Positions 1 through 64,000 of a stretch of 64,000 nucleotides of DNA are shown piece by piece; the first letter of the stretch is position 1; each line of letters starts with the position of its first letter. The stretch covers positions 1 through 64,000 of the forward strand of contig NZ_KQ959924.1 in assembly GCF_001553035.1 (NCBI RefSeq), read 5' to 3'. Source of the DNA: Gemella haemolysans. Lineage in GTDB: Bacteria > Bacillota > Bacilli > Staphylococcales > Gemellaceae. Made by a program: the position numbers and the translations under genes. The notes beneath the pieces are model-generated. The model did no database searches, was not told the origin of the DNA, and saw only the letters and a program-made list of their open reading frames with translations.

Positions 1-71
1 GAGTTTTCATATACACTTTGTTAAAATTTAGGTCTTTTGGATCAGCCCCAAAGAAATATAGTATAAATTAA
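1..71. other. Window edge, no gene called
   Basis: Both strands carry an open frame across this edge: a plus-strand frame ending in TAA at 69-71, and a minus-strand frame entering from the same side. Either could be the end of a neighbouring gene. The bidirectional terminator that follows fits a convergent plus-strand gene, but too little is visible to choose. Confidence 0.3.
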
Positions 72-105
72 AATAAGATTCCATCCAAAAGGACGGAATC
101 TTATT
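72..105. terminator. Bidirectional intrinsic terminator after fni
   Basis: Inverted repeat with 15-base arms (72-86 and 91-105, one G-U pair), AAAA loop, and U-rich tails on both sides. It begins one base beyond the fni stop codon, so it ends the mevalonate operon and may also end a plus-strand neighbour outside the window. Confidence 0.85.
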
Positions 106-106
106 T

Positions 107-1057
107 TTAAAATTCTATTTTTCTTATTTTTTTATCTAATTCAGAGATATTTCTAGCATTCATTAAGATCATTAAGAATTTAACTTCTTTTTTCCATTTT
201 TCAATTTCTTGAATTAAAGCATCTTTTCCTTCGCTTAAAAGAATTTCTAAGAATATTTTAGAAATACCAACTGCTTTAGCACCTAAAGCTAGACACTTAA
301 CAACATCAAGTGGATTTCGAATACCACCACTTGCGATAATATCAATTTTATCTTTATAGGCATAGGCTGTCTCTAGGCTTTCTGCCGTAGTATAACCAAT
401 TCCTTCTAGGTAAGTTGATTTATCAGTTCTTCGTCCATTTTCGATTCTTGCGAAGTTTGTTCCGCCCATTCCACTGATGTCTACAGCAGGGATATTTAAG
501 TCGATGGCTAGTTTAATAGTAGCTTCATTCATACCAAAACCTGTTTCCTTTAAGATTACAGGAATAGGAGATTTAGAGCTGACTTCTTTTAGGTTAGCGT
601 ACCAACTTTCGAAATTATGATCTCCTTCTGGCATAACAATTTCTTGAAGAGGATTAGTATGAAGTTGAATGTATTTTGCTTGTGATTTTTCGATTGCTTT
701 TAAAACAAGTTTTGGATCTTTATCTAAGCCTAAGTTTACTGAATATCCTTTTGGATAAGCTTCTTCGTCCTCTTTACTCTTAAGAGCAGGAGAGTATGAT
801 CCTGGAAAAAATTTAATTCCACATTTTTCACTAACTTCCATAAAGTCTTGATTAATCTTATTACAATCTTCCCCGCCAGCAGTAATGGCATTTATGAAGA
901 ATGGAAATTCCCAACGGTCACCACAAACTGATGTAGAAGTATCAACATCGTCTAATCCGAATAGGGGGATACTGTTGTAATCAATTGCGTATGAGTCTAA
1001 GCTAGTTACTTTTGTTTTATCAGCAAGTGCCAATCTGATATGGTCTTTTTTTCTCAT
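107..1057 (-). CDS. fni: Isopentenyl-diphosphate delta-isomerase, type 2
   Basis: FMN/NADPH-dependent type 2 isomerase (316 aa) interconverting isopentenyl and dimethylallyl diphosphate, the last step of the mevalonate route in the cytoplasm. The N-terminal RKKDHIRLAL segment, the SGMGGTNFARIENGRR phosphate/flavin region and a C-terminal SGGIRNPLDVVKCLALGA TIM-barrel motif are all visible. At 316 aa it is slightly shorter than many homologues (about 330-350) but appears complete. It is the last gene of a four-gene minus-strand operon, 21 nt after phosphomevalonate kinase, and is followed directly by a terminator. Confidence 0.95.
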   Translation of the reverse strand: MRKKDHIRLALADKTKVTSLDSYAIDYNSIPLFGLDDVDTSTSVCGDRWEFPFFINAITAGGEDCNKINQDFMEVSEKCGIKFFPGSYSPALKSKEDEEAYPKGYSVNLGLDKDPKLVLKAIEKSQAKYIQLHTNPLQEIVMPEGDHNFESWYANLKEVSSKSPIPVILKETGFGMNEATIKLAIDLNIPAVDISGMGGTNFARIENGRRTDKSTYLEGIGYTTAESLETAYAYKDKIDIIASGGIRNPLDVVKCLALGAKAVGISKIFLEILLSEGKDALIQEIEKWKKEVKFLMILMNARNISELDKKIRKIEF

Positions 1058-1078
1058 AATTAATCCTTTCTTAATATA

Positions 1079-2068
1079 TTATAATTTTTCTAAGTTCAGT
1101 TGTAGCTGATACTTATCGTTATTTTTTTCAAATCCTAATACAATGTCACCACTACCTGAACCACTTTGCTTACCAGCCGAATGATTTTCAATATAGTTTT
1201 TCATTGTTTTTGTTTCCATAGGTATTTTTGAGAAACTTTCTAAATAAAGTAGATTTTCTCTAAGCTTTCGTATTGTATTTAAAGCAGATGTAGCATCTGT
1301 TTCTTCTAAATTCTCTTTTAAAGTTTTCACTAGCGTATTAGAAGTTTCAACAAAAACTCTAAATTCTTCTTTGTAGTTGTCTTTATGTTTTTTCCAAAGT
1401 TTTACGTGCTCTTTCGTATCTACAGCTTCACCTGTCCAACGTGCTAGTATGCTTAAATCAGCTTTTGGATAAACTTTCTCAATACGAAGACCATCCCAAT
1501 CTGTATTTATTATTTCTTTAACAGACTTGTCTTGACGTATCATATTATTAACGAATTCAGCATTGAATTTCTCGTAATATGTAATACCGTCATTAATGCT
1601 TGCAGCAACGTCCCCCATAGATCCACTTAGATTATGTTTTATATTGAATAGGGCAACTAGCTTGAAAATAGTTAAATCGTTATAAGATACATTTTCAAAT
1701 GATAATATAGCACGGGCTATAGCCACAAGTACGGCACCAGAAGAACCTAAACCGTATTTTTTATCGTCATTGTGAAGTTCATTATAAATAGTAAGAGAAA
1801 ATGTTTTATTACAACTTGTATATTCTGTTAAAAATAGAATAAATTTTTGAACAAGAGTGAAGTTACTATTCTCTTCATGAAGGCCAACAGAAGTTTTATT
1901 TATAGTATCGAAGATAGTAGTCTCATTACTGTTTTCTACAAATACTGTAATTTTTTTAGGAACACTTGTTATTAGTGCAGAAGCGTAATCCTCTAAAATC
2001 GCATATTCTCCAGCGAGATAGAGTTTACCATAGGCTACTCCATGCATAAAATGATTTTTTTCTTCCAT
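1079..2068 (-). CDS. mvaK2: Phosphomevalonate kinase
   Basis: GHMP-family kinase (329 aa) phosphorylating 5-phosphomevalonate to the diphosphate. The N-terminal GKLYLAGEYAILE strand and the ATP-binding loop YGLGSSGA (residues 105-112) are typical, as is a late GSGSGD glycine motif. Its 5' end overlaps the mvaD stop by 34 nt, implying translational coupling. Two in-frame ATGs are possible, 2068 and 2047. The first has a GAGG with a rather long spacer. The second starts closer to the conserved GKLYLAGEY region. I keep the longer form but am unsure. Confidence 0.93.
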   Translation of the reverse strand: MEEKNHFMHGVAYGKLYLAGEYAILEDYASALITSVPKKITVFVENSNETTIFDTINKTSVGLHEENSNFTLVQKFILFLTEYTSCNKTFSLTIYNELHNDDKKYGLGSSGAVLVAIARAILSFENVSYNDLTIFKLVALFNIKHNLSGSMGDVAASINDGITYYEKFNAEFVNNMIRQDKSVKEIINTDWDGLRIEKVYPKADLSILARWTGEAVDTKEHVKLWKKHKDNYKEEFRVFVETSNTLVKTLKENLEETDATSALNTIRKLRENLLYLESFSKIPMETKTMKNYIENHSAGKQSGSGSGDIVLGFEKNNDKYQLQLNLEKL

Positions 2069-2946
2069 AATTTTGAAATTTCCTCATATAATTTGTCTTG
2101 GTCTTCCCTTAAGTAAAGTACTTTCACATTCGGACCAGCATCCATTGTGAAGTAACATTTATAACCTTTAGAACGTAGTTCTTTTACAATATCCATCGCT
2201 ATATGACTCTCTTCTGTTAAGAATGAGAAGCTAGGAGTAGATGTAGAAGTAGTACCATGCATAGCTAAAGCATTACTTTCTGTAATTTCTCCAATTTTTT
2301 CAAAATCAGCATCTTTTAAAGCTTCTTTCATTAATACGAAATCACTTTTAGCTTTTTCCACCCAAGCATCGAATGTTGTTGATGTTTGAACGCAACGTTC
2401 CATAGCAACACGGCTAGAAATTTTCTTTCTATCCTCGTTAACTACAAGAACCATCATTCCAAAATCTAAAGAACATTCTAATTCTTCAACACTTCCATCT
2501 TCAAGCCATGCAGCAAGTTTATAGAAACTTCGGCAAGATGAACCAGAACCTTCTTTAGCTATTTCAACTAATTCTTTAGTAGTTTTGTTTAATTTAAAAT
2601 ATTCATTACAAGCAAGAACTAAAGCCATAGTACCACTAGAACTTGAAGAAAGTCCTGCAGCAGTTGGTACAGTATTATAACTTCTAATAGTTATAGCTTC
2701 ACGATTAGTTGGTGTGAATTTAGAGATGAACTTAATCATTTTATCTACTTCTTCTTGACTTTGTTTTTCGTCATTGATATAAAATTCATCAATATTATTA
2801 TCATTTTTTTCGATTTTTGTTTTTGATAAAAGATTGTCTAATCTTAAAGAAATATTAGGATTATAAGGTAAGACAGGATCTTTAGATTTTTTTCCCCAGT
2901 ACTTTACTAGGGCAATATTAGCATAACCTAAACTGTAACTATCCAT
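2035..2946 (-). CDS. mvaD: Diphosphomevalonate decarboxylase
   Basis: GHMP-fold enzyme (303 aa) that uses ATP to decarboxylate mevalonate diphosphate to isopentenyl diphosphate. The hallmark N-terminus (ANIALVKYWGKK), the serine-rich ATP loop AAGLSSSSSG (residues 96-105) and the C-terminal MDAGPNVK motif are present. It overlaps mvaK1 upstream by 19 nt and mvaK2 downstream, so the three kinase-fold genes are tightly coupled. It is a little shorter than the usual ~325 aa but has no visible lesion. Confidence 0.95.
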   Translation of the reverse strand: MDSYSLGYANIALVKYWGKKSKDPVLPYNPNISLRLDNLLSKTKIEKNDNNIDEFYINDEKQSQEEVDKMIKFISKFTPTNREAITIRSYNTVPTAAGLSSSSSGTMALVLACNEYFKLNKTTKELVEIAKEGSGSSCRSFYKLAAWLEDGSVEELECSLDFGMMVLVVNEDRKKISSRVAMERCVQTSTTFDAWVEKAKSDFVLMKEALKDADFEKIGEITESNALAMHGTTSTSTPSFSFLTEESHIAMDIVKELRSKGYKCYFTMDAGPNVKVLYLREDQDKLYEEISKLWKKKIILCME

Positions 2947-3734
2947 GATGAATATCCTTTCTCTTTTAATGCATTTTGAATTTCTAATGCATTTTCTTTT
3001 GTTTTGCTAAGACTAATGCAACATCCACCAGCACCACCACCAGTTAGTTTAGCACCGACTGCATTATTATTTTTACAAATTTCTACAACCTCATCGTTAC
3101 TAGCGTGACTTACCCCAAGCTTTTGTAATAAGTCGTGGGCTTTGTACATGTATTGTCCGACAAGATCGATGTCTTTATTTTTTAATGGTTCGATTACTGA
3201 ATCAGTGATTTCACCTAATTCAGCAATATATTTTTCATATTTATTATAATTATCAGCTATATGTTTTAGAGTTTCTTTAGTAATTCCAATAACACCTGTA
3301 TCGATAATTAGTAAATAACTATTTAAGTCAAAATCTAATTCACTAGCTCCTTCTTTTTTAGAAAATAAAAGGGGAGTATCACTAAGTACTTGATTAACAT
3401 CTATACCACTTGGATTGCCGTGAATAAATTTTTCACATTTATTTGCAATTTCTCTTACATTTGGGAGTTTTTTAGCACGTGCAATAGCGATACTTAGAGC
3501 AGCAGAAGATCCTAGCCCACGTCCAACTGGAATAGTGCTAGTTATATTAATTTTTGTTTTTTTATCAATTCCACATGTATCAGCGATAAAACTTAAAATT
3601 TCATCACGTTGTTGAATTGTCTCTGTGTCTTCTAATGTAACTTCGACGTTCATCTGAGGAAGGGGAATAGTTATTCCTTTATATCCATAAACGACGGCAT
3701 GTTCACCGAAGAATATTGCTTTTGCGTGTGTCAT
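2928..3734 (-). CDS. mvaK1: Mevalonate kinase
   Basis: First gene of the mevalonate operon. It is a GHMP kinase (268 aa) making 5-phosphomevalonate. Visible motifs are the N-terminal KAIFFGEHAVVYG, the ATP loop GRGLGSSAAL (residues 71-80) and the C-terminal KLTGGGAGGC. The length is at the short end for bacterial mevalonate kinases. The ATG at 3734 has TTGGAG 11 nt upstream. A perfect sigmaA promoter lies about 90 nt upstream, so the operon mvaK1-mvaD-mvaK2-fni probably has a single start. Confidence 0.95.
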   Translation of the reverse strand: MTHAKAIFFGEHAVVYGYKGITIPLPQMNVEVTLEDTETIQQRDEILSFIADTCGIDKKTKINITSTIPVGRGLGSSAALSIAIARAKKLPNVREIANKCEKFIHGNPSGIDVNQVLSDTPLLFSKKEGASELDFDLNSYLLIIDTGVIGITKETLKHIADNYNKYEKYIAELGEITDSVIEPLKNKDIDLVGQYMYKAHDLLQKLGVSHASNDEVVEICKNNNAVGAKLTGGGAGGCCISLSKTKENALEIQNALKEKGYSSWIVTV

Positions 3735-3826
3735 AAATTTAAAAACTCCAATTTTTATTTAAGTATTATTTTAAGCTATTTAATTAAAAAATAACTAAGA
3801 CTAAAAATACTTTTATATGTACAATA

Positions 3827-3855
3827 ATTATACTTTTAGTATTAGTTTTTGTCAA
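3827..3855 (-). promoter_or_regulatory. Consensus sigmaA promoter of the mevalonate operon
   Basis: On the minus strand TTGACA (3850-3855), a 17-nt spacer and TATAAT (3827-3832): a perfect match in both hexamers, which suggests strong constitutive expression. Confidence 0.85.
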
Positions 3856-3868
3856 ACGTACGAACAAT

Positions 3869-3924
3869 AAAAAAGATGAAATTATACTTGAAATAACAGG
3901 TGTTATAGTGAGTATAATTTCATC
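3869..3924 (-). terminator. Terminator of the CDF exporter gene
   Basis: Perfect 14-base inverted repeat (3875-3888 / 3911-3924) with a nested ATAACA/TGTTAT stem inside the loop, followed on the minus strand by six T residues. It lies directly after the stop of the metal exporter. Confidence 0.9.
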
Positions 3925-3933
3925 AAAATATAT

Positions 3934-4824
3934 TTAATATGTATGACATGGAATACCATGTGGTTCTAAGTGTACTAAAGTTTCACAATAATAGAATTCT
4001 TTAGAGAGTGCTTTTTCAATATTAACAGTAATATCGTGACTTTGTTTAACATTTAAAGAAGGGTCAACTGTAACCGTAATGTCGATAAAATATAATAAGC
4101 CATGAGTTCTACCTTTCGTATCGACTATAGAAGTTACACCGTTGATGTCATTTACAATATTATTAACCTTGTCTATCACTTCAGTATCGACACCATCGGT
4201 AAGAACATGTGTAGATTCTTTAAAAATGCTAACTGATGTGTAAATAATAAGTGATCCAACTATAATTGCGACTACTGAATCAGCTATTGGAATACCGATA
4301 TATGTAGCAATAATACCGATTAATGTACCTATAGAAACAAGGGCATCACTTAGATTGTCAAGTGCGGCAGCTTTAAGTGACTTGCTACCGATTTTTTTAG
4401 CAAGGCGAATATTATAGAAATAAACACCAAGCATAATTACACTAGCTATAAATGCTACAACTGCAGAAAGTATGCTAGGTTGTTCAATCGTTCCTGAAAT
4501 GATTTTTTTTATCGCGTATATTACTACTTCAATTCCAGCGTATAGCATAATGAATGAAGCTATTAATGTCGATATAAGCTCGGCTCTGAAGTGACCATAA
4601 AGGTGATCTTCATCTGCTGGTTTTCTAGAAATTTTCAAACCGATTAGGACACAAACTGATGAAATTACATCGGTAGCATTGTTAATACCATCGGCAACAA
4701 GTGCGGATGATTTAAAAAATATACCAGCGCCAAGTTTTAATACTGTAAGTAGCAAATATGATAAAATACTAAGTTTAGCACCTTGTTCGGCATGTTTTAA
4801 TTTATCAAAAATTGAGTTATTCAT
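3934..4824 (-). CDS. Cation diffusion facilitator exporter, possibly manganese
   Basis: CDF-family membrane antiporter (296 aa) exporting a divalent metal ion. Six hydrophobic segments precede a C-terminal cytoplasmic ferredoxin-like domain. The TM2 site reads DGINNATD and the TM5 site ALDNLSD, giving an Asn-Asp / Asp-Asp set with no histidine. Zinc exporters of the family normally carry His in TM5, so manganese is the likelier substrate (inference). The start is the ATG at 4824, eight nt after AGGAGAG; an upstream in-frame ATG at 4881 lies in the promoter and is rejected. It is monocistronic, with its own promoter and terminator. Confidence 0.85.
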   Translation of the reverse strand: MNNSIFDKLKHAEQGAKLSILSYLLLTVLKLGAGIFFKSSALVADGINNATDVISSVCVLIGLKISRKPADEDHLYGHFRAELISTLIASFIMLYAGIEVVIYAIKKIISGTIEQPSILSAVVAFIASVIMLGVYFYNIRLAKKIGSKSLKAAALDNLSDALVSIGTLIGIIATYIGIPIADSVVAIIVGSLIIYTSVSIFKESTHVLTDGVDTEVIDKVNNIVNDINGVTSIVDTKGRTHGLLYFIDITVTVDPSLNVKQSHDITVNIEKALSKEFYYCETLVHLEPHGIPCHTY

Positions 4825-4852
4825 GGCTTCTCTCCTAAAATAATGTTTTACT

Positions 4853-4881
4853 ATTATAACAGGTTTAAAAAAATTATTCAA
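4853..4881 (-). promoter_or_regulatory. Promoter of the CDF exporter
   Basis: Minus strand TTGAAT (4876-4881), 17-nt spacer ending in TGT (extended -10), TATAAT (4853-4858). The start codon follows about 30 nt after the -10 hexamer. Confidence 0.75.
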
Positions 4882-4973
4882 TAGAAAAAATGTTATTTTT
4901 AAATTAAAATTATTTCTCTTAGGTGAACTTTTATAAAAATTAGCTCGACAAATAGAATAGTCGAGCTAGTTTA

Positions 4974-5615
4974 CTATATCTTTTTAGAATAGTATTTTTT
5001 AAAAGTTAAAAAAATGTATATGCAAGAAAGTGCACTAAAAATTCCAAATAAGTATAAGAAGTTACTTGATACTGTTACTTCTAGAGAAAGATACTCTGGA
5101 AGTAGCTTTAATTTATTTAGAATAGGTATTAGAATAAAAGAAATCTCAAATATAATTAACGAAGAAATATGTATAAACCATTTATTTTTCTCTGTTTTTT
5201 TATAAATTGGTAGGTATAAGCATAATACCAATAATGTTATAGATAATAGTGTTAAAACTGGTTGGATAGTTCTAGAAAATACAGATGGTATTAAAGAACT
5301 AATAATTAATATTAAAAGATAAACTAGAGAAAACCTGAATATTTTCACTTTGTTTTCTTTTGGAAGTTCTACAAGTATTGATGAAGATAATTTGTTTATA
5401 TCATTTCCAAAAACATCGGTAAAACTTTTTCCTTGTTTTTGATATAGTATTAAATCTTGTAATATTTCTAGCAATTCAATTTCTAGTTCTGATTCTTTTT
5501 TTGTATTATTTTTTATCCGACAAGCAACTAAAAGTTCTTCATAATATTTCTTATTATCTTTATTAAGTTGTGATCTAAGTTTGTTATTTTGTTTCATTAA
5601 ATCAGTGATGTTCAT
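4974..5615 (-). CDS. HAAS-domain membrane protein partnered with PadR
   Basis: 213 aa. The first ~90 residues are soluble and helical. The segment LEILQDLILYQKQGKSF followed by FGNDI resembles the HAAS/DUF1129-like cytoplasmic domain commonly encoded beside PadR regulators. About four hydrophobic segments follow (residues ~93-112, 116-135, 146-165, 186-206). It sits 21 nt downstream of the padR-like gene in the same operon. In such pairs the regulator controls the membrane protein; the role of this one is unknown. No enzymatic motif is visible. Confidence 0.7.
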   Translation of the reverse strand: MNITDLMKQNNKLRSQLNKDNKKYYEELLVACRIKNNTKKESELEIELLEILQDLILYQKQGKSFTDVFGNDINKLSSSILVELPKENKVKIFRFSLVYLLILIISSLIPSVFSRTIQPVLTLLSITLLVLCLYLPIYKKTEKNKWFIHISSLIIFEISFILIPILNKLKLLPEYLSLEVTVSSNFLYLFGIFSALSCIYIFLTFKKYYSKKI

Positions 5616-5636
5616 AATAATTTCTCCCTGTGGGCG

Positions 5637-5963
5637 TTATTTATTTTCTAAAATTTTTGTTATTGTAGTACTTATATTTCCCCATACATTTTTAAATGAG
5701 TTTATATACTCTTCACCATTTTTGGTAATTGAATAATATTTTCTAGGAGGTCCAGAGGTACTCTCCTTTAAGTAACTAGTGACCATATGCTCCTTTTCTA
5801 ATTTTAAAAGTAGAGGATAGATAGTTCCTTGGGCAACCATATCGAGCCCATAATTGGAAAGTTGCTCAGTTATTTCGTAGCCGTACATTTCTTTATTTTT
5901 TATTAGCTGTAAAATACATGCTTCTAATGTACCTTTTAGTATTTGGGAAGTGTTTATCTCCAT
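5637..5963 (-). CDS. PadR-family transcriptional regulator
   Basis: 108-aa winged-helix protein of the PadR subfamily 2 type. Visible are the helix-turn-helix region (KGTLEACILQLIKNKEMYGY, residues ~10-29), the conserved QGTIYPLLLKLEKE recognition-helix block and the wing GPPRKYYSITKNGEEY. It is first in a two-gene operon with the HAAS membrane protein, so it probably represses its own operon. The inducer is unknown. The ATG is preceded by AAAGGAG. Confidence 0.88.
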   Translation of the reverse strand: MEINTSQILKGTLEACILQLIKNKEMYGYEITEQLSNYGLDMVAQGTIYPLLLKLEKEHMVTSYLKESTSGPPRKYYSITKNGEEYINSFKNVWGNISTTITKILENK

Positions 5964-6036
5964 TCTGTAACTCCTTTCTTAAGTCTCTATTTATTAATAA
6001 AAAAAGTTATTGATTTACGCTATCTTGTTATACATA

Positions 6037-6065
6037 ATACTATCATAAACAGGTTATCTTGTAAA
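6037..6065 (-). promoter_or_regulatory. Candidate padR promoter
   Basis: Minus strand TTTACA (6060-6065), 17-nt spacer, TAGTAT (6037-6042). A heptamer CAAGATA occurs on both sides of the -10 region and could be part of a PadR operator, but no clear dyad is visible. Confidence 0.45.
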
Positions 6066-6155
6066 GCAAAATAGTTAAATGAAATAACTGCTGAGTATAT
6101 AGTTGAATAGAGGTTTTATAACAAAGAATTGTTTGACAATTCATGTTATTATGGT

Positions 6156-6184
6156 TTGACTAACAAAATAGGTGAGTATATAAT
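6156..6184 (+). promoter_or_regulatory. Promoter placing the start site at the HD-gene ATG
   Basis: TTGACT (6156-6161), 17-nt spacer, TATAAT (6179-6184). The predicted transcription start, about 7 nt after the -10, coincides with the A of the ATG at 6191, so the message may be leaderless. Confidence 0.6.
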
Positions 6185-6190
6185 AAAAAT

Positions 6191-6616
6191 ATGAAACCAT
6201 TTCAAAGTGAAAAAGCCTATGAAATAGCTAAAAAAGCCCACTTAGGACAAGTCGATAAAGCTGGAGAAGCTTATATAAAACATCCTGAAAAGGTGGCTAG
6301 TTTTGTAAAAACAGATGAAGAAAAAGCAGTAGCATATCTTCATGATATTATTGAAGATACAGAACTAACATTAGAAGATTTGGGTGAGTATGGCTTTTCT
6401 AAAGAAGTTATAGAAGCAGTTGATATTATAACTAAAAAGAGGGGAGAAGACTATCAAAGTTATTTAAATTCAGTAAAGAAAAATAAACTTGCTAGAGCAG
6501 TGAAATTAGCAGACTTACGTCATAATTCAGACTTAACAAGATTAGCGAAAGTCACTGAAAAAGATATAAAGAGAAAAGAAAAATATCAAAAAGCTATTGA
6601 TTTTTTAAATTCTTAG
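6191..6616 (+). CDS. Small HD-domain hydrolase, SpoT/MESH1-like
   Basis: 141-aa stand-alone HD-domain protein. It has the N-terminal AKKAHLGQVDKAGEAYIKHP motif (first metal His), the YLHDIIEDT HD pair (residues ~54-62) and KLADLRHNSDL (~106-116), the pattern of the hydrolase half of RelA/SpoT and of small alarmone hydrolases. It may hydrolyse (p)ppGpp or a related nucleotide; the substrate is inferred only from the fold. There is no well-spaced Shine-Dalgarno: the closest, AGGTGAG, is 14 nt before the ATG and would lie upstream of the predicted transcript. Confidence 0.75.
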   Translation: MKPFQSEKAYEIAKKAHLGQVDKAGEAYIKHPEKVASFVKTDEEKAVAYLHDIIEDTELTLEDLGEYGFSKEVIEAVDIITKKRGEDYQSYLNSVKKNKLARAVKLADLRHNSDLTRLAKVTEKDIKRKEKYQKAIDFLNS

Positions 6617-6652
6617 AGGGTGGTAGTTATTAATAATTAGGTATTTACATAT

Positions 6653-6682
6653 AAAAAAGACAAGGCTTAAAAACCTTGTCTT
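6653..6682 (-). terminator. Terminator of tRNA-Leu
   Basis: 9-base inverted repeat (6657-6665 / 6674-6682), followed on the minus strand by a run of T. It lies 8 nt beyond the 3' end of the tRNA. Confidence 0.85.
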
Positions 6683-6690
6683 AATCATTA

Positions 6691-6774
6691 TACCAGCAGC
6701 CGGGGTCGAACCGGCACGATGTTGCCATCGCTGGATTTTGAGTCCAGTGCGTCTGCCAATTCCGCCATGCTGGC
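6691..6774 (-). tRNA. tRNA-Leu (anticodon CAA)
   Basis: 84-nt tRNA on the minus strand. The acceptor stem is GCCAGCA/TGCTGGT (one G-U) with discriminator A. The anticodon stem CTGGA/TCCAG encloses CTCAAAA, anticodon CAA, reading UUG. The long class II variable arm CGATG-GCAA-CATCG and the T-arm GCCGG/CCGGC are present. The 3' CCA is not encoded and must be added post-transcriptionally. Confidence 0.95.
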
Positions 6775-6782
6775 ATAATTAT

Positions 6783-6811
6783 ATAATATCATACATGAAA
6801 GTCATTGTCAA
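6783..6811 (-). promoter_or_regulatory. Promoter of tRNA-Leu
   Basis: Minus strand TTGACA (6806-6811), 17-nt spacer ending TGA (extended -10), TATTAT (6783-6788), a few bases upstream of the mature 5' end. Confidence 0.8.
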
Positions 6812-7068
6812 TTTAGTTAAGTTGATAAAAAAAATTTAGAAATTATCGATAATATTTAATTTAAATTTTAATTACAAAGTTTATAATAAGATAGTAAGAC
6901 TATGTAAAGTAGTAATAGAGTGTATTATTATATGATTTATTTTAACTAATCAAATATAAAAATGTAAGGGTAGAACATAAAGGTTGTGTCTACAAGGATA
7001 GTCAACTGTAAAACAATGTAAAATAAGTGTTTTTAGTTGACAAATTAAAATATTTTTTCAATAGTATA
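6812..7068. other. Intergenic spacer with an imperfect inverted repeat
   Basis: AT-rich gap between tRNA-Leu and spx without an ORF worth calling. It contains an inverted repeat at 7001-7041 (GTCAACTGTAAAAC against GTTTTTAGTTGAC), long enough to fold but without a T-run. A lone TTGACA overlaps its 3' arm. Confidence 0.4.
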
Positions 7069-7097
7069 TTGTAAAACTATAATATATGTAGTATAAT
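7069..7097 (+). promoter_or_regulatory. Promoter of spx
   Basis: TTGTAA (7069-7074), 17-nt spacer, TATAAT (7092-7097), giving a leader of about 50 nt before spx. Confidence 0.65.
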
Positions 7098-7153
7098 TAT
7101 AGGAGTATATAGAATTATAAAAATATTAATGTTATTTTTATAAAGGAGTGTGA

Positions 7154-7558
7154 GTGCTGGTGGTAGTTACGTTGTTTACATCGCCAAGTTGTACTTCTTG
7201 TAGAAAAGCGAAAGCTTGGCTTATTGAAAATGGAATAGACTTTGTGGAAAGAAATATTTTTTCAGAAGCTCTGACAACAAATGAGATTAAAGACATTTTG
7301 TCTATCACGGAGCACGGAACAGAAGATATAATCTCATTCAGATCGAAAACTTTCCAAAAATTGAATTTGGATATTGAAAGTATGTCAATTCAAGAATTAT
7401 ATAAAGTTATTCAAGATAATCCGGGAATGCTTAGAAGACCTATCATTGTTGATGATAAGAGATTACAAGTTGGGTATAATGAAGATGAAATAAGAAGATT
7501 CCTTCCAAAGGAAATAAGAGTAAATCAATTAAAACAAATAAAAAATATGGTTAAGTAA
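7154..7558 (+). CDS. spx: Redox-responsive regulator Spx
   Basis: ArsC-fold global regulator (about 131-134 aa) that binds the RNA polymerase alpha-subunit C-terminal domain and activates thiol-stress genes. The N-terminal redox switch [17 protein letters not shown] contains the CxxC pair. The [12 protein letters not shown] block and the C-terminal [16 protein letters not shown] region match Bacillus Spx closely. Initiation is at a GTG (7154, five nt after GGAG) or the GTG at 7160 (eleven nt). Both are plausible and neither changes the domain. A terminator follows, so the gene is monocistronic. Levels in relatives are set by ClpXP proteolysis. Confidence 0.95.
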
Positions 7559-7591
7559 GTACGCCCTGATACTACTTTTTCCGATTAATTT

Positions 7592-7622
7592 AAAGGTTGA
7601 TATTAGGTATCAACCTTTTTTT
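7592..7622 (+). terminator. Terminator of spx
   Basis: Perfect 11-base inverted repeat (7592-7602 / 7608-7618), five-base loop, and a T-rich tail. Confidence 0.92.
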
Positions 7623-7687
7623 ATGAGATGAAATTTAGTAACAATGCTGTAAGAAGTTATACAATAAATAAAAGAAAGAGGTACTTG

Positions 7688-8566
7688 ATGGAAAGAGAAG
7701 ATATAAAATTTATTACTGGAGAAATCCATTTTTTAGAGCTAGTAGAAAAGAAAAGTTCATCATTAGTTTTTAAAGGACCGAATGAAGAAGAAATTAGCTG
7801 TAATGAATCTGACGTAGAAAGTTTAGATGATTACGAAATTGGAGAAGAATATTCAATGTTCGTATACCCTTCACGTAGTGGGAAATTATTCGCAACACCT
7901 AATATTCCAGAAGTTACGGTTGGAGATTATTCGTTTAGTAAAGTAGTAAAAGTAGAGGAAGATCGAGTAGGTCTTGATATTGGATTTTCTCGTGAAATTC
8001 CGCTTTTAGGTGAAGATTTACCAAAATTAAGAAGTGTTTGGCCTAAAGAAGGTGATGAACTATTTATTACTTTACGTCGTGATTTTAGTGGACAATTATT
8101 TGCACGTTTAGCAACAGAAACAATAGTAGCATCGCTTTATTCGAAAGCAACTAGAAATATGAAAAATAAAGATATAGAAGCTTATCCATATCGTTTAATG
8201 CGAGTTGGGACATTCCTATTAACAAAAGACGGTTATAAAGTGTTTGTACATGAAAGTGAACGTGAAAAAGAACCACGTTTAGGAGAAAAAGTTACTCTGC
8301 GTGTTATTGGTGTTAAAGATAACGGAGAAATTAATGGTTCATTCTTACCTCGAGCTCATGAAAGAATGGATGCTGATGGTCAAGCTATCATGGATTACAT
8401 TGAAAATAACGGGTATTGTGAGTTTACAGATAAATCAGATCCAGAAGAAATTAAAGCAGTGTTTGGAATGAGTAAGGGAAGTTTCAAACGTGCCGTAGGA
8501 AGACTGTTCAAGAATAAATTAATTATGATTGAAGAAGACGGGTTATATAAACGTAAAGGAAGATAA
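7688..8566 (+). CDS. cvfB: S1-like RNA-binding virulence regulator CvfB
   Basis: About 292 aa, matching the CvfB/YitL family: tandem S1-like OB domains (e.g. FVYPSRSGKLFATP and FITLRRDFSGQLFARL) and a C-terminal winged-helix domain (MSKGSFKRAVGRLFKNKLI) that binds RNA. In Staphylococcus aureus the protein influences virulence gene expression. I start at the ATG at 7688, which has AGAGGT five nt upstream. An in-frame ATG at 7628 sits directly on the spx terminator and has no ribosome site. The stop is followed after 4 nt by the cupin gene, probably cotranscribed. Confidence 0.9.
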   Translation: MEREDIKFITGEIHFLELVEKKSSSLVFKGPNEEEISCNESDVESLDDYEIGEEYSMFVYPSRSGKLFATPNIPEVTVGDYSFSKVVKVEEDRVGLDIGFSREIPLLGEDLPKLRSVWPKEGDELFITLRRDFSGQLFARLATETIVASLYSKATRNMKNKDIEAYPYRLMRVGTFLLTKDGYKVFVHESEREKEPRLGEKVTLRVIGVKDNGEINGSFLPRAHERMDADGQAIMDYIENNGYCEFTDKSDPEEIKAVFGMSKGSFKRAVGRLFKNKLIMIEEDGLYKRKGR

Positions 8567-8570
8567 GATT

Positions 8571-8852
8571 ATGAAAAAAGTAAAATTAGATAAAAATGCA
8601 CTATTAGGTGGTATTATATTAGAAAATGATAAATATCAAGTGGTACATATGAATCTAAAAGTAGGGAATCAAACAGACTCATATAGCAATGATAAAAATA
8701 TTTTATTATTGAATATTAGCGGAAAGATTACAGTTTCTTTTGAAGAAGAGGTTGAGACTGTAAATGAATTTGAACTATTAGAAATTCCAGCAGGGGTAGA
8801 GCATGTAATAACTTGCTTACAAGATGCACAGATTTTTGTAGTAAAACTATAA
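8571..8852 (+). CDS. Small cupin-fold protein
   Basis: 93 aa, mostly beta-strand. The sequence ILLLNISGKITVSFEEE ... FELLEIPAGVEHVI matches the second half of a cupin barrel (G-x5-PxG-x2-H). The first-motif histidines are not evident, so metal binding and catalysis are doubtful. The start ATG at 8571 follows AGGAAG. It lies 4 nt after cvfB. Function is unknown; a small-ligand sensor or isomerase-like role is possible. Confidence 0.65.
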   Translation: MKKVKLDKNALLGGIILENDKYQVVHMNLKVGNQTDSYSNDKNILLLNISGKITVSFEEEVETVNEFELLEIPAGVEHVITCLQDAQIFVVKL

Positions 8853-8861
8853 CTTACATAA

Positions 8862-8894
8862 GGTGGCTTAAATGGAATATCTTTTTAGGCCACC
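8862..8894 (+). terminator. Hairpin after the cupin gene
   Basis: 11-base stem (8862-8872 / 8884-8894, one G-U) with a weak A/T tail. It probably terminates cvfB-cupin transcripts inefficiently. Confidence 0.6.
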
Positions 8895-8922
8895 ATTATT
8901 AATTTTAAAGTAGAGGAATACG

Positions 8923-9843
8923 ATGGAAGTACAATTTTTAGGAACAGGAGCTGGGCTTCCTGCAAAATTTAGAAATACACAGAGTTTTGTGTTTAACTTT
9001 ATGCAAGAACTAAAAGAGTGTTGGATGTTTGACTGTGGAGAGGCGACTCAACATCAGATTTTAAAAACAAACATTAAGCCAACCAAAATAACTAAAATTT
9101 TTATTAGCCATCTTCATGCTGATCATGTATTAGGGTTAATTGGTTTTTTATCTTCTAGAAGTTTTCTTTTAGATACGAATGCTTCAAAGGTTACTATTTA
9201 TGGGCCAGTAGGGATTAAAGATTTTATAGAAAAGAACATGATGTTCACACATTGTTCACTTTCTTATAGCGTGGAATATATTGAAATTTCTAGTGAACAG
9301 TGTATAATAGATAATAAAACTGTTACTGTTTTTAGCTATCCATTAGCCCATAATGTTGAATGTTTTGGGTATAAAATTATATTTAAAAAACAAAAAGGGA
9401 GCTTAGATGTAGATAAGTTAAGAGAATTAGGAATTATGCCAGGGCCTTTTTATAGAGAAATAAAGGAATCAGATACTTTCGAATTTAATGGTAAGGTGTA
9501 TAATTCAAGTGAATTTTTATCTGAAGATAAACCTGGAAAAGAAATCTCGATTATACCAGATACAAGATACTTTGAAGGATTGGATGAATTTGTTAAAAAT
9601 AGTAATATTATTATTACAGAGTGCACCTACTTATTAAAAGAAGATGCACATCACGCGAGAAAAAATTATCATTTGAGCATACTAGATGTTGAGAAGATGA
9701 TAGAAAATAGTAAGGTTGAAAATTTATTTTTAACACATATTAGTGCAAGATACGATAGAAATATTGAAAAAGATGCTGTAGAGTCGCTATGCGATAAATG
9801 TAGTGTGAAGATTGCACATGATCTAGAAGAATATACTTTGTAA
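8923..9843 (+). CDS. rnz: Ribonuclease Z
   Basis: 306-aa metallo-beta-lactamase endoribonuclease that cuts tRNA precursors after the discriminator base. The N-terminal FLGTGAGLP, the zinc motif SHLHADH (HxHxDH), a later His in LAHNVECFGYK, an Asp in IPDTRYF and a final His in FLTHISARY are all present. Having rnz fits the CCA-less tRNA-Leu in this window, whose 3' end needs trimming before CCA addition. It heads a run of four same-strand genes. Confidence 0.95.
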   Translation: MEVQFLGTGAGLPAKFRNTQSFVFNFMQELKECWMFDCGEATQHQILKTNIKPTKITKIFISHLHADHVLGLIGFLSSRSFLLDTNASKVTIYGPVGIKDFIEKNMMFTHCSLSYSVEYIEISSEQCIIDNKTVTVFSYPLAHNVECFGYKIIFKKQKGSLDVDKLRELGIMPGPFYREIKESDTFEFNGKVYNSSEFLSEDKPGKEISIIPDTRYFEGLDEFVKNSNIIITECTYLLKEDAHHARKNYHLSILDVEKMIENSKVENLFLTHISARYDRNIEKDAVESLCDKCSVKIAHDLEEYTL

Positions 9844-9859
9844 AGAGATGGAGGAAATT

Positions 9860-10417
9860 ATGAAAATAGATTTAGAAGAAAAAACTATTGAAGTAGAGAA
9901 AATATTCGAAGGTAAAGTTCTTGATTTAGAAGTACATACTGTTACTTTGCCAAACGGAGAAACTTCAACACGTGAACTGATAAATCATAGAGGGGCAGTG
10001 GCAATATTAGCCTTAACAAAAGACGATGAGGTTATTCTGGTTGAGCAGTATAGAAAAGCTATCGAAGCTGTAACTTTAGAAATTCCTGCAGGTAAATTAG
10101 AGCCTGGAGAAGATAATAAGAAATTAGCCGCTATTCGTGAATTACAAGAAGAAACAGGATATGTGGTTGAAGAAGAGAAACTAGAAATGCTATGTGACGT
10201 GCATGTAGCTCTTGGTTATAGTTCAGAATTGATCACTATATATTATGTTGATAATTTAGAGTATGCTGGAGAACAGAATCCAGATGATGATGAATTCATT
10301 AATTTACGAAAATACAAAATTGAAGAAGCATTCAAACTTTTAGATGATAATGTTATAACTGATAGTAAGACTATGCTTGCATTATCTTACTTAAAAAATA
10401 GGAAAGGTGCAAAATAA
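9860..10417 (+). CDS. nudF: ADP-ribose pyrophosphatase (Nudix)
   Basis: 185-aa Nudix hydrolase cleaving ADP-ribose-type substrates to AMP and a sugar phosphate. The Nudix box GKLEPGE ... RELQEETGY is clear, with the downstream proline-glycine helix typical of ADPRases. The spacing between the GE and REL parts is eight residues, not the canonical seven. I start at 9860 because GGAGG lies five nt upstream; that same GGAGG would be coding if the ATG at 9848 were used. It is cotranscribed with rnz and fur, as in some Bacillales. Confidence 0.88.
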   Translation: MKIDLEEKTIEVEKIFEGKVLDLEVHTVTLPNGETSTRELINHRGAVAILALTKDDEVILVEQYRKAIEAVTLEIPAGKLEPGEDNKKLAAIRELQEETGYVVEEEKLEMLCDVHVALGYSSELITIYYVDNLEYAGEQNPDDDEFINLRKYKIEEAFKLLDDNVITDSKTMLALSYLKNRKGAK

Positions 10418-10420
10418 TAT

Positions 10421-10867
10421 ATGACTATTTATGATGAGATAATTAAAATAATTCAACAATCACCATATAAACTAACACCTCAAAGGGAAAAAATTGTTGA
10501 GATTTTAGTAGAAAATGATGAACAGCACCTTAGTGCTGAAGAATTATACTTTATTTTAAAAGAGAAAACACCAGATATCGGTATTGCTACAGTTTATAGA
10601 ACTTTAGATATTTTCTATGAATTAAAAATCTTAGAGAAAATTTCTTTCAGTAATGGTGTTTCTAAATATCATTTAAGACAATCTGTTGATGATGAACTAC
10701 ACCATCATTTAATTTGTACTAACTGTAATAATATAGAGAAAGTATCAAATCCTATATTTAACAAACTTATTGAATATATGAAGAAAGAATATTCATTTGA
10801 AGTTCAGGACAACTCTCTATCATTTTATGGTACTTGCGCTAAGTGTAAGGATAAAGGTGGAAATTAA
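10421..10867 (+). CDS. Fur-family metal/peroxide regulator
   Basis: 148 aa. The N-terminal winged helix (KLTPQREKIVEIL; GIATVYRTLDIFYELKIL) is followed by the dimerisation/metal domain with HHHLICTNC and a terminal CAKC, forming a CxxC...CxxC structural zinc site. The histidine-rich HHH segment fits Fur more than PerR or Zur, but these cannot be separated with certainty from sequence alone. If it is Fur, the site upstream of efeO at 37188 is a target. The stop overlaps the next gene by one base (TAATG). Confidence 0.85.
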   Translation: MTIYDEIIKIIQQSPYKLTPQREKIVEILVENDEQHLSAEELYFILKEKTPDIGIATVYRTLDIFYELKILEKISFSNGVSKYHLRQSVDDELHHHLICTNCNNIEKVSNPIFNKLIEYMKKEYSFEVQDNSLSFYGTCAKCKDKGGN

Positions 10868-11325
10868 TGCATTTTGACAAATTAGAGAAGATATTATTAC
10901 TTATCTCTAGTGTAGTTTATGTAGTATACATCGGGTTTGTTGGAGGTATGATCAATCTGTTTCGAGAGTATGTAGGAAATGAGTATTTAAGAACTAAAAT
11001 TGTTGATCAGATTCGTGAACAAACGCGCCTTACTCAAGATAGTGCTAATGTCTCTACAAAAGATATGCATTTTATCTTTCAAATTATGGGACAACTTGCA
11101 TGGTTATACTTTGCACTTTTAGTAGTTTTATTTTTACTATTGCTTTTTGTGATTTTTAAAAAGGGAATAAATCACAATATAGTGGCATTTCTTTTTTTAG
11201 TGTACAGTATATTACTATTAATCTTTAGTTTAGGTATATTATTTATTAGTTGTATAATATACTCCTTCTTAGGGTTAAGAATAATATTAATACGAAATTC
11301 AGAAAAATATAAGCGTGAAGCATAA
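10867..11325 (+). CDS. DUF4064-like membrane protein
   Basis: 152 aa. Hydrophobic segments at residues ~10-30, 75-98 and 102-142 (four helices), with a polar extracytoplasmic loop at ~33-70 and a basic C-terminus. The pattern resembles the small four-helix DUF4064 family of Firmicutes. It is translationally coupled to the Fur-family gene (TAATG overlap) and ends the rnz operon. Function is unknown. Confidence 0.6.
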   Translation: MHFDKLEKILLLISSVVYVVYIGFVGGMINLFREYVGNEYLRTKIVDQIREQTRLTQDSANVSTKDMHFIFQIMGQLAWLYFALLVVLFLLLLFVIFKKGINHNIVAFLFLVYSILLLIFSLGILFISCIIYSFLGLRIILIRNSEKYKREA

Positions 11326-11358
11326 TTTCCGAGGAATTCAGTTTCTTCGGATTTTTTT
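11326..11358 (+). terminator. Terminator of the rnz-fur operon
   Basis: TCCGAGGAA (11328-11336) pairs with TTCTTCGGA (11343-11351, one G-U), followed by seven T residues. Confidence 0.88.
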
Positions 11359-11396
11359 ATTAGTTTCACTAATTTATAACAAAATAATAAGCATCA

Positions 11397-11405
11397 TGTT
11401 ATAAT
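11397..11405 (+). promoter_or_regulatory. Extended -10 promoter of ylmE
   Basis: TGT-TATAAT at 11397-11405 with no good -35 hexamer. An AGGAGAG ribosome site follows before the ATG at 11446. Confidence 0.55.
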
Positions 11406-11445
11406 AAAATTAGAAAGAGTTTAAAGAAAATAAGTAGGAGAGAAA

Positions 11446-12123
11446 ATGAACGTTAGAGAAAATTTTGAGACAATAACAAGAGAAATAGTGGAAACTTGTA
11501 AACAAGTAGGAAGAAATGCTGATGAAGTGAAGTTAATAGCGGTAACTAAATATGTTACTGATACTAGAGTTGAAGAGGCGATAGAAGCTGGAATTATTGA
11601 TTTTGCTGAAAATCGTCCACAAAATTATGTTGAAAGAAAGGGTAAATATTCTGATAAGACTTGGCATCTAATCGGAAGTTTACAAACACGAAAAGTACGT
11701 GATGTAATTAATGAGGTTGATTATTTCCACGCATTAGATAGAGATAGCTTAGTTAAAGAAATCGAAAAACGTGCAGAAAAAGAAATTAAATGTTTTGTAC
11801 AGGTGAATGTTTCTGGAGAGGAGAGTAAACATGGTTTAACTTCAGAAGAAGCCATTGACTTTATTAAATCATTGGAACAATATTCAAAAATAAAAGTTGT
11901 TGGACTTATGACTATGGCACCTTTTGTTGAAGATGAAGAAATACTACGTAATTGCTTTAGAAGATTAAGACAGTTACGTGATGAAGTAAAAGGGTTGAAT
12001 TTACCATATGCATCATGTGAGTTTTTATCTATGGGCATGAGTAACGACTATAAAATTGCAATTGAAGAAGGTGCGACTCATATAAGAGTTGGTACTGCAT
12101 TGGTAGGTTGTGAGTTAAAATAA
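11446..12123 (+). CDS. ylmE: PLP homeostasis protein, YggS/YlmE family
   Basis: 225-aa single-domain TIM-barrel PLP-binding protein related to the alanine racemase N-terminal domain. It has the PLP lysine segment VKLIAVTKYV (~K35), FAENRPQNYVERK, the WHLIGSLQTRK block and the C-terminal phosphate loop LSMGMSNDYKIAI ... HIRVGTALVG. It buffers PLP rather than catalysing a reaction. In many Gram-positives it neighbours ftsZ and sepF; here it is separated from cell-division genes and followed by a YgjP-type protein. Confidence 0.93.
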   Translation: MNVRENFETITREIVETCKQVGRNADEVKLIAVTKYVTDTRVEEAIEAGIIDFAENRPQNYVERKGKYSDKTWHLIGSLQTRKVRDVINEVDYFHALDRDSLVKEIEKRAEKEIKCFVQVNVSGEESKHGLTSEEAIDFIKSLEQYSKIKVVGLMTMAPFVEDEEILRNCFRRLRQLRDEVKGLNLPYASCEFLSMGMSNDYKIAIEEGATHIRVGTALVGCELK

Positions 12124-12145
12124 TAAAATATAGAGGAGGGGTAGC

Positions 12146-12844
12146 ATGCAAAGAGTAATAACTGTAGATGATTTAATCGTCACTGTTAAATACAGAAGAA
12201 AAATGAAAAACATCTATTTAAAAGTTGAAAAAAATGCTGATATAGTAGTGAGTGCCCCTCCAAGAACACCTAACTATATCATAAAAGAACTTGTTCAAGA
12301 AAATATAGATGAGATAAAACTTAGAAGAACAAATATCTTGAAGAATGGTCATACTGTTAAAAACTATGTAACAGGTGAAAAACATTATGTTTTCGGGAAA
12401 GAATTAACTTTAGAAGTTAGATTGGGAGATAAAAATAAGGTAACTCTTTCTAATGATAAGTTAATTCTAAGTGTTAAAGATAAATACCAAGATAGAGAAC
12501 AAATAGTAATGAGGGAACTTAGAAAGATTGTTTATAATAAATGCTTGAAGTTTCTTAGTAAGTATGAAAAGATTATGAATGTTCATGCTGAACAACTTAG
12601 AATTAAAAAGATGAAAACACGTTGGGGAACATGTAATATCGAAGCGAAAAGAATCTGGATAAACTACGAACTTGTAAAATATCCAATAGAGTGTTTGGAA
12701 CATACTATTGTTCACGAACTTACTCACTTGTTAGAAACAAATCACACACCGAGATTTTATACATTGTTAGGAAAATACTATCCTAATTACAGAGAAAATG
12801 ATAAATTGATAAAAGAATTTAGTAAACAACTAATTGGTAGATAA
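12146..12844 (+). CDS. YgjP/DUF45-type metallopeptidase-like protein
   Basis: 232 aa. The C-terminal half has the zinc motif HELTH followed by a third ligand (LLETNHTPRF), preceded by the conserved KKMKTRWGTCN and the segment KRIWINYELVKYPIECLEH. The overall pattern is that of the YgjP/M48-like DUF45 family. The N-terminal ~90 residues form the beta-rich lead domain of this family. A GAGGAGGGG ribosome site lies 22 nt after ylmE, so the two are probably an operon. The in vivo substrate is unknown. Confidence 0.82.
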   Translation: MQRVITVDDLIVTVKYRRKMKNIYLKVEKNADIVVSAPPRTPNYIIKELVQENIDEIKLRRTNILKNGHTVKNYVTGEKHYVFGKELTLEVRLGDKNKVTLSNDKLILSVKDKYQDREQIVMRELRKIVYNKCLKFLSKYEKIMNVHAEQLRIKKMKTRWGTCNIEAKRIWINYELVKYPIECLEHTIVHELTHLLETNHTPRFYTLLGKYYPNYRENDKLIKEFSKQLIGR

Positions 12845-12890
12845 AAAGTATAGAAGTATTACAATTTTTTTGAAATTTATTATTAAATGA

Positions 12891-12930
12891 GAGTGGGTTA
12901 AATAATTTTTTGAAACTATTTAACTTACTC
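12891..12930. repeat. Long inverted repeat before tig
   Basis: 14-base arms (12891-12904 / 12917-12930, two G-U pairs) with a T-rich loop and no T-run after either arm. It may act as an mRNA 3'-end stabiliser or a weak terminator for the ylmE operon. Confidence 0.5.
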
Positions 12931-12959
12931 TTAAAAACAATAATTTGAATATGTAACGA

Positions 12960-12988
12960 TTGACTTTTTACGCTATTTACTATATAAT
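12960..12988 (+). promoter_or_regulatory. Promoter of tig
   Basis: TTGACT (12960-12965), 17-nt spacer, TATAAT (12983-12988). The leader is about 67 nt, with TTTGGAGG before the ATG. Confidence 0.8.
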
Positions 12989-13061
12989 TAATCAAGAGTT
13001 TTTAGTATTTTTATACTAACATTTTTGATGATACTTAAAAGTATTTTTGGAGGAAAAATAA

Positions 13062-14330
13062 ATGTCACAAATTTTAAATAAAGAAGATGGAAAAGTAGTT
13101 ATCGCTTTTTCAGCAACAAAAGAAGAATTTGCGAAAGGATTAGACCAAGCATTCAAACGTGCAGTTAAACGTGTTAATGCACCTGGATTCAGAAAAGGTA
13201 AATTACCAAGAGCCGTATTCAACAAAATGTACGGTGAAGAAGCATTATTCCAAGATGCAGTAGATTTTGTATTACCAGCAGCTTATACAAAAGCTATCGA
13301 TGAATTAGAAGTTTCACCATTAGCTATGCCTGATATCGATGTTAAAGAAATCAGCAAAGAAGAAGGTGTTAAATTCGAAGCAGTTGTTACTGTTAAACCA
13401 AACGTTGAATTAGGTGAATACAAAAACCTTGGATTAGAAAAAGAATCAGTAGAAGTTACAGATGCTGATGTAGAAGAAAGATTAGATAGCTTATTAAGCC
13501 GTCAAGCTGAATGGCAAATCAAAGAAGGAGAATCTAAAAAAGGTGATATCGTAGTTATCGACTTTAAAGGATTCATCGGAGACGAAGCTTTTGAAGGTGG
13601 AGAAGCTAAAGGTTACGAATTAGAATTAGGTTCAGGTTCATTCATCCCTGGATTCGAAGAACAATTAGAAGGAAAAGTTGCACCAGTTGACACAGAAGTT
13701 AACGTAACATTCCCAGAAAACTACCAAGTAGCTGACCTTGCAGGTAAAGCAGCTAAATTCGAAGTTACAGTTCACGATGTAAAAGAAAAAGTTTTACCAG
13801 AATTAACTGACGAATTCGTTAAAGAATTTTCTAAAGAAGCAGCTTCAACTGTAGCTGAATACAAAGAAAAATTAAAAGAAGAAATCAAATTAGAAAAAGA
13901 AAACTTAGCAGAAAAATCTTACTCTGATAAAGTAATTTCTACAGCTGTAGAAAACGCAAAAGTTTCTGTACCAGAAAAATTAGTAGAACAAGAAGTTAAC
14001 TCTATGTTCGAACAATTCACTGGAAACTTATCTCGTCAAGGATTATCATTCGACTTATATGAGCAATTCACTGGAAAAGGTGAAGCTGATCTTAAAGCAG
14101 AAATGAAATCAGACGCTGAAAACAAAATCAAAACTTCATTCGTACTAGGTGAAATCGCTGAAGTAGAAAAAGTTGAAGTAACAGAAGCTGACATCGATGC
14201 AGAAGTTAAAGAACTTGCTACTATGTACAACATGACTGAAGAAGGAATCAAACAACGTATTAGTGTTGAAGACTTACGTGGTGAGTTAGTAATCCAAAAA
14301 ACTGTTGATTTCTTAAAAGCTAACAACTAA
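13062..14330 (+). CDS. tig: Trigger factor
   Basis: 422-aa ribosome-associated chaperone and peptidyl-prolyl isomerase. It has the N-terminal ribosome-docking domain with the signature VNAPGFRKGKLPR (residues ~38-50), a central FKBP-type domain beginning GDIVVIDFKGFIGDEAF and including GSGSFIPGFEEQLEG, and a helical C-terminal substrate-binding domain from about residue 245. Codon use is strongly biased (GAA, AAA, TTA), as expected for a highly expressed gene. It is monocistronic, with its own promoter and terminator. Confidence 0.98.
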   Translation: MSQILNKEDGKVVIAFSATKEEFAKGLDQAFKRAVKRVNAPGFRKGKLPRAVFNKMYGEEALFQDAVDFVLPAAYTKAIDELEVSPLAMPDIDVKEISKEEGVKFEAVVTVKPNVELGEYKNLGLEKESVEVTDADVEERLDSLLSRQAEWQIKEGESKKGDIVVIDFKGFIGDEAFEGGEAKGYELELGSGSFIPGFEEQLEGKVAPVDTEVNVTFPENYQVADLAGKAAKFEVTVHDVKEKVLPELTDEFVKEFSKEAASTVAEYKEKLKEEIKLEKENLAEKSYSDKVISTAVENAKVSVPEKLVEQEVNSMFEQFTGNLSRQGLSFDLYEQFTGKGEADLKAEMKSDAENKIKTSFVLGEIAEVEKVEVTEADIDAEVKELATMYNMTEEGIKQRISVEDLRGELVIQKTVDFLKANN

Positions 14331-14350
14331 TTTTAGCAAATCATCCTTAA

Positions 14351-14385
14351 GCATATAGAGTGACTAACATTCTATATGCTTTTTT
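14351..14385 (+). terminator. Terminator of tig
   Basis: GCATATAGA (14351-14359) pairs with TCTATATGC (14371-14379), then six T residues. Confidence 0.92.
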
Positions 14386-14409
14386 ATGATAATAAGGTGG
14401 TGACATTAG

Positions 14410-15030
14410 TTGAACGAATATATTAAAAGCCTAGAACAAGAATTTTCTCTAATAAAGAGCGGATTTAAGGAAGAAGAGAAGAGAGCCTTGGCTGATTATA
14501 AAAATAACGATAGAGCTTACATTAAGAAGTTGGCTTTCTTATCATACGAATCAAAAGTATACCAAGTTAGAATGTACGGTGTGTTTCTTTTCGGATATTT
14601 ATCAAATGATAGCGAGATTCTAACTTTTATGAGGGATGAAGTATCTAAAGATGATAATTGGAGAGTGCAAGAGGTACTTGCGAAAGCATTCGATGAATAT
14701 TGTAAAAATAAAGGTTATGAAAATTCAATCTCTGTAATTGATGAGTGGCTAAGGTCTGATAATCCTAATACGAGAAGAGCTGTTACAGAAGGATTAAGGA
14801 TATGGACTAGTAGACCATATTTCAAAGAAAATCCGCAAGAAGCAATAAAAAGAATAGCCCCATTAAAAGAAGATACTAGTGAATATGTAAGAAAATCAGT
14901 AGGAAATGCATTAAGGGATATAAGTAGAAAATTCCCAGAGTTAATAAAAGAAGAATTAAAAACTTGGAAATTAGAAACTAAGGAAATCAAACAAGTATAC
15001 AAACTAGCAAGTAGGTTTGTTGTGGTGTAA
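14410..15030 (+). CDS. HEAT-like repeat protein of the AlkC/AlkD DNA-alkylation-repair family
   Basis: 206 aa, all alpha-helical. The sequence DDNWRVQEVLAKAF ... IDEWLRSDNPNTRRAVTEG ... DTSEYVRKSVGNALRDISRK follows the repeat pattern of AlkC-like DNA glycosylase relatives, including the N-x-N-x-RR and EYVRKSV signatures. It is short compared with full AlkC proteins, so repair activity is inferred only from family resemblance. Translation begins at TTG (14410) after AAGGTGG. No neighbour suggests a partner; the downstream 850 bp hold the toxin-antitoxin module. Confidence 0.7.
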   Translation: MNEYIKSLEQEFSLIKSGFKEEEKRALADYKNNDRAYIKKLAFLSYESKVYQVRMYGVFLFGYLSNDSEILTFMRDEVSKDDNWRVQEVLAKAFDEYCKNKGYENSISVIDEWLRSDNPNTRRAVTEGLRIWTSRPYFKENPQEAIKRIAPLKEDTSEYVRKSVGNALRDISRKFPELIKEELKTWKLETKEIKQVYKLASRFVVV

Positions 15031-15060
15031 GTATGATAAGATAAAGTAGTAAAAGGGTAC

Positions 15061-15083
15061 TGTACTCAAAAAGTTAGACAAAA
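15061..15083 (+). mobile_element. Possible solo end of an IS3/IS150-group element
   Basis: TGTACTCAAAAAGTTAGACA followed by AAA resembles the terminal inverted repeat of IS150-group elements of Gram-positives. No transposase frame and no matching opposite end were found nearby, so at most this is a relic. Confidence 0.3.
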
Positions 15084-15145
15084 TTTTGTTCTTAGTCAAA
15101 TTTGGTTAATTATAAAAGGTTAATTTCCAGATAAAAACTAGTTTT

Positions 15146-15187
15146 AAAGTAAATTTCAGTATGTTTACTTTAACTGAAATTTACTTT
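15146..15187. repeat. Perfect 14-bp inverted repeat
   Basis: AAAGTAAATTTCAG (15146-15159) and CTGAAATTTACTTT (15174-15187) around a 14-nt loop, with no T-run. It lies about 45 nt upstream of the antitoxin RNA promoter. Its role is unknown. Confidence 0.6.
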
Positions 15188-15232
15188 GGGAATTAATGTA
15201 ATAATTTTACTATATCCTATCCTTCAAATTAA

Positions 15233-15262
15233 TTGACAAGGAGAAAATGAATGTGTTAGAAT
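15233..15262 (+). promoter_or_regulatory. Promoter of the antitoxin RNA
   Basis: TTGACA (15233-15238), 18-nt spacer ending in TGT (extended -10), TAGAAT (15257-15262). It predicts a start near 15269 and drives a short RNA that ends at the hairpin 40 nt further on. Confidence 0.7.
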
Positions 15263-15268
15263 GTACTT

Positions 15269-15340
15269 AAGTGAATTGGATGAATATATTCACATATAAA
15301 CACGAAAAGCAACTGAAATGCGGATTCAGTTGCTTTTTTA
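15269..15340 (+). ncRNA. Antisense antitoxin RNA (RNA II type) of an Fst-like module
   Basis: Predicted ~70-nt RNA between its own promoter and a strong terminator, with no ORF. Two blocks, TTGGATGAATATAT (15276-15289) and ATATAAACAC (15294-15303), recur as 15508-15521 and 15527-15536 over the toxin start codon. Because the toxin is read from the other strand, this RNA is complementary to the toxin ribosome-binding and start region. Size and geometry match RNA II of the par locus of plasmid pAD1 (known); expression here is inferred. Confidence 0.7.
15305..15340. terminator. Shared bidirectional terminator of toxin and antitoxin RNAs
   Basis: 13-base perfect stem (15305-15317 / 15325-15337) with a 7-nt loop. 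T-runs follow on both strands, so it can end the convergent antitoxin (+) and toxin (-) transcripts, as in par-type loci. Confidence 0.85.
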
Positions 15341-15420
15341 TATGTACTATCACACTCATTTTAGTAAGCTAATATATATTCATACATGAAGTGACACATG
15401 TACGTCGTGCCTAAATACGA

Positions 15421-15528
15421 CTACTTCTTCTTGTTGTTTTTATCATTTAGGAAATAAAAATATTCTATAAATAGGAGAATAACACCTACTAATAGCCCAA
15501 CAAGGATTTGGATGAATATATCAACCAT
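15421..15528 (-). CDS. Fst-like type I toxin peptide
   Basis: 35-residue ORF. It has a short polar N-terminus (MVDIF), one hydrophobic helix (residues ~4-27, including ILVGLLVGVILLF) and a charged tail NDKNNKKK. This is the architecture of Fst/Ldr-family membrane toxins, though the usual Pro in the helix is Gly here. The start ATG (15528) has GGGAGGT seven nt upstream. The message would run about 250 nt to the shared terminator, leaving a long 3' untranslated region (15304-15420). In known systems such peptides disturb the membrane when antisense control is lost. Identification rests on architecture plus the antisense RNA, not on a database match. Confidence 0.72.
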   Translation of the reverse strand: MVDIFIQILVGLLVGVILLFIEYFYFLNDKNNKKK

Positions 15529-15534
15529 ATAAAC

Positions 15535-15553
15535 ACCTCCCTTCCGGGCAAGT
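15535..15553 (-). promoter_or_regulatory. 5' hairpin sequestering the toxin Shine-Dalgarno
   Basis: On the minus strand ACTTGCCC-GGAA-GGGAGGT folds as a seven-pair stem with one bulge and a GNRA-type GGAA loop. Its 3' arm is the toxin ribosome site. A comparable 5' stem-loop limits Fst translation in pAD1 RNA I. Confidence 0.6.
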
Positions 15554-15564
15554 AGCCTACTTTT

Positions 15565-15573
15565 ATTATAGCA
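15565..15573 (-). promoter_or_regulatory. Extended -10 promoter of the toxin mRNA
   Basis: Minus strand TGC-TATAAT (15565-15573); the -35 region is poor. Predicted start near 15557, about 29 nt before the toxin ATG. Confidence 0.6.
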
Positions 15574-15670
15574 TTACAAATCTCATCAGAAAAGATATTT
15601 TTATAATATTTAGAATTAAAATTATATTTTTAAGATTATGTAAATAAAAGATAAAAGGTGATTCGAAATC

Positions 15671-15778
15671 TCCAAATTTTAAATAATTATATGAGAGTTC
15701 ATAACCGCAGTGTTTTTTGATATCTAAATTCGCTTTATAAAAGCTTTTTAGAAATCTAATAAACTGTGTGGGATTAAC
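15671..15778 (+). repeat. Structured intergenic repeat, copy 1
   Basis: About 105 bp shared with 21752-21863. The conserved blocks are ATATGAGA, then GATATCTAAATTCGCTTTAT, then CTTTTTAGA and ATCTAATAAAC. The last three can fold into a ~17-bp hairpin around the TTCGCTTTAT loop (here with two mismatches). No ORF is shared. A second strong hairpin follows 50 nt downstream. The gap 15574-15670 shows nothing else. Confidence 0.6.
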
Positions 15779-15827
15779 ATCTCTTTTTTATGTTACTATT
15801 TTATTTGACTCATAGTACAATGATAAC

Positions 15828-15880
15828 AGATAAGAAGTCCCGAATTCCGTAGGAGCTCGGTGATTTCTTATCTTTCTTTT
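15828..15880 (+). terminator. Strong plus-strand terminator without a known gene
   Basis: AGATAAGAA (15828-15836) pairs with TTCTTATCT (15865-15873), with an inner CCGA/TCGG stem and a T-rich tail on the plus strand. No plus-strand gene precedes it. It may end an RNA carrying repeat copy 1, or one from a weak TTACTA-17-TACAAT promoter at 15793-15821. Confidence 0.65.
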
Positions 15881-16204
15881 TTATTTTATCTGTTCACTTA
15901 CAGCACTTATTTTGTCTAGAATCTCATCCAAGCTAAAGTAGCCACTTTTTTGAATAGATAGTCTTCCTTCGATATATACTTCTACAGTTGGTGCTGAAAG
16001 AATGCCTCGCTGTGCAGCAATTTCCATATTTTCTTCTAGTGAAATATAGTATGTTGGAATATCTTTGTGATCTTCTTGCCACGTAGTAATTCTGTTTTTT
16101 ATTGAGTGACATGGCATACATGTGGCACTTCCGTATTGAATAATCGCTATGTCATTGTCACTAATAATTTTATTTAAGTTGTCGTTTTTTGAGAAGTCAA
16201 TCAT
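15881..16204 (-). CDS. Thioredoxin-like protein with CMPC motif
   Basis: 107-aa thioredoxin-fold protein. An N-terminal beta-alpha-beta region is followed by the redox motif GSATCMPCHSI (residues ~26-36), then the cis-proline region LSAPTVEVYIEGR typical of thioredoxins. CMPC is not the CGPC of thioredoxin 1, so this is probably a specialised thiol oxidoreductase. It is single and on the opposite strand from its neighbours. Partner unknown. Confidence 0.8.
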   Translation of the reverse strand: MIDFSKNDNLNKIISDNDIAIIQYGSATCMPCHSIKNRITTWQEDHKDIPTYYISLEENMEIAAQRGILSAPTVEVYIEGRLSIQKSGYFSLDEILDKISAVSEQIK

Positions 16205-16365
16205 ATTTTATCTTCCTTTTGTTATTTTAGTAAGAAGCAGTGAAGTTTGCCGTCTTCTTTTAATATGTGTATATTATAGTTGTTTTAAAAGTTAATTACA
16301 ACTATTATTAATTGTGTATATACATGGTGCAAAAATAGAATATTATAAAAATTTTCTGAAAACTA

Positions 16366-16394
16366 TTGACAATAATTTTAAAACGTGATATCAT
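16366..16394 (+). promoter_or_regulatory. Promoter of the lysA-dapA-dapB operon
   Basis: TTGACA (16366-16371), 17-nt spacer ending TGA, TATCAT (16389-16394). The predicted start near 16401 is just before the riboswitch. Confidence 0.8.
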
Positions 16395-16416
16395 TTTTAT
16401 AACGTAAATAGATAAG

Positions 16417-16554
16417 TATTATAAAAAGAGGCCGCGATGACTAATTTAAAAGGTAGCATCGCCGAAGTGATTAAATTCACTGGGGTTATGTCGAATAGGC
16501 ATAACACTGTCATTAGAAAATGCCCATTTTCTTCATGGTGAGCTTTTTATAATA
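16417..16554 (+). ncRNA. Lysine riboswitch (L-box), compact P2
   Basis: Five-helix layout: P1 perfect 12 bp (16417-16428 / 16543-16554), P2 GCGATG/CATCGC (16434-16439 / 16457-16462), P3 AGTGA/TCACT, P4 GTTATG/CATAAC, P5 AGAAAAT/ATTTTCT. The conserved strings ATCGCCGAAG, CTGTCA and GGTGAGC match known lysine riboswitches. Loop 2 ATTTAA (16444-16449) is complementary to loop 3 TTAAAT (16471-16476), giving the expected P2-P3 kissing contact. P2 lacks the usual long extension. It controls lysA through the following terminator. Confidence 0.85.
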
Positions 16555-16586
16555 AGGGCAAGAGGAATAGGATAGAATTATAAGCT

Positions 16587-16625
16587 AGACTACAAGGACC
16601 TTTTGTTCTTGTAGTCTATTTTTTA
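16587..16625 (+). terminator. Riboswitch-controlled terminator before lysA
   Basis: AGACTACAAG (16587-16596) pairs with CTTGTAGTCT (16608-16617) with three further pairs, then a T-run. ATTATAAG just upstream (about 16577-16584) is largely complementary to the 3' strand of P1 and could form the alternative fold. Confidence 0.85.
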
Positions 16626-16648
16626 TAACTTATTTGAAGGAGAAAGTA

Positions 16649-17941
16649 ATGAGATTATTTGATGGTATGACGGTAGAAAATGGTGAACTGAATATTTCAG
16701 GAGTTGGAGTAAGTGAGTTAAAAGCTCAATATGGTACACCACTTTATGTTTATGATGAAAATATGTTAGTGAACCAATGTAGAACTTTTATTAATAATTT
16801 TAAAAGTTCGAAGTTCAATACAGAAGTTCTTTACGCATCGAAAGCTTTTAGTTGTTTAGAGGTATTAAGAATCGCGAGTAGAGAGGGCTTAGGTGTTGAT
16901 GTGGTTTCACTTGGTGAGATTCATACGGCATACAAAGCTGGTTATGATATGAAACGAGCTTATTTCCACGGAAATAATAAAACTCGTGAAGAATTACAAT
17001 ATGCTCTTGAAGTTGGAGTAGGAACTATCGTTATAGATAACGACTATGAATATGAAATGATTAATGAAATCGTAAGAGAGAGTGGAAATACTGTAGATGT
17101 ACTTCTAAGAATTAATACTGGTATCGATGCTCATACTCATGAATATATCAAAACAGCAAAAGATGATTCAAAATTTGGTTATTCAGTATATGATGAGTCG
17201 ATTTATGATTTAATCACAGATATTAATAAACAAAGCAATCTTAACTTCGTAGGATTCCATTCACACATCGGTTCACAAATTTTTGAGAAAACTTCATTTT
17301 TCGAAGCTGTAAAAGTGGTTATGGAATTTACTAGAAGAGTTCAAGAAAGATTAGGTTTAGCTATAAGTGTTCTTAACCTAGGTGGAGGTTTTGGAGTTTA
17401 TTATACTCAAGAAGATAGCCCTTTTGAACTTGCTGAGTTTTTAAGAGAGTATATCGAAGTGGTTGAACGTGAAAGTGATAATTTTGGCTTAGATCTAACT
17501 AAGGTAGTTATTGAACCTGGTAGAAGTTTAACATGTAACGCAGGTAGCACATTATACAGTGTTGGTGGAGTTAAGAAAACTTTTGCTGGTCGTGAATACG
17601 TGTTTGTTGATGGAGGTATGGCAGATAATCCTCGTTATGCATTATATAAAGCAAAATATGAGGCTATGCTAGCAAACAAGATGAATGAAGAAGCAGATAC
17701 AACTTATACAGTTGCTGGTAAATGCTGTGAGTCTGGAGATATGCTAGTAATGGATGCGAATTTACCTAAAGCTGAGCAAGGTGACTTACTATTAGTATCA
17801 TCGACTGGAGCATATAACTATAGTATGAGTAGTAACTACAATAGATTACCGAAGTTACCAGTAGTATTTGTAAAAGACGGAACTAGCCGCCTAGTAGTAA
17901 AAGGTGAGACTTTAGAAGATTTAATTAGACAAGACGTTTAA
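16649..17941 (+). CDS. lysA: Diaminopimelate decarboxylase
   Basis: 430-aa fold-type III PLP enzyme converting meso-diaminopimelate to lysine. It has the PLP lysine in LYASKAF, HSHIGSQI, the phosphate-binding GGGFGVYY, EPGRSLTCNAG, and CCESGDML with the catalytic Cys. The ATG at 16649 follows AAGGAG; an in-frame TTG at 16634 would place that ribosome site inside the gene. First gene of lysA-dapA-dapB, under a lysine riboswitch, so the branch shuts off when lysine is high. Confidence 0.97.
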   Translation: MRLFDGMTVENGELNISGVGVSELKAQYGTPLYVYDENMLVNQCRTFINNFKSSKFNTEVLYASKAFSCLEVLRIASREGLGVDVVSLGEIHTAYKAGYDMKRAYFHGNNKTREELQYALEVGVGTIVIDNDYEYEMINEIVRESGNTVDVLLRINTGIDAHTHEYIKTAKDDSKFGYSVYDESIYDLITDINKQSNLNFVGFHSHIGSQIFEKTSFFEAVKVVMEFTRRVQERLGLAISVLNLGGGFGVYYTQEDSPFELAEFLREYIEVVERESDNFGLDLTKVVIEPGRSLTCNAGSTLYSVGGVKKTFAGREYVFVDGGMADNPRYALYKAKYEAMLANKMNEEADTTYTVAGKCCESGDMLVMDANLPKAEQGDLLLVSSTGAYNYSMSSNYNRLPKLPVVFVKDGTSRLVVKGETLEDLIRQDV

Positions 17942-18011
17942 TTCAAAAAATAAAATAAAAAATATTATTAAAAATACACAAAAATAACATAGATATGAGG
18001 AGAACAAGATT

Positions 18012-18902
18012 ATGACAATTTATACAGGAAGCGGAGTAGCAATAGTAACACCATTTTTAGAGGATGGAAGTGTAGATTATGATACGTTTGGAGAGTTAAT
18101 CGAATTTCAAATTAGTGAAGGAACAGACGCGATTATCGTAGCGGGAACTACTGGTGAGAGTTCAACTATGCCTGATGATGAACAAGTAGCGGTTATTAAA
18201 TTCGCTATTGATAGAGTAGCAGGACGAGTGCCAGTTATCGCAGGTAGTGGGGTTAACGATACGGCTCACTCAATTAGATTAAGCCAAGAGATTGAAAAAT
18301 TAGGACCAGATGCATTATTAGTAGTAACACCATACTACATCAAAACTAGTCAACAAGGTTTAATCGAGCACTTTGAAGCAATTGCTAATAGTGTTGATTT
18401 ACCAATCGTACTTTATAATGTACCAGGAAGAACTGGACAAGTTATGGCGCCTGAGACTATTTTACACTTATCTCAACACAAAAACATCGTGGCATATAAA
18501 GATGCTGTAGGTGACATCGCTCATACTTTAGCAGTTAGAAACTTAGTAGGTGAGAAAATTGATATTTACTCAGGAAATGACGATATTAATGTACCGATTA
18601 TTTTAGCGGGTGGTAAAGGAACAATTTCTGTTTTAGCTAACGTTTATCCAAAAGCTACGCACTTAATGTGTAAATATGCTTTAGAAAGACAAGTGGATAA
18701 AGCTTTCGCTCTTCAACTTAAATATTTAGACTTCATCCACATGTTATTTGCTGAACCAAACCCAATGCCAGTTAAAAAATGTGTAGAATTAATTGGAAAA
18801 TCAGCTTGTCATTACCGTCTACCTATGACACACGTTGCTCCAACATTAGCAACAAGATTAGAGCAAGAGATTGCAAGACTTAATTCACTACAAGGAGAGT
18901 AA
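18012..18902 (+). CDS. dapA: 4-Hydroxy-tetrahydrodipicolinate synthase
   Basis: 296-aa TIM-barrel aldolase condensing pyruvate with aspartate semialdehyde, the committed step of diaminopimelate and lysine synthesis. Visible are TTGESSTM, the Tyr motif PIVLYNVPGRTG, the Schiff-base lysine in IVAYKDAVGD and the GGKGTISVLAN block. It follows lysA by 70 nt and dapB starts 2 nt after its stop. Confidence 0.97.
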   Translation: MTIYTGSGVAIVTPFLEDGSVDYDTFGELIEFQISEGTDAIIVAGTTGESSTMPDDEQVAVIKFAIDRVAGRVPVIAGSGVNDTAHSIRLSQEIEKLGPDALLVVTPYYIKTSQQGLIEHFEAIANSVDLPIVLYNVPGRTGQVMAPETILHLSQHKNIVAYKDAVGDIAHTLAVRNLVGEKIDIYSGNDDINVPIILAGGKGTISVLANVYPKATHLMCKYALERQVDKAFALQLKYLDFIHMLFAEPNPMPVKKCVELIGKSACHYRLPMTHVAPTLATRLEQEIARLNSLQGE

Positions 18903-18904
18903 AA

Positions 18905-19648
18905 ATGAGAGTTTTATTAAGCGGTTATAATGGAACGATGGGACAAGTTCTAAAAAACTATATTCAAGATAGTACTGATTTAGAAATTGTTGCAGGAGTA
19001 GGGCGAGAATTATTAGAAGAGAAATTTCCAACTTATACTTCATATAAAGGTTTAGAGAAGGTTGCTGATGTGATTATTGATTTTTCTCATCACGCAGGGA
19101 CTGCATCTCTAGTTGAATATGCTAAACGTACAGCAACGAAGGTTGTAATAGCGACAACTGGTCATACTACAGAAGAATTAGAATTAATCGATGAACTAGC
19201 AACTCATGTTGGAGTAGTTTACGCTGGGAATTACAGCCTAGGAGTAAATGTCTTAGTCGAGTTAGTGAAAAAAGCTAGTGAGTTATTACTAGGATATGAT
19301 ATAGAAGTTATTGAAAAACACCACAATAAAAAAGTTGATGCACCTAGTGGAACTGCAAAAATGTTAGTAGATGCGGTTAAAGACGTAGAAGATTATAATA
19401 GAGTCTATGGTCGTCATGGAGATATGAAACGCCAAGAAAAAGAGATTGGAATTCATGCAGTTCGTGGTGGAACTATAGTAGGCGAACATGAAGTGATTTT
19501 TGCTGGTGAGGATGAGGTAATTGAAATTAAACATACAGCATTAAGTAAAAAAATGTTCGCAAAAGGATCTGTTACAGCTGCACAGTGGCTTAACAGTGTT
19601 GAAGAACCTAGATTATATTCTATGAAAGATGTACTAGGTATAGAATAA
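18905..19648 (+). CDS. dapB: 4-Hydroxy-tetrahydrodipicolinate reductase
   Basis: 247-aa NAD(P)H-dependent reductase. It has a Rossmann N-terminus (LLSGYNGTMGQV), ATTGHT, and the catalytic/substrate motif EKHHNKKVDAPSGTA (residues ~138-152), with a C-terminal LSKKMFAKGSVTAAQWL. It ends the riboswitch-controlled operon. The spacer to dapH has several hairpins and a new promoter, so the later Dap genes may be regulated separately. Confidence 0.97.
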   Translation: MRVLLSGYNGTMGQVLKNYIQDSTDLEIVAGVGRELLEEKFPTYTSYKGLEKVADVIIDFSHHAGTASLVEYAKRTATKVVIATTGHTTEELELIDELATHVGVVYAGNYSLGVNVLVELVKKASELLLGYDIEVIEKHHNKKVDAPSGTAKMLVDAVKDVEDYNRVYGRHGDMKRQEKEIGIHAVRGGTIVGEHEVIFAGEDEVIEIKHTALSKKMFAKGSVTAAQWLNSVEEPRLYSMKDVLGIE

Positions 19649-19661
19649 TAAAGTCAGAAGC

Positions 19662-19750
19662 GACTCAAAGTTATACTATAAGATGTTTTATTGAGTCCTC
19701 CTTATGAAGTTTATAGAAATATTCATAAGTAGAGTGGTTGGTATACCACT
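19662..19750 (+). repeat. Three consecutive hairpins between dapB and dapH
   Basis: GACTCAA/TTGAGTC (19662-19668 / 19691-19697), CTTATGAA/TTCATAAG (19701-19708 / 19722-19729) and AGTGGT/ACCACT (19733-19738 / 19745-19750). None has a T-run, so they are not clear terminators and may affect mRNA stability or processing. Confidence 0.55.
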
Positions 19751-19779
19751 TAAATTAAAAATACTATAATAAAGTTAGA

Positions 19780-19808
19780 TTGACATATGTAAAAATTAAA
19801 TATAAAAT
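19780..19808 (+). promoter_or_regulatory. Internal promoter for dapH
   Basis: TTGACA (19780-19785), 17-nt spacer, TAAAAT (19803-19808), 33 nt before the dapH ATG. It would keep acetyl-Dap synthesis, needed for the cell wall, partly independent of the lysine riboswitch. Confidence 0.65.
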
Positions 19809-19841
19809 AGAAAAAAATCATATAGATAATAGGAGAAAGAA

Positions 19842-20543
19842 ATGAAATCAACAGAAGAGATTATTAAATTTATAGCAACATCTAAAAAGAAAACACCTGT
19901 AAAAGTTTACGTTAATTTTAACGCTGAAGTAGAATTTCCAGAAACATTAGAAGTTTATGGTGAAGGAAACTCAAAAGTTATTTTTGCGGATTTCGCTGAT
20001 TGGGTGGAATTTTACGAAGCTAACAAAGCTCTTGTAGTAAATCACCGTGTGGAAAATGATCGACGTAATAGTGGTGTACCGATGATCGATTTAACTCAGT
20101 TTAACGCTCGTATCGAACCAGGATGTTCAATTCGTGAACATGTTAGTATCGGAGATAACGCGGTTATTATGATGGGGGCTGTTATTAACATCGGGGCAAA
20201 AATTGGGAAAAACACTATGATTGATATGAATGCTATTTTAGGTGGACGTGCTGAAGTTGGGGAAAATTCTCATGTTGGTGCTGGATCTGTATTATCAGGA
20301 GTTATTGAACCAGCTAATGCAACGCCAGTACGTGTAGGGAACAATGTTCTTATCGGTGCTAATGCGGTAGTATTAGAAGGTGTACAAATCGGAGATAATG
20401 CCGTTGTTGCAGCTGGAAGTGTAGTAACAAAAGATGTAGCTAGTGGTGATGTTGTAGCGGGAGTACCGGCACGAGTAATTAAAACACGTAGTGAAGTTGC
20501 AGAAGAAAAAGTAGACATTATTGCAGAATTAAGAAACTTATAA
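19842..20543 (+). CDS. dapH: Tetrahydrodipicolinate N-acetyltransferase
   Basis: 233 aa. An N-terminal alpha/beta region (~1-90) is followed by a left-handed beta-helix of hexapeptide repeats (from [15 protein letters not shown] to GVPARVIKT), the DapH layout using acetyl-CoA rather than succinyl-CoA. It acts in the cytoplasm on the acetylated Dap pathway used by Bacillus and Staphylococcus. The AGGAG site precedes its ATG and it is 17 nt from the deacetylase gene. Confidence 0.95.
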
Positions 20544-20560
20544 TAAAGTAGGAAGAAAAG

Positions 20561-21718
20561 ATGAAAGTAATTACTGAAGAGAATTTAACATCATGGCGTA
20601 GACATTTGCACCAAAATCCAGAGTTATCTTTGGAAGAGTATAAAACAAAAGAATTTATTGCTAGTGTTTTAAAAGAATACGATATAGAATATCAAGAAGC
20701 GCTTGAGACAGGATTAGTAGTGATTTTTAAAGCTAGTATGGAAACTAAAGATACGATTTTATTTAGAGCTGATATTGATGCACTTCCTATTTCAGAGGAA
20801 AATGATGTTGATTTTAAATCAAATAATGATGGCGTAATGCACGCGTGTGGTCATGATGGACATACGACTATGCTTTTAGGAAGTGTTATAGAAGCGGCTG
20901 ATTATTACAAAAATAATACTACAAAGGTAAATAGTATTTTTGTATTCCAACCTGCTGAAGAAACTTTCGGCGGTGGAAATTTATTAATCAATGATTTTGA
21001 TTTTTCACCTTATAATATTGTAGCAAGTTATGCCCTGCATATGAATCCAGATTATCCTGAAGGTCATATTGTTTCTAAACCAAAAGAAATTATGGCCAGT
21101 GCTAATGAATATAGAATTTATATTAAAGGACGTGCGGCGCATGTTGGTTTGAAAAATACTGGAATCGATGCTCTTAATGTAGCTACAATGTTCTTCCAGG
21201 AGATGTTAAAGCTTAATGCATTGCATACTAAAGCACGTAATACTAACATTATTCATATCGGTAAAATGTACGGTGGGGATGCGATGAATGTCGTTGCTGA
21301 GAATGCATATCTGGAAGGAACGATTAGAACATACAGTATGGAAGATTTAGCGACAATTAAAGCTGCGATTGAAAATACACGTGTAGGACTTGAGCATCTT
21401 ACTGGTGCAAGTATTCGTGTTGATTTTGCTGAAGGATATCCAGCGGTAATTAATGATGAAGCTCCTTATCAAGTAATTAGAGAAGTTATAGAAAAAGAAA
21501 ATATCGACTATATTGAGTTAGAGGAAGCTTATCTGTATGGAGAAGATTTCTCATTCTTCAGTAGGCTTTCTCCTATAAACTATAGCTTTTTAGGTTTGAG
21601 AAACGAAGAGAAAAACTATGTTTCAGGACTGCATACACCAACTTTCAACTTCGATGAAAAAATATTAAAAGTAGGGGTTCAATATTATCTTGGTATATTG
21701 AGATACTATAATAAATAA
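20561..21718 (+). CDS. ykuR: N-acetyldiaminopimelate deacetylase (M20 family)
   Basis: 385-aa di-metal amidohydrolase of the M20 family. The motifs FRADIDALPI, MHACGHDGHTTM (metal His), QPAEETFGGG (catalytic Glu) and YGEDFSFFS (metal ligand) are present, with an inserted dimerisation domain around residues 175-290. Coupled to dapH, it should remove the acetyl group from N-acetyl-LL-diaminopimelate. The aminotransferase and epimerase steps are not encoded in this window. Confidence 0.92.
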   Translation: MKVITEENLTSWRRHLHQNPELSLEEYKTKEFIASVLKEYDIEYQEALETGLVVIFKASMETKDTILFRADIDALPISEENDVDFKSNNDGVMHACGHDGHTTMLLGSVIEAADYYKNNTTKVNSIFVFQPAEETFGGGNLLINDFDFSPYNIVASYALHMNPDYPEGHIVSKPKEIMASANEYRIYIKGRAAHVGLKNTGIDALNVATMFFQEMLKLNALHTKARNTNIIHIGKMYGGDAMNVVAENAYLEGTIRTYSMEDLATIKAAIENTRVGLEHLTGASIRVDFAEGYPAVINDEAPYQVIREVIEKENIDYIELEEAYLYGEDFSFFSRLSPINYSFLGLRNEEKNYVSGLHTPTFNFDEKILKVGVQYYLGILRYYNK

Positions 21719-21751
21719 CTTTGTAATATAAAATAGAAGTTAACCCAAAAG

Positions 21752-21863
21752 TTCAAAACTTTTAAAAAGTTTATATGAGAACTCATGAATGTAGTGGTTT
21801 ATTGATATCTAAATTCGCTTTATGTTAACTTTTTAGATATCTAATAAACTTTGTAGGAGTGAC
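21752..21863 (+). repeat. Structured intergenic repeat, copy 2
   Basis: Partner of 15671-15778. GTTTATT-GATATCTAAA (about 21797-21813) can pair with TTTAGATATC-T-AATAAAC (about 21832-21849), a near-perfect 17-bp hairpin with one bulge around a TTCGCTTTATGTTAAC loop. It sits directly upstream of a terminator and the alr-like gene, an arrangement like an aptamer plus expression platform. Confidence 0.6.
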
Positions 21864-21912
21864 TTAACAAAATCGATTTCTCAAAATCACGATTTTTGAG
21901 TCACTTCCTTTT
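21858..21912 (+). terminator. Terminator/attenuator directly upstream of alr
   Basis: Two-part hairpin: outer AGTGACT/AGTCACT (21858-21864 / 21899-21905) and inner CAAAATCG/CGATTTTTG, then CCTTTTATC. It ends only ~20 nt before the alr ATG, so it either ends the dapH operon or attenuates alr. Confidence 0.7.
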
Positions 21913-21930
21913 ATCTAAGAAAGGATCTTT

Positions 21931-23004
21931 ATGGCAATAATTGAGTTAAATTATAATAATATAAGACAAAATGCTATTAATTTAAAAGAACAGGCACAGG
22001 ATATAATAGCTGTAGTTAAAAATAATGCGTATAATTTAGATTTACGAGAGTGTGTAAAATTATACTCAGAAGTAGGAATTAATTATTTTGCTACGACAAA
22101 AAAAGAAGAGTGCAAGATAATAAGAGAAACACTTGGTGAGAATGCTAATATTTTTCTTTTAAATCCAACTTATGACTTTGCATTAGCAAGAGAATACAAT
22201 ATCGAGATAAATATAGCGAGTCTTGAATATTTAAAAGAAAATATTGAAAGACTGAAAGATTTAACGTTGCAGTTGGAATTTGCGGGTAGTATGAGACGTG
22301 CAGGAGCAAGAAATCTGGAAGAAGTGCTAGAAATTATAAATTTCTGCAAAGAAAACAAACTAAAATTAAAAGGATTTTGGTCTCATTTTTCATTTGCAGA
22401 TGAGTTTGATGGTTTCTATGAAAAAGAAAAAGAGTTAGTATTAAATGTTCTTGATAAAGTGCAAAAAGATTATGATTTTGAAGTAGTCCACTTGCAAAAT
22501 AGTGCCTCATTTTTACGTGATGGTTCATTTGAAAAAACAACTCACCAGAGATTAGGTATAATTCTTTATGGAGCTATGCCATATAATATCAAGGAAAATC
22601 CAGTAGCTCTTAAGAATTTAGTTATTAAAAACCCTATTACCGTTTATGGTGAAATAATTAATATAGTAACGTTAAATAAAGGTGAATGCATAGGATATTC
22701 TAATTCGTATATAGCTGATGACGATAAGAAAGTAGGGGTCGTTAATATTGGTTATGGAGATGGAATACTGAGAGATAGATTAAAAGGAAAAACTTGTATA
22801 ATTAATGGAAAAGATAGAAGTATTTATTCGACTATGATGAGTCACTTAGTTGTAGAAATAGGTGAAGAAGAACAAATAGGTGATAGAGTTTATATTTATG
22901 ATGCTAAACAACAGCTCCATGACTATACTAAGTATTTCGGACCGAATTCTGTTCAACTTGCTGCATTGAATTATAATAGTTTGAAAGTGAAGAAGATATA
23001 CTAA
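21931..23004 (+). CDS. alr: Alanine racemase-like PLP enzyme
   Basis: 357-aa fold-type III PLP protein. The PLP-lysine motif IAVVKNNAYN (normally K-x-N/D-A-Y), RAGARN, a Tyr-containing GYSNSY and the C-terminal beta domain with VNIGYGDGI are visible. It is short against standard alanine racemases (~370-390 aa). In S. aureus an alr paralogue also lies in the Dap operon, so the position is conserved in type. D-alanine supply for peptidoglycan is the likely role, but another amino-acid racemase activity cannot be excluded. Confidence 0.85.
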   Translation: MAIIELNYNNIRQNAINLKEQAQDIIAVVKNNAYNLDLRECVKLYSEVGINYFATTKKEECKIIRETLGENANIFLLNPTYDFALAREYNIEINIASLEYLKENIERLKDLTLQLEFAGSMRRAGARNLEEVLEIINFCKENKLKLKGFWSHFSFADEFDGFYEKEKELVLNVLDKVQKDYDFEVVHLQNSASFLRDGSFEKTTHQRLGIILYGAMPYNIKENPVALKNLVIKNPITVYGEIINIVTLNKGECIGYSNSYIADDDKKVGVVNIGYGDGILRDRLKGKTCIINGKDRSIYSTMMSHLVVEIGEEEQIGDRVYIYDAKQQLHDYTKYFGPNSVQLAALNYNSLKVKKIY

Positions 23005-23011
23005 AAATAAT

Positions 23012-23073
23012 GAGAATGATTCGAAAAGATCGATTTCTTAGAAATCGTGATTTTTGACTCACTCTCTTTTTTT
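23012..23073 (+). terminator. Terminator of alr
   Basis: Long interrupted hairpin with 26-nt arms ending GATTTC/GAAATC at the tip, followed by seven T residues. Its inner part (ATCGATTTCT...ATCGTGATTTTTGA.TCACT) resembles the hairpin upstream of alr. Confidence 0.85.
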
Positions 23074-23091
23074 GTTTGTGAATTTTATAAA

Positions 23092-23138
23092 GAAATAAAA
23101 GAAAGAAATGACTCATGAAATGCATGTGTCATTTCTTT
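23092..23138 (-). terminator. Terminator of uspA
   Basis: 16-base stem (23102-23117 / 23123-23138, one mismatch). On the minus strand it is followed by a pyrimidine-rich, T-rich tail. Confidence 0.75.
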
Positions 23139-23203
23139 TAAAAAAGGAAAAATTTTAAATGAATTTAAATTAACAAACATTAATCTAAATATATTAGAGA
23201 TAC

Positions 23204-23704
23204 TTATTTTTCTTGTTCTTCTTGGAATTTTTTAGCAATTTCCGCTTCAAAATCTTGAGGGATAGAACTTTGTTTAATTACGATTACGTCAGATTTAGCA
23301 TATCTAACGATACCTTCAGAAACTGATCCCATAAGCATACGTTTGAATCCAGTTAATCCTGAAGAACCACAAACTACAAGGTCGATACCTTTTTCATCAA
23401 CGATGTCTTCACTAAGAACAATTTTTGGAATACCTTGTTCAACAATGCCGAATACTTTTGTTAGCCCAGCTTCTTTAGCAGCGTCCGCATAACTATCAAC
23501 TAATTCTTTAGTACGTTTGTAGAATGAGTTGAAAATATATGGATCTGATAAACCAGAAGTTGCGATTGTCGCATCAATTACAGACGCGATATATAACTCT
23601 GCATCCTCATTTCTTAATGCTATAGCTACAGCATTTGTAAATGCCCACTCAGCTTGTTTAGAACCGTCCACTGCGACTAAAATTTTAGAATATTTGTTTT
23701 CCAT
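23204..23704 (-). CDS. Universal stress protein, UspA family
   Basis: 166-aa cytoplasmic Usp-fold protein. The N-terminal ILVAVDGSKQAEWAF and the ATP-binding signature GSSGLTGFKRMLMGSVSE (G-2x-G-9x-G-S type) near residues 117-134 suggest the nucleotide-binding subclass. The acidic/lysine-rich C-terminal tail is unremarkable. It is monocistronic, with its own promoter and terminator. A stress-survival role is known only for the family. Confidence 0.93.
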   Translation of the reverse strand: MENKYSKILVAVDGSKQAEWAFTNAVAIALRNEDAELYIASVIDATIATSGLSDPYIFNSFYKRTKELVDSYADAAKEAGLTKVFGIVEQGIPKIVLSEDIVDEKGIDLVVCGSSGLTGFKRMLMGSVSEGIVRYAKSDVIVIKQSSIPQDFEAEIAKKFQEEQEK

Positions 23705-23738
23705 GATCAGAACCTCCGACTTCTATTTCTTTACTTAT

Positions 23739-23766
23739 ATTATATCACATTTACAAAAAAAGTAAA
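23739..23766 (-). promoter_or_regulatory. Promoter of uspA
   Basis: Minus strand TTTACT (23761-23766), 16-nt spacer ending TGA, TATAAT (23739-23744). A GGAGG site follows before the ATG. Confidence 0.7.
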
Positions 23767-23813
23767 CGCTATTTTCATGAAAACAGTATTAATTTTTAAA
23801 AATAAAGCTAAGA

Positions 23814-23855
23814 AAACCTATAGGACTATACAACTTTGTATTTTCCTATAGGTTT
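23814..23855 (-). terminator. Terminator of the DUF1450-Ig gene
   Basis: 11-base perfect inverted repeat AAACCTATAGG / CCTATAGGTTT (23814-23824 / 23845-23855) with a moderately T-rich minus-strand tail. Confidence 0.7.
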
Positions 23856-23882
23856 AATCTTTTATAAATTTATGAATATTGA

Positions 23883-24434
23883 TTATACGTTTTCATCAAC
23901 CACAGTGATAAGGCGTTTTCTTTTGTGCTCTTTATCATCAATTGTTACTTTATATACTAATTCGTATGTTCCTGGTTTAGTATTATCTACTTCACCTTCG
24001 ATAATAAGATCGTCAAGATAAGATTTTCCGGCCTTACGAGCAATGATTCCTTCTTTACCTAAATCAACCTCTTCCCCTACTTTAATAGTGACATTTTCAG
24101 GAATAATAAAGTAGAAAGTACGCTCAAGACGACGTTCAAGACGTTTTCTGTATTTTTCTTCATCTTCAGCACTCATGCGGTCTCTAAGTTTTTCATCAAC
24201 TAAAGGCATTAGTTCAACTTCAGTATCAGCAATACAGATTCTACTATTAACAAGTGTGAAAGTTTGTGTTCTTCCAGGTCCACAATAAGATTGACAACCT
24301 ATGATGAATTCAGCATTAGGTGCTTTCTTTTTCAATTTTGGGATTAAAGTTTTAAGATTAACACCAAGACAATCATCGCATAATCTAAATGTTACTTTAT
24401 CTTCAGTAACAACATTTTTATCATTTTGAGCCAT
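23883..24434 (-). CDS. DUF1450 (YuzB-like) domain fused to an Ig-like domain
   Basis: 183 aa. Residues ~12-75 (RLCDDCLGVN ... IIGCQSYCGPGR ... LVNSRICIADTEVEL) match the small DUF1450/YuzB family, with CxxC and GCxSYCG cysteines. Residues ~78-105 are a charged, arginine-rich helical linker. Residues ~106-183 (TIKVGEEVDLGKEGIIARKAG ... DNTKPGTYELVYKV) read as a bacterial Ig-like DUF5011-type fold. No signal peptide or membrane segment is visible, so the Ig-like domain is apparently cytoplasmic, which is odd. The function of DUF1450 is unknown. Confidence 0.65.
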   Translation of the reverse strand: MAQNDKNVVTEDKVTFRLCDDCLGVNLKTLIPKLKKKAPNAEFIIGCQSYCGPGRTQTFTLVNSRICIADTEVELMPLVDEKLRDRMSAEDEEKYRKRLERRLERTFYFIIPENVTIKVGEEVDLGKEGIIARKAGKSYLDDLIIEGEVDNTKPGTYELVYKVTIDDKEHKRKRLITVVDENV

Positions 24435-24526
24435 AATTTATCCTTTCATATTTTATTTATTTTAAACTAAGACTTATTATATCACATATTTCTTATAAAT
24501 AACATTTTAAATCTTGTATGGAAAAA

Positions 24527-25186
24527 TTAAATATTTCTAAATCTTTTTTTTAATATGTTGTTTAAAACAAGAAGTGCTACAAAAAGCAATAATATATGCA
24601 GAATAATTGTTGTAATTAAACTGATAAAAAATTCTTCGGGAACCATTTTTATTAGATTGGATTCATCAGGACTCAATAACCATAGATCATTAGAGAATAA
24701 TAACTGATGGAATTTTATCCAGAACGAATTAAAATTGTATGAAATTATACCAGCTAAAACTATTATTAATATAATGAATGCTAATAATGTTTTATTGAAT
24801 GTTCTAGTAATGTAGAACATTGTCTTGTGTTTAGACAATATTATAATTAGTATTGTAGTAATTATAAATAATACTATGAAGAATATCATTGTATAAAAAC
24901 TTACATTATAAAGTGTTCTAACATCTTTCATGTGTAGAATATCTTTTTCTGTAAACCATGATGTATTCAGCTCAGCTTTACTATTTAGATAATCTAAAAG
25001 ATTTGATGTATTATTTATTAATTCATCATTTGATGTATTGATATTAGGTGCTAAATTTTCTTTTGAATAGAAATTTTTATAAAAGTCCAGGTTAAAACAA
25101 TTGTAAAATATTATACCTAGTATTGCACTAATAAATAGTGAAAAATTTTGAAAAACAATTAATGTTTGTCGTATGTATTTATTCAT
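24527..25186 (-). CDS. DUF1461/TIGR01906-type membrane protein
   Basis: 219 aa. Hydrophobic segments at residues ~9-30, ~98-122, ~131-153 and ~190-212, with a long extracytoplasmic loop at ~33-95 containing FYKNFYSKENLA and a region resembling the DUF1461 family. The start is the ATG at 25186, seven nt after GGAGG; an upstream in-frame start at 25207 would put that ribosome site in the coding sequence. Function is unknown. It is single and divergent from the GntR gene. Confidence 0.65.
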   Translation of the reverse strand: MNKYIRQTLIVFQNFSLFISAILGIIFYNCFNLDFYKNFYSKENLAPNINTSNDELINNTSNLLDYLNSKAELNTSWFTEKDILHMKDVRTLYNVSFYTMIFFIVLFIITTILIIILSKHKTMFYITRTFNKTLLAFIILIIVLAGIISYNFNSFWIKFHQLLFSNDLWLLSPDESNLIKMVPEEFFISLITTIILHILLLFVALLVLNNILKKRFRNI

Positions 25187-25380
25187 ATTAATACCTCCAC
25201 TAAACATTATAGCACATTAATATTGTAGAAGATAAGAGGTTTGTTTTTAATTTGGTTTACATATTTACAGGAATTAACAAAAATAGATGGATTTATAAAA
25301 GTTTTTGAGTAAAAAATATTTAATATTTAGGTGAATTATGTTAAAATATACGTATATAGTTATTTATATTGGGGGAAATC

Positions 25381-26103
25381 ATGAATAAGTTTTTTAAGAT
25401 CTATTTAGAGTTAAGAGAAAAAATAGAAAATAGGCAATATAGGTCTAATTCCCTTTTGCCGAGTGAAAATGAACTCGCAAGAGAATATGATGTTTCTAGG
25501 GAAACTATAAGAAAAGCATTGTTATTATTATTAGAAAATGGCTATATCCATAAAATTCAAGGCAAGGGATCTATTGTTCTTGATGTTCATAGATATAGAC
25601 TACCGGTAACAGGACTTTTAAGTTTTAAAGAACGTCGACAATTCCAAGACGTTGAAGCAACTACTAAGGTAATAGTAAATGAAGAAGTTGAGGCTCCAGA
25701 TTTTCTAGTACGCCTTGGTCTTGTGAAACGTGGAGAAAAATTAATTTATTTAGTTCGCCAAAGAATTGTTGATGGCGAAGCAGTAATATTAGATAAAGAT
25801 TATATTAGAAAGAGTGCAATTGGAGAATTACCTACAGACCGTGTAGAAGAATCGTTATATGAATATTTAGAAAATGACTTAGGTATAAAAATTTCATATG
25901 GAAATAAAGATTTTAAAATTGAACCGGTTAGCGAGGAAGATTCTACATATATTGACTTAAATGGTCATAAACATATCGCAGTACTAAGAAGTGATGTATA
26001 TACGGAAGGAACTGATTTTCTTCATTATACAGAAAGTCGACATAGAGTCGATAAATTCCATTTCTCAGAATTTGCTAGAAGAAAATCTAATAGAATAAAT
26101 TAA
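25381..26103 (+). CDS. GntR-family regulator with UTRA domain (TreR-like)
   Basis: 240 aa. N-terminal winged helix (LPSENELAREYDVSRETIRKALLLLLENGYIHKIQGKGSIV) and a C-terminal UTRA effector domain (from ~residue 75) in the HutC subfamily. The sequence resembles trehalose-operon repressors, but no sugar genes are adjacent; nrd genes follow after a terminator. The start ATG at 25381 follows GGGGG. Effector and targets are unknown. Being unlinked, it may act on a distant PTS or sugar locus. Confidence 0.82.
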   Translation: MNKFFKIYLELREKIENRQYRSNSLLPSENELAREYDVSRETIRKALLLLLENGYIHKIQGKGSIVLDVHRYRLPVTGLLSFKERRQFQDVEATTKVIVNEEVEAPDFLVRLGLVKRGEKLIYLVRQRIVDGEAVILDKDYIRKSAIGELPTDRVEESLYEYLENDLGIKISYGNKDFKIEPVSEEDSTYIDLNGHKHIAVLRSDVYTEGTDFLHYTESRHRVDKFHFSEFARRKSNRIN

Positions 26104-26117
26104 AAAATTTATAGAAG

Positions 26118-26157
26118 AGAACTTTGAACAATATTATTTGTTCTGAGTTCTTTTTTT
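26118..26157 (+). terminator. Terminator of the GntR gene
   Basis: AGAACT-tt-GAACAA (26118-26131) pairs with TTGTTC-tg-AGTTCT (26138-26151), then seven T residues. The rest of the spacer to 26313 is AT-rich and shows no clear feature. Confidence 0.88.
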
Positions 26158-26313
26158 CAAAATTTTAAGTGAAAAATTCTTAAGTAATTTTTTTTACTAT
26201 AATATTTTTCACTATAATTTTGTCTAAAAGGTAATAAATGAACTAATGAAATATTAAATAAGTATAGAAATTTTGAAAAATATTTTCATGGATTTTCAAA
26301 GCGAAAATAATCG

Positions 26314-26342
26314 TTGAAAAAATAAAAAATAGAGTGTATAAT
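26314..26342 (+). promoter_or_regulatory. Promoter of nrdIEF, with a leader hairpin
   Basis: TTGAAA (26314-26319), 17-nt spacer, TATAAT (26337-26342). The leader has a hairpin AAATTTCCG/CGGAAAT (26356-26364 / 26376-26382) followed by ATTTTT, which might act as a weak attenuator. No convincing NrdR box pair was seen. Confidence 0.7.
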
Positions 26343-26407
26343 AAATATATGTTAGAAATTTCCGGGAAATAATTTCGGAAATATTTTTATGGGAGTGTGA
26401 GGAAATA

Positions 26408-26788
26408 ATGAAGATTATTGTTTATTCATTGACTGGAAATTGTAAAAGATTTGTAGACATGTGTGAGATTCCCAAAGAAGATGTAATTTATTTACAGGAT
26501 ATTGATTATGATGTGAATTTCGATTATATCCTTATAACACCAACATTTGGCTTTGGAGAAGTACCGGTTGCGGTCTCTAGTTTTTTAGAAGAAAACCACA
26601 ACCATTTAAAAGGTGTTGTTGGTAGTGGAAATAAAAATTGGGGCGAACGATTTGCCAATGCTGCTGAAATTATTAGCAGCGAATATAACATTCCGTTACT
26701 AATGAAAATTGAATTACATGGTAATAAAAAAGATATAATTGAATTTAAAAAAATATATTTGGAGAGTGTAGAGAATGGAGAAATTTAA
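26408..26788 (+). CDS. nrdI: Flavodoxin-like NrdI
   Basis: 126-aa flavodoxin-type FMN protein that supplies the oxidant for building the dimanganese-tyrosyl cofactor in NrdF. Visible are the N-terminal VYSLTGNCKRF phosphate loop, TPTFGFGEVP and GSGNKNWGERF, all NrdI hallmarks. Its 3' end overlaps nrdE by 14 nt. Class Ib reductase fits a manganese-using, iron-limited Gram-positive. Confidence 0.95.
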   Translation: MKIIVYSLTGNCKRFVDMCEIPKEDVIYLQDIDYDVNFDYILITPTFGFGEVPVAVSSFLEENHNHLKGVVGSGNKNWGERFANAAEIISSEYNIPLLMKIELHGNKKDIIEFKKIYLESVENGEI

Positions 26789-28865
26789 CCATATTGAACT
26801 AAATAATGAAGTAACAAAAAGAGGCGATAATGGCTTTTTTAAATTAGAAAAAGATGTTGAAGCTATAGAAGAATTTCTTCGTGAAGTAGACTTTCGTACA
26901 AAGAAATTCAATTCGGAAATGAAAAGACTTAGATATTTAGTAGAAGAGAATTTCTACTATAATATTTTTGATAAGTATATTGAAGATGAAATTTTAGAGT
27001 GTTTAGAATTAGCTATGAACTTCAAGTTTGAATTTAAGAGTTATATGGCAGCAAGTAAGTTCTATAAGGACTATGCATTAAAAACAAATGATAAAAAACA
27101 ATATTTAGAAAACTTTAACCAACACGTATTTATCGTAGCTATGTACTTAGCTGATGGTGATGTTGCTTTAGCGAAAGAGCTTATGATTTCAATGCTTGAG
27201 CAAAGATTACAACCGGCAACACCAACATTCCTAAACTCAGGAAGAAGTCGTCGTGGTGAGTTAGTATCGTGTTTCTTATTAGAAGTAGGTGATTCACTTA
27301 ACTCTATTAACTACATCGATTCAACAGCTAAACAACTTTCAAAAATCGGTGGGGGAGTTGCGATTAACTTATCAAAACTACGTGCACGTGGTGAGAGTAT
27401 TAAAGGAATTAAAGGAGTAGCTAAGGGTGTTATTCCTGTTGCTAAATCTTTAGAACAAGGTTTTGCATATGCTGATCAACTTGGACAACGTCCAGGAGCG
27501 GGAGCTGTTTACTTAAACATCTTCCACTATGACGTATTAGAATTCTTAGATACTAAGAAGGTTAATGCCGATGAAGAATTACGTCTTCCAACGATTTCTA
27601 CAGGTATTATCGTACCGTCATTATTTTTTGATTTAGCTCGTGAGAATAAAGATTTCTATATGTTTGGACCTCATTCAATTTATGAAGAATATGGTTTAGT
27701 ATTAGATGATATCGATATTGCTAAATACTATGATAAATTTGTAGAGAATGAAAATATTATGAAGCGTAAATTTGATGCTCGTGATATGCTTAACTTAATA
27801 GCACAAACTCAATTACAATCAGGATACCCATACTTAATGTTCAAAGATAATGCGAACAAAAATCATGCACTTCGTGAAATTGGACAAGTTAAGATGAGTA
27901 ACCTATGTACTGAGATTTTCCAATTACAAGAAACTTCAGTAATTAAAGATTACGGTGAAGGGGATATTATTAAACGTGATATTTCTTGTAACTTAGCGTC
28001 ATTAAATATCGTTAATGTTATGGAAAGCAAAAAAATTAAAGAATCTATTTACTCAGGTATGGATGCATTAACATTTGTAAGTAATTCTACAAAAATCAAA
28101 AATGCACCAGGTGTAGTAAAAGCTAATGATGAATTCCACTCTGTTGGATTAGGAGCTATGAACCTTAATGGATATTTAGCGAAAAACTTGATAGCTTATG
28201 AAAGTGAAGAAGCAAAAGATTTTGCTAACGTCTTCTTCATGATGATGAACTACTATACATTAGAACGTTCAATGCAAATTGCTAAAAAACGTAATGAAAC
28301 ATTTAAAGACTTTGAAAAATCAGATTACTATAATGGAAGTTACTTTACAAAATATATTGAAAATGACTACTTACCTGTAACGGACAAAGTGAAAGCATTA
28401 TTTGAAGGGATTGATATTCCAACAAAAGAAGACTGGAGAAGTCTAAAAAATAGAGTAAAAGAAAATGGTCTATATCATGCATATAGAATGGCTATAGCAC
28501 CAACTCAAAGTATTTCATATGTTCAAAATTCAACATCAAGCGTATTACCAATTGTTGATAAAATTGAACGAAGAAGTTATGGTAATGCTGAGACATTCTA
28601 TCCAATGCCATACTTAAGTCCAAAGACTCAATGGTTCTATAAATCAGCATTTACTATGGACCAAATGAAACTTATTGATTTAATGTCAGTTATTCAAGAA
28701 CACGTAGACCAAGGTATTTCTGTGATTTTATTCGTAAATTCTGATATTACAACAAGAGAACTTGCAAGATACTATATTTACGCACATCACAAAGGATTAA
28801 AATCACTATATTACACAAGAAACAAACTACTTTCAGTAGAAGAATGTACTTCTTGTTCTATATAG
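26775..28865 (+). CDS. nrdE: Class Ib ribonucleotide reductase, large subunit
   Basis: 696-aa catalytic subunit reducing ribonucleoside diphosphates. It has the barrel motifs ELVSCFLLEVGDS (first redox Cys), NLCTEIFQ with the radical Cys, a partner Cys in ISCNLASLNIVN, and the C-terminal shuttle cysteines ECTSCSI. It lacks an N-terminal ATP-cone, as expected for class Ib. The GGAGAG site lies within the nrdI overlap, giving translational coupling. No nrdH is present in this operon, so the reducing redoxin is elsewhere. Confidence 0.97.
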   Translation: MEKFNHIELNNEVTKRGDNGFFKLEKDVEAIEEFLREVDFRTKKFNSEMKRLRYLVEENFYYNIFDKYIEDEILECLELAMNFKFEFKSYMAASKFYKDYALKTNDKKQYLENFNQHVFIVAMYLADGDVALAKELMISMLEQRLQPATPTFLNSGRSRRGELVSCFLLEVGDSLNSINYIDSTAKQLSKIGGGVAINLSKLRARGESIKGIKGVAKGVIPVAKSLEQGFAYADQLGQRPGAGAVYLNIFHYDVLEFLDTKKVNADEELRLPTISTGIIVPSLFFDLARENKDFYMFGPHSIYEEYGLVLDDIDIAKYYDKFVENENIMKRKFDARDMLNLIAQTQLQSGYPYLMFKDNANKNHALREIGQVKMSNLCTEIFQLQETSVIKDYGEGDIIKRDISCNLASLNIVNVMESKKIKESIYSGMDALTFVSNSTKIKNAPGVVKANDEFHSVGLGAMNLNGYLAKNLIAYESEEAKDFANVFFMMMNYYTLERSMQIAKKRNETFKDFEKSDYYNGSYFTKYIENDYLPVTDKVKALFEGIDIPTKEDWRSLKNRVKENGLYHAYRMAIAPTQSISYVQNSTSSVLPIVDKIERRSYGNAETFYPMPYLSPKTQWFYKSAFTMDQMKLIDLMSVIQEHVDQGISVILFVNSDITTRELARYYIYAHHKGLKSLYYTRNKLLSVEECTSCSI

Positions 28866-28889
28866 AAAAGAGAGGAAAAATTACTAATT

Positions 28890-29858
28890 ATGAAAGCAGT
28901 AAACTGGAATAAACAAGATGACTTAACTTTCATGTATTGGCGTCAAAATATTGCACAATTTTGGGTTGATACTGAGTTTAAAGTGTCAAAAGATATTAAA
29001 AGTTGGAATGAAGATTTAAACGATAAAGAACGTGAAGCTTATAAAAAAGTATTAGCTGGTTTAACTGGTCTTGATACTCAACAAGGTGATAAAGGTATGC
29101 CACTTGTATCATTACATACTGAAGATATGAGAAAACAAGCTGTTTATAGCTTTATGGGAATGATGGAGCAAATTCATGCGAAAAGTTATTCTACTATTTT
29201 TACGTCATTAATTCCTTCACAAGAAACAGACTATTTACTAGATGAATGGGTACCAAGTAATCCAGAACTTCAATTTAAAGCGAAATTAATTGAAGATTAT
29301 TATATGAGATTATTCAAGCCAGAAGTGCCAACATATGACTTATACATGGCTCGTGTAGCGTCTGTATTTTTAGAGAGTTACATTTTCTACAGTGGATTCT
29401 TCTATCCATTATATTTAGCTGGCCAAGGTAAAGTAACTACTTCTGGAGAAATTATTCGTAAAATCTTGTTAGATGAAACTATCCACGGAAGTTTTACTGG
29501 TTTTGATGCTCAAGAAATCTTTAAAACTCTTACTCAAGAAGAGCAAGAACGCGCTGAAAAAGAAATGTATAAACTATTATTAGATTTATATGAAAATGAA
29601 TTAGTATACACTAAAGACATATATAGCGAAATTGGTTTATATGAAGAAGTAAAAGACTATGTTGAATATAATGCTAACCGTGCTTTAGCTAACTTGGGAT
29701 ATCCTGGATACTTCGAAGATAAAGAAATTAACCCAATCATTGAAAATGCGATGAATACTAATACTAAGAACCATGACTTCTTTAGTGTTAAAGGTGATGG
29801 ATATGTAGTTAGTATGAATGTTGAATCAATTGAAGATGAGGATTTCATTTTTGAATAG
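28890..29858 (+). CDS. nrdF: Class Ib ribonucleotide reductase, small subunit
   Basis: 322-aa ferritin-like subunit holding the Mn2 or Fe2-tyrosyl radical. Metal-ligand helices are visible: SLHTEDMRKQAVYSFMGMMEQIHAKSY (Glu and His ligands) and LLDETIHGSFTGFDAQ, with the C-terminal EDEDFIFE docking tail to NrdE. It follows nrdE by 24 nt and is followed after 9 nt by a histidine phosphatase gene. Confidence 0.97.
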   Translation: MKAVNWNKQDDLTFMYWRQNIAQFWVDTEFKVSKDIKSWNEDLNDKEREAYKKVLAGLTGLDTQQGDKGMPLVSLHTEDMRKQAVYSFMGMMEQIHAKSYSTIFTSLIPSQETDYLLDEWVPSNPELQFKAKLIEDYYMRLFKPEVPTYDLYMARVASVFLESYIFYSGFFYPLYLAGQGKVTTSGEIIRKILLDETIHGSFTGFDAQEIFKTLTQEEQERAEKEMYKLLLDLYENELVYTKDIYSEIGLYEEVKDYVEYNANRALANLGYPGYFEDKEINPIIENAMNTNTKNHDFFSVKGDGYVVSMNVESIEDEDFIFE

Positions 29859-29867
29859 GTAAGTGAT

Positions 29868-30434
29868 ATGAAAATTTTATTAGTAAGACATGGTGAAACA
29901 AACTATAATAAAAATAAATTAATCCAAGGTCATAGCGATATTGAATTAAATGAAACTGGTAGAAATCAAGCGACTTCTGCGGGAGAAAAGTTAACTGATC
30001 ATAATATTGATTATGCTTTTAGTAGTCCTTTGAAAAGAGCGGTAGAAACAGCAAGACTTATGCTTGATAACTCTAATAATAGTCAAAATATTTCTAAAGA
30101 AATTACTACCGATGAGCGTTTAATCGAAAAATTCTTTGGAGATTTTGAAGGTAGTACATTTGAGGAGTATTTTACTGCTCTTGAAAATAATCAAGGTTTA
30201 GAGTCAGTTGAAAAAGATGAAGATGTTTATGAGAGAGCTAATTCATTTTTTACTGAAAAATACTTAAATCATAAAGATGATACAATTTTAGTAGTTTGTC
30301 ATGGTGCGTTAATTCGTGTATTTTTAAGAACATTAGGATTATATCCTGAGTCTAATATACTAATTAATAATACTGCATTAAATGTGGTACATTATGATGG
30401 ACAAGAGTTTATATTAGAGAAATTTAATATTTAA
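29868..30434 (+). CDS. Histidine phosphatase (phosphoglycerate-mutase family), copy A
   Basis: 188 aa. RHGET (residues 7-11) with the phospho-His, NKNKLIQGHSDIELNETG, the SSPLKRAVETA arginine, and VVCHGALIR with the second His. Broad-specificity phosphatases of this family share this pattern; the exact substrate cannot be predicted. It lies 9 nt after nrdF, so it is likely cotranscribed. The next gene is a clear paralogue. Confidence 0.85.
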   Translation: MKILLVRHGETNYNKNKLIQGHSDIELNETGRNQATSAGEKLTDHNIDYAFSSPLKRAVETARLMLDNSNNSQNISKEITTDERLIEKFFGDFEGSTFEEYFTALENNQGLESVEKDEDVYERANSFFTEKYLNHKDDTILVVCHGALIRVFLRTLGLYPESNILINNTALNVVHYDGQEFILEKFNI

Positions 30435-30442
30435 AATTATTA

Positions 30443-30492
30443 AGGGAACGGCTAAGAAATCATAGTTTTAATTGGTCGCTCCCTAATTTTTT
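30443..30492 (+). terminator. Terminator between the two phosphatase genes
   Basis: AGGGAACGGCT (30443-30453) pairs with GGTCGCTCCCT (30474-30484) with one mismatch and wobbles, followed by AATTTTTT. Confidence 0.78.
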
Positions 30493-30509
30493 AATAAGGA
30501 GATGAGATT

Positions 30510-31073
30510 ATGCGTATTATTTTAGCAAGACATGGAGAAACAGATTATAACAAAAATAAATTAGTTCAAGGGCATACTGATATTTCTCTAAACGAAGAGG
30601 GAATCCGCCAAGGAATTGCTGCAGGGAAAAAAATAGAAGGATATACTATTGATGTTGCGTATAGTAGTACTTTAGGAAGAGCATTTGATACTGCTAGATA
30701 TATGTTAGACAATTCAAATAGTGAAGATAATAAAAAATTAGCTGTAATTAAAGATAAAAGATTAATTGAAAAGTCATATGGCGGATATGAAGGAGTTTCT
30801 TTTGCCGAGTATGGAGCAGGAATGAAGGCTGGAGAAACGAGAGGAATGGAGCTAGATACTGAAGCTGCTGATAGAGTGGAAGCATTCTTTAAGGAAAAAT
30901 ATGAAGAGCATCCGGAGAAAACAATGCTAGCTGTATGTCATGGCGGTTTAATTCGTTCTTTCTTAACTCAAAAAGGTATTAAAGAAGTAGGACGTGGAGT
31001 TATTATAAATACTTCAGTTAGTATTCTTGACTATGATGGAGAGAGGTTTGAACTTATAGAGTTTAATAAATAA
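30510..31073 (+). CDS. Histidine phosphatase (phosphoglycerate-mutase family), copy B
   Basis: 187-aa paralogue of the preceding gene, with RHGETDYNKNKLVQGHTDI, SSTLGRAFDTARYML and AVCHGGLIRSF. Its own AAGGAGATGAG ribosome site and the upstream terminator suggest partly separate expression. The divergence in the middle region suggests a different substrate. Substrate unknown. A hairpin without a T-run (31089-31122) follows. Confidence 0.85.
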   Translation: MRIILARHGETDYNKNKLVQGHTDISLNEEGIRQGIAAGKKIEGYTIDVAYSSTLGRAFDTARYMLDNSNSEDNKKLAVIKDKRLIEKSYGGYEGVSFAEYGAGMKAGETRGMELDTEAADRVEAFFKEKYEEHPEKTMLAVCHGGLIRSFLTQKGIKEVGRGVIINTSVSILDYDGERFELIEFNK

Positions 31074-31132
31074 GTTTAGTATTTTTACTCGAAAATAATA
31101 TTTAAGAGATTTTATTTTTGAGACGCTTTCTA

Positions 31133-31161
31133 TTGACAAATAGTGTTAAATTCTTTATACT
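31133..31161 (+). promoter_or_regulatory. Promoter of the metA T-box transcript
   Basis: TTGACA (31133-31138), 17-nt spacer, TATACT (31156-31161); predicted start near 31168. Confidence 0.8.
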
Positions 31162-31186
31162 ATTAAGTAAATTAATATGTGAAACA

Positions 31187-31405
31187 TTGAAGAGATAAGT
31201 AGATTATAATTGATTCAAAACAGAGAGCTTTCGGTGGGTGTGAGAAAGTAAGAAGAGATGTAATTGAAAATGGTCTCGGAGTAATAATTATCTAATAGGT
31301 AATTACGTCAGTGCGCGATATAGCACAGCGGTATGAACACGTACCGATTAAGGTGGATATTTATATCCATAAACATGGGTGGTAACACGATAAACTCGTC
31401 CCTAT
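31187..31405 (+). ncRNA. T-box leader, methionine-specific
   Basis: tRNA-sensing leader. The conserved T-box core ATGGGTGGTAACACG (31375-31389) has a TGGT bulge matching the ACCA end of a tRNA with discriminator A. A Stem I with GAAA-ATG-GTCTCGG places ATG (31270-31272) as the specifier codon, which fits the downstream metA. Uncharged tRNA-Met should stabilise the antiterminator and allow metA transcription. The specifier was picked by position, not by folding software. Confidence 0.85.
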
Positions 31406-31437
31406 TGCATTAACTTGCAATAGTGGCGAGTTTTTTT
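31392..31437 (+). terminator. T-box-controlled terminator
   Basis: AAACTCG (31392-31398) and CGAGTTT (31427-31433) with an inner CTATTGCA/TGCAATAG stem, then a T-run. It overlaps the antiterminator half of the T-box. Confidence 0.9.
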
Positions 31438-31471
31438 ATTTAAGATAATGAACAGTTAAGGAGATAAAATA

Positions 31472-32389
31472 ATGCCAATATGTATTCAAAATGAATTACC
31501 GGTAAAGAATAAATTATTAGAAGAAGGAGTAGTCGTAATAGAAGAGAATAGAGCTAAAAATCAAGATATACGACCGTTAAAAATTTTAATTTTAAATCTA
31601 ATGCCCAAAAAAGAAGAAACTGAGCGTCAATTACTAAGACTTTTAGGAAACTCTCCGCTTCAAATTACAGTAGAATTTCTTCATACGACAAGTCATATTG
31701 CAAAAAACACAGCGCAGTCTTACTTAGAGAAATTCTATAAAACATTTGATGAAGTGAAAGATAAATACTATGATGGACTTATTATTACAGGTGCTCCTAT
31801 TGAACAACTAGAATTTGAAGATGTAAATTATTGGGGAGAACTGAATAGCATTTTTGAATGGAGTAAGACTCATGTCTTTTCAACATTAAATATTTGCTGG
31901 GCAGCTCAGGCTAGTTTATACTATCATTTTGGTGTCAAAAAAGAACAAGTTGCTGATAAGATATTTGGAGTTTTTGAACATGATGTTCTTATAGAAAATC
32001 ATACATTAACACGAGGATTTACAGATACTTTTTTAGCTCCTCATTCTAGACACACTAAAATAGAAGAAGAGAAACTACCTACTATTTCTGAACTTGATGT
32101 ATTAGCGAAATCAGAAGAGGTTGGGACATTAATCGCTGCAACTAAAGATCTTAGAAAGATTTTTGTAACGGGGCATATTGAATATGATGCTGATACACTT
32201 CATAACGAATATGTACGTGATAAGAATAGTAATCTTCCAATCGAAGTTCCTGTGAATTATTATCCAGGAAATGATGATACGAAGGCACCAAAAAATAGAT
32301 GGCGCGGAGTAGCTTACTTATTCTATCACAACTGGTTAAACCAAGTTTATCAACAAACACCATATGATTTAACAGAGTTAGGAAAATAA
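31472..32389 (+). CDS. metA: Homoserine O-acetyltransferase, MetA type
   Basis: 305-aa MetA-fold acyltransferase activating homoserine for methionine synthesis. The nucleophile Cys is in NICWAAQA (~C142) and His/Glu are in VTGHIEYDADTL (~235/237). Residue 111 is Glu (TGAPIE). In characterised MetA proteins Glu111 marks acetyl-CoA use and Gly111 succinyl-CoA, so acetyl transfer is predicted despite the historical succinyltransferase name. It is controlled by the Met T-box. It is not clustered with later methionine genes here. Confidence 0.93.
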   Translation: MPICIQNELPVKNKLLEEGVVVIEENRAKNQDIRPLKILILNLMPKKEETERQLLRLLGNSPLQITVEFLHTTSHIAKNTAQSYLEKFYKTFDEVKDKYYDGLIITGAPIEQLEFEDVNYWGELNSIFEWSKTHVFSTLNICWAAQASLYYHFGVKKEQVADKIFGVFEHDVLIENHTLTRGFTDTFLAPHSRHTKIEEEKLPTISELDVLAKSEEVGTLIAATKDLRKIFVTGHIEYDADTLHNEYVRDKNSNLPIEVPVNYYPGNDDTKAPKNRWRGVAYLFYHNWLNQVYQQTPYDLTELGK

Positions 32390-32393
32390 AAAC

Positions 32394-32437
32394 AATAGAC
32401 TTTACAGATATGCTTAAAACATATTGTAAAGTCTATT
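32394..32437. terminator. Bidirectional terminator between metA and tatA
   Basis: 13-base perfect outer stem (32394-32406 / 32425-32437) with an inner ATATG/CATAT helix and T-rich tails on both strands, serving the convergent metA and tatA transcripts. Confidence 0.9.
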
Positions 32438-32442
32438 TTTAA

Positions 32443-32634
32443 TTATCTTTTTTTTTCGTCTTTTTTATCTGAGTTTTCCTCTTCTGTTAATCCCGAAATT
32501 GATTTTTTAAATGATGTGAACATTTTTCCGATTGATTCTCCAAGTTCAGGTAGACGTTTAGGACCAAAGATTATTAGAGCAGCTATAATAAGTACTATAA
32601 CTCCAGGAGCTCCTATATCACGTAAAAATCCCAT
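32443..32634 (-). CDS. tatA: Sec-independent translocase subunit TatA
   Basis: 63 aa. One N-terminal membrane helix (residues ~8-23) leads through the FGPKRLPELG hinge into an amphipathic helix and a charged tail, the TatA layout. Many TatC molecules pair with TatA-type proteins alone in Gram-positives (minimal TatAC). It shares one base with the tatC stop. It is the last gene of efeO-efeB-efeU-tatC-tatA. Confidence 0.95.
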   Translation of the reverse strand: MGFLRDIGAPGVIVLIIAALIIFGPKRLPELGESIGKMFTSFKKSISGLTEEENSDKKDEKKR

Positions 32635-33347
32635 TACTTTTCACCTCTTTTGTTGTAAATATACTTGCTAATAATAATGCTAATTTCATAAATTAAAATT
32701 AATGGTATTGACATAACGATATCACTAATAAAGTCAGCAGGTGTAATGACTACTGCTATTACAATTAGTATAAAATATGCATATCTTCTATTTCTAGTTA
32801 AGAAGTTAGGTGTTAGTATACCTAATGATGTTAGGAATGCAACTATAACGGGGAACTCAAAAAGTATTGCTATCGGTATTGTCGTATTAATGACAAATGA
32901 TAAGTAATTTTGAGCTGTTAATTGAGTGTTGAATAAATCATCCCCGATAGAAAGAAGCACGTTTAAGATAGCAGGAGTTACTAGAAAGAACCCGAAAGCT
33001 AATCCTACTGAAAAACAAATGAATACCGCCGGTATATAGACTAATAATGCACGAGCTTCTCTTTCTTCTAATGCAGGTTTTATAAATGCCCAGATTTGAT
33101 AACAAATAAATGGTATCGAAAATGTGAAGGCACAAAGTCCTGCAAGAGTTAGATATATCCATAGTATATCATTAGGTCCAAGAACAATCAATTTATTATT
33201 AAAATTACTAGTTAAAAATTTATAAATATCCGTTGACCATAATAAACTTACTATGAAAGAGACAATAAAAAACACAAGGCTTAGTATTAGTCTCTTTCTA
33301 AGTTCGGTTAGATGATCCACGGTAGAAACTTTATCTCCATATTTCAT
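32634..33347 (-). CDS. tatC: Sec-independent translocase subunit TatC
   Basis: 237-aa polytopic membrane protein with the N-terminal VDHLTELRKRL signature that recognises twin-arginine signals, the conserved FEFPVIVAFL segment and six hydrophobic stretches. It follows efeU by 10 nt. The Tat pair travels with efeB, whose product carries a twin-arginine signal, so EfeB is the evident cargo. Confidence 0.95.
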   Translation of the reverse strand: MKYGDKVSTVDHLTELRKRLILSLVFFIVSFIVSLLWSTDIYKFLTSNFNNKLIVLGPNDILWIYLTLAGLCAFTFSIPFICYQIWAFIKPALEEREARALLVYIPAVFICFSVGLAFGFFLVTPAILNVLLSIGDDLFNTQLTAQNYLSFVINTTIPIAILFEFPVIVAFLTSLGILTPNFLTRNRRYAYFILIVIAVVITPADFISDIVMSIPLILIYEISIIISKYIYNKRGEK

Positions 33348-33357
33348 CGTTAGTTAC

Positions 33358-35055
33358 CTATTTATTTTTAGATTTTTCATAGAATATACTAATGGCTACA
33401 ACAATGATATAAATGAGTTGAGCTATTATTACTTCAAAACTAGGATAGATTCCTAAAATTTCGATGGTAGGTAAGTAGTCTATAATGTTATTTGATAGCA
33501 TATCAGTTATTTGTAAAGCATGTATACTTACTCCAAGCATTTTGAATCCTAGAATGTATATTAACCAAGATAGAACTAGGAATACTTTGCTAATTGGTAA
33601 TTTTCCAGAAGCTTTAACCATAATTATACCGATGATTATTAAAGCGACAATAGCAAGAGCTATCCCAATTAGTAAGTTACTTGTAGAAATTAATGGCATA
33701 ATACCAGCATAGAATAAAATAGTTTCTGCACCTTCGCGGAATACTGCTAGGAAGCTAAGTGTGAACATAGATATAAAGCTTCCAGTAGAAAGTACTAGAT
33801 TTAACTTTGTATCCATATATTTCTTCCATGCTTTAACAGAACTTTTACTATGTAGCCAGATTCCAATACCTATCATCATAATTACTGCAAAGATACCAAC
33901 AACACCTTCGATGATTTCACGGTTAGTACCAGATGATAGAGCAGGGAATGAGTATTTTAAAATAACGGCTGCAAGTATACTAGAAAAAATACCTACTAAG
34001 GCACCCGCATAAATCCAGATTAACCCTTTTTTCTGTTTAGCAGCTTTTAATGCACTTGCTAGAGATAAGACGATAATTAATGCTTCAACACCTTCACGAA
34101 GTAAGATCAGCATAGAATCTAGTGCAGTATAGTTAGATTTCGTATCGATTTTTTTTAGCTCTGTAATTAAGTTTTTAAGTTGTTCTTGATATTTTTGTTC
34201 ACTACCTTTAACCATAATTATAGGAGTTTCGCTTTCTACTTTTGTATATAGTGAAGCGTTTCGTGTTCGAACTTCTCCTTCTATAATAGGCCAAACTTCT
34301 ATGAATTTCTTCATTTTCTGTGAACCTTGTGCATTATTTCCATCTTTAAAAGCTGCAAGGCTATCTTCAAGAAGTTTTATTCCTTGCTCAAGTGTTTTAA
34401 CTTCTGAATTTTGTTCTAGCTTTTTCCCAGCAAGGAAATCATCTAGATAAGTTTTTAGATCAGTTAAATATAATTTTGTAGTTTGATAGTCATAAGGTTC
34501 AACTTCCATAGAACTACGTAGAAATGACATTGTTGTTTCTACTTTTCCATAGTAAGCAGGTTCAAGTGTTCTTACGATACCTTCATTGCGCACCCAAGCA
34601 GCATTGTACTTAACATATTCTGCTTTCATAGTTTCAACATCTTTAGTGTCGATAGCTTTTTCTAATTTATCAAATACAGGGTAAAGTTTCGTTTTAAAAG
34701 TTTTTTTCTCGGCTTCAACGTCTAAAGGGTTTTGTTCATTTTCAAAAGCGAGTAGCGCTGTTGATAATTCCCTAAGTTGTTCTTCATTAATATCATTTGA
34801 TTTTAATGTTTGTTTAACTTTTCTTCCAGCTTCAGAATCTGAATTTTTTGTTGCTTCAAATTCTGTTTTAAATTCTTCAATTAATTTTTTAGCTTTGTCT
34901 TGTTCATTATTATTTATTGCAGTATTAGCATCGGTAATTTTTATAAAAAGATTACTGTATGATTCTTTTGCTACAATAGTTTTTAAAAATGGAGAACTAA
35001 AACTGAAAAGAACGATAAAAGCTAAAATTATTTTAGTCAAATAGTTTTTTGCCAA
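33358..35055 (-). CDS. efeU: Iron permease EfeU/FepC, FTR1 family
   Basis: 565-aa protein with an N-terminal hydrophobic signal segment (~5-25), a long extracytoplasmic helical region (~30-300) and a C-terminal seven-helix FTR1 permease. The permease carries two REGxE iron motifs, LLREGVEALIIVL and VFREGAETILFYAG. I start at the TTG at 35055 because AAGGAGGGAG lies just upstream; a TTG at 35091 would make that site coding. The start overlaps the efeB end by 23 nt. It transports iron delivered by EfeO/EfeB. Confidence 0.92.
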   Translation of the reverse strand: MAKNYLTKIILAFIVLFSFSSPFLKTIVAKESYSNLFIKITDANTAINNNEQDKAKKLIEEFKTEFEATKNSDSEAGRKVKQTLKSNDINEEQLRELSTALLAFENEQNPLDVEAEKKTFKTKLYPVFDKLEKAIDTKDVETMKAEYVKYNAAWVRNEGIVRTLEPAYYGKVETTMSFLRSSMEVEPYDYQTTKLYLTDLKTYLDDFLAGKKLEQNSEVKTLEQGIKLLEDSLAAFKDGNNAQGSQKMKKFIEVWPIIEGEVRTRNASLYTKVESETPIIMVKGSEQKYQEQLKNLITELKKIDTKSNYTALDSMLILLREGVEALIIVLSLASALKAAKQKKGLIWIYAGALVGIFSSILAAVILKYSFPALSSGTNREIIEGVVGIFAVIMMIGIGIWLHSKSSVKAWKKYMDTKLNLVLSTGSFISMFTLSFLAVFREGAETILFYAGIMPLISTSNLLIGIALAIVALIIIGIIMVKASGKLPISKVFLVLSWLIYILGFKMLGVSIHALQITDMLSNNIIDYLPTIEILGIYPSFEVIIAQLIYIIVVAISIFYEKSKNK

Positions 35056-36268
35056 TATATTCTCCCTCCTTAATTCCTCCAAAACATGCAAATAGACCGC
35101 TACCGATATGAGTTATATATTCATTCATCTTATCTTCGTTTCCTAGACTATTCTGGATAGTTATAAATTGTTTTGGATCTTTTTGGAATGAGATAAATAG
35201 TAGCCCAGAGTCGAATTGTCCTGTAGTTTCATTTATACCGTCTGAATAAGAATAAGAACGCCTTAATAATTCTACTCCAGGTTTATGTGCTAAGTGGACG
35301 TGAGAAGTTACAGGAATTAAAGGTTTCCCATCTGGACCTTTTTTATTAAGATCAATTGGGGCGAACTCGTCAGTTTCTCCGAAAGGAGCACCACTATCTT
35401 TATATCTTCCGAAGGTATTTTCCTGTTCATTTAAACTTGTTCTATCCCATGTCTCAAGGTGCATTTGTATACGTCTTACAGCCATATAGCTACCATCTTT
35501 CATCCAGTTATCTTTATCGCACCATACAATTTTATCAAATTGGTCTTCTTTAGTTGCATTGGCAGTACCGTCTTTAAATCCGAAAAGGTTACGTGGTGTT
35601 TCAAGACGATTACCAATAGCGGCAAAACCAGATTGGCTCCACTTCATAGTTACAGTAGAACGAGCTTTTCTAACTAGGTTACGTACTGCATGGAAGGCTA
35701 CCTGTTCATCATCTGCGCATGCTTGAATACAAATGTCCCCACCCGTATATTTTTCTTTTAATTGTTCTCTAGCAAAAGGAGGTAAGTCTTTAAATTCTTC
35801 AAGACTTTTATTCTCTAAGTTCATTTTTTTTAAGAAACTTGGACTAACCCCAAATGTCAGAGTTAAACGATAGGGATTTAACCCTACCGTTTCTCCAGTA
35901 TCTTTTGGTGGTAAATAATGGTTTTTAAGGGCGGGTTCAACTAGTTCACCGTTCATTAATTTTTCACTATATTTAGTCCATTCCTTAAACATGTCGATTA
36001 CATCATCACGCTTAGTCGAGTGTAAATCTAGTACGACAAAATAAACACATTTTTGCATAAGAGTAGTAATTCCAGCTTGGTGTTTTCCATAGAATGTAAT
36101 TTTTTCTTCTCCGTCAGCTATAGCTCGGTTATTCTCAGCTTTGTTTGCGAAAAATCCACCAAGGGCAGAAGCTCCAACAACCGCACCTGCTCCAGTCATT
36201 CCTGCTTTTTTTAGGAAATCACGTCTTGTTATTTTTTTGTCAATCCATTTTTTACCAGATTCTTCCAT
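35033..36268 (-). CDS. efeB: Tat-exported Dyp-type haem peroxidase EfeB/FepB
   Basis: 411 aa. The N-terminus holds a twin-arginine signal (ITRRDFLKKAGMTGAGAVVG, then a hydrophobic stretch). The body is a Dyp-type peroxidase with the haem-pocket motif FGFKDGTAN and a later His in VHLAHKPG. In the EfeUOB system it binds haem and is thought to oxidise ferrous iron or release haem iron outside the membrane. It follows efeO by one base and precedes efeU with overlap. Confidence 0.95.
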   Translation of the reverse strand: MEESGKKWIDKKITRRDFLKKAGMTGAGAVVGASALGGFFANKAENNRAIADGEEKITFYGKHQAGITTLMQKCVYFVVLDLHSTKRDDVIDMFKEWTKYSEKLMNGELVEPALKNHYLPPKDTGETVGLNPYRLTLTFGVSPSFLKKMNLENKSLEEFKDLPPFAREQLKEKYTGGDICIQACADDEQVAFHAVRNLVRKARSTVTMKWSQSGFAAIGNRLETPRNLFGFKDGTANATKEDQFDKIVWCDKDNWMKDGSYMAVRRIQMHLETWDRTSLNEQENTFGRYKDSGAPFGETDEFAPIDLNKKGPDGKPLIPVTSHVHLAHKPGVELLRRSYSYSDGINETTGQFDSGLLFISFQKDPKQFITIQNSLGNEDKMNEYITHIGSGLFACFGGIKEGEYIGKKLFD

Positions 36269-36269
36269 A

Positions 36270-37148
36270 TTACTTAGCCTCTTCGTCTAAAATTACACCC
36301 ATTTGAGAAAGTGGTTCTCCTAATTTTGTTACTGCTTCAGAAAGTTCTTTAGTGTTTTCTTTTGTTAGGTCAGTATATAGTTTGTAGTGCTTTTCATCAG
36401 TTTTATATTTGTCTAATAATCCATTAATTGTAGCAAATTTTTCAGTTAAATCCTTAGCTAATTTACTATCTTTTTTCTCGATTAAAGGTTTGAAAATTTT
36501 AAAGATTTCTTCAGCACCTTCGATGTTAGCTTTAAAGTCGTATAGGTCAGTGTGAGAGTAAATTTCTTCTTCTCCTGTGATTTTTTGTGTTGCAACTTCG
36601 TTAAGTAAGTCAACAGCTCCAGTTACCATTAAATCAGGAGTAACTTCAACAGTAGCGACTTTAGCTTTTAATTCTTTAATGTCTTTTACTAACTGGTCTG
36701 CGTATTCTTCAGTACCTTTAGTAGTATTTTGTTCCCACATAATTTTTTCGATTCTGTGGAATCCACGCCATCCTTCTTCTGTTTTATTTTCTTCTAAGTA
36801 GTCAGCAAGACGGAAGTCGATATTTACATCAAGTTCACCAAAACTTTCCGCGATTGGCTCTGAACGTTCATAAGCCATACGAATTACTGGGTATTGTTTC
36901 TTAGCTTCTTCAAGATTTCCAGCTTTAATAGTTTCAGCGAATTTTTCAGTATCTTTAAGTAGAGTATCTACTTGGTTTTCTACGAATTTTTTATAAAGGT
37001 CAGTAGCTTGTTTAAGTTGTTCTTTTGTACCTTTAGATGTATCAACTTGAGCAGTTTTGCTTTCTTCTTTTTTATCAGTTTTAGCAGCACATCCGCTAAT
37101 AACGATAGTACCAGCCATTAGGGCCATAAATAATTTATTTTTCTTCAT
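36270..37148 (-). CDS. efeO: Iron-binding lipoprotein EfeO/FepA (M75 imelysin-like)
   Basis: 292 aa. The lipoprotein signal has the lipobox ISGC (Cys ~20), followed by a charged linker and an all-helical M75 domain containing the metal motif HRIE (GFHRIEKIMW, about residues 129-138). It lacks an N-terminal cupredoxin domain, so it is the EfeM-like short form. First gene of the operon, right behind a Fur-box promoter; expression should rise in low iron. Confidence 0.93.
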   Translation of the reverse strand: MKKNKLFMALMAGTIVISGCAAKTDKKEESKTAQVDTSKGTKEQLKQATDLYKKFVENQVDTLLKDTEKFAETIKAGNLEEAKKQYPVIRMAYERSEPIAESFGELDVNIDFRLADYLEENKTEEGWRGFHRIEKIMWEQNTTKGTEEYADQLVKDIKELKAKVATVEVTPDLMVTGAVDLLNEVATQKITGEEEIYSHTDLYDFKANIEGAEEIFKIFKPLIEKKDSKLAKDLTEKFATINGLLDKYKTDEKHYKLYTDLTKENTKELSEAVTKLGEPLSQMGVILDEEAK

Positions 37149-37186
37149 TAATAAATATACTCACTTTCATGTTTTATCTACTATAA

Positions 37187-37215
37187 ATTATAATCATTAT
37201 CAGTTAGAAAGTAAA
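37187..37215 (-). promoter_or_regulatory. Promoter and Fur box of the efe-tat operon
   Basis: Minus strand TTTACT (37210-37215), 17-nt spacer, TATAAT (37187-37192). A Fur box TGATAATGATTATAA (minus strand, 37188-37202) matches the Bacillus 7-1-7 consensus TGATAATNATTATCA at all but one base and covers the -10, so Fur binding would block polymerase. The rest of the spacer to 37407 holds no clear gene. Confidence 0.85.
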
Positions 37216-37407
37216 GTGATAAGAAACAAATTGATACAAAAAGAAAAGTTTTATATGGTGAATAAAATTGTTTTAAGAAAACTAAATAAAAGCATTTTCT
37301 CTTTTGTGCATCAGATAAAATTTAAAATAAAAGATGTTTCAGTGTTTAGTTTATAAAAATATATTTATGTTATATAATAGTTAAGTGGGAAATTAGAAAT
37401 TAATTGA

Positions 37408-37436
37408 TTGAAAGTGGAAAATGTTTTGTGTATAAT
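37408..37436 (+). promoter_or_regulatory. Promoter of pnuC
   Basis: TTGAAA (37408-37413), 17-nt spacer, TATAAT (37431-37436); predicted start near 37443. Confidence 0.75.
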
Positions 37437-37442
37437 GAAAGT

Positions 37443-37530
37443 AGATTTTTAGTAAGCGTCATAAAAAAGCTACTAAGAACCTAAAAAATTAAGGTTACAT
37501 TAACTTAATGTGATACATTTAAAAAGGAAT
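37443..37530 (+). promoter_or_regulatory. Structured leader of pnuC, riboswitch candidate
   Basis: The ~98-nt leader can form three hairpins: TTAGTA(A)GC / GCTACTAA (37450-37458 / 37470-37477), AACCT/AGGTT (37480-37484 / 37494-37498) and ACATTA/TAATGT (about 37499-37512). PnuC genes of several Firmicutes are controlled by NAD+-II (pnuC-motif) riboswitches, so that class is the first thing to test. I could not match the consensus by eye. Confidence 0.4.
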
Positions 37531-37540
37531 AAAAGGCTTT

Positions 37541-38242
37541 ATGAAACAAAAATTAAAAATATTCGCAACATCAAAATGGTTTGATTTACTAGGGGTTGTT
37601 TTAGTAATTAGTATTGCTATTGCATCAGGTTATTTAGCAACGAGATTAGATAAATTCGTTGATTGGGGTCCATGGACTGCACTTGTACCATTTGGACTTA
37701 TTTCTGTAATTAATGTTGGTATCTCAATGCTATCTACAAGATTCACAGGAAAATTAAGTAAACTTGGTAACTACTTAGGTATTATTAATGCCGTATTATC
37801 AGGAGTTATTGATTATATCCTGGGTAACAAAGCTGCGATTATCACATACCCTGTAACATTTTTAATCTATTTGGGTGCGATCTATGTATGGAATAAATCT
37901 ACAGATAAACCAAATACAATGTCAAAAGCAAAATTATATACAGTTTTAACAGCAATTGCGATTCTTTCATTTGTATTCTCATATGCAACAAACTACATTG
38001 GATATCATGGTAAGATGAGTACTCTTGCATATATAACTACAATTGCATTTGCATTCTCATTAATGGGTAATGGATTAAATACATTTAAGCTAACTACACA
38101 ATGGCCATTCTGGTTACTGTATAATATTGTTCAACTTACAAAAGCAGTAGTTCAAGGAAACTTCGCTAACGTTGGTAAATATATCTTTTACATCATTAAT
38201 AGTGTTGGAGCATTATTTGTATGGAAAGATTCTGAAAAATAA
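37541..38242 (+). CDS. pnuC: Nicotinamide riboside transporter, PnuC family
   Basis: 233 aa with about seven hydrophobic segments. The C-terminal signature TQWPFWLLYNIVQLTKAV ... GKYIFYIINSVGALFVW and the central N-x2-G-x2-N pattern (LGNYLGIINAVLSG) are typical of PnuC vitamin transporters. NR uptake for NAD synthesis is likely, but related proteins carry riboflavin or thiamine. It is monocistronic, with a structured leader and its own terminator. Confidence 0.82.
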   Translation: MKQKLKIFATSKWFDLLGVVLVISIAIASGYLATRLDKFVDWGPWTALVPFGLISVINVGISMLSTRFTGKLSKLGNYLGIINAVLSGVIDYILGNKAAIITYPVTFLIYLGAIYVWNKSTDKPNTMSKAKLYTVLTAIAILSFVFSYATNYIGYHGKMSTLAYITTIAFAFSLMGNGLNTFKLTTQWPFWLLYNIVQLTKAVVQGNFANVGKYIFYIINSVGALFVWKDSEK

Positions 38243-38264
38243 AATAAACTACAATTACAGATTT

Positions 38265-38308
38265 AAAGCTGTTGACAACTGCAAGGCGCAGGAGTCAACG
38301 GCTTTTTT
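38265..38308 (+). terminator. Terminator of pnuC
   Basis: 12-base stem (38265-38276 / 38294-38305, one wobble) with an inner CTGC/GCAG stem and six T residues. Confidence 0.9.
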
Positions 38309-38471
38309 ACGTACGAATTATAAATTAAAGTGCTCGATAAACGACTAATTAGAATCAAGTTTAAAGGTAAATATATCATGTTAATTAAATTCTAGTAAAA
38401 TATTGTTTTCTATGAGATAATAGTTTTATAAACCACATAATGGAGATATTTTATATTAGAGGAGAATATAT

Positions 38472-39410
38472 ATGAAAAAAAGTATTGCTATATTTTCGAG
38501 CATTATAGTCGCTCTTATTATTTGTACTACAGCTTACTATTTTATGTTTGGTAGTGGAAAAGATAAGAAGGTGAAAGAAGAGTATCAAAAATATGTTGAT
38601 ATGATTAATATCAGTCACGATTTCGAAGCTGGTGCAAAAGGTTTAGAAACTCTAACTACAGATGTTGCACAGAAGGTTATTCCTACTATTAAAACTGATA
38701 TTAAAGTTGCAAAAGAGGTTAGAAATACTTCTATTAGTTTAAATGATAAAAAAATTGATGAAGCAAAAGATAGTCTAGATAGAGCTAAAAAACTTGATAC
38801 AAATTCAAACTTTTCAGCAGCTATAAATTGGTTAAATGCTGACATTGAAAATTATAAGAGAGCAGAAGAAGAGATAAAAAATATTAAACTAGATGTGAAC
38901 TTTAACAAAGATCTTTCTCAAATATTAGAAAAATATAAATTCAATAATAATAGTCTAAAACAATTATTAAGTGATGTAGGTAATAAACTTTATGAAAAAG
39001 CTCAAGAAGCTGCACAAAAAGCTAAGGAACTTGCCGAAAAAGCAAGAGAGTTTGAACGTAAGAAAAAAAGATCTGATGTTGAATTGGGAGGTCCAAATCC
39101 TGCATTATTAAATGATAGTAATTCATTGCCTGCAGATGCTCAAGGAATAGGTGGAGCAACAAGTGAAGAAGGAGCGAGAAAAATGAGCTCTGACCTTGTT
39201 AATCGATATAAAGGATATCTTCTAAAAAAATATAATGGGGAATCAATTGAATGGTCTGTAAATGGTAAGAGCTTTAAACTTATTAAGGAAGATGGAAGTA
39301 AGATAACTTTTACCACTCAACCTCAGCTTTATAAAAAAGTAGGAAATAGATTGGTTTCTGGAGTTAATCTTAATAGTGAAGAAGGTTCTGAATTCCTATA
39401 CAATACATAG
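38472..39410 (+). CDS. Membrane-anchored coiled-coil protein of unknown function
   Basis: 312 aa, not recognised. Residues ~5-27 form one membrane segment, and the rest should lie outside. Residues ~30-165 are helical and charged. Residues ~178-200 (AQEAAQKAKELAEKAREFERKKK) look like a coiled coil. A Gly/Asn/Ser-rich linker at ~205-235 precedes a C-terminal domain (~240-312) rich in beta strands and lysine. The start has GAGGAG seven nt upstream. There is no LPXTG or lipobox. It stands alone between terminators. Confidence 0.6.
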   Translation: MKKSIAIFSSIIVALIICTTAYYFMFGSGKDKKVKEEYQKYVDMINISHDFEAGAKGLETLTTDVAQKVIPTIKTDIKVAKEVRNTSISLNDKKIDEAKDSLDRAKKLDTNSNFSAAINWLNADIENYKRAEEEIKNIKLDVNFNKDLSQILEKYKFNNNSLKQLLSDVGNKLYEKAQEAAQKAKELAEKAREFERKKKRSDVELGGPNPALLNDSNSLPADAQGIGGATSEEGARKMSSDLVNRYKGYLLKKYNGESIEWSVNGKSFKLIKEDGSKITFTTQPQLYKKVGNRLVSGVNLNSEEGSEFLYNT

Positions 39411-39423
39411 AATTAATAAAAAG

Positions 39424-39464
39424 ACTCAAGGTATGACATAAAGTCAATTACCTTGAGTTTTATT
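39424..39464. terminator. Bidirectional terminator
   Basis: ACTCAAGGTA (39424-39433) pairs with TACCTTGAGT (39449-39458). The tails on both strands are T-rich, serving convergent genes. Confidence 0.9.
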
Positions 39465-40199
39465 TTATATTTCTACAATATCTATATTAGCTTTTGTTTT
39501 ATAAATAACGTCTTTACGTTCAATAAGAATAGTAGCTTTTTCAGATAGTTCTGGATTTTCTTTGATTTTACTTAGTAATTCACGACTCGGGTTCATGGCT
39601 ACCGGATTTCCAACACGTCTTAACATGTTGTAATCACCATTGGTATCTCCATATGCGAAAGATTGATTAAGATCAATATTGTATTCTTCAACTAATCTAT
39701 CGATAGTTTTGTTTTTACTATCTGCGTCCCACATTGGAACTACTTCACCTGTGAATTTTTCATCTTCTATAATATATTTACTACCTATAGCTAAAAATGC
39801 ATGATGCTTTTTACCCATCGCTTCTACAAGGTAGTCAGGACTTCCTGAAATGAAGATGATAAGATGTCCATTTTTCTTGTGTTTTTCTATAATATCTCGT
39901 GTGAATTTATAGACACGATCAGCTTTAAGTTTCATTACTTGTTCAGTCGCGAAGTCAATATATTTTTTATGAAGACCTGTAATTGCTTGTACATAAGCTT
40001 CAGAAACACCGAAAAGATAGTTATCGTAGTCTTCGAATCGCTTATCCCAGTTAATGTAACTATCCTTTACACCATTTAGCCAATATTTTTCATCTACAAC
40101 TTCGTATTTTATTAATTTTTTAAAATGTTCTGTCATTAGAGAATCTCTATAAAGAGTTCCGTCAATATCAAAAAATGCTGCTATCTTTTTTTCATTCAT
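39465..40199 (-). CDS. HAD-superfamily phosphatase, IB (SerB-like) type
   Basis: 244 aa. The three HAD motifs are clear: FFDIDGTLYRDS (nucleophile Asp and acid Asp, residues ~10-21), ISGSPDYLVEAMG (motif II Ser) and SFAYGDTNGDYNMLRRVG (motif III/IV acidic pair). A helical cap at ~25-110 is typical of subclass IB. Substrate is unknown; the family includes phosphoserine phosphatase, but serine genes are not nearby. It is monocistronic, with GGAGG upstream. Confidence 0.85.
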   Translation of the reverse strand: MNEKKIAAFFDIDGTLYRDSLMTEHFKKLIKYEVVDEKYWLNGVKDSYINWDKRFEDYDNYLFGVSEAYVQAITGLHKKYIDFATEQVMKLKADRVYKFTRDIIEKHKKNGHLIIFISGSPDYLVEAMGKKHHAFLAIGSKYIIEDEKFTGEVVPMWDADSKNKTIDRLVEEYNIDLNQSFAYGDTNGDYNMLRRVGNPVAMNPSRELLSKIKENPELSEKATILIERKDVIYKTKANIDIVEI

Positions 40200-40271
40200 A
40201 TTTTATCCTCCTAATATTAAAAAATTTATTTCTATAAAGTTAAAGACGAGATTTACTCGCCTTTAACGTTA

Positions 40272-41963
40272 CTAGAATTTTGTTGCATCGACAGAGTCAA
40301 TGTATTTTCTAAGTTCTGGAACAATATTAGAAATAGTTCCATCTTCGAATGGATTTTCTAAGTTAGCTTCTTTAACTAACTCTAAGAATGGTTTAGTTCC
40401 ACCAAGTTTACATAGGTGTAGGTATTCTTTCCATGCTTTTTCTCTATTTTCGTTAGCTTTTTTCCAGAATTGGAATGCACAAACTTGAGCTAGTGTGTAG
40501 TCGATGTAGTAGAATGGGACACTGAATAAGTGACCTTGTCTATAGAAGAATAGACCTTCATCAAGTTCTGGAATCTCTTCGTAGTAACGAGATGGTAAGT
40601 ATTTTCTTTCGATTTCTAACCATTTCATACGACGCTCTTTTGGAGTTAATTCCGGATTTTCATATACTTCATGTTGGAATTCATCAACTGTTACACCATA
40701 TGGTAAGAATTTGATTGATGTTGCCATGTGATAGTATTTGAATTTTTCTGTTTCATCTTGGAAGAATAAGTTCATCCAAGGCCAAGTTAAAAATTCCATA
40801 CTCATTGAGTGAATTTCGCAAGCTTCGTATGTTGGCCAAACATAATCTGGCATATGATGTCTACTTTGGAAAACTTGGAAAGCATGTCCAGCTTCGTGAG
40901 TTAGAACTGTAACATCATGAGGTGTTTGGTTAAAGTTAGCGAAGATAAATGGTGCTTTATAATTTGGAATAAACGTACAATAACCACCACCAGCTTTTCC
41001 TGGTTTTGTATCTAAATCTAATAAGTTATTTTCAGTCATAAATGTGAAGAATTCATCAGTTTCAGGTGATAATTCTTTATACATTGTTTTTGCGTAATCA
41101 ACAAGTGTTGGACGATCTCCTTTTGGAGTAGGATTACCTGATTTGAATGTTACACCTTCATCGTGGAATGAAAGTTTTTCAAGTCCTAGACGATTAGCTT
41201 GAGCTTTTTTAAGTTCTTCAACAACAGGTACGATTTCCTCAAAAATTTGTTTTCTGTAGTTTGCGACGTCTTTTGCATTGTAGTCTGTTCTACGTAAGCG
41301 TAGGTAAGCAACCTCTACAAAGTTATCAAATCCAAGTTTTTTCGCAATACGAGTACGAACTTTAATCATACGGTCATAAATGCTATCGTATTGTTCTAAG
41401 TTTTCTTTAAAGAATCTAGCTACAGCTTGGTTTGCTAATAGACGAGTTTCACGGTTAGCATCTTGTGTGTATTTAGCCATACCGCTTAGGTTGTGTTCAC
41501 CACCATCAAATGGAATTTTAGCACTTGAAGTTAGTTTAGTGTATTCTGAAGAAAGTTTGTTTTCTTCTTTTAAATCTTCAATGATTTCATCGCTAAATAC
41601 TTTTAGAGAAGTTTCAATTAGATTGAAGTAATGTTCCCCAATTTCTTTTTTTAGTTCTTCTTTAAATTTCGAATTGAATATTGCTTCATCAAATTTGCTG
41701 TAAAGAGAATCTAATTCAGGACCGAATTCATCCCAAAATTCTTGTTCAGCTTCATAGAATTTATCAGTAGTGTCAATTGTTACACGAATTTCTGATAATT
41801 GTGCCATTGTACTTACGTTATCACGAAGTTCATTATATTCGTTGAAAATTTCTAGTGTCTCTTTAGCGGTATTTGCAGAGTTTAGTCTTTCCACTAATGC
41901 TGCTAATTGTTCTTTTAATTGATCTGTATTTGGTCTTGTATATTGGTAATTTTCAAAAGTCAT
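40272..41963 (-). CDS. pepF: Oligoendopeptidase F, M3 family
   Basis: 563-aa cytoplasmic zinc metallopeptidase that degrades oligopeptides. The zinc motif HEAGH is at residues 356-360, with the third ligand Glu in YEACEIHSMSMEF (~385). Helical lead and tail regions occupy the rest, and there is no signal peptide. Length agrees with the shorter M3 oligoendopeptidases (~560-600 aa). GGAGG precedes the ATG. Single gene. Confidence 0.93.
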   Translation of the reverse strand: MTFENYQYTRPNTDQLKEQLAALVERLNSANTAKETLEIFNEYNELRDNVSTMAQLSEIRVTIDTTDKFYEAEQEFWDEFGPELDSLYSKFDEAIFNSKFKEELKKEIGEHYFNLIETSLKVFSDEIIEDLKEENKLSSEYTKLTSSAKIPFDGGEHNLSGMAKYTQDANRETRLLANQAVARFFKENLEQYDSIYDRMIKVRTRIAKKLGFDNFVEVAYLRLRRTDYNAKDVANYRKQIFEEIVPVVEELKKAQANRLGLEKLSFHDEGVTFKSGNPTPKGDRPTLVDYAKTMYKELSPETDEFFTFMTENNLLDLDTKPGKAGGGYCTFIPNYKAPFIFANFNQTPHDVTVLTHEAGHAFQVFQSRHHMPDYVWPTYEACEIHSMSMEFLTWPWMNLFFQDETEKFKYYHMATSIKFLPYGVTVDEFQHEVYENPELTPKERRMKWLEIERKYLPSRYYEEIPELDEGLFFYRQGHLFSVPFYYIDYTLAQVCAFQFWKKANENREKAWKEYLHLCKLGGTKPFLELVKEANLENPFEDGTISNIVPELRKYIDSVDATKF

Positions 41964-42139
41964 AATTCACCCTCCTAAAAATTTTTATTTATAAATTATC
42001 AATAATACTATGATAACACGAAATAAATAAAAATACAAAAATAACTTTCAGAAAATTCAAAAATAAAGATAGAAAATTAAAGGGGTATTTTATGTAAAAT
42101 AAAACTCTTAAAAAAATGTCAGTTAGGAAACTTTGACCT

Positions 42140-42168
42140 TTGACATTCTGTTGTATTTATGAAATAAT
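42140..42168 (+). promoter_or_regulatory. Promoter of def
   Basis: TTGACA (42140-42145), 17-nt spacer ending TGA, AATAAT (42163-42168). Tandem TTTGACC/TTTGACA heptads overlap the -35, but the spacing does not fit a CtsR box. Confidence 0.65.
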
Positions 42169-42221
42169 TATGTATGTATGAAGATACCGTAATAAATAAT
42201 TAGAAATAAAGGAGAAAAGAT

Positions 42222-42776
42222 TTGATTACTACTAAAGATATAATTATTGATCCACATGCAACACTTAGAGCACGTGCCGAAGAAGTAAAAAGTCCTATCT
42301 CAGACGAAGATAAAGCTATTTTACGTGGATTATTAGAATATGTTATAGCATCTCAAGATGATGAAAAAGCAGAAAAATTAGGACTAAAACCTGGAATAGG
42401 TTTAGCTGCACCGCAAATCAACGTTTCAAAAAGAATGATAGCTGTGCACATTCCAGATGAGGAGTTCCCAGAAGATACTGTTTCTTATGCATTATACAAT
42501 CCAAAAATCATCTCAAATTCAGCAGCAAAATGTTACTTAGCTGGTGGAGAAGGATGCTTATCTGTAGATAAAGATATTAAGGGATATGTTCCTCGTTATT
42601 CAAAAATTAAAGTAGTTGGTTATAATGAAAATGATGAGAAAGTTACTTTAACTTTAACAGACCTACCAGCAATTTGTTTCCAACACGAAATTGATCACTT
42701 AAATGGGGTTATGTTCTACGATCACATTAATAAAGAAAATCCATTTGATGTTCCGGCAGAATACGAAAAACTATAA
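42222..42776 (+). CDS. def: Peptide deformylase
   Basis: 184-aa metalloenzyme removing formyl groups from nascent proteins. The three motifs are present: GIGLAAPQI, EGCLSVD (metal Cys) and QHEIDHLNG (HExxH). The insert between motifs makes it the longer type 2 form of Gram-positives. The start is a TTG at 42222, with AAAGGAG upstream; no better in-frame ATG exists before the conserved region. Confidence 0.95.
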   Translation: MITTKDIIIDPHATLRARAEEVKSPISDEDKAILRGLLEYVIASQDDEKAEKLGLKPGIGLAAPQINVSKRMIAVHIPDEEFPEDTVSYALYNPKIISNSAAKCYLAGGEGCLSVDKDIKGYVPRYSKIKVVGYNENDEKVTLTLTDLPAICFQHEIDHLNGVMFYDHINKENPFDVPAEYEKL

Positions 42777-42791
42777 TTTAAATATAGAAAT

Positions 42792-42830
42792 AAATACACG
42801 TAAGACAATTTAAGTGTCTTACGTGTATTT
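42792..42830. terminator. Bidirectional terminator between def and prfB
   Basis: 16-base perfect inverted repeat (42792-42807 / 42815-42830) between convergent genes; T-tails are modest on both sides. Confidence 0.82.
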
Positions 42831-42832
42831 AT

Positions 42833-43951
42833 CTATAATACTTCTTTTTCTTTAATATTATAATGTAGATAAGCATCGACAAAATCAATGATTTCGCCAT
42901 CCATTACTTTATCTACTGTAGATACTTCATAGTTTGTTCTGTGATCTTTTACCATTGTATATGGAGTAAATACATAAGAACGAATTTGTGATCCCCAACC
43001 GATATCCTTTTGTTCACCACGAATAGCTGCTAATTCTTTCTCTTTTTCTTCTATTTCTAATTGATAAAGTTTTGATTTTAAGTTTTTCATTGCGGCATCT
43101 TTATTCTGTATTTGGCTACGTTCAGATTGTGATTGAACGACGATACCAGTAGGAAGGTGAGTGATGCGAACCGCAGAGTCAGTAGTATTAATATGCTGAC
43201 CACCAGCCCCTTGAGCACGGTAAGTATCAATTTTTAAATCTTCATTATTAATTTCTATATTGATTTCATCTTCATTGAATTCTGGAATTACATCAATTGA
43301 GGCGAACGATGTATGTCTTTTTCCAGACGGATCAAAAGGTGAGATACGTACAACTCGATGAACACCTTTTTCTCCTTTTAATAATCCATATGCAAAGTCA
43401 CCTTCAATTTTTATAGTTGCTGATTTAACTCCAGTGATATCTCCAGATTGATAGTTTAAGTAACTGTATTTTAATCCTTGTTTTGCGAAGAATCTCTCAT
43501 ACATACGTAACATTAATTCTGACCAGTCTGTTGCATCAGTTCCACCAGCACCGGCATGTATTTCAAGTATAGCAGTGTTGTTATCATATTCTTCTGAGAA
43601 TAATAATCTGAAGCTAAAATCTTCAACACTTGATTTTAGATTGACTACTGTTTCTAGTAAATCTTGATAAATTTCTTCATCATCTTCATCTTTTAGAAAT
43701 TCAACCATCTCTTCAGAGTGTTCCAAATAATCTATCATTTCACTAAATTCGTCAAGTTCTTTTTTTATACTTTTTGATTCGGTAACTAGTAGACTAGCTG
43801 CTTCGCTATCATTCCAAAAGTCAGCTTCAAGCATCATATTTTCAATTTCAGCAACTCGTTCAGTTTTATCTTCTATTTTTAGTGAAGTTTTGAATTCCGT
43901 TATTCTTTTGTTAATTTCTTCGAGTTCTTTTCTAAGTTCAATAAGTTCCAA
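42833..43951 (-). CDS. prfB: Peptide chain release factor 2, no programmed frameshift
   Basis: 372-aa RF2. It has the anticodon-like SPF tripeptide (RISPFDPSG), the catalytic GGQ (GAGGQHIN) and an N-terminal helical domain beginning MELIELRKELEEI. The usual +1 frameshift site (CTT TGA C after about codon 24) is replaced by an uninterrupted frame (TCA CTA AAA ATA), so the protein is made without autoregulatory frameshifting. It is monocistronic, with its own promoter. Confidence 0.93.
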   Translation of the reverse strand: MELIELRKELEEINKRITEFKTSLKIEDKTERVAEIENMMLEADFWNDSEAASLLVTESKSIKKELDEFSEMIDYLEHSEEMVEFLKDEDDEEIYQDLLETVVNLKSSVEDFSFRLLFSEEYDNNTAILEIHAGAGGTDATDWSELMLRMYERFFAKQGLKYSYLNYQSGDITGVKSATIKIEGDFAYGLLKGEKGVHRVVRISPFDPSGKRHTSFASIDVIPEFNEDEINIEINNEDLKIDTYRAQGAGGQHINTTDSAVRITHLPTGIVVQSQSERSQIQNKDAAMKNLKSKLYQLEIEEKEKELAAIRGEQKDIGWGSQIRSYVFTPYTMVKDHRTNYEVSTVDKVMDGEIIDFVDAYLHYNIKEKEVL

Positions 43952-43985
43952 AATTTTTACCTCTATTAACTTCTTTCGTTTACTT

Positions 43986-44014
43986 ATTATACAAGAATTT
44001 TACTGAAGATACAA
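43986..44014 (-). promoter_or_regulatory. Promoter of prfB
   Basis: Minus strand TTGTAT (44009-44014), 17-nt spacer, TATAAT (43986-43991). The rest of the spacer to 44220 is AT-rich with a distant TTGCTATA/TATAGCAA pair and no gene. Confidence 0.72.
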
Positions 44015-44259
44015 GGAAGGTAGGAACAAATTATAATACTTTTTGATTAAATATACATTTAGGAATTAGGTTAGAAATTCTTGCTATAAGTTGCTTCATT
44101 TACAGATTATTATTTTATTTTTAATTTTGTATAGCAATACTACGGAAGAATTAGTTGAATTTTCCATCAAAAATTATTCTTAGAAATACGATTGTATCAA
44201 GGGATAAGAAGAATAGTAAAATAAAAGGTCAAAAAAGTCAAAAATAATTCAAAAAATCT

Positions 44260-44276
44260 ATTGACTTATTTTGACC
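44260..44276 (-). promoter_or_regulatory. Probable CtsR operator in the hrcA promoter
   Basis: Minus strand GGTCAAA-ATA-AGTCAAT (44260-44276) fits the CtsR heptad repeat (R)GTCAAA-NAN-(R)GTCAAA with two deviations, and lies on the -35. A second, plus-strand near-match GGTCAAA-AA-AGTCAAA (44227-44242) has a 2-nt gap. Confidence 0.5.
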
Positions 44277-44289
44277 TTAATGATATTAT
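44261..44289 (+). promoter_or_regulatory. Heat-shock operon promoter
   Basis: TTGACT (44261-44266), 17-nt spacer ending TGA, TATTAT (44284-44289). The CIRCE operator begins 12 nt later, covering the predicted start. Confidence 0.8.
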
Positions 44290-44300
44290 TATATATGTTA

Positions 44301-44327
44301 TTAGCAGTCAGATGCTTAGAGTGCTAA
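44301..44327 (+). promoter_or_regulatory. CIRCE operator
   Basis: TTAGCAGTC-N9-GAGTGCTAA, one base off the consensus TTAGCACTC-N9-GAGTGCTAA. It is the HrcA binding site controlling hrcA-grpE-dnaK-dnaJ. Confidence 0.95.
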
Positions 44328-44350
44328 AACACAAAATTGGAGAATAGGTG

Positions 44351-45364
44351 ATGACGATGTTAATAGATAGACAAGTACTCATTCTTCAATCTATAGTCGA
44401 AAATTTTATTACGACTAATCAACCTGTAGGTTCTAAGCAAATTGCTCAAAATATTGATTTCAGTTCGGCAACGATAAGAAATGATATGAGCAAATTAGAA
44501 AAAGAAGGATTGATTAAGAAGACTCATATTTCATCAGGTCGAGTACCTTCGGAAAAAGGTTATCGCTATTATGTAGATTACATAAAAAAAGATTATGAAC
44601 TATCGAATAGTGAGAATGAAAAACTTAAACAACTCTCTGGTGGTGATATAGTATCGGAAAATAACTATTTAGAAAAAAATGCAATAGTACTATCAGACTT
44701 AACGGATTGTACGGCGGTCATATTAGCCCCGACAAAAACGGATAGGCGCATTAATAAGATAGAGGTTATTCTTCTAAGTAGTCGTAGTATTCTCGTTATA
44801 TTAGTAACAAACATAGGAGAAGTATTCCAACAAAACTATAAACTTGATGCGGATTTCACTGTAGAGGATATAGCGGAGATTAATAAACTTCTACAAAGTT
44901 ACTTCTATGATGTAGATATGGCAACAGCTCATGTAATGATTCATGGTGAGTTAGAAAAATATCTAAAGAATAAAGTTAATAACTACGATATGATAGTAGT
45001 GGCTTTAAATAGATTGTTGCAGAATAAAATTAAAAAGACTGTAGCATTAGGGGGTAAGTACAATTTACTTAAGCAACCCGATATAGATAATGTAGAAAAA
45101 TTAAAAGAAGTAGTATCGCTCTTAGAAGATGATAAGATAGTCGAGCTTCTAGATAATAATGAAGTAACAGACAAACCATCTATTAAAATAGGAACTGAGC
45201 TTAAGCTTGGAAATATAGATGATCTTTCATTAGTGTCTAGTAGTTATAACACATCTAAAGGTCAAGGTGTAATAGCCGTATTCGGACCAAAGAGAATGGA
45301 CTATTCAAAAATCATGACACTTATAGCTTGTGTTCGTGATAATTTAAATAATAATTTAAAATAA
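44351..45364 (+). CDS. hrcA: Heat-inducible repressor HrcA
   Basis: 337-aa CIRCE-binding repressor. The N-terminal winged helix (DRQVLILQSIVENFI; SSATIRNDMSKLEKEGLIKKTH) is followed by a GAF-like domain (~residues 100-225, 265-337) with an inserted segment. ATG codons at 44351 and 44357 and a GTG at 44348 are all in frame; the first ATG has GGAG 8 nt upstream and is preferred. It represses its own operon together with the CIRCE site; GroEL usually modulates it. Confidence 0.95.
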   Translation: MTMLIDRQVLILQSIVENFITTNQPVGSKQIAQNIDFSSATIRNDMSKLEKEGLIKKTHISSGRVPSEKGYRYYVDYIKKDYELSNSENEKLKQLSGGDIVSENNYLEKNAIVLSDLTDCTAVILAPTKTDRRINKIEVILLSSRSILVILVTNIGEVFQQNYKLDADFTVEDIAEINKLLQSYFYDVDMATAHVMIHGELEKYLKNKVNNYDMIVVALNRLLQNKIKKTVALGGKYNLLKQPDIDNVEKLKEVVSLLEDDKIVELLDNNEVTDKPSIKIGTELKLGNIDDLSLVSSSYNTSKGQGVIAVFGPKRMDYSKIMTLIACVRDNLNNNLK

Positions 45365-45377
45365 TTAGGAGGTAGAG

Positions 45378-45950
45378 ATGGCTACTGAAGAACAAAAAGA
45401 AACTCTACAAGAAGAAGTAACAACAGAAGAAACTGTTGAGACTGAAAAAACGACAGATTTAAAAGAAGAAGTAGTTGAAAAAACTGCAGAAGAGTTATTA
45501 CAAGAGCAAATTGAAAAACTGCAAGAAGAAGTAAAAGCGTCAGAAGATAAATACTTACGACTTTACGCAGAGTTTGAAAACTTTAAACGACGTAAAAATC
45601 AAGAAATTGACACTATAAATGCTTATAAGAGTCAAAAAGTGATTACAGAAATCTTACCAAGTTTGGATAACTTAGAACGTGCTTTACAAGTTGAGTCAAC
45701 TAATGAAGAAGTACAAACAGTTCTAAAAGGTGTACAAATGGTATACGAAGGATTACAAGCAGCGCTTAAATCAGAAGGTGTTGAGCTAGTGGAAACTGAA
45801 AATGCACAGTTCGATCCAAACTTCCACCACGCAGTAATGCAAGGGGAAGAAAGTGATAAAGAAAGCGGAGTAATCTTAGATACATTCCAAAAAGGTTACA
45901 AACTAAAAGATAGAGTAATCAGACCAGCAATGGTGAAAGTAAACTCATAG
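45378..45950 (+). CDS. grpE: Nucleotide exchange factor GrpE
   Basis: 190 aa. An acidic N-terminal tail rich in Glu/Thr (~1-45), a long coiled coil (~45-95), the conserved LRLYAEFENFKRRKNQE and EILPSLDNLERAL, and the C-terminal beta domain ending KGYKLKDRVIRPAMVKV. It drives ADP release from DnaK. It sits 13 nt after hrcA, with AGGAGG. Confidence 0.97.
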   Translation: MATEEQKETLQEEVTTEETVETEKTTDLKEEVVEKTAEELLQEQIEKLQEEVKASEDKYLRLYAEFENFKRRKNQEIDTINAYKSQKVITEILPSLDNLERALQVESTNEEVQTVLKGVQMVYEGLQAALKSEGVELVETENAQFDPNFHHAVMQGEESDKESGVILDTFQKGYKLKDRVIRPAMVKVNS

Positions 45951-46020
45951 TAGCTATACCTAAAACGAAAAGTTTGGTATTTAGCTACTGCGAAGAATAT
46001 TTTCAGTGTAAAACTGAAAA
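45951..46020 (+). repeat. Two hairpins in the grpE-dnaK spacer
   Basis: TAGCTATACC ... GGTATTTAGCTA (45951-45987), with an inner AAAC/GTTT stem, and TTTTCAGT/ACTGAAAA (46000-46007 / 46013-46020). No T-run follows either. They may be processing or stabilising elements for the dnaK message. Confidence 0.6.
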
Positions 46021-46084
46021 GTATTTAAAAAAGTAATATAAGACTTTGTTAGAGTGAAATAATCATTTTAACAAATAAATTTGA

Positions 46085-47944
<1,860 letters not shown>

Positions 47945-47959
47945 TTAAATAAATAGTCT

Positions 47960-47989
47960 AAGGGCTGGTAGCGTTATGCGCTAGCCCTT
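47960..47989 (+). terminator. Partial terminator between dnaK and dnaJ
   Basis: AAGGGC/GCCCTT outer and TAGCG/CGCTA inner stems with a bulge, followed only by TTGTT. Probably a leaky terminator lowering dnaJ relative to dnaK. Confidence 0.55.
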
Positions 47990-48020
47990 TGTTAAATAAT
48001 TAATTATAGGAGAGATTAAG

Positions 48021-49172
48021 ATGGCTAAAAGAGATTATTATGAGGTACTTGGCGTAAGTAAAAGTGCAAGTGCAGCTGAGATAAAAAAAGCATATCGTAA
48101 ATTATCAAAACAATATCACCCAGATATCAACAAAGAGCCAGGCGCTGAGGATAAATTTAAAGAACTTACTGAAGCATATGAAGTACTGAGTGACGATACT
48201 AAAAAAGCTCAATATGATCAATTTGGTCACGCAGCTTTTGAAGGCGGAGCAGGTCAAGGTGGATTTGGCGGCTTCGGCGGAGGCTTCTCTGGATTCTCAG
48301 GTGGTTTTGATGATCTTGGGGATATTTTCTCAAGTTTCTTCGGAGGTGGGGGAGCGCGTCGTAATCCGAACGCACCTCGTCAAGGAGAAGATTTATTACA
48401 CCGTATTCGCATAAGTTTTGAAGATGCTGTATTCGGTACGAAAAAAACTATTAAACTTCGTAAGGATGTAGAATGTGATCACTGTCACGGAAGTGGTGCA
48501 AAAGATTCTTCATCTGTAAATACATGTCACAGATGTAACGGTAGTGGACAAGAAGCCGTAATTCAAGATACTCCATTTGGACGTATGCAAAGTCAACGTA
48601 CATGTTCTGAATGTCAAGGTCGCGGTAAAATCATTAAAGATAAATGTGCACACTGTTTCGGTAAAGGATACAATAACCGTGAGGTAGAATACGAAGTAGA
48701 AATTCCAGAAGGAATTAGCTCAGGACAACGTGTTCGCCTTCGTGGTAAAGGTGGAGCAGGAGAAAATGGTGGTCCAGCAGGTGATTTATTCATAGAAGTA
48801 ATCGTTGCTGAGGATTCATACTTCCAAAGAGAAGGTGATGATATCTATACTGAATTAAAACTTTCTCCAGCACAGGCTGCTCTTGGTACAAAACTAGATG
48901 TACGTACTTTAACAGGTGAAATAGAGTTAAATGTTCCAGCTGGAACACAGCATGGACGTAAATTCCGTCTTTCAGGTAAAGGTGTTAAAAGTGTTATGGG
49001 ATATGGTCAAGGAGATCACTACATTGTAGTATCTATTGAAATTCCTAAAAACTTATCGACAAAAGAACGTGAATTATACCTTCAACTTGCAAAGTTAAAT
49101 GACGAGAAAGTTGAAGAAGATGAAAGCTTTTTAGACAAAGTTAGTAGAAAAGCAAAAGATTTATTTGATTAA
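48021..49172 (+). CDS. dnaJ: Co-chaperone DnaJ (Hsp40)
   Basis: 383 aa. The J domain (residues ~4-70, with HPD in YHPDIN) is followed by a Gly/Phe region (~75-115), then four zinc motifs [24 protein letters not shown] and CAHCFGKG (~148-215), then two C-terminal beta domains. It stimulates DnaK ATPase. It ends the heat-shock operon. Confidence 0.98.
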
Positions 49173-49182
49173 TAATTAATAT

Positions 49183-49260
49183 ACTCAGGATAGAGATTGG
49201 AGATTCAAAAATTAATATAAAGTTTAGTTTTGAATTTCCTATTGAAATCCTGAGTTTTTT
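49183..49260 (+). terminator. Terminator of the heat-shock operon
   Basis: ACTCAGGAT (49183-49191) pairs with ATCCTGAGT (49247-49255) around a long loop that holds a second TTCAAAA/TTTTGAA stem, followed by T-runs. Confidence 0.85.
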
Positions 49261-49359
49261 GTTTTGTTAACTAAATTACCGAATTTATTTGAATTTTTTT
49301 GTAATACAAAGTAAAATATAAGATGGATATAAAATATACTAGAAAGAAGGAGTGAGGAA

Positions 49360-50307
49360 ATGTTCATAAATGAATTTAAAACTGATCAAGAAATTAGTAT
49401 GTTTTTATTATTGGATAATGTTATTCGTGGAGTAGCGTCAAGTGGGAAACCATATTTAACACTTTATCTAAAAGATAAAACAGGTAGTATTGATGGTAAG
49501 ATTTGGGAAGTTAAAGATGAAGATAGTGAAAATTTAAAAGCTGGTAAGATGATCCACGTAGAAGGGACTTTACTAGATTATCGAGGTAAGCTCCAGTTAA
49601 AAATAAAAAATTATAGAATGGCAACTGATAGTGATAATATAGATATTCAAGATTATATTCAAACAGCACCTGTTCCAAAAGATGTAATGATAAATGAATT
49701 AAATTATTTCTTAAAGGAAATTGGGAATGATAATTTAAGAACAGTGACTATTGAATTGTTAAATAAATATAAAAACCAATTTATTAGTTATCCTGCAGCT
49801 AAATCAATGCACCATGATTTTTATTCAGGTTTGATTTATCATACGACAACGATGTTAAAAATTGCGAAAGCATTAATAGCAATCTATCCATCGTTAAATA
49901 AAGATTTATTATACAGTGGAATTATTTTACACGATTTAGGAAAAACTGTCGAGTTAAGCGGACCTGTAGGAACATCTTATACATTAGAGGGAGAACTTTT
50001 GGGGCATATTGTTATTATGAGTGATGAAGTAGCTCGAATGGCTGACAAATTAGGAATTGAAGCTGAAGAAATTACGCTGTTAAGACATATAATTCTTGCT
50101 CATCATGGTAAATATGAATTTGGCTCTCCGAAATTACCAATGATAAAAGAAGCGGAAATTATTAATTTTATAGATAACATCGATGCTAGAATGATGATGT
50201 TTGAGAAAAACTTAGCGAATGTGGAACCTGGAACATTTAGTGATAAACTATTTGGTCTAGAAGGAAGACACTTCTATGTTCCAACGTTCGATAAAGGAGA
50301 TAATTAA
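49360..50307 (+). CDS. yhaM: 3'-5' exoribonuclease YhaM
   Basis: 315 aa. The N-terminal OB-fold nucleic-acid domain (~12-90) is followed by an HD phosphohydrolase domain (~150-290) with [20 protein letters not shown] (HD pair) and [15 protein letters not shown], matching YhaM/Cbf1. It degrades RNA and single-stranded DNA from the 3' end. It precedes a broken gene and has its own AAGGAG site. Confidence 0.95.
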
Positions 50308-50323
50308 GGAAAAGAAAAAAGAT

Positions 50324-51386
50324 ATGAATAAAGGAATGAAGTATTTATTAGGTTTTGTTGTGATATTTATCGCAGCTGTAATATGTGTATTTGGGATTAT
50401 AAAATACGAAGAAATGCAAGAAAATTCTACTTCAAATAATAGTGAAAATTTAGGAAGTGCTGATGGTAAAAAATTAGATAAGGAAACAACGATAATTATT
50501 GAAAAGATATCTTCTTTAAATGATATTGATGTACTTAATTCAGAGTTACACCTATAACAATCAGTTGTTGGTATTTTGAAAAAATATGCTCCGACTGTAT
50601 ATTATACAGTTGATAATAGCGAAGGAAATGATAAAGTTTATTTCCGCTTAGGTGGATATTTAACAGATCGCAAGGTCAATGGAATTAATGAAATTATCGG
50701 TTCTTATAAGGTTGATGCTGGAAAATTAACATCAACAGGTGACGATTTAGGTAAAGTAGGTTCTAAAATCAATGATGGTGATTTAACCTGGAAGCAGCTT
50801 AACTTAAATAATAAAGTGCATGACAAAGATGCTGCAAAAGCAGTTGCTAATAAATTCTTCGCTGTTGATCTTGGAGGAGGAGTAGATAGTATGTTAGGTA
50901 TTTTTGCATATTCTTCTGATTTTAGTAAGCATGTTACAGATGCTCAATTAGGACTTACAGTTGTTCCAATGTCATTAGCTGAAATTACTGATATGTATAA
51001 TGCTGCAACTTCAGATACATACAATGCGGATCAGGTTTATAAAAAAAGTTTCAGGATTAAAACAAGCTAAGTATAGAGAAGTTGATGACAGCTATAAAGG
51101 TAATGAATCTAAGTATAATAAGAGTATTGGTAATGGGGAGGTTCTTTACTTCAAGAAAGATAAAATGTATCTAGCAGCCTTTGGAGGAATTGGTGGAGCT
51201 ATGGGAATGACCTTAACGTCACCAGATAAATGGACTGAAGAAGGAGATAAAATAATAATCCCATTAATAAACAATTTTGAAGGTGGGAAAATTAAGGGGC
51301 AAATGGTTCTTCGATTAAATAATAAAGTATATGAAGGTGGTCAAAGCCGTTCTAAATACTACATCGAAAGTCGAACAAATAATTAA
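50324..51386 (+). pseudogene. Disrupted gene for a membrane-anchored secreted protein
   Basis: A ~350-residue product is split by an in-frame TAA at 50555-50557 (after NSELHL) and by a frameshift in an A7 run at 51041-51047. Reading A6 there restores NADQVYKKVSGLKQAKYREVDD. The N-terminus has one membrane helix (MKYLLGFVVIFIAAVICVF). The rest is a polar extracellular domain with no recognised family. Codon use continues normally beyond both lesions, so decay is recent, or the A7 lesion is a reversible or sequencing event. Confidence 0.7.
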
Positions 51387-51403
51387 TACTAAAAAATAAA
51401 TGG

Positions 51404-51428
51404 AAAGATAGGATTTATTCCTGTCTTT
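51404..51428 (+). terminator. Terminator after the disrupted gene
   Basis: AAAGATAGGA (51404-51413) pairs with TCCTGTCTTT (51419-51428, one mismatch) with a short T tail. Confidence 0.65.
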
Positions 51429-51476
51429 TCTTATACATATTAAAATAATCTTTATGATGAGGAAAATTAGTAAGGT

Positions 51477-52337
51477 ATGATATTAAATAGAAATGATAAA
51501 ATAGCGTTGGTAGTATGTTCAAATGGAAAAAATATTGAAGATAAAGGTAGATTAGAAAAATTAGAGGATATTTTAGTAAAGATGGGTTTAGTACCTATCT
51601 TTACTAAATATATCTACAAAGATAAGGTTGGACGTGGAGCAAAAGTACAGGTTCGAGCTGAGGAGTTAATGTCCTTTTATAAAAATAAAGAAATAAAAGC
51701 AATTTTTGATATTTCTGGTGGAGATATTGCAAATGAGGTATTAGATTATTTAGACTATGATGCAATAAAAAGAAATTATAAACCCTTCTTTGGTTATAGT
51801 GATTTAACAACAATTTTAAATGCTTTGGGTAGCCAAACAAATGAAGTGAATTACTTGTATCAAATACTAAACATTATTGAGAGTACAGAAATCAGAGATA
51901 GCTTTGAAAATACTTTTATGAAAAATGAACAGACTCTATTAGATGTAAAATGGAAATTTCTACAAGGTAGTAGTGTGGAAGGTGAAGTAATCGGGGGAAA
52001 TATTAGATGTTTTCTAAAATTAGCAGGTACTAGATATTTTCCTAAAGTAGAAAATAAGATTCTATTTATCGAAGGATTAGGAACTTCTATAGAGGGATTA
52101 GCTACACATCTTGCACAGTTAAAGCAGATTGGAGTTTTTGATAAAATTTCAGGATTATTAATAGGAACTTTTACAAAAATTGAAAAAGAATTTTCTGTAG
52201 AGGAACTATTTGAACTTGTAAAAGAATATATTCCTGAACATTTACCTGTAGCTAAAACAAGTGAAGTAGGACATGCAAAAGATTCTAAAGTATTGGGAAT
52301 CGGTGGAATGATAAATATGAAAAATGAGTTGGTATAA
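51477..52337 (+). CDS. LD-carboxypeptidase, peptidase S66 (MccF-like)
   Basis: 286 aa. The nucleophile Ser is at residue 108 in FFGYSDLT, the acid region is FIEGLGTS, and the His is in VGHAKDSK (H266), giving the Ser-Glu-His triad of S66 peptidases. Such enzymes trim D-Ala from murein tetrapeptides or, in the MccF branch, detoxify microcin C-like compounds; this cannot be decided here. The stop codon lies inside a terminator loop. A decayed partial copy lies at 53400-53636. Confidence 0.82.
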   Translation: MILNRNDKIALVVCSNGKNIEDKGRLEKLEDILVKMGLVPIFTKYIYKDKVGRGAKVQVRAEELMSFYKNKEIKAIFDISGGDIANEVLDYLDYDAIKRNYKPFFGYSDLTTILNALGSQTNEVNYLYQILNIIESTEIRDSFENTFMKNEQTLLDVKWKFLQGSSVEGEVIGGNIRCFLKLAGTRYFPKVENKILFIEGLGTSIEGLATHLAQLKQIGVFDKISGLLIGTFTKIEKEFSVEELFELVKEYIPEHLPVAKTSEVGHAKDSKVLGIGGMINMKNELV

Positions 52338-52351
52338 AACCAACTCATTTT
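52321..52351. terminator. Bidirectional terminator enclosing the S66 stop
   Basis: 12-base perfect stem AAAATGAGTTGG / CCAACTCATTTT (52321-52332 / 52340-52351). Because TAA lies in the loop, the 5' arm is coding. A similar hairpin follows the decayed copy. Confidence 0.88.
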
Positions 52352-52354
52352 TCA

Positions 52355-53218
52355 TTAAATATCATACCATTTAGCGATGGCTTGTGTTCCGTTTGTTTTA
52401 CGGACTTTTTCCTCTAATTCATTATATACTTTGTATGTTGTTTCAAGCCCTGGAAGTTTGATATTCATTTTTTCACATTCTTCTAAAGCAAGTTTCATAT
52501 CTTTTATAAAATGGTGTACAAAAGATCCTGGTTTGTAATCTCCTTTTAAAATACGGGGAGCATATGAAGTCATTGAGAAACTTCCTCCAGAACCTGTTGA
52601 TACTGTTTTAAAGAAAGATTCTAAGTCAAGATCAACTTCTTTTGCAAATTTTAAGCTTTCAGCAACGGAAACCATAGTTGTAGCTATAGCTATTTGATTG
52701 GCAAGTTTTGTATATTGCCCTTTACCAGCTTCACCAAAATATGTAATATTTGTCCCTAGTTTTTCAACAAGTGGTAGGACAATTTCTTCATATGTTTTTT
52801 TGTCTCCACCAGCCATGATTGATAGAGTAGCATTTCTTGCTCCTATATCCCCACCAGTTACTGGAAGATCTAATGCATATGCCCCTATTTTCTCAAATTC
52901 ATTAGTAATTTTTTGAGCTAAAGTAGGAGATGATGTCGTCATATCCACAAATACTTGTCCTTTTTTAGCTGTTTTAATTAGTCCGTTTTCTCCTAAGTAA
53001 ACATCTTCAACATCTTTAGGATAACCTACTATGGTAAAGATTACATCAGCAAATAGCGGTGCTTCTTTTGCTTCTTTAAGTAGAGTAGCCCCACGTCTTA
53101 CTAAATTATCTGTTTTACTTTTTGTTCTGTTGAAAACAAAAAGCTCATGTCCAGCATCAATTAAATGTCCGGCCATACTGTTCCCCATTACTCCAGTTCC
53201 AATCCATGCAATTTTCAT
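52355..53218 (-). CDS. 3-Hydroxyisobutyrate-dehydrogenase-like oxidoreductase, copy A
   Basis: 287-aa beta-hydroxyacid dehydrogenase. The Rossmann N-terminus IAWIGTGVMGNSMAGHL, DLPVTGGDIGARN substrate loop, and GQYTKLANQIAIA with the catalytic Lys are present, followed by a helical C-terminal half. Substrate may be a small hydroxyacid such as tartronate semialdehyde or 3-hydroxyisobutyrate. It is convergent with the S66 gene and highly similar to the copy at 53656. Confidence 0.85.
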   Translation of the reverse strand: MKIAWIGTGVMGNSMAGHLIDAGHELFVFNRTKSKTDNLVRRGATLLKEAKEAPLFADVIFTIVGYPKDVEDVYLGENGLIKTAKKGQVFVDMTTSSPTLAQKITNEFEKIGAYALDLPVTGGDIGARNATLSIMAGGDKKTYEEIVLPLVEKLGTNITYFGEAGKGQYTKLANQIAIATTMVSVAESLKFAKEVDLDLESFFKTVSTGSGGSFSMTSYAPRILKGDYKPGSFVHHFIKDMKLALEECEKMNIKLPGLETTYKVYNELEEKVRKTNGTQAIAKWYDI

Positions 53219-53399
53219 ATTTTATTCCTCCTATATAAAATTAATTTATTCTTTAATTATATCATATAATTTTAAAATATCATTTTTTATGCTCTTAGAA
53301 GTTTATTTTACATGATTTTAGGTTTTGATGAAGTTTTAATTTTTAAGTTTACATAAAATTTTATTTATTTTATTAAAATTATTCAAAAGAAGAGTCTTT

Positions 53400-53636
53400 G
53401 TTACACATCTTACATAGTTATATCAAATTGAAGTTTTTGATAAAATTTCAGGATTATTAATAGGAACTTTTACAAAAATTGAAAAAGAAATTTCTGTAGA
53501 GGAACTATTTGAACTTGTTCAAGAGTATATTCCATCTTCTTTAGCAGTAGCTAAAACACAAGAAGTCGGACATGCGAAAAACTCTAAAGCACTAAAAATT
53601 GGAGAGAAAATATATATTAAAAATGAGTTGATCTAG
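53400..53636 (+). pseudogene. Decayed C-terminal copy of the S66 peptidase gene
   Basis: Plus-strand sequence corresponding to S66 residues ~208-286 (VFDKISGLLIGTFTKIEKE ... VGHAKNSK ... KNELI). An in-frame TAG (53415-53417) sits in the segment matching THLAQL, and the 5' two-thirds are missing; 53219-53399 shows no recognisable remainder. It ends in the same kind of terminator as the intact gene. Produced by tandem duplication of the S66-oxidoreductase segment. Confidence 0.85.
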
Positions 53637-53650
53637 CTGATCAACTCATT
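53622..53650. terminator. Bidirectional terminator after the decayed copy
   Basis: AATGAGTTGAT (53622-53632) pairs with ATCAACTCATT (53640-53650), T-rich on the plus strand. It also serves oxidoreductase copy B. Confidence 0.82.
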
Positions 53651-53655
53651 TATTT

Positions 53656-54519
53656 TTATAGTTTATACCATTTTGAAATTGCTTGAGTTCCATTTGTGTT
53701 ACGAACTTCTTCTTCTAATTCGTTGTAAATTTTATATGCTGTCTCAAGACCAGGTAGTTTAATGTTCATTTTTTCACATTCTTCTAAAGCTAGTTTCATA
53801 TCTTTAATAAAGTGATGAGTAAAGAATCCAGGTTTAAAATCTTTATTCAAGATACGTGGTCCGTATGAAGTCATTGAGAAGCTTCCACCTGAACCTGTTG
53901 ATACTGTCTTGAAGAATGAGTCTAAGTCTAAACCAACTTCTTTGGCGAATTTAAAGCTCTCAGCGACAGAAATCATAGTTGTAGCTATTGCAATCTGATT
54001 GGCAAGTTTTGTATATTGCCCCTTACCAGCTTCACCAAAATATGTAATATTTTTACCTAGTTTTTCAACTAGTGGAAGAACAACTTCTTCGAATTCTTTC
54101 TTATCTCCCCCAGCCATAATTGATAAAGTAGCATTTTTTGCTCCAACATCTCCACCTGTTACAGGAAGATCAAGTGCGTATGCACCAACTTTTAGAAATT
54201 CATTACTAATTTTTTCAGCTAGAGTAGGAGAAGAAGTAGTCATATCTACAAATACTTGACCTTTTTTAGCTGTTGTAATAAGTCCGTTTTCACCTAAATA
54301 AACTTCTTCAACATCTTTAGGGTAACCTACTATTGTAAATACTACATCAGCAAATTTAGGTGCGTCTTTTACTTCGTTAAGAAGTGTAGCTCCACGACTT
54401 ACTAAGTTATCAGTTTTACTCTTTGTTCTGTTGTAGACGAAAAGTTCGTGACCAGCATCCATAAGGTGACCAGCCATACTTTCTCCCATAACTCCAGTTC
54501 CAATCCATGCAATTTTCAT
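53656..54519 (-). CDS. 3-Hydroxyisobutyrate-dehydrogenase-like oxidoreductase, copy B
   Basis: 287 aa and clearly paralogous to copy A along its full length (IAWIGTGVMGESMAGHL, DLPVTGGDVGAKN, GQYTKLANQIAIA). The start ATG (54519) has GGAGG eight nt upstream; a start at 54534 would make that site coding. Coding quality is as good as copy A, so both copies seem functional. It is divergent from menA. Confidence 0.85.
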   Translation of the reverse strand: MKIAWIGTGVMGESMAGHLMDAGHELFVYNRTKSKTDNLVSRGATLLNEVKDAPKFADVVFTIVGYPKDVEEVYLGENGLITTAKKGQVFVDMTTSSPTLAEKISNEFLKVGAYALDLPVTGGDVGAKNATLSIMAGGDKKEFEEVVLPLVEKLGKNITYFGEAGKGQYTKLANQIAIATTMISVAESFKFAKEVGLDLDSFFKTVSTGSGGSFSMTSYGPRILNKDFKPGFFTHHFIKDMKLALEECEKMNIKLPGLETAYKIYNELEEEVRNTNGTQAISKWYKL

Positions 54520-54639
54520 AGGGAATGCCTCCAATAAATAGTTTTATGTTCTTTAATTATATCACAAATTGATGAAAACGCTATGCTAAATGATTATAGA
54601 TAGAAGGAAAGAAATTTAATATCATAGCACTTCAAAATA

Positions 54640-54648
54640 TGGTATAAT
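54640..54648 (+). promoter_or_regulatory. Extended -10 promoter of menA
   Basis: TGG-TATAAT at 54640-54648, without a good -35. An AGGAGG site and GTG start follow. Confidence 0.55.
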
Positions 54649-54680
54649 ATTCAAGGTAAGAAGATAACTAGGAGGATATT

Positions 54681-55583
54681 GTGAATAAAAGTAAATTAAA
54701 AGAATTTTTCATGTGTACAAGACCACATAGTTATCCAGCATCAATAGCACCAGTCTTATTTGGCGCTACTTATGCTTTAGGATATGAGATTAAGTTTTCG
54801 ATTTTAAAATTTATTTTGTTTTTACTGGCATGTCTATTGATTCAAGCAGCAACTAACCTGTTTAATGAATACTATGATTATAAGCATGGTTTGGACAAAA
54901 TTGATTCTGAGGGGATTTCTGGTTCGATAGTGAAGGGGAATCTAAGTCCTAGAGAAGTTATGGTAGGTGCATTGGTATTATATGCACTAGCTTTTGTACT
55001 GGGATTAATTTTGACTTTTATAACTAGTTTTTATGTACTACTGGTAGGGCTAGTATGTATGCTTGCTGGATATTTTTATACAGGTGGAAAGTATCCTATA
55101 GCTTATTCTCCTTTTGGAGAAGTTGTTTCTGGATTCTTTATGGGAACAATAATTATTGCTTTATCTTTTTACTTTCAAACTGGATATGTAAATACTGATA
55201 TTATTGTAGTTTCAATACCTTTGTTTATTATGATTGGAGCTATTTTATTAGCGAATAATATCCGTGATTTAGATAATGATAAAGAATCAGGAAGAAGAAC
55301 TTATGCGATATTAGTCGGAAGAAATAATGCTATTAAAACAATGGCAATTAGCTTTATCGTAGTATATTTATTAAATGTTTTATTTATAATTACTAAATAT
55401 GCTTCATGGTGGAATCTACTGGTGTTTGTTACTATTCCTTTAGCGATAAAAATAATTAAAGGTTTTAGTGAGAATAATCATAAAAAAACAATGGCGCCAT
55501 TCATGGTGTTAACAGCTAAGTTAACGATTTTTGTAGGATTCATAATGTCGTTAGCGAATATACTGAAATATTTAATGAACTAA
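54681..55583 (+). CDS. menA: 1,4-Dihydroxy-2-naphthoate polyprenyltransferase
   Basis: 300-aa UbiA-family membrane enzyme attaching the isoprenoid tail in menaquinone synthesis. It has the first Asp-rich motif NLFNEYYDYKHGLD (~60-73) and the second NNIRDLDNDKESGRRT (~192-207), plus about eight to nine hydrophobic segments. GTG start at 54681 after AGGAGG. No other men genes lie here. The isoprenoid substrate links it to the mevalonate operon at the window start. Confidence 0.9.
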   Translation: MNKSKLKEFFMCTRPHSYPASIAPVLFGATYALGYEIKFSILKFILFLLACLLIQAATNLFNEYYDYKHGLDKIDSEGISGSIVKGNLSPREVMVGALVLYALAFVLGLILTFITSFYVLLVGLVCMLAGYFYTGGKYPIAYSPFGEVVSGFFMGTIIIALSFYFQTGYVNTDIIVVSIPLFIMIGAILLANNIRDLDNDKESGRRTYAILVGRNNAIKTMAISFIVVYLLNVLFIITKYASWWNLLVFVTIPLAIKIIKGFSENNHKKTMAPFMVLTAKLTIFVGFIMSLANILKYLMN

Positions 55584-55613
55584 AAAAAATATAAAAAGAG
55601 TCAACTTTTTTTG

Positions 55614-55642
55614 TTGACATCTTAAAGTAAAAGATATATAAT
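55614..55642 (+). promoter_or_regulatory. Promoter of yceD-rpmF
   Basis: TTGACA (55614-55619), 17-nt spacer, TATAAT (55637-55642). A hairpin GTCAAC/GTTGAC (55600-55605 / 55613-55618) that may end menA overlaps the -35. Confidence 0.82.
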
Positions 55643-55670
55643 AAATAATGTGTTTATGAGGTGATATTTA

Positions 55671-56177
55671 ATGAAATGGTTAAGATCTTCGTTATTCAAA
55701 AATAATAGTGATACTTTTGTTTTTGAAGAAAATATAAATGTTAAAGTAGAACACTATGATAACTCTCTAAAAGATATTAGAGATGTTGTTGTTAGTGGAA
55801 AATTAACTCGAGGTGGACAAGATAAAATCTATGCCTATCTATTAATTAAAGGAAACTTCGAAATGATTTCAGGAAAAACACTTAAAGAAGTGGTGGTTCC
55901 ATTTGAAATTGAAGAGAGAGAAGAATACGTTGATAAGTCTGTATTTGCAGGCGAAGAGGTATTCGACGTTAATTTAATGGATATGTATATTGACTTAACA
56001 CCTTTAGTAAATGAGCTTATAATTTTAAATATTCCAATAACTACTTCTGATGAAGAAGAGTTAGAAATGGTTTCTGGTAATGACTGGGAAGTGGTTTCTG
56101 AAGAATCTTTAACTGATGTTAAAGAAAAGAAAGAATCACCATTTGCGGCTCTTAATGGATTATTTAAAGAACAATAA
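55671..56177 (+). CDS. yceD: YceD/DUF177-family protein
   Basis: 168 aa. The central region (VVVSGKLTRGGQDKIYAYLLIKG ... VVVPFEIEEREEYVD ... IDLTPLVNELIILNIP) follows the DUF177/YceD pattern and the gene is located immediately before rpmF, the usual neighbour. The cysteine pairs seen in some homologues are absent. In plants and some bacteria the family affects 23S rRNA maturation. The C-terminus is acidic then lysine-rich. Confidence 0.88.
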   Translation: MKWLRSSLFKNNSDTFVFEENINVKVEHYDNSLKDIRDVVVSGKLTRGGQDKIYAYLLIKGNFEMISGKTLKEVVVPFEIEEREEYVDKSVFAGEEVFDVNLMDMYIDLTPLVNELIILNIPITTSDEEELEMVSGNDWEVVSEESLTDVKEKKESPFAALNGLFKEQ

Positions 56178-56209
56178 GAATTATTTAAAATAATTGGAGG
56201 AAATTAACT

Positions 56210-56386
56210 ATGGCAGTTCCTTTTAGAAGAACATCAAAAACAGCTAAAAGAAAAAGAAGAACTCACAAAAAACTATCTGCACCATCAATTACTATCGATG
56301 CAACAACTGGTAACTACGTAATGGGTCACCGTGTTGATAGAAAAACTGGTATGTACAAAGGTAGACAAGTTCTAGACGTTAAATAA
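56210..56386 (+). CDS. rpmF: 50S ribosomal protein L32
   Basis: 58-aa ribosomal protein. The conserved start [20 protein letters not shown] is followed by a basic helix and [12 protein letters not shown]. It has no cysteines, so it is the zinc-free form. TTGGAGG lies upstream. Cotranscribed with yceD, and followed by a strong terminator. Confidence 0.96.
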
Positions 56387-56399
56387 TTTAAATATTACC

Positions 56400-56431
56400 A
56401 AACCCTAAGGAGGTGTCCTTAGGGTTTTTTT
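56400..56431 (+). terminator. Terminator of rpmF
   Basis: 12-base perfect stem (56400-56411 / 56416-56427), GGTG loop, and a T-run. Confidence 0.94.
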
Positions 56432-56610
56432 ATGTTTAAAATTAAGTTAAGTAAATGAAATATATGAGATTTGCATTTAAAGATTTAAATTTATATTAAA
56501 AATGAATAGAAAATAAATCTTTAAATTTGTATTAGTAAGTTGTATAATAAATATAAGGATATAGAATATTATTTCTTAATTGTTTAGGAATATGAAAAGA
56601 GGACTTTATT

Positions 56611-57717
56611 ATGACAAATTATGGAATTGTTGGAACAGGTTATTTTGGTGCAGACTTAGCGCGTTCATTAGAGAAAATAAAAGATGCGAAGGTGACTGCA
56701 GTTTTTGATCCGGAAAATGGAGAGAAAGTTTCTAGGGAGCTTAATGCAAAAAATTGTTTGTCGTTGGAAGAGTTGGTTGGTCTAGATGAGGTAGATTGTG
56801 TTATCGTCGCAACACCTAGTAATTTACACCGTGAACCTGTAGTGTTAGCGGCTAGAAATGGAAAACATGTGTTTTGTGAGAAACCAATTTCTTTATCGTA
56901 TGAAGATTGTAAGGTTATGGTTGAGACTTGTAGAGAAAATAACGTGATTTTTATGGCGGGTCATATTATGAATTTTTTTAATGGAGTACGTCACGCAAAA
57001 GAATTGATTAAGCAAGGGAAAATTGGGGATGTAATATTTTGTCATGCTGCAAGAACAGGATGGGAAGAAAAACAAGAAACTGTTTCTTGGAAAAAAATTC
57101 GATCACAATCTGGAGGACACTTATACCATCACATTCATGAACTTGATTGTATTCAATTTATTATGGATGGTCTACCTGAGCAAGCAACTATGATAGGCGG
57201 AAATGTATGTCATGTCGGTGAAAATTTTGGTGATGAAGATGATTTCTTAATAGTTAATCTGGAATTTTCTAATAAACGATATGCAGTACTTGAATATGGG
57301 AATGCATTTAGATGGGGTGAACATTATGTCCTTATAGAAGGTACAAAAGGAGCTATAAAATTAGATTTATATAATACTAAAGGTACTTTAAGAGTAGTGG
57401 GAGAAGGAGAGAGTTATTTCTTAATCCATGAATCAAAAGAAGAAGATGATGATAGAACGGCTATTTATACAGGTAGAGGAATGGACGGAGGAATAGCTTA
57501 TGGAAATCCTAATGTACGTTGTCCACTTTGGTTACAAAGCTGTATAGATAAAGAAATGTTGTATTTGCATAATATTTTGAATGGAGAAAAAGTATCAAAA
57601 GAATATGAAAAACTATTAAATGGTGTCGCAGCTCTAGAGTCAATTGCGACTGCTGATGCATGTACATTGTCTTTAAAAGAAAATAGAAAAGTAGAGTTGA
57701 GAGAAATAGTGAAATAG
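56611..57717 (+). CDS. Gfo/Idh/MocA-family oxidoreductase
   Basis: 368 aa. N-terminal Rossmann fold (YGIVGTGYFGADLARSL), the family EKP motif with the catalytic Lys (GKHVFCEKPISL, ~K95), and a C-terminal alpha/beta substrate domain (e.g. SGGHLYHHIHELDCIQF with the active-site His). Family members act on sugars, inositol or similar polyols; the substrate is unknown and no sugar transporter is adjacent. Single gene with its own start site region. Confidence 0.85.
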   Translation: MTNYGIVGTGYFGADLARSLEKIKDAKVTAVFDPENGEKVSRELNAKNCLSLEELVGLDEVDCVIVATPSNLHREPVVLAARNGKHVFCEKPISLSYEDCKVMVETCRENNVIFMAGHIMNFFNGVRHAKELIKQGKIGDVIFCHAARTGWEEKQETVSWKKIRSQSGGHLYHHIHELDCIQFIMDGLPEQATMIGGNVCHVGENFGDEDDFLIVNLEFSNKRYAVLEYGNAFRWGEHYVLIEGTKGAIKLDLYNTKGTLRVVGEGESYFLIHESKEEDDDRTAIYTGRGMDGGIAYGNPNVRCPLWLQSCIDKEMLYLHNILNGEKVSKEYEKLLNGVAALESIATADACTLSLKENRKVELREIVK

Positions 57718-57737
57718 AAAATAAGAGACTAATAAAA

Positions 57738-57772
57738 ACAATACTCCAAGAGAAAATCTCTTGGAGTATTGT
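57738..57772. terminator. Bidirectional terminator
   Basis: 16-base perfect stem ACAATACTCCAAGAGA / TCTCTTGGAGTATTGT (57738-57753 / 57757-57772) between convergent genes. Confidence 0.93.
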
Positions 57773-57781
57773 TTTATAATA

Positions 57782-58858
57782 TTAATCTAAGTATCCTAAT
57801 TTTTTAATTAATTCTGCAGTTAATACAGCTCCACCAGCTGCTCCACGTAATGTATTGTGAGAAAGTCCTACGAATTTGTAGTCAAATAGGTTATCTTCAC
57901 GAAGACGACCTACAGTTATTTGCATACCTTTTTCGTTATCACGATCTAGAACCGGTTGTGGACGATCGTTTTCTTCATAATATTTAATGAATGGAGTTGG
58001 TGCTAGTGGTAATTCATGTTTAGCAATTTCAGGAACATGATTTTTAATTTTTTCAACTAAAGTTTCTAGTCCAGGGTTATTTTCTAAATTGAATGATACA
58101 CAAGCAAGGTGTCCGTCAAGAACTGGAACACGAATACATTGAGCTGAAAGTTTCATAGAATCATCTGGAACGATTTTCCCATCAACTACTTTACCAAAGA
58201 TTTTAAGTGGTTCTTTTTCACTTTTCTCTTCTTCTCCTCCGATGTAAGGGATGATATTTTCTACCATTTCAGGCCACTCATTGAAAGTTTTTCCGCTTCC
58301 AGAGATAGCTTGATAAGTACAGATAGAAGCTTCTTTAACACCGTACTCTTTAATTGCTTCAAAGATAGGTACATAACTTTGAATTGAACAGTTAGGTTTT
58401 GTAACGATGAATCCTTTTTTAGTTCCAAGACGTTCTCTTTGTGCAGGAAGAACATCTAGGTGTGCTGAGTTAATCTCTGGAATAATCATCGGTACATCAT
58501 CTTTGTTACGGTTAGCAGAGTTGTTAGATACAACAACAACTTCACGTTTAGCGTAGTCTTCTTCAAGTTTGATTAAAGCTTCTTTATCAAGGTTGATGGC
58601 ACAGAATACCATATCAATTCCTTCAGAAACTTCATCAATTTTGTATAAGTCTTCAACAACTAATTCTTTAGTGTATTCAGGAACAGCGTGATCTAATTTC
58701 CAACGACTTTCCATAAGCTCTCCATATTTTTTACCAGCAGAACGAGGTGATGCTGCTAATTTTACTACATCGAAGTATGGGTGATTTTCTAATAATACTA
58801 ATAGGCGTTGACCTACCATTCCTGTTGCCCCAAGTACAGCTACTCTTGATTTTTGCAT
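57782..58858 (-). CDS. asd: Aspartate-semialdehyde dehydrogenase, archaeal/fungal type
   Basis: 358 aa. It makes aspartate semialdehyde, the branch point to Lys, Met and Thr. N-terminal Rossmann loop VLGATGMVGQRL, the nucleophile Cys in KPNCSIQSYVPIFEAI (~C156), and the acid/base His in LDGHLACVSF are visible, with a C-terminal LRGAAGGAVLTAEL. The arrangement follows the TIGR00978-like class typical of archaea and fungi, not the common bacterial Asd. Monocistronic. It complements dapA and hom in this window. Confidence 0.9.
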   Translation of the reverse strand: MQKSRVAVLGATGMVGQRLLVLLENHPYFDVVKLAASPRSAGKKYGELMESRWKLDHAVPEYTKELVVEDLYKIDEVSEGIDMVFCAINLDKEALIKLEEDYAKREVVVVSNNSANRNKDDVPMIIPEINSAHLDVLPAQRERLGTKKGFIVTKPNCSIQSYVPIFEAIKEYGVKEASICTYQAISGSGKTFNEWPEMVENIIPYIGGEEEKSEKEPLKIFGKVVDGKIVPDDSMKLSAQCIRVPVLDGHLACVSFNLENNPGLETLVEKIKNHVPEIAKHELPLAPTPFIKYYEENDRPQPVLDRDNEKGMQITVGRLREDNLFDYKFVGLSHNTLRGAAGGAVLTAELIKKLGYLD

Positions 58859-58945
58859 AATAAATTTCTCCTTTATTTATATAAAATTATTTCAAAATGA
58901 ACTCCTTCTTTGTAATGAAAGAAGAAGTTCAAAAATTTTAACGTA

Positions 58946-59827
58946 TTAATTTAGAACTACTGTTCCTTCTTTATCAACTTTTAATAAAATTGCTTGCCAG
59001 TTGTATTTTAATTTAGCAAGTTCAGTTTTTATTTTTTCAATATTGTTAGTATCGCTAACGATATTCATTAATGTAGAACCACTTCCAGAAATGAAAAATG
59101 CTGAACTATCAATTTTTTCACAAATTTCTCTAACTTCGTGATATTCATGTATTATTTCTTTTCTGTAAGGTTCATGGATTTTATCTCCCATAACCTTATT
59201 AAGAAGTTCTAAATCATAAGTTTCAAATGCCTTAATAACCGATCCGATACGTGATAACGAGTAGATTGCATCTTGAAGTTTAATTTCTTTTGGCATTACC
59301 TTTCTAGCTTCTTCAGTAGAAGTTTCGAAGTTTGGTATTAGTGCCAAGAAGTTAAATCTTTCATCGACTTCGTATCTTACAGTTACCGCTTCTTTACTAT
59401 CAGTAGTGCAAGATGAACTTAAACTTCCGAAAATAGCTGGCGAAACATTGTCAGGATGTCCTTCGATTTCGTTAGCTATTGTAAAGATTTCTTGTTTATC
59501 AATAGGTGTGTCAGTTAATAAGTATGCACCATAAATTCCAGCAACTACACATGTAGAGCTACTACCTAAACCACGGCTAATTGGTACATCATTTTCGATA
59601 GATATTCTAACACCTGAAATTTCTTTGTTTAATTTTTTTAGTGTAGTTAGTAATGTTTGATAAACTAGGTTATTTTTATTTGAAAAACGTTCTTCAAATC
59701 CGACGAATTCTAGACCGCTGTCTAATTTCTCGAATTTAAAAGTAGTGTAAAGTGTCAAAGCAACACCAAGGCTATCAAATCCACATCCAACATTAGCTGA
59801 AGTGGCAGGTACACGAACACTTACCAT
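58946..59827 (-). CDS. thrB: Homoserine kinase
   Basis: 293-aa GHMP kinase phosphorylating homoserine. The N-terminal VRVPATSANVGCGFDSLG and the ATP loop PISRGLGSSSTCVV (~83-96) are characteristic, with the C-terminal FFISGSGSTLMNI glycine motif. Its start overlaps the thrC stop by one base, giving coupled thrC-thrB translation. Confidence 0.95.
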   Translation of the reverse strand: MVSVRVPATSANVGCGFDSLGVALTLYTTFKFEKLDSGLEFVGFEERFSNKNNLVYQTLLTTLKKLNKEISGVRISIENDVPISRGLGSSSTCVVAGIYGAYLLTDTPIDKQEIFTIANEIEGHPDNVSPAIFGSLSSSCTTDSKEAVTVRYEVDERFNFLALIPNFETSTEEARKVMPKEIKLQDAIYSLSRIGSVIKAFETYDLELLNKVMGDKIHEPYRKEIIHEYHEVREICEKIDSSAFFISGSGSTLMNIVSDTNNIEKIKTELAKLKYNWQAILLKVDKEGTVVLN

Positions 59828-61299
59828 TATAAATCACCTAGTTTCTCTAAGATGTATTTCTTCATATCTTCTTTATTAATTACATCTTTATGTCTAATTT
59901 CTTTTTTATCAAGATCTCTTAAATTCTCAGGGATAACAACTTTTGTTTGTTCATGAAGTTTGTTCATAAGAGTAAACTCATCTTCACCTTGTGTTTCGAA
60001 TAGAGAAGAGTAGACACTTTCTGTGAATTTATATGGAGATGCTGTTGATAATACAATACTAGCATGCTCATTATCTAAATTATCAAGAAGAACTTTATAG
60101 GCTACCGCAGTGTGTGTATCTAGTAGGTAGTTATCTTTTTCATAGATAGCTTTGATAGTTTCTTTAGTTTGTTCGTCATCAGCAAATCCAGCTTGGAATT
60201 TATCTTTAATCTTAGCTAGCACGTCACCAGTAACTTCAAAACGCCCAGTTTCTTTTAAATCTTTCATAAGCTTAGCGATATATTCATTATCACAACCGCT
60301 AATGTAGTAAAGTAGACGCTCTAAGTTACTAGAAATTAAGATATCCATACTTGGTGATACTGTTTTTAAGAAGTCTCTGTTCTTATCATACACACCAGTC
60401 GTTAAGAAATCATAAAGTACATTATTGTTGTTGCTTGCACAGATTAATTTGTTAATAGGTAAACCGATTTCTTCAGCATAGTAACCAGCAAGAATGTTAC
60501 CGAAATTACCAGTAGGTACAACAAAGTTTACTTTATCATTTAATTTTATTTTATTTGTATTTACTAGGTCTAGGTATGAAACAACGTAATAAACTACTTG
60601 AGGAATAAGGCGTCCGATGTTGATTGAGTTTGCACTTGATAACTTAATGTTTTTAGAAAGTAGTTCTTTTTTGAATTCTTCATCAACAAATAGTTCTTTG
60701 ATTCCACTTTGAGCATCGTCAAAGTTTCCGTGAATTGCACAAACTTTCGTATTTTTCCCTTCTTGAGTTTGCATTTGTGTTTTTTGTACTGTACTTACAC
60801 CATCGTTAGGGTAGAAGACCATAATTTTTGTTCTATCTACATCCTTGAAACCTTCTAGAGCAGCTTTACCAGTGTCTCCACTAGTCGCTGTTAAGATAAG
60901 AATATCATTTTTGTCTTCTACTTTTGTAAGTGCCGTTTTTGTAAGTTGTGGAAGAAGTGAAAGACCTACGTCTTTAAATGCACTAGTTGGTCCGTTGAAT
61001 AATTCAAGAACATAGCTATCTTTTAATCCTACTAGAGGAGTGATGTTTTCGTGAGAAAATTTACCTCTATATGCTTCCTCAATACATTTTTTAATTTCTT
61101 CGTCGCTAAAATCTACAAAAAGTCTTAACACTGCTTCAGCCACTTCGTAATAACTTTTTCCGATTAGTTTTTCTAAGTCTAATTTATTTTTTCCTAAATC
61201 TCTTAAAACGAAAAGGCCACCTTCTTCACTTAAACCTTGAAGAATAGCTTCACTTGGATTTAATTTTCTATTAATATCTCTTGTACTTTCGTAAATCAT
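59827..61299 (-). CDS. thrC: Threonine synthase, long form
   Basis: 490-aa fold-type II PLP enzyme converting phosphohomoserine to threonine. The N-terminal signature YESTRDINRKLNPSEAILQG, the PLP lysine in NGPTSAFKDVGLSLLP (~K109), TATSGDTGKAALEGF and VVPTGNFGNILAGYYAEEIG are typical. The length places it with the longer ThrC type of enterobacteria and several Firmicutes. First gene of thrC-thrB, with a short leader. Confidence 0.95.
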   Translation of the reverse strand: MIYESTRDINRKLNPSEAILQGLSEEGGLFVLRDLGKNKLDLEKLIGKSYYEVAEAVLRLFVDFSDEEIKKCIEEAYRGKFSHENITPLVGLKDSYVLELFNGPTSAFKDVGLSLLPQLTKTALTKVEDKNDILILTATSGDTGKAALEGFKDVDRTKIMVFYPNDGVSTVQKTQMQTQEGKNTKVCAIHGNFDDAQSGIKELFVDEEFKKELLSKNIKLSSANSINIGRLIPQVVYYVVSYLDLVNTNKIKLNDKVNFVVPTGNFGNILAGYYAEEIGLPINKLICASNNNNVLYDFLTTGVYDKNRDFLKTVSPSMDILISSNLERLLYYISGCDNEYIAKLMKDLKETGRFEVTGDVLAKIKDKFQAGFADDEQTKETIKAIYEKDNYLLDTHTAVAYKVLLDNLDNEHASIVLSTASPYKFTESVYSSLFETQGEDEFTLMNKLHEQTKVVIPENLRDLDKKEIRHKDVINKEDMKKYILEKLGDL

Positions 61300-61329
61300 T
61301 TAAAATCTCCTTGCTTTATCGTTGTATAT

Positions 61330-61358
61330 ATGATACAATGTTCTTTGTAAAAATACAA
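61330..61358 (-). promoter_or_regulatory. Promoter of thrC-thrB
   Basis: Minus strand TTGTAT (61353-61358), 17-nt spacer, TATCAT (61330-61335). The leader is too short for an attenuator. The spacer to 61481 shows nothing else. Confidence 0.62.
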
Positions 61359-61481
61359 GTGTTTTTTATAAAAAGAACTTTAATTTTTTTTATAACTATA
61401 ATTTTACACCAAAATAGGTTATAAAAACAGTCGAAATAATCAAAAAATTGAAATTTTTTGAAAATTCTTGATATTAAATAA

Positions 61482-61509
61482 TTGACATAAGAAAATTACT
61501 TGTTAAACT
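61482..61509 (+). promoter_or_regulatory. Promoter of hom
   Basis: TTGACA (61482-61487), 16-nt spacer, TAAACT (61504-61509), about 45 nt upstream of the ATG. Confidence 0.5.
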
Positions 61510-61555
61510 TTTAAATAAAATTGAAAATAAGTATTGAAATTAGGAGAAAATAATA

Positions 61556-62710
61556 ATGAAAATAGCGATTTTAGGATATGGAACTGTAGGTAGTGGAGTT
61601 TATGAGATAATAACAAATGGAAATACAGAGGAATTAAAGAAATTAGAAGTGAAGAGTGTTTTTGCAAGAAGCCGTGATAAGATGCATCTAGCTACTGATG
61701 ATATTAATGAAATTATTAATGATGAAGAAATTTCAGTAGTTGTTGAGTGTCTTGGAGGACTTAACCCTGCGTATGACTTCATTAAAAGATCATTAGAGAA
61801 TGGGAAACATGTAGTTACAGCAAATAAAGCTGTTGCTGCAAAATATTTAGACGAATTTGTTGAATTAGCTGAGAAAAATAATGTGAAGTTTATTTTTGAA
61901 GCTAGTGTAGGTGGAGGGATTCCTTGGCTTGTAAACTTAGAAAGAACTAGACGTGTTGATGATGTAAAACGTGTATATGGTATCTTTAATGGAACAAGTA
62001 ATTTTATTCTTGATAATATGTATAGAAATGATCAAGAATTTGATTCTACATTAAAAACAGCACAAGATTTAGGCTATGCAGAAGCTGACCCAAGTGCTGA
62101 TGTAGATGGTGGAGATGTTGTGAATAAGATTATCTTAAGTAACGCACTTGCTTTTGATATTCATGTTCAACCTGATTTCCCTACATATTCTATGAGAAAT
62201 ATTACAAAAAATGATATTGACTACTTAAAGCAATATGATTTAGCTGTTAAATATATTGGAGAAACAAATGTAGAAGGTGGTAAGTATGAAACTTCTGTAA
62301 TGCTTTCTATTTTTGGGAAAGAATCTCAAGAAGCTGCTGTTCCTCTAAATAACAATATTATTTCTTTAGATGGATCATTTATCGGAGAACTTAAGTTCTA
62401 TGGACAAGGTGCAGGGAAATTCCCAACAGGAAATGCGATTGTTCAAGATATAGTAGACATTAATGAAGGTTCAACAAGAGTTGATGTTGTAATTAAGAAC
62501 GACTTATCTTATTCAGAAGAACTGACTAGAAGAAATTATTTAGTTCGTACGTCTGTAGAATTATCAGGGGAACTGGTAGAGAGTGTTGAGCAGTATAAAG
62601 GGAATTTCTATGTGAAAACAAAAGAGATTTCATTAAAACAACTTACTAATTTAGTTGATGAAGTGAAAGAAAAAGATAGTAGTTTTGTTGTCGCTAAATT
62701 CCATAAATAA
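61556..62710 (+). CDS. hom: Homoserine dehydrogenase
   Basis: 384 aa. NAD(P)-binding N-terminus (IAILGYGTVGSGVYEII), the substrate/catalytic region VGGGIPWLVNLERTR and IFNGTSNFILDNM, with LGYAEADPSADVDGGD holding catalytic Lys/Asp neighbours. The C-terminal ~75 residues are shorter than a standard ACT domain, so feedback regulation may differ. GGAG lies upstream. Divergent from thrC; aspartokinase follows. Confidence 0.95.
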   Translation: MKIAILGYGTVGSGVYEIITNGNTEELKKLEVKSVFARSRDKMHLATDDINEIINDEEISVVVECLGGLNPAYDFIKRSLENGKHVVTANKAVAAKYLDEFVELAEKNNVKFIFEASVGGGIPWLVNLERTRRVDDVKRVYGIFNGTSNFILDNMYRNDQEFDSTLKTAQDLGYAEADPSADVDGGDVVNKIILSNALAFDIHVQPDFPTYSMRNITKNDIDYLKQYDLAVKYIGETNVEGGKYETSVMLSIFGKESQEAAVPLNNNIISLDGSFIGELKFYGQGAGKFPTGNAIVQDIVDINEGSTRVDVVIKNDLSYSEELTRRNYLVRTSVELSGELVESVEQYKGNFYVKTKEISLKQLTNLVDEVKEKDSSFVVAKFHK

Positions 62711-62755
62711 TAAAATGATTATTGTAAATAAAATTTGGATTTTTCAGAAAATTCA

Positions 62756-62783
62756 TTGATTTTTTTGTAAATAGTTATATAAT
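62756..62783 (+). promoter_or_regulatory. Promoter of the aspartokinase gene
   Basis: TTGATT (62756-62761), 16-nt spacer, TATAAT (62778-62783), so the kinase need not depend on hom transcription. Confidence 0.55.
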
Positions 62784-62834
62784 ATATATTAGAAATAGAA
62801 AATACAAATAACACAAATAGAAAAAGGAGATAAA

Positions 62835-64000
62835 ATGGTTAGAGTATCAAAATTTGGTGGGAGTTCGGTAGCGAGTGCTGAGCAATTTAAAAAAGTAAAA
62901 AATATTGTGGAACTTGATGATGCACGTCGTTTTGTTGTAGTAAGTGCTGTTGGGAAAGCAAATAAAGAAGATAATAAGGTAACAGATTTATTATATTTAT
63001 GTTATGCTCATACTAAATATAATATAAATTTCGATAATATCTTTAAAATGATTGAAGATAAATTCGTAGCAATCAAAAACGAATTAAACTTAAAATTCGA
63101 TATTGAAGGAGAACTGGCTAAGTTAAAAGCGGAAATTAGTAAAGGAATCGATGAAGAGTACCTAGTAAGTCGTGGTGAGTATTTAACAGCTTTATTAATG
63201 GCTGAATATTTAGGATACCATTTTGTTGATGCTAAAGACTTAATTTTTTACAATTATCAAGGTGAGATTGATTTTGAGAAAACTCAAGAAGCTTTTGATG
63301 CTGTTGTAAAAGAATATGATCGCCTGCTTATTCCAGGATTTTATGGAAGTAGACCGAATGGAGAAATTAAGATTATGACTCGTGGAGGAGGAGATGTTAG
63401 TGGAGCGATTGTCGCTAATATTGCGAATGCCAGTGTTTATGAGAACTGGACTGATGTATCTGGAATTTTAATGGCAGATCCTCGTATTATAGAAAATCCA
63501 CACGAGATTAAAGTTATTAGTTATACAGAACTTCGTGAACTTTCATATATGGGAGCAAGTGTACTTCATGAAGAAGCTATCTTCCCAGTACGTGATAAAG
63601 ATATTCCAATCCAAATTCGTAACACAAATGATCCTACTGCTGAAGGAACTATTATCTCAGATAATAAACACCTTGACGAAAAACAAATTGTTACAGGGAT
63701 TGCAGGGAAAAAAGATTTCTCAATTATTACGATTAAAAAACGCCACATGGCAAATGAAGTTGGTTTAATTGGGAAAGCACTTAAGATTTTTGAAGACTTT
63801 AATGTTAGTATTGAGCATATTCCTAGTGGAATTGACTCATTCTCAGTAGTTGTTGAAACTGGTAATGTGAGACCATTTATTCATGAGTTAGTAGCTAAAA
63901 TTAAATCTGTTTTAGAAGCGGACGAGATAAATGTAACTCACGAAATTTCGCTTATTGCTACTGTTGGAGAAAAAATGAAAAATACAAAAGGATTATCTGG
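62835..64000 (+). CDS. Aspartokinase, 3' end outside window
   Basis: First 388 residues of an aspartate kinase, the entry step of the Lys/Met/Thr pathway. The N-terminal VSKFGGSSVA ATP motif, VVVSAVGK, the LVSRGEYLTALLMAEYLG region and TRGGGDVSGAIVA are visible. From ~residue 285 an ACT-type regulatory domain begins (ITIKKRHMANEVGLIGKALKIFEDF). Aspartokinases of this type are ~440-460 aa, so roughly 60 residues lie beyond the edge. The short form without a fused hom fits the separate upstream hom gene. AAAGGAG precedes the ATG. Confidence 0.92.
   Translation, partial: MVRVSKFGGSSVASAEQFKKVKNIVELDDARRFVVVSAVGKANKEDNKVTDLLYLCYAHTKYNINFDNIFKMIEDKFVAIKNELNLKFDIEGELAKLKAEISKGIDEEYLVSRGEYLTALLMAEYLGYHFVDAKDLIFYNYQGEIDFEKTQEAFDAVVKEYDRLLIPGFYGSRPNGEIKIMTRGGGDVSGAIVANIANASVYENWTDVSGILMADPRIIENPHEIKVISYTELRELSYMGASVLHEEAIFPVRDKDIPIQIRNTNDPTAEGTIISDNKHLDEKQIVTGIAGKKDFSIITIKKRHMANEVGLIGKALKIFEDFNVSIEHIPSGIDSFSVVVETGNVRPFIHELVAKIKSVLEADEINVTHEISLIATVGEKMKNTKGLS

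Follow-up and report, generated by a model that had tools for sequence, protein, structure and literature searches.

What kind of sequence recurs at 15671-15778 and 21752-21863 in the first 64,000 nucleotides of a Gemella haemolysans contig (the window), a folded RNA, a mobile repeat, or something that combines the two? A preliminary description had noted about 105 bp shared between the two places and had read it as an uncharacterized structured RNA or a small non-autonomous repeat. The similarity is real, with 81% identity over ~100 bp between copy 1 (15671-15778) and copy 2 and a BLAST E value of 3.8e-20 for copy 2, a value independent of the covariance model introduced below; the shared blocks ATATGAGA, TTCGCTTTAT, and TCTAATAAAC and the hairpins were also found as claimed. 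The element is not, however, merely present twice. A genome-wide search of its own genome (G000; 1.89 Mb in 82 contigs) with copy 1 returned 41 BLAST matches, nearly all 79 to 92% identical, placing at least 40 copies there. Both halves of the initial reading thus proved apt, as the element is a high-copy interspersed repeat with a structure kept by compensatory change, and we consider it probable that it is a dispersed, structured terminator module, forming a family of ~174-nt interspersed repeats.

Aligning the family copies showed that the 105-bp stretch, although truly shared, is only the middle part of a repeat unit of ~174 bp, which is exactly 174 bp long in 36 of the 64 copies having both ends and which copy 2 retains in full. 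The family consensus, taken from the alignment of the G000 matches, runs GGGGTTGACCCAAAAGTCC...CATATGAGAACTCATAGACGCAGTGGTTTATTGATATCTAAATTCGCTTTATAAAAGCTTTTTAGATATCTAATAAACTGTGCGGGGATGACTCGACAAAATCGATTTCTACGAAATCACGATTTTTGAGTCACTCCC. Besides this unit size, the preliminary description had missed that the terminator hairpin belongs to the element, that the element is located at gene 3' ends, and that it is the target of an insertion sequence (IS). Table 1 gives the features assigned in the window, together with the IS copies of a related genome, G003.

Table 1. Features of the repeat family in the window, and IS3-family copies in genome G003 (P1 to P3, helices of the element)
Feature	Position	Strand	Evidence
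Copy 2, full-length, between an M20 peptidase gene and alr	21736..21908	+	Covariance hit 161.3 bits, E=1.9e-28 (score partly by construction, because copy 2 was in the model's own alignment)
Copy 2, motif GAAGTTAACCCAAAAGTTC at the 5' end (GGGGTTGACCCAAAAGTCC in the family consensus); recurs imperfectly and inverted at the 3' end	21736..21754	+	Alignments
Copy 2, P1, small hairpin ATGAG/CTCAT	21775..21786	+	Double-side changes in 3/5 pairs; 62% of cells paired
Copy 2, P2, hairpin in the center; its foot, (G)ACGCAGTGGTT...AACTGTGCG(G), is conserved	21791..21854	+	Double changes in 10 to 12 of 22 pairs
Copy 2, P3, terminator-type hairpin; top is IS3-family target in relatives	21856..21908	+	Fold z=-4.7; IS junctions; main helix 93-94% of cells paired
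T-rich tract after P3 of copy 2	21909..21912	+	Sequence; T enrichment at +1 to +8 over 64 copies
Copy 1, decayed: P1 and P2 kept, P3 lost	15654..15782	+	Covariance hit 78.9 bits, E=7e-13; BLAST family
Copy 1, P1	15690..15703	+	Fold
Copy 1, P2	15706..15771	+	Fold, z=-3.4 for 15671-15778
Host terminator hairpin beside copy 1, unrelated to the element	15828..15880	+	Outside covariance hit; no family alignment; fold z=-5.9
Solo P3 hairpin after alr	23016..23066	+	Covariance hit 43.8 bits; BLAST to P3 only
5' end of a further copy, cut by the window edge	1..49	-	Covariance hit 31 bits, cut off
IS3-family copies in G003	L153 1634-3122; L205, L210, L220, L223, L229, L230, L235	both	Single-site target in P3

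The repeat extends well beyond this genome. Relatives of G000 have it at 94 to 98% identity or in a diverged form, and in one of them, G003, 800 kb of sequence picked around known copies contained about 50 strong hits of the covariance model. Among 300 genomes sampled from the class, matches came from one further genus only, in 11 genomes. This second genus is most likely Streptococcus, and the plasmid records that match its version of the element belong to Streptococcus sp. FDAARGOS_192 (92%) and S. salivarius (96%); the plasmid and phage collections gave no match when queried with a Gemella-type copy. Within the second genus, the element occurs in 25 of the 40 sampled species (15 had no match), often with at least 20 scored copies per genome; in the richest genomes, the copies are 95 to 97% identical and first-look candidates number 80 to 110. 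The Gemella-type covariance model detects every second-genus locus searched, mostly at 60 to 90 bits, and the GC content of these copies is 36 to 50%. At one such locus (L312, covariance hits at 1402-1568 and 1710-1809), one of the copies is followed ~140 bp downstream by an Rfam S10 ribosomal protein leader. A separate covariance hit of 83.8 bits falls on positions 711-868 of L357, from an unverified wastewater contig (OR844999.1) labelled Staphylococcus phage.

The family consensus folds at -56.7 kcal/mol, compared to -30.2±3.9 kcal/mol for shuffled sequences (z = -6.9), into three hairpins, of which P1 is small, P2 is long and central, and P3 lies at the 3' side and is present in nearly all copies. 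Against dinucleotide shuffles, 15671-15778 had a z of -3.4; in copy 2, z was -1.6 for the core and -4.7 for the 3' hairpin. The preliminary description had placed a hairpin terminator after both copies; the two hairpins exist, but the one at copy 2 is the element's own P3, whereas the one at copy 1 is unrelated to it. For the helices themselves we relied on an alignment (A2), also the basis of the covariance model, in which 24 diverse copies were taken from Gemella-type genomes and from their family. With the named structure, 85.6% of its cells are paired, compared to 80.6±0.5% after shuffling and at most 55% with slid partners, and 68 cells carry double changes, compared to 34.7±4.8 in the shuffles. 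Examples of compensation are one P2 pair that is A-U in 11 copies and U-A in 11, and one P3 pair that is U-A in 10 and C-G in 8.

Since such shuffles ignore the relatedness of the copies, weight falls on the slid-partner control and on the second genus. Forty distinct second-genus sequences from outside model building, which were fitted to the model and are therefore biased in its favor, had 88.1% of their cells paired (75.6±0.5% shuffled), 245 double-change cells (83.4±6.2 shuffled), and a covariation score of 0.286 (0.103 shuffled). When both genera were aligned with MAFFT and folded with unprompted RNAalifold (A4), P2 and P3 were recovered, with compensation in 17 of 31 pairs; on A2 alone, RNAalifold found P3 as the sole helix, and P2 was tested there as a named structure. 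The three helices thus show strong compensatory change across copies, and pairing is kept in further copies of Gemella-type genomes and again in the second genus. The foot of P2 (ACGCAGTGGTT/AACTGTGCG) is nearly invariant in both genera, which represent two bacterial families. The ends of the element are imperfect inverted repeats of ~18 bp, but covariation gave no support for pairing between the 5' and the 3' end; a 5' hairpin P0 in second-genus copies is weakly supported. Three variants (L156, L166, and L176) lack the inner part of P2, which fits a deletion between two GATATCTAA repeats. In Rfam 15, no family matched the repeat above its gathering threshold, nor did one at permissive thresholds, in keeping with its description as uncharacterized. 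The Rfam matches that the window does hold are ordinary: a lysine riboswitch at 16418-16553 before lysA, a T-box leader at 31178-31406, and one tRNA. Among named sequences, LysA of the window was closest to that of an uncultured Gemella MAG (72%).

Where do these elements sit? In G003, the median distance between an element and a gene 3' end is 20 bp, and 28 of 37 elements are co-oriented with that gene (p=0.0026), as counted in stretches picked around known copies with genes defined as open frames only. For the second genus, this distance has a median of 10 bp, and a gene 3' end adjoins 35 of 37 loci, with no bias in orientation (14 same, 21 opposite), which fits a two-way rather than a strictly one-way terminator. 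Over the 64 copies, the flanks are T at 55 to 66% in positions +1 to +4 and A at 45 to 56% in positions -1 to -4. A-rich left and T-rich right flanks at gene ends are the layout of a bidirectional intrinsic terminator, and P3, a stable hairpin followed by a T-run at gene 3' ends, has the form of an intrinsic terminator; the T-tract is nonetheless a bias rather than a rule and is located in the flank, outside the element. Only 4 of 41 elements in G003 lie in divergent intergenic regions (Fisher p=0.20), so that avoidance of such regions is a trend only.

Orthologous sites without the element point in the same direction, since in most comparable alleles, drawn mostly from G000 versus G003 only, an ordinary stem-loop terminator occupies the same spot. 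The best case lies between dnaK and dnaJ, where G003 and G007 have the element, in the arrangement AAGGGAG-element-CTCCCTTTG or near it, and G000, G001, G002, G004, G005, G006, and G008 have none: G000 and G008 read AAGGGCTGGTAGCGTTATGCGCTAGCCCTTTG, and the outgroups G001, G002, G004, G005, and G006 have other hairpins. Compared in this way, the alleles show a polarized gain in which the feet of the terminator were kept and the top of its hairpin was exchanged. At another site (site 1), G008 has the element where G003 and G007 read GAGCGATTC...GAATCGCTC-TTATTTTTT, and at site 2 the element of G008 (L150 9137-9305, the orthologue of copy 2 at 21736-21908) is inverted relative to those of G000, G003, and G007. 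The immediate flanks of this inverted element show compensating changes. An exception to the pattern is L228, compared with window positions 7630-7656, where the element-free allele has no hairpin at the exact spot, although one lies just upstream. At a site near 40 kb, the direction of change is ambiguous, as two outgroups also have a diverged element there. At the G004 orthologue of window ~40.2 kb (L258/L263), an element of ~88 bp, whose symmetric ends read AGGGGCTGACCTAAAAGTAG...CTTCTGGGTCAACCCCT, is found where relatives have the repeat, and it is possibly a related short form of it. The orthologues of window ~15.6-15.9 kb (L148 in G003 and L149 in G007) contain an extra gene, followed by a terminator that resembles the element's ends. 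Since terminators evolve fast, part of the apparent replacement could be turnover. Even so, the location directly after stop codons and at the terminator sites of relatives suggests that the element most likely serves as the upstream gene's terminator, as far as its sequence and position can tell about termination in the cell.

P3 is also the target of another mobile element. This 1.49-kb IS3-family element, with an OrfA containing HTH_Tnp_1 and an OrfB containing rve, is present in seven full copies in G003, and 7/7 occupy an identical position in the P3 top, with both orientations represented. Its ends read TGAT(A/G)TGTACCC...CA, and TTT is duplicated; G000 retains remnants of it, and G007 has pieces at contig ends. 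With IS3-type OrfA and OrfB and all full G003 copies inside one repeat, it is a palindrome-targeting IS3-family element. Since its ends and its position differ from the repeat's own ends, nothing suggests that it moves the repeat. The situation resembles that of REP/BIME sequences with IS1397 and ISKpn1, two members of the IS3 family that insert specifically in REP palindromes (PMC1525189), in that a dispersed extragenic palindrome is the specific target of an IS3-family element; the repeat described here is larger and different, and so are the IS and its target sequence.

Other candidate mobilizers were considered as well. Y1/IS200 elements, and with them a system of the REP-with-RAYT type, are disfavored because the Y1 transposase gene, found in 5 of 9 genomes, is absent from the carriers G004, G006, and G007; the ends of Y1/IS200 elements are also unrelated to the repeat. 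An autonomous IS with the repeat's ends was sought among the wide end spacings in G003, which turned out to be internal IS3-family insertions or neighboring elements. The IS200-like (Y1) elements at L266, L267, L268, L270, L271, L272, L274, and L275 have their left end directly after ordinary terminators, in the order hairpin, T-run, and then TTAATGGCTTTAGCC, and are thus another terminator-associated mobile element.

How might such a module have spread? The transcribed element would be a compact 3'-end module, in which P2 with its conserved foot is followed by P3 as an intrinsic-terminator hairpin leading into the T-tract, and new sites would be gained when the element takes the place of a resident terminator's stem-loop rather than by simple insertion with target duplication. 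The spread itself may have involved either an enzyme that recognizes P2 in trans or template switching, driven by microhomology, at the feet of terminators. Taken without any mobile element, the second route would mean that host terminators spread by gene conversion or template switching, with palindromes that have A-rich and T-rich feet recombining, a reading that we hold to be possible, though not likely. Several observations suit it: one copy has unique flanks whose complementarity exceeds chance expectation (3/2000 shuffles); one orthologous site has the full element in G000 and a solo P3 in G003; orthologous copies are not always each other's closest; and no target-site duplication was detected over 64 copies, the mean direct repeat being 1.28 compared to 1.30 in shuffled data. 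Template switching at terminator feet accounts for the replacement, but less well for a spread across two families with a conserved P2 foot. This conservation in distant families, together with high copy numbers at 95 to 97% identity, needs a more active process, and microhomology of 5 to 8 bp is a weak driver.

The first route could take the specific form of a selfish "terminator-replacing" element, that is, a structured RNA or single-stranded DNA which would be recognized via the P2 foot by a hypothetical trans-acting enzyme, would replace host terminator hairpins without target duplication, would supply the lost function itself, and could in this way have spread across two families of Bacilli. 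We rate this specific scenario as unlikely. A classical miniature inverted-repeat transposable element (MITE) is likewise doubtful. As a non-autonomous derivative of a DDE transposon, it would be moved by a transposase recognizing the terminal inverted repeats, and gene 3' ends would merely tolerate its insertion. The imperfect ~18-bp terminal repeats and fixed ends look the part, as do the about 90 end-like sites in G000 (0 to 2 for a reversed control pattern), the copies that are 94 to 98% identical, and the occurrence of either orientation at one site (site 2, inverted in G008). The mechanism is nevertheless disfavored because the duplication is missing over the 64 copies and because the gain at dnaK-dnaJ removed the terminator top; moreover, among the end positions listed for G000, G003, and, in part, the other genomes, no transposase is bounded by the repeat's ends, the one IS detected lies inside the element and ends differently, and covariation backs local helices, not end-to-end pairing. 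That the element is primarily a functional trans-acting or 3'-UTR-derived RNA, such as a sponge or a protein-binding RNA whose P2 foot binds a partner and for which termination is secondary, appears improbable, for while P2 is constrained as much as P3, with a foot nearly invariant across two families, and termination alone leaves this selection unexplained, the dozens of copies, the turnover of sites between species, and the solo P3 copies are easier to understand for a repeat than for a dedicated regulator, the element has no known partner, and 15 of the 40 second-genus genomes have no match.

As a dispersed terminator module, the element can be set beside known repeats. Correia, ERIC, and similar small repeats of Gram-negative bacteria are 100 to 200 bp long, intergenic, and folded, and they affect transcripts; by description, the element resembles them as an intergenic folded repeat of that size. 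The nearest described repeat is the pneumococcal SPRITE, which resembles a terminator and lies close to the 3' ends of genes; empty sites for it could not be located (PMC3049150). Both are interspersed, have a terminator-like hairpin, are enriched at gene 3' ends, and have no established target duplication. SPRITE consists of one 18-bp duplex with a U-rich tract and AAAA/TTTT ends, has 28% GC and ~30 copies, and is nearly confined to S. pneumoniae and S. mitis; like BOX and RUP, it is almost absent from other streptococci (PMC3049150). Going by this published description, our element differs in its three helices P1, P2, and P3, its GGG...CCC ends, its GC content (36 to 50% in second-genus copies), and its wider host range. 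With BOX and RUP of pneumococcus, short repeats of modular or MITE-like build that have inverted ends and a folded RNA (PMC3049150), it shares the general design, but both RUP (107 bp) and BOX generate target duplications, and pairing takes place between their inverted repeats (PMC3049150), whereas the element described here has neither target duplications nor supported end pairing. The element is thus distinct from SPRITE, BOX, and RUP, as set apart by their descriptions, although it may be distantly related to them. No earlier description was found in the open-access literature (closed-access papers may hold one), and the repeat is a new family, distinguished from its nearest counterparts by what has been published on them.

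If this reading is correct, dozens of genes per genome in Gemella and, most likely, Streptococcus, two genera with common human commensals, would end in a single unannotated module common to both. This would offer a case, open to testing, in which mobile DNA takes over transcription termination, a core signal, with little lost because the element supplies the signal itself. The IS that targets a single site within a dispersed palindrome adds a strong Gram-positive parallel to REP and IS1397, and the covariance model could be used to annotate hundreds of candidate transcript ends.
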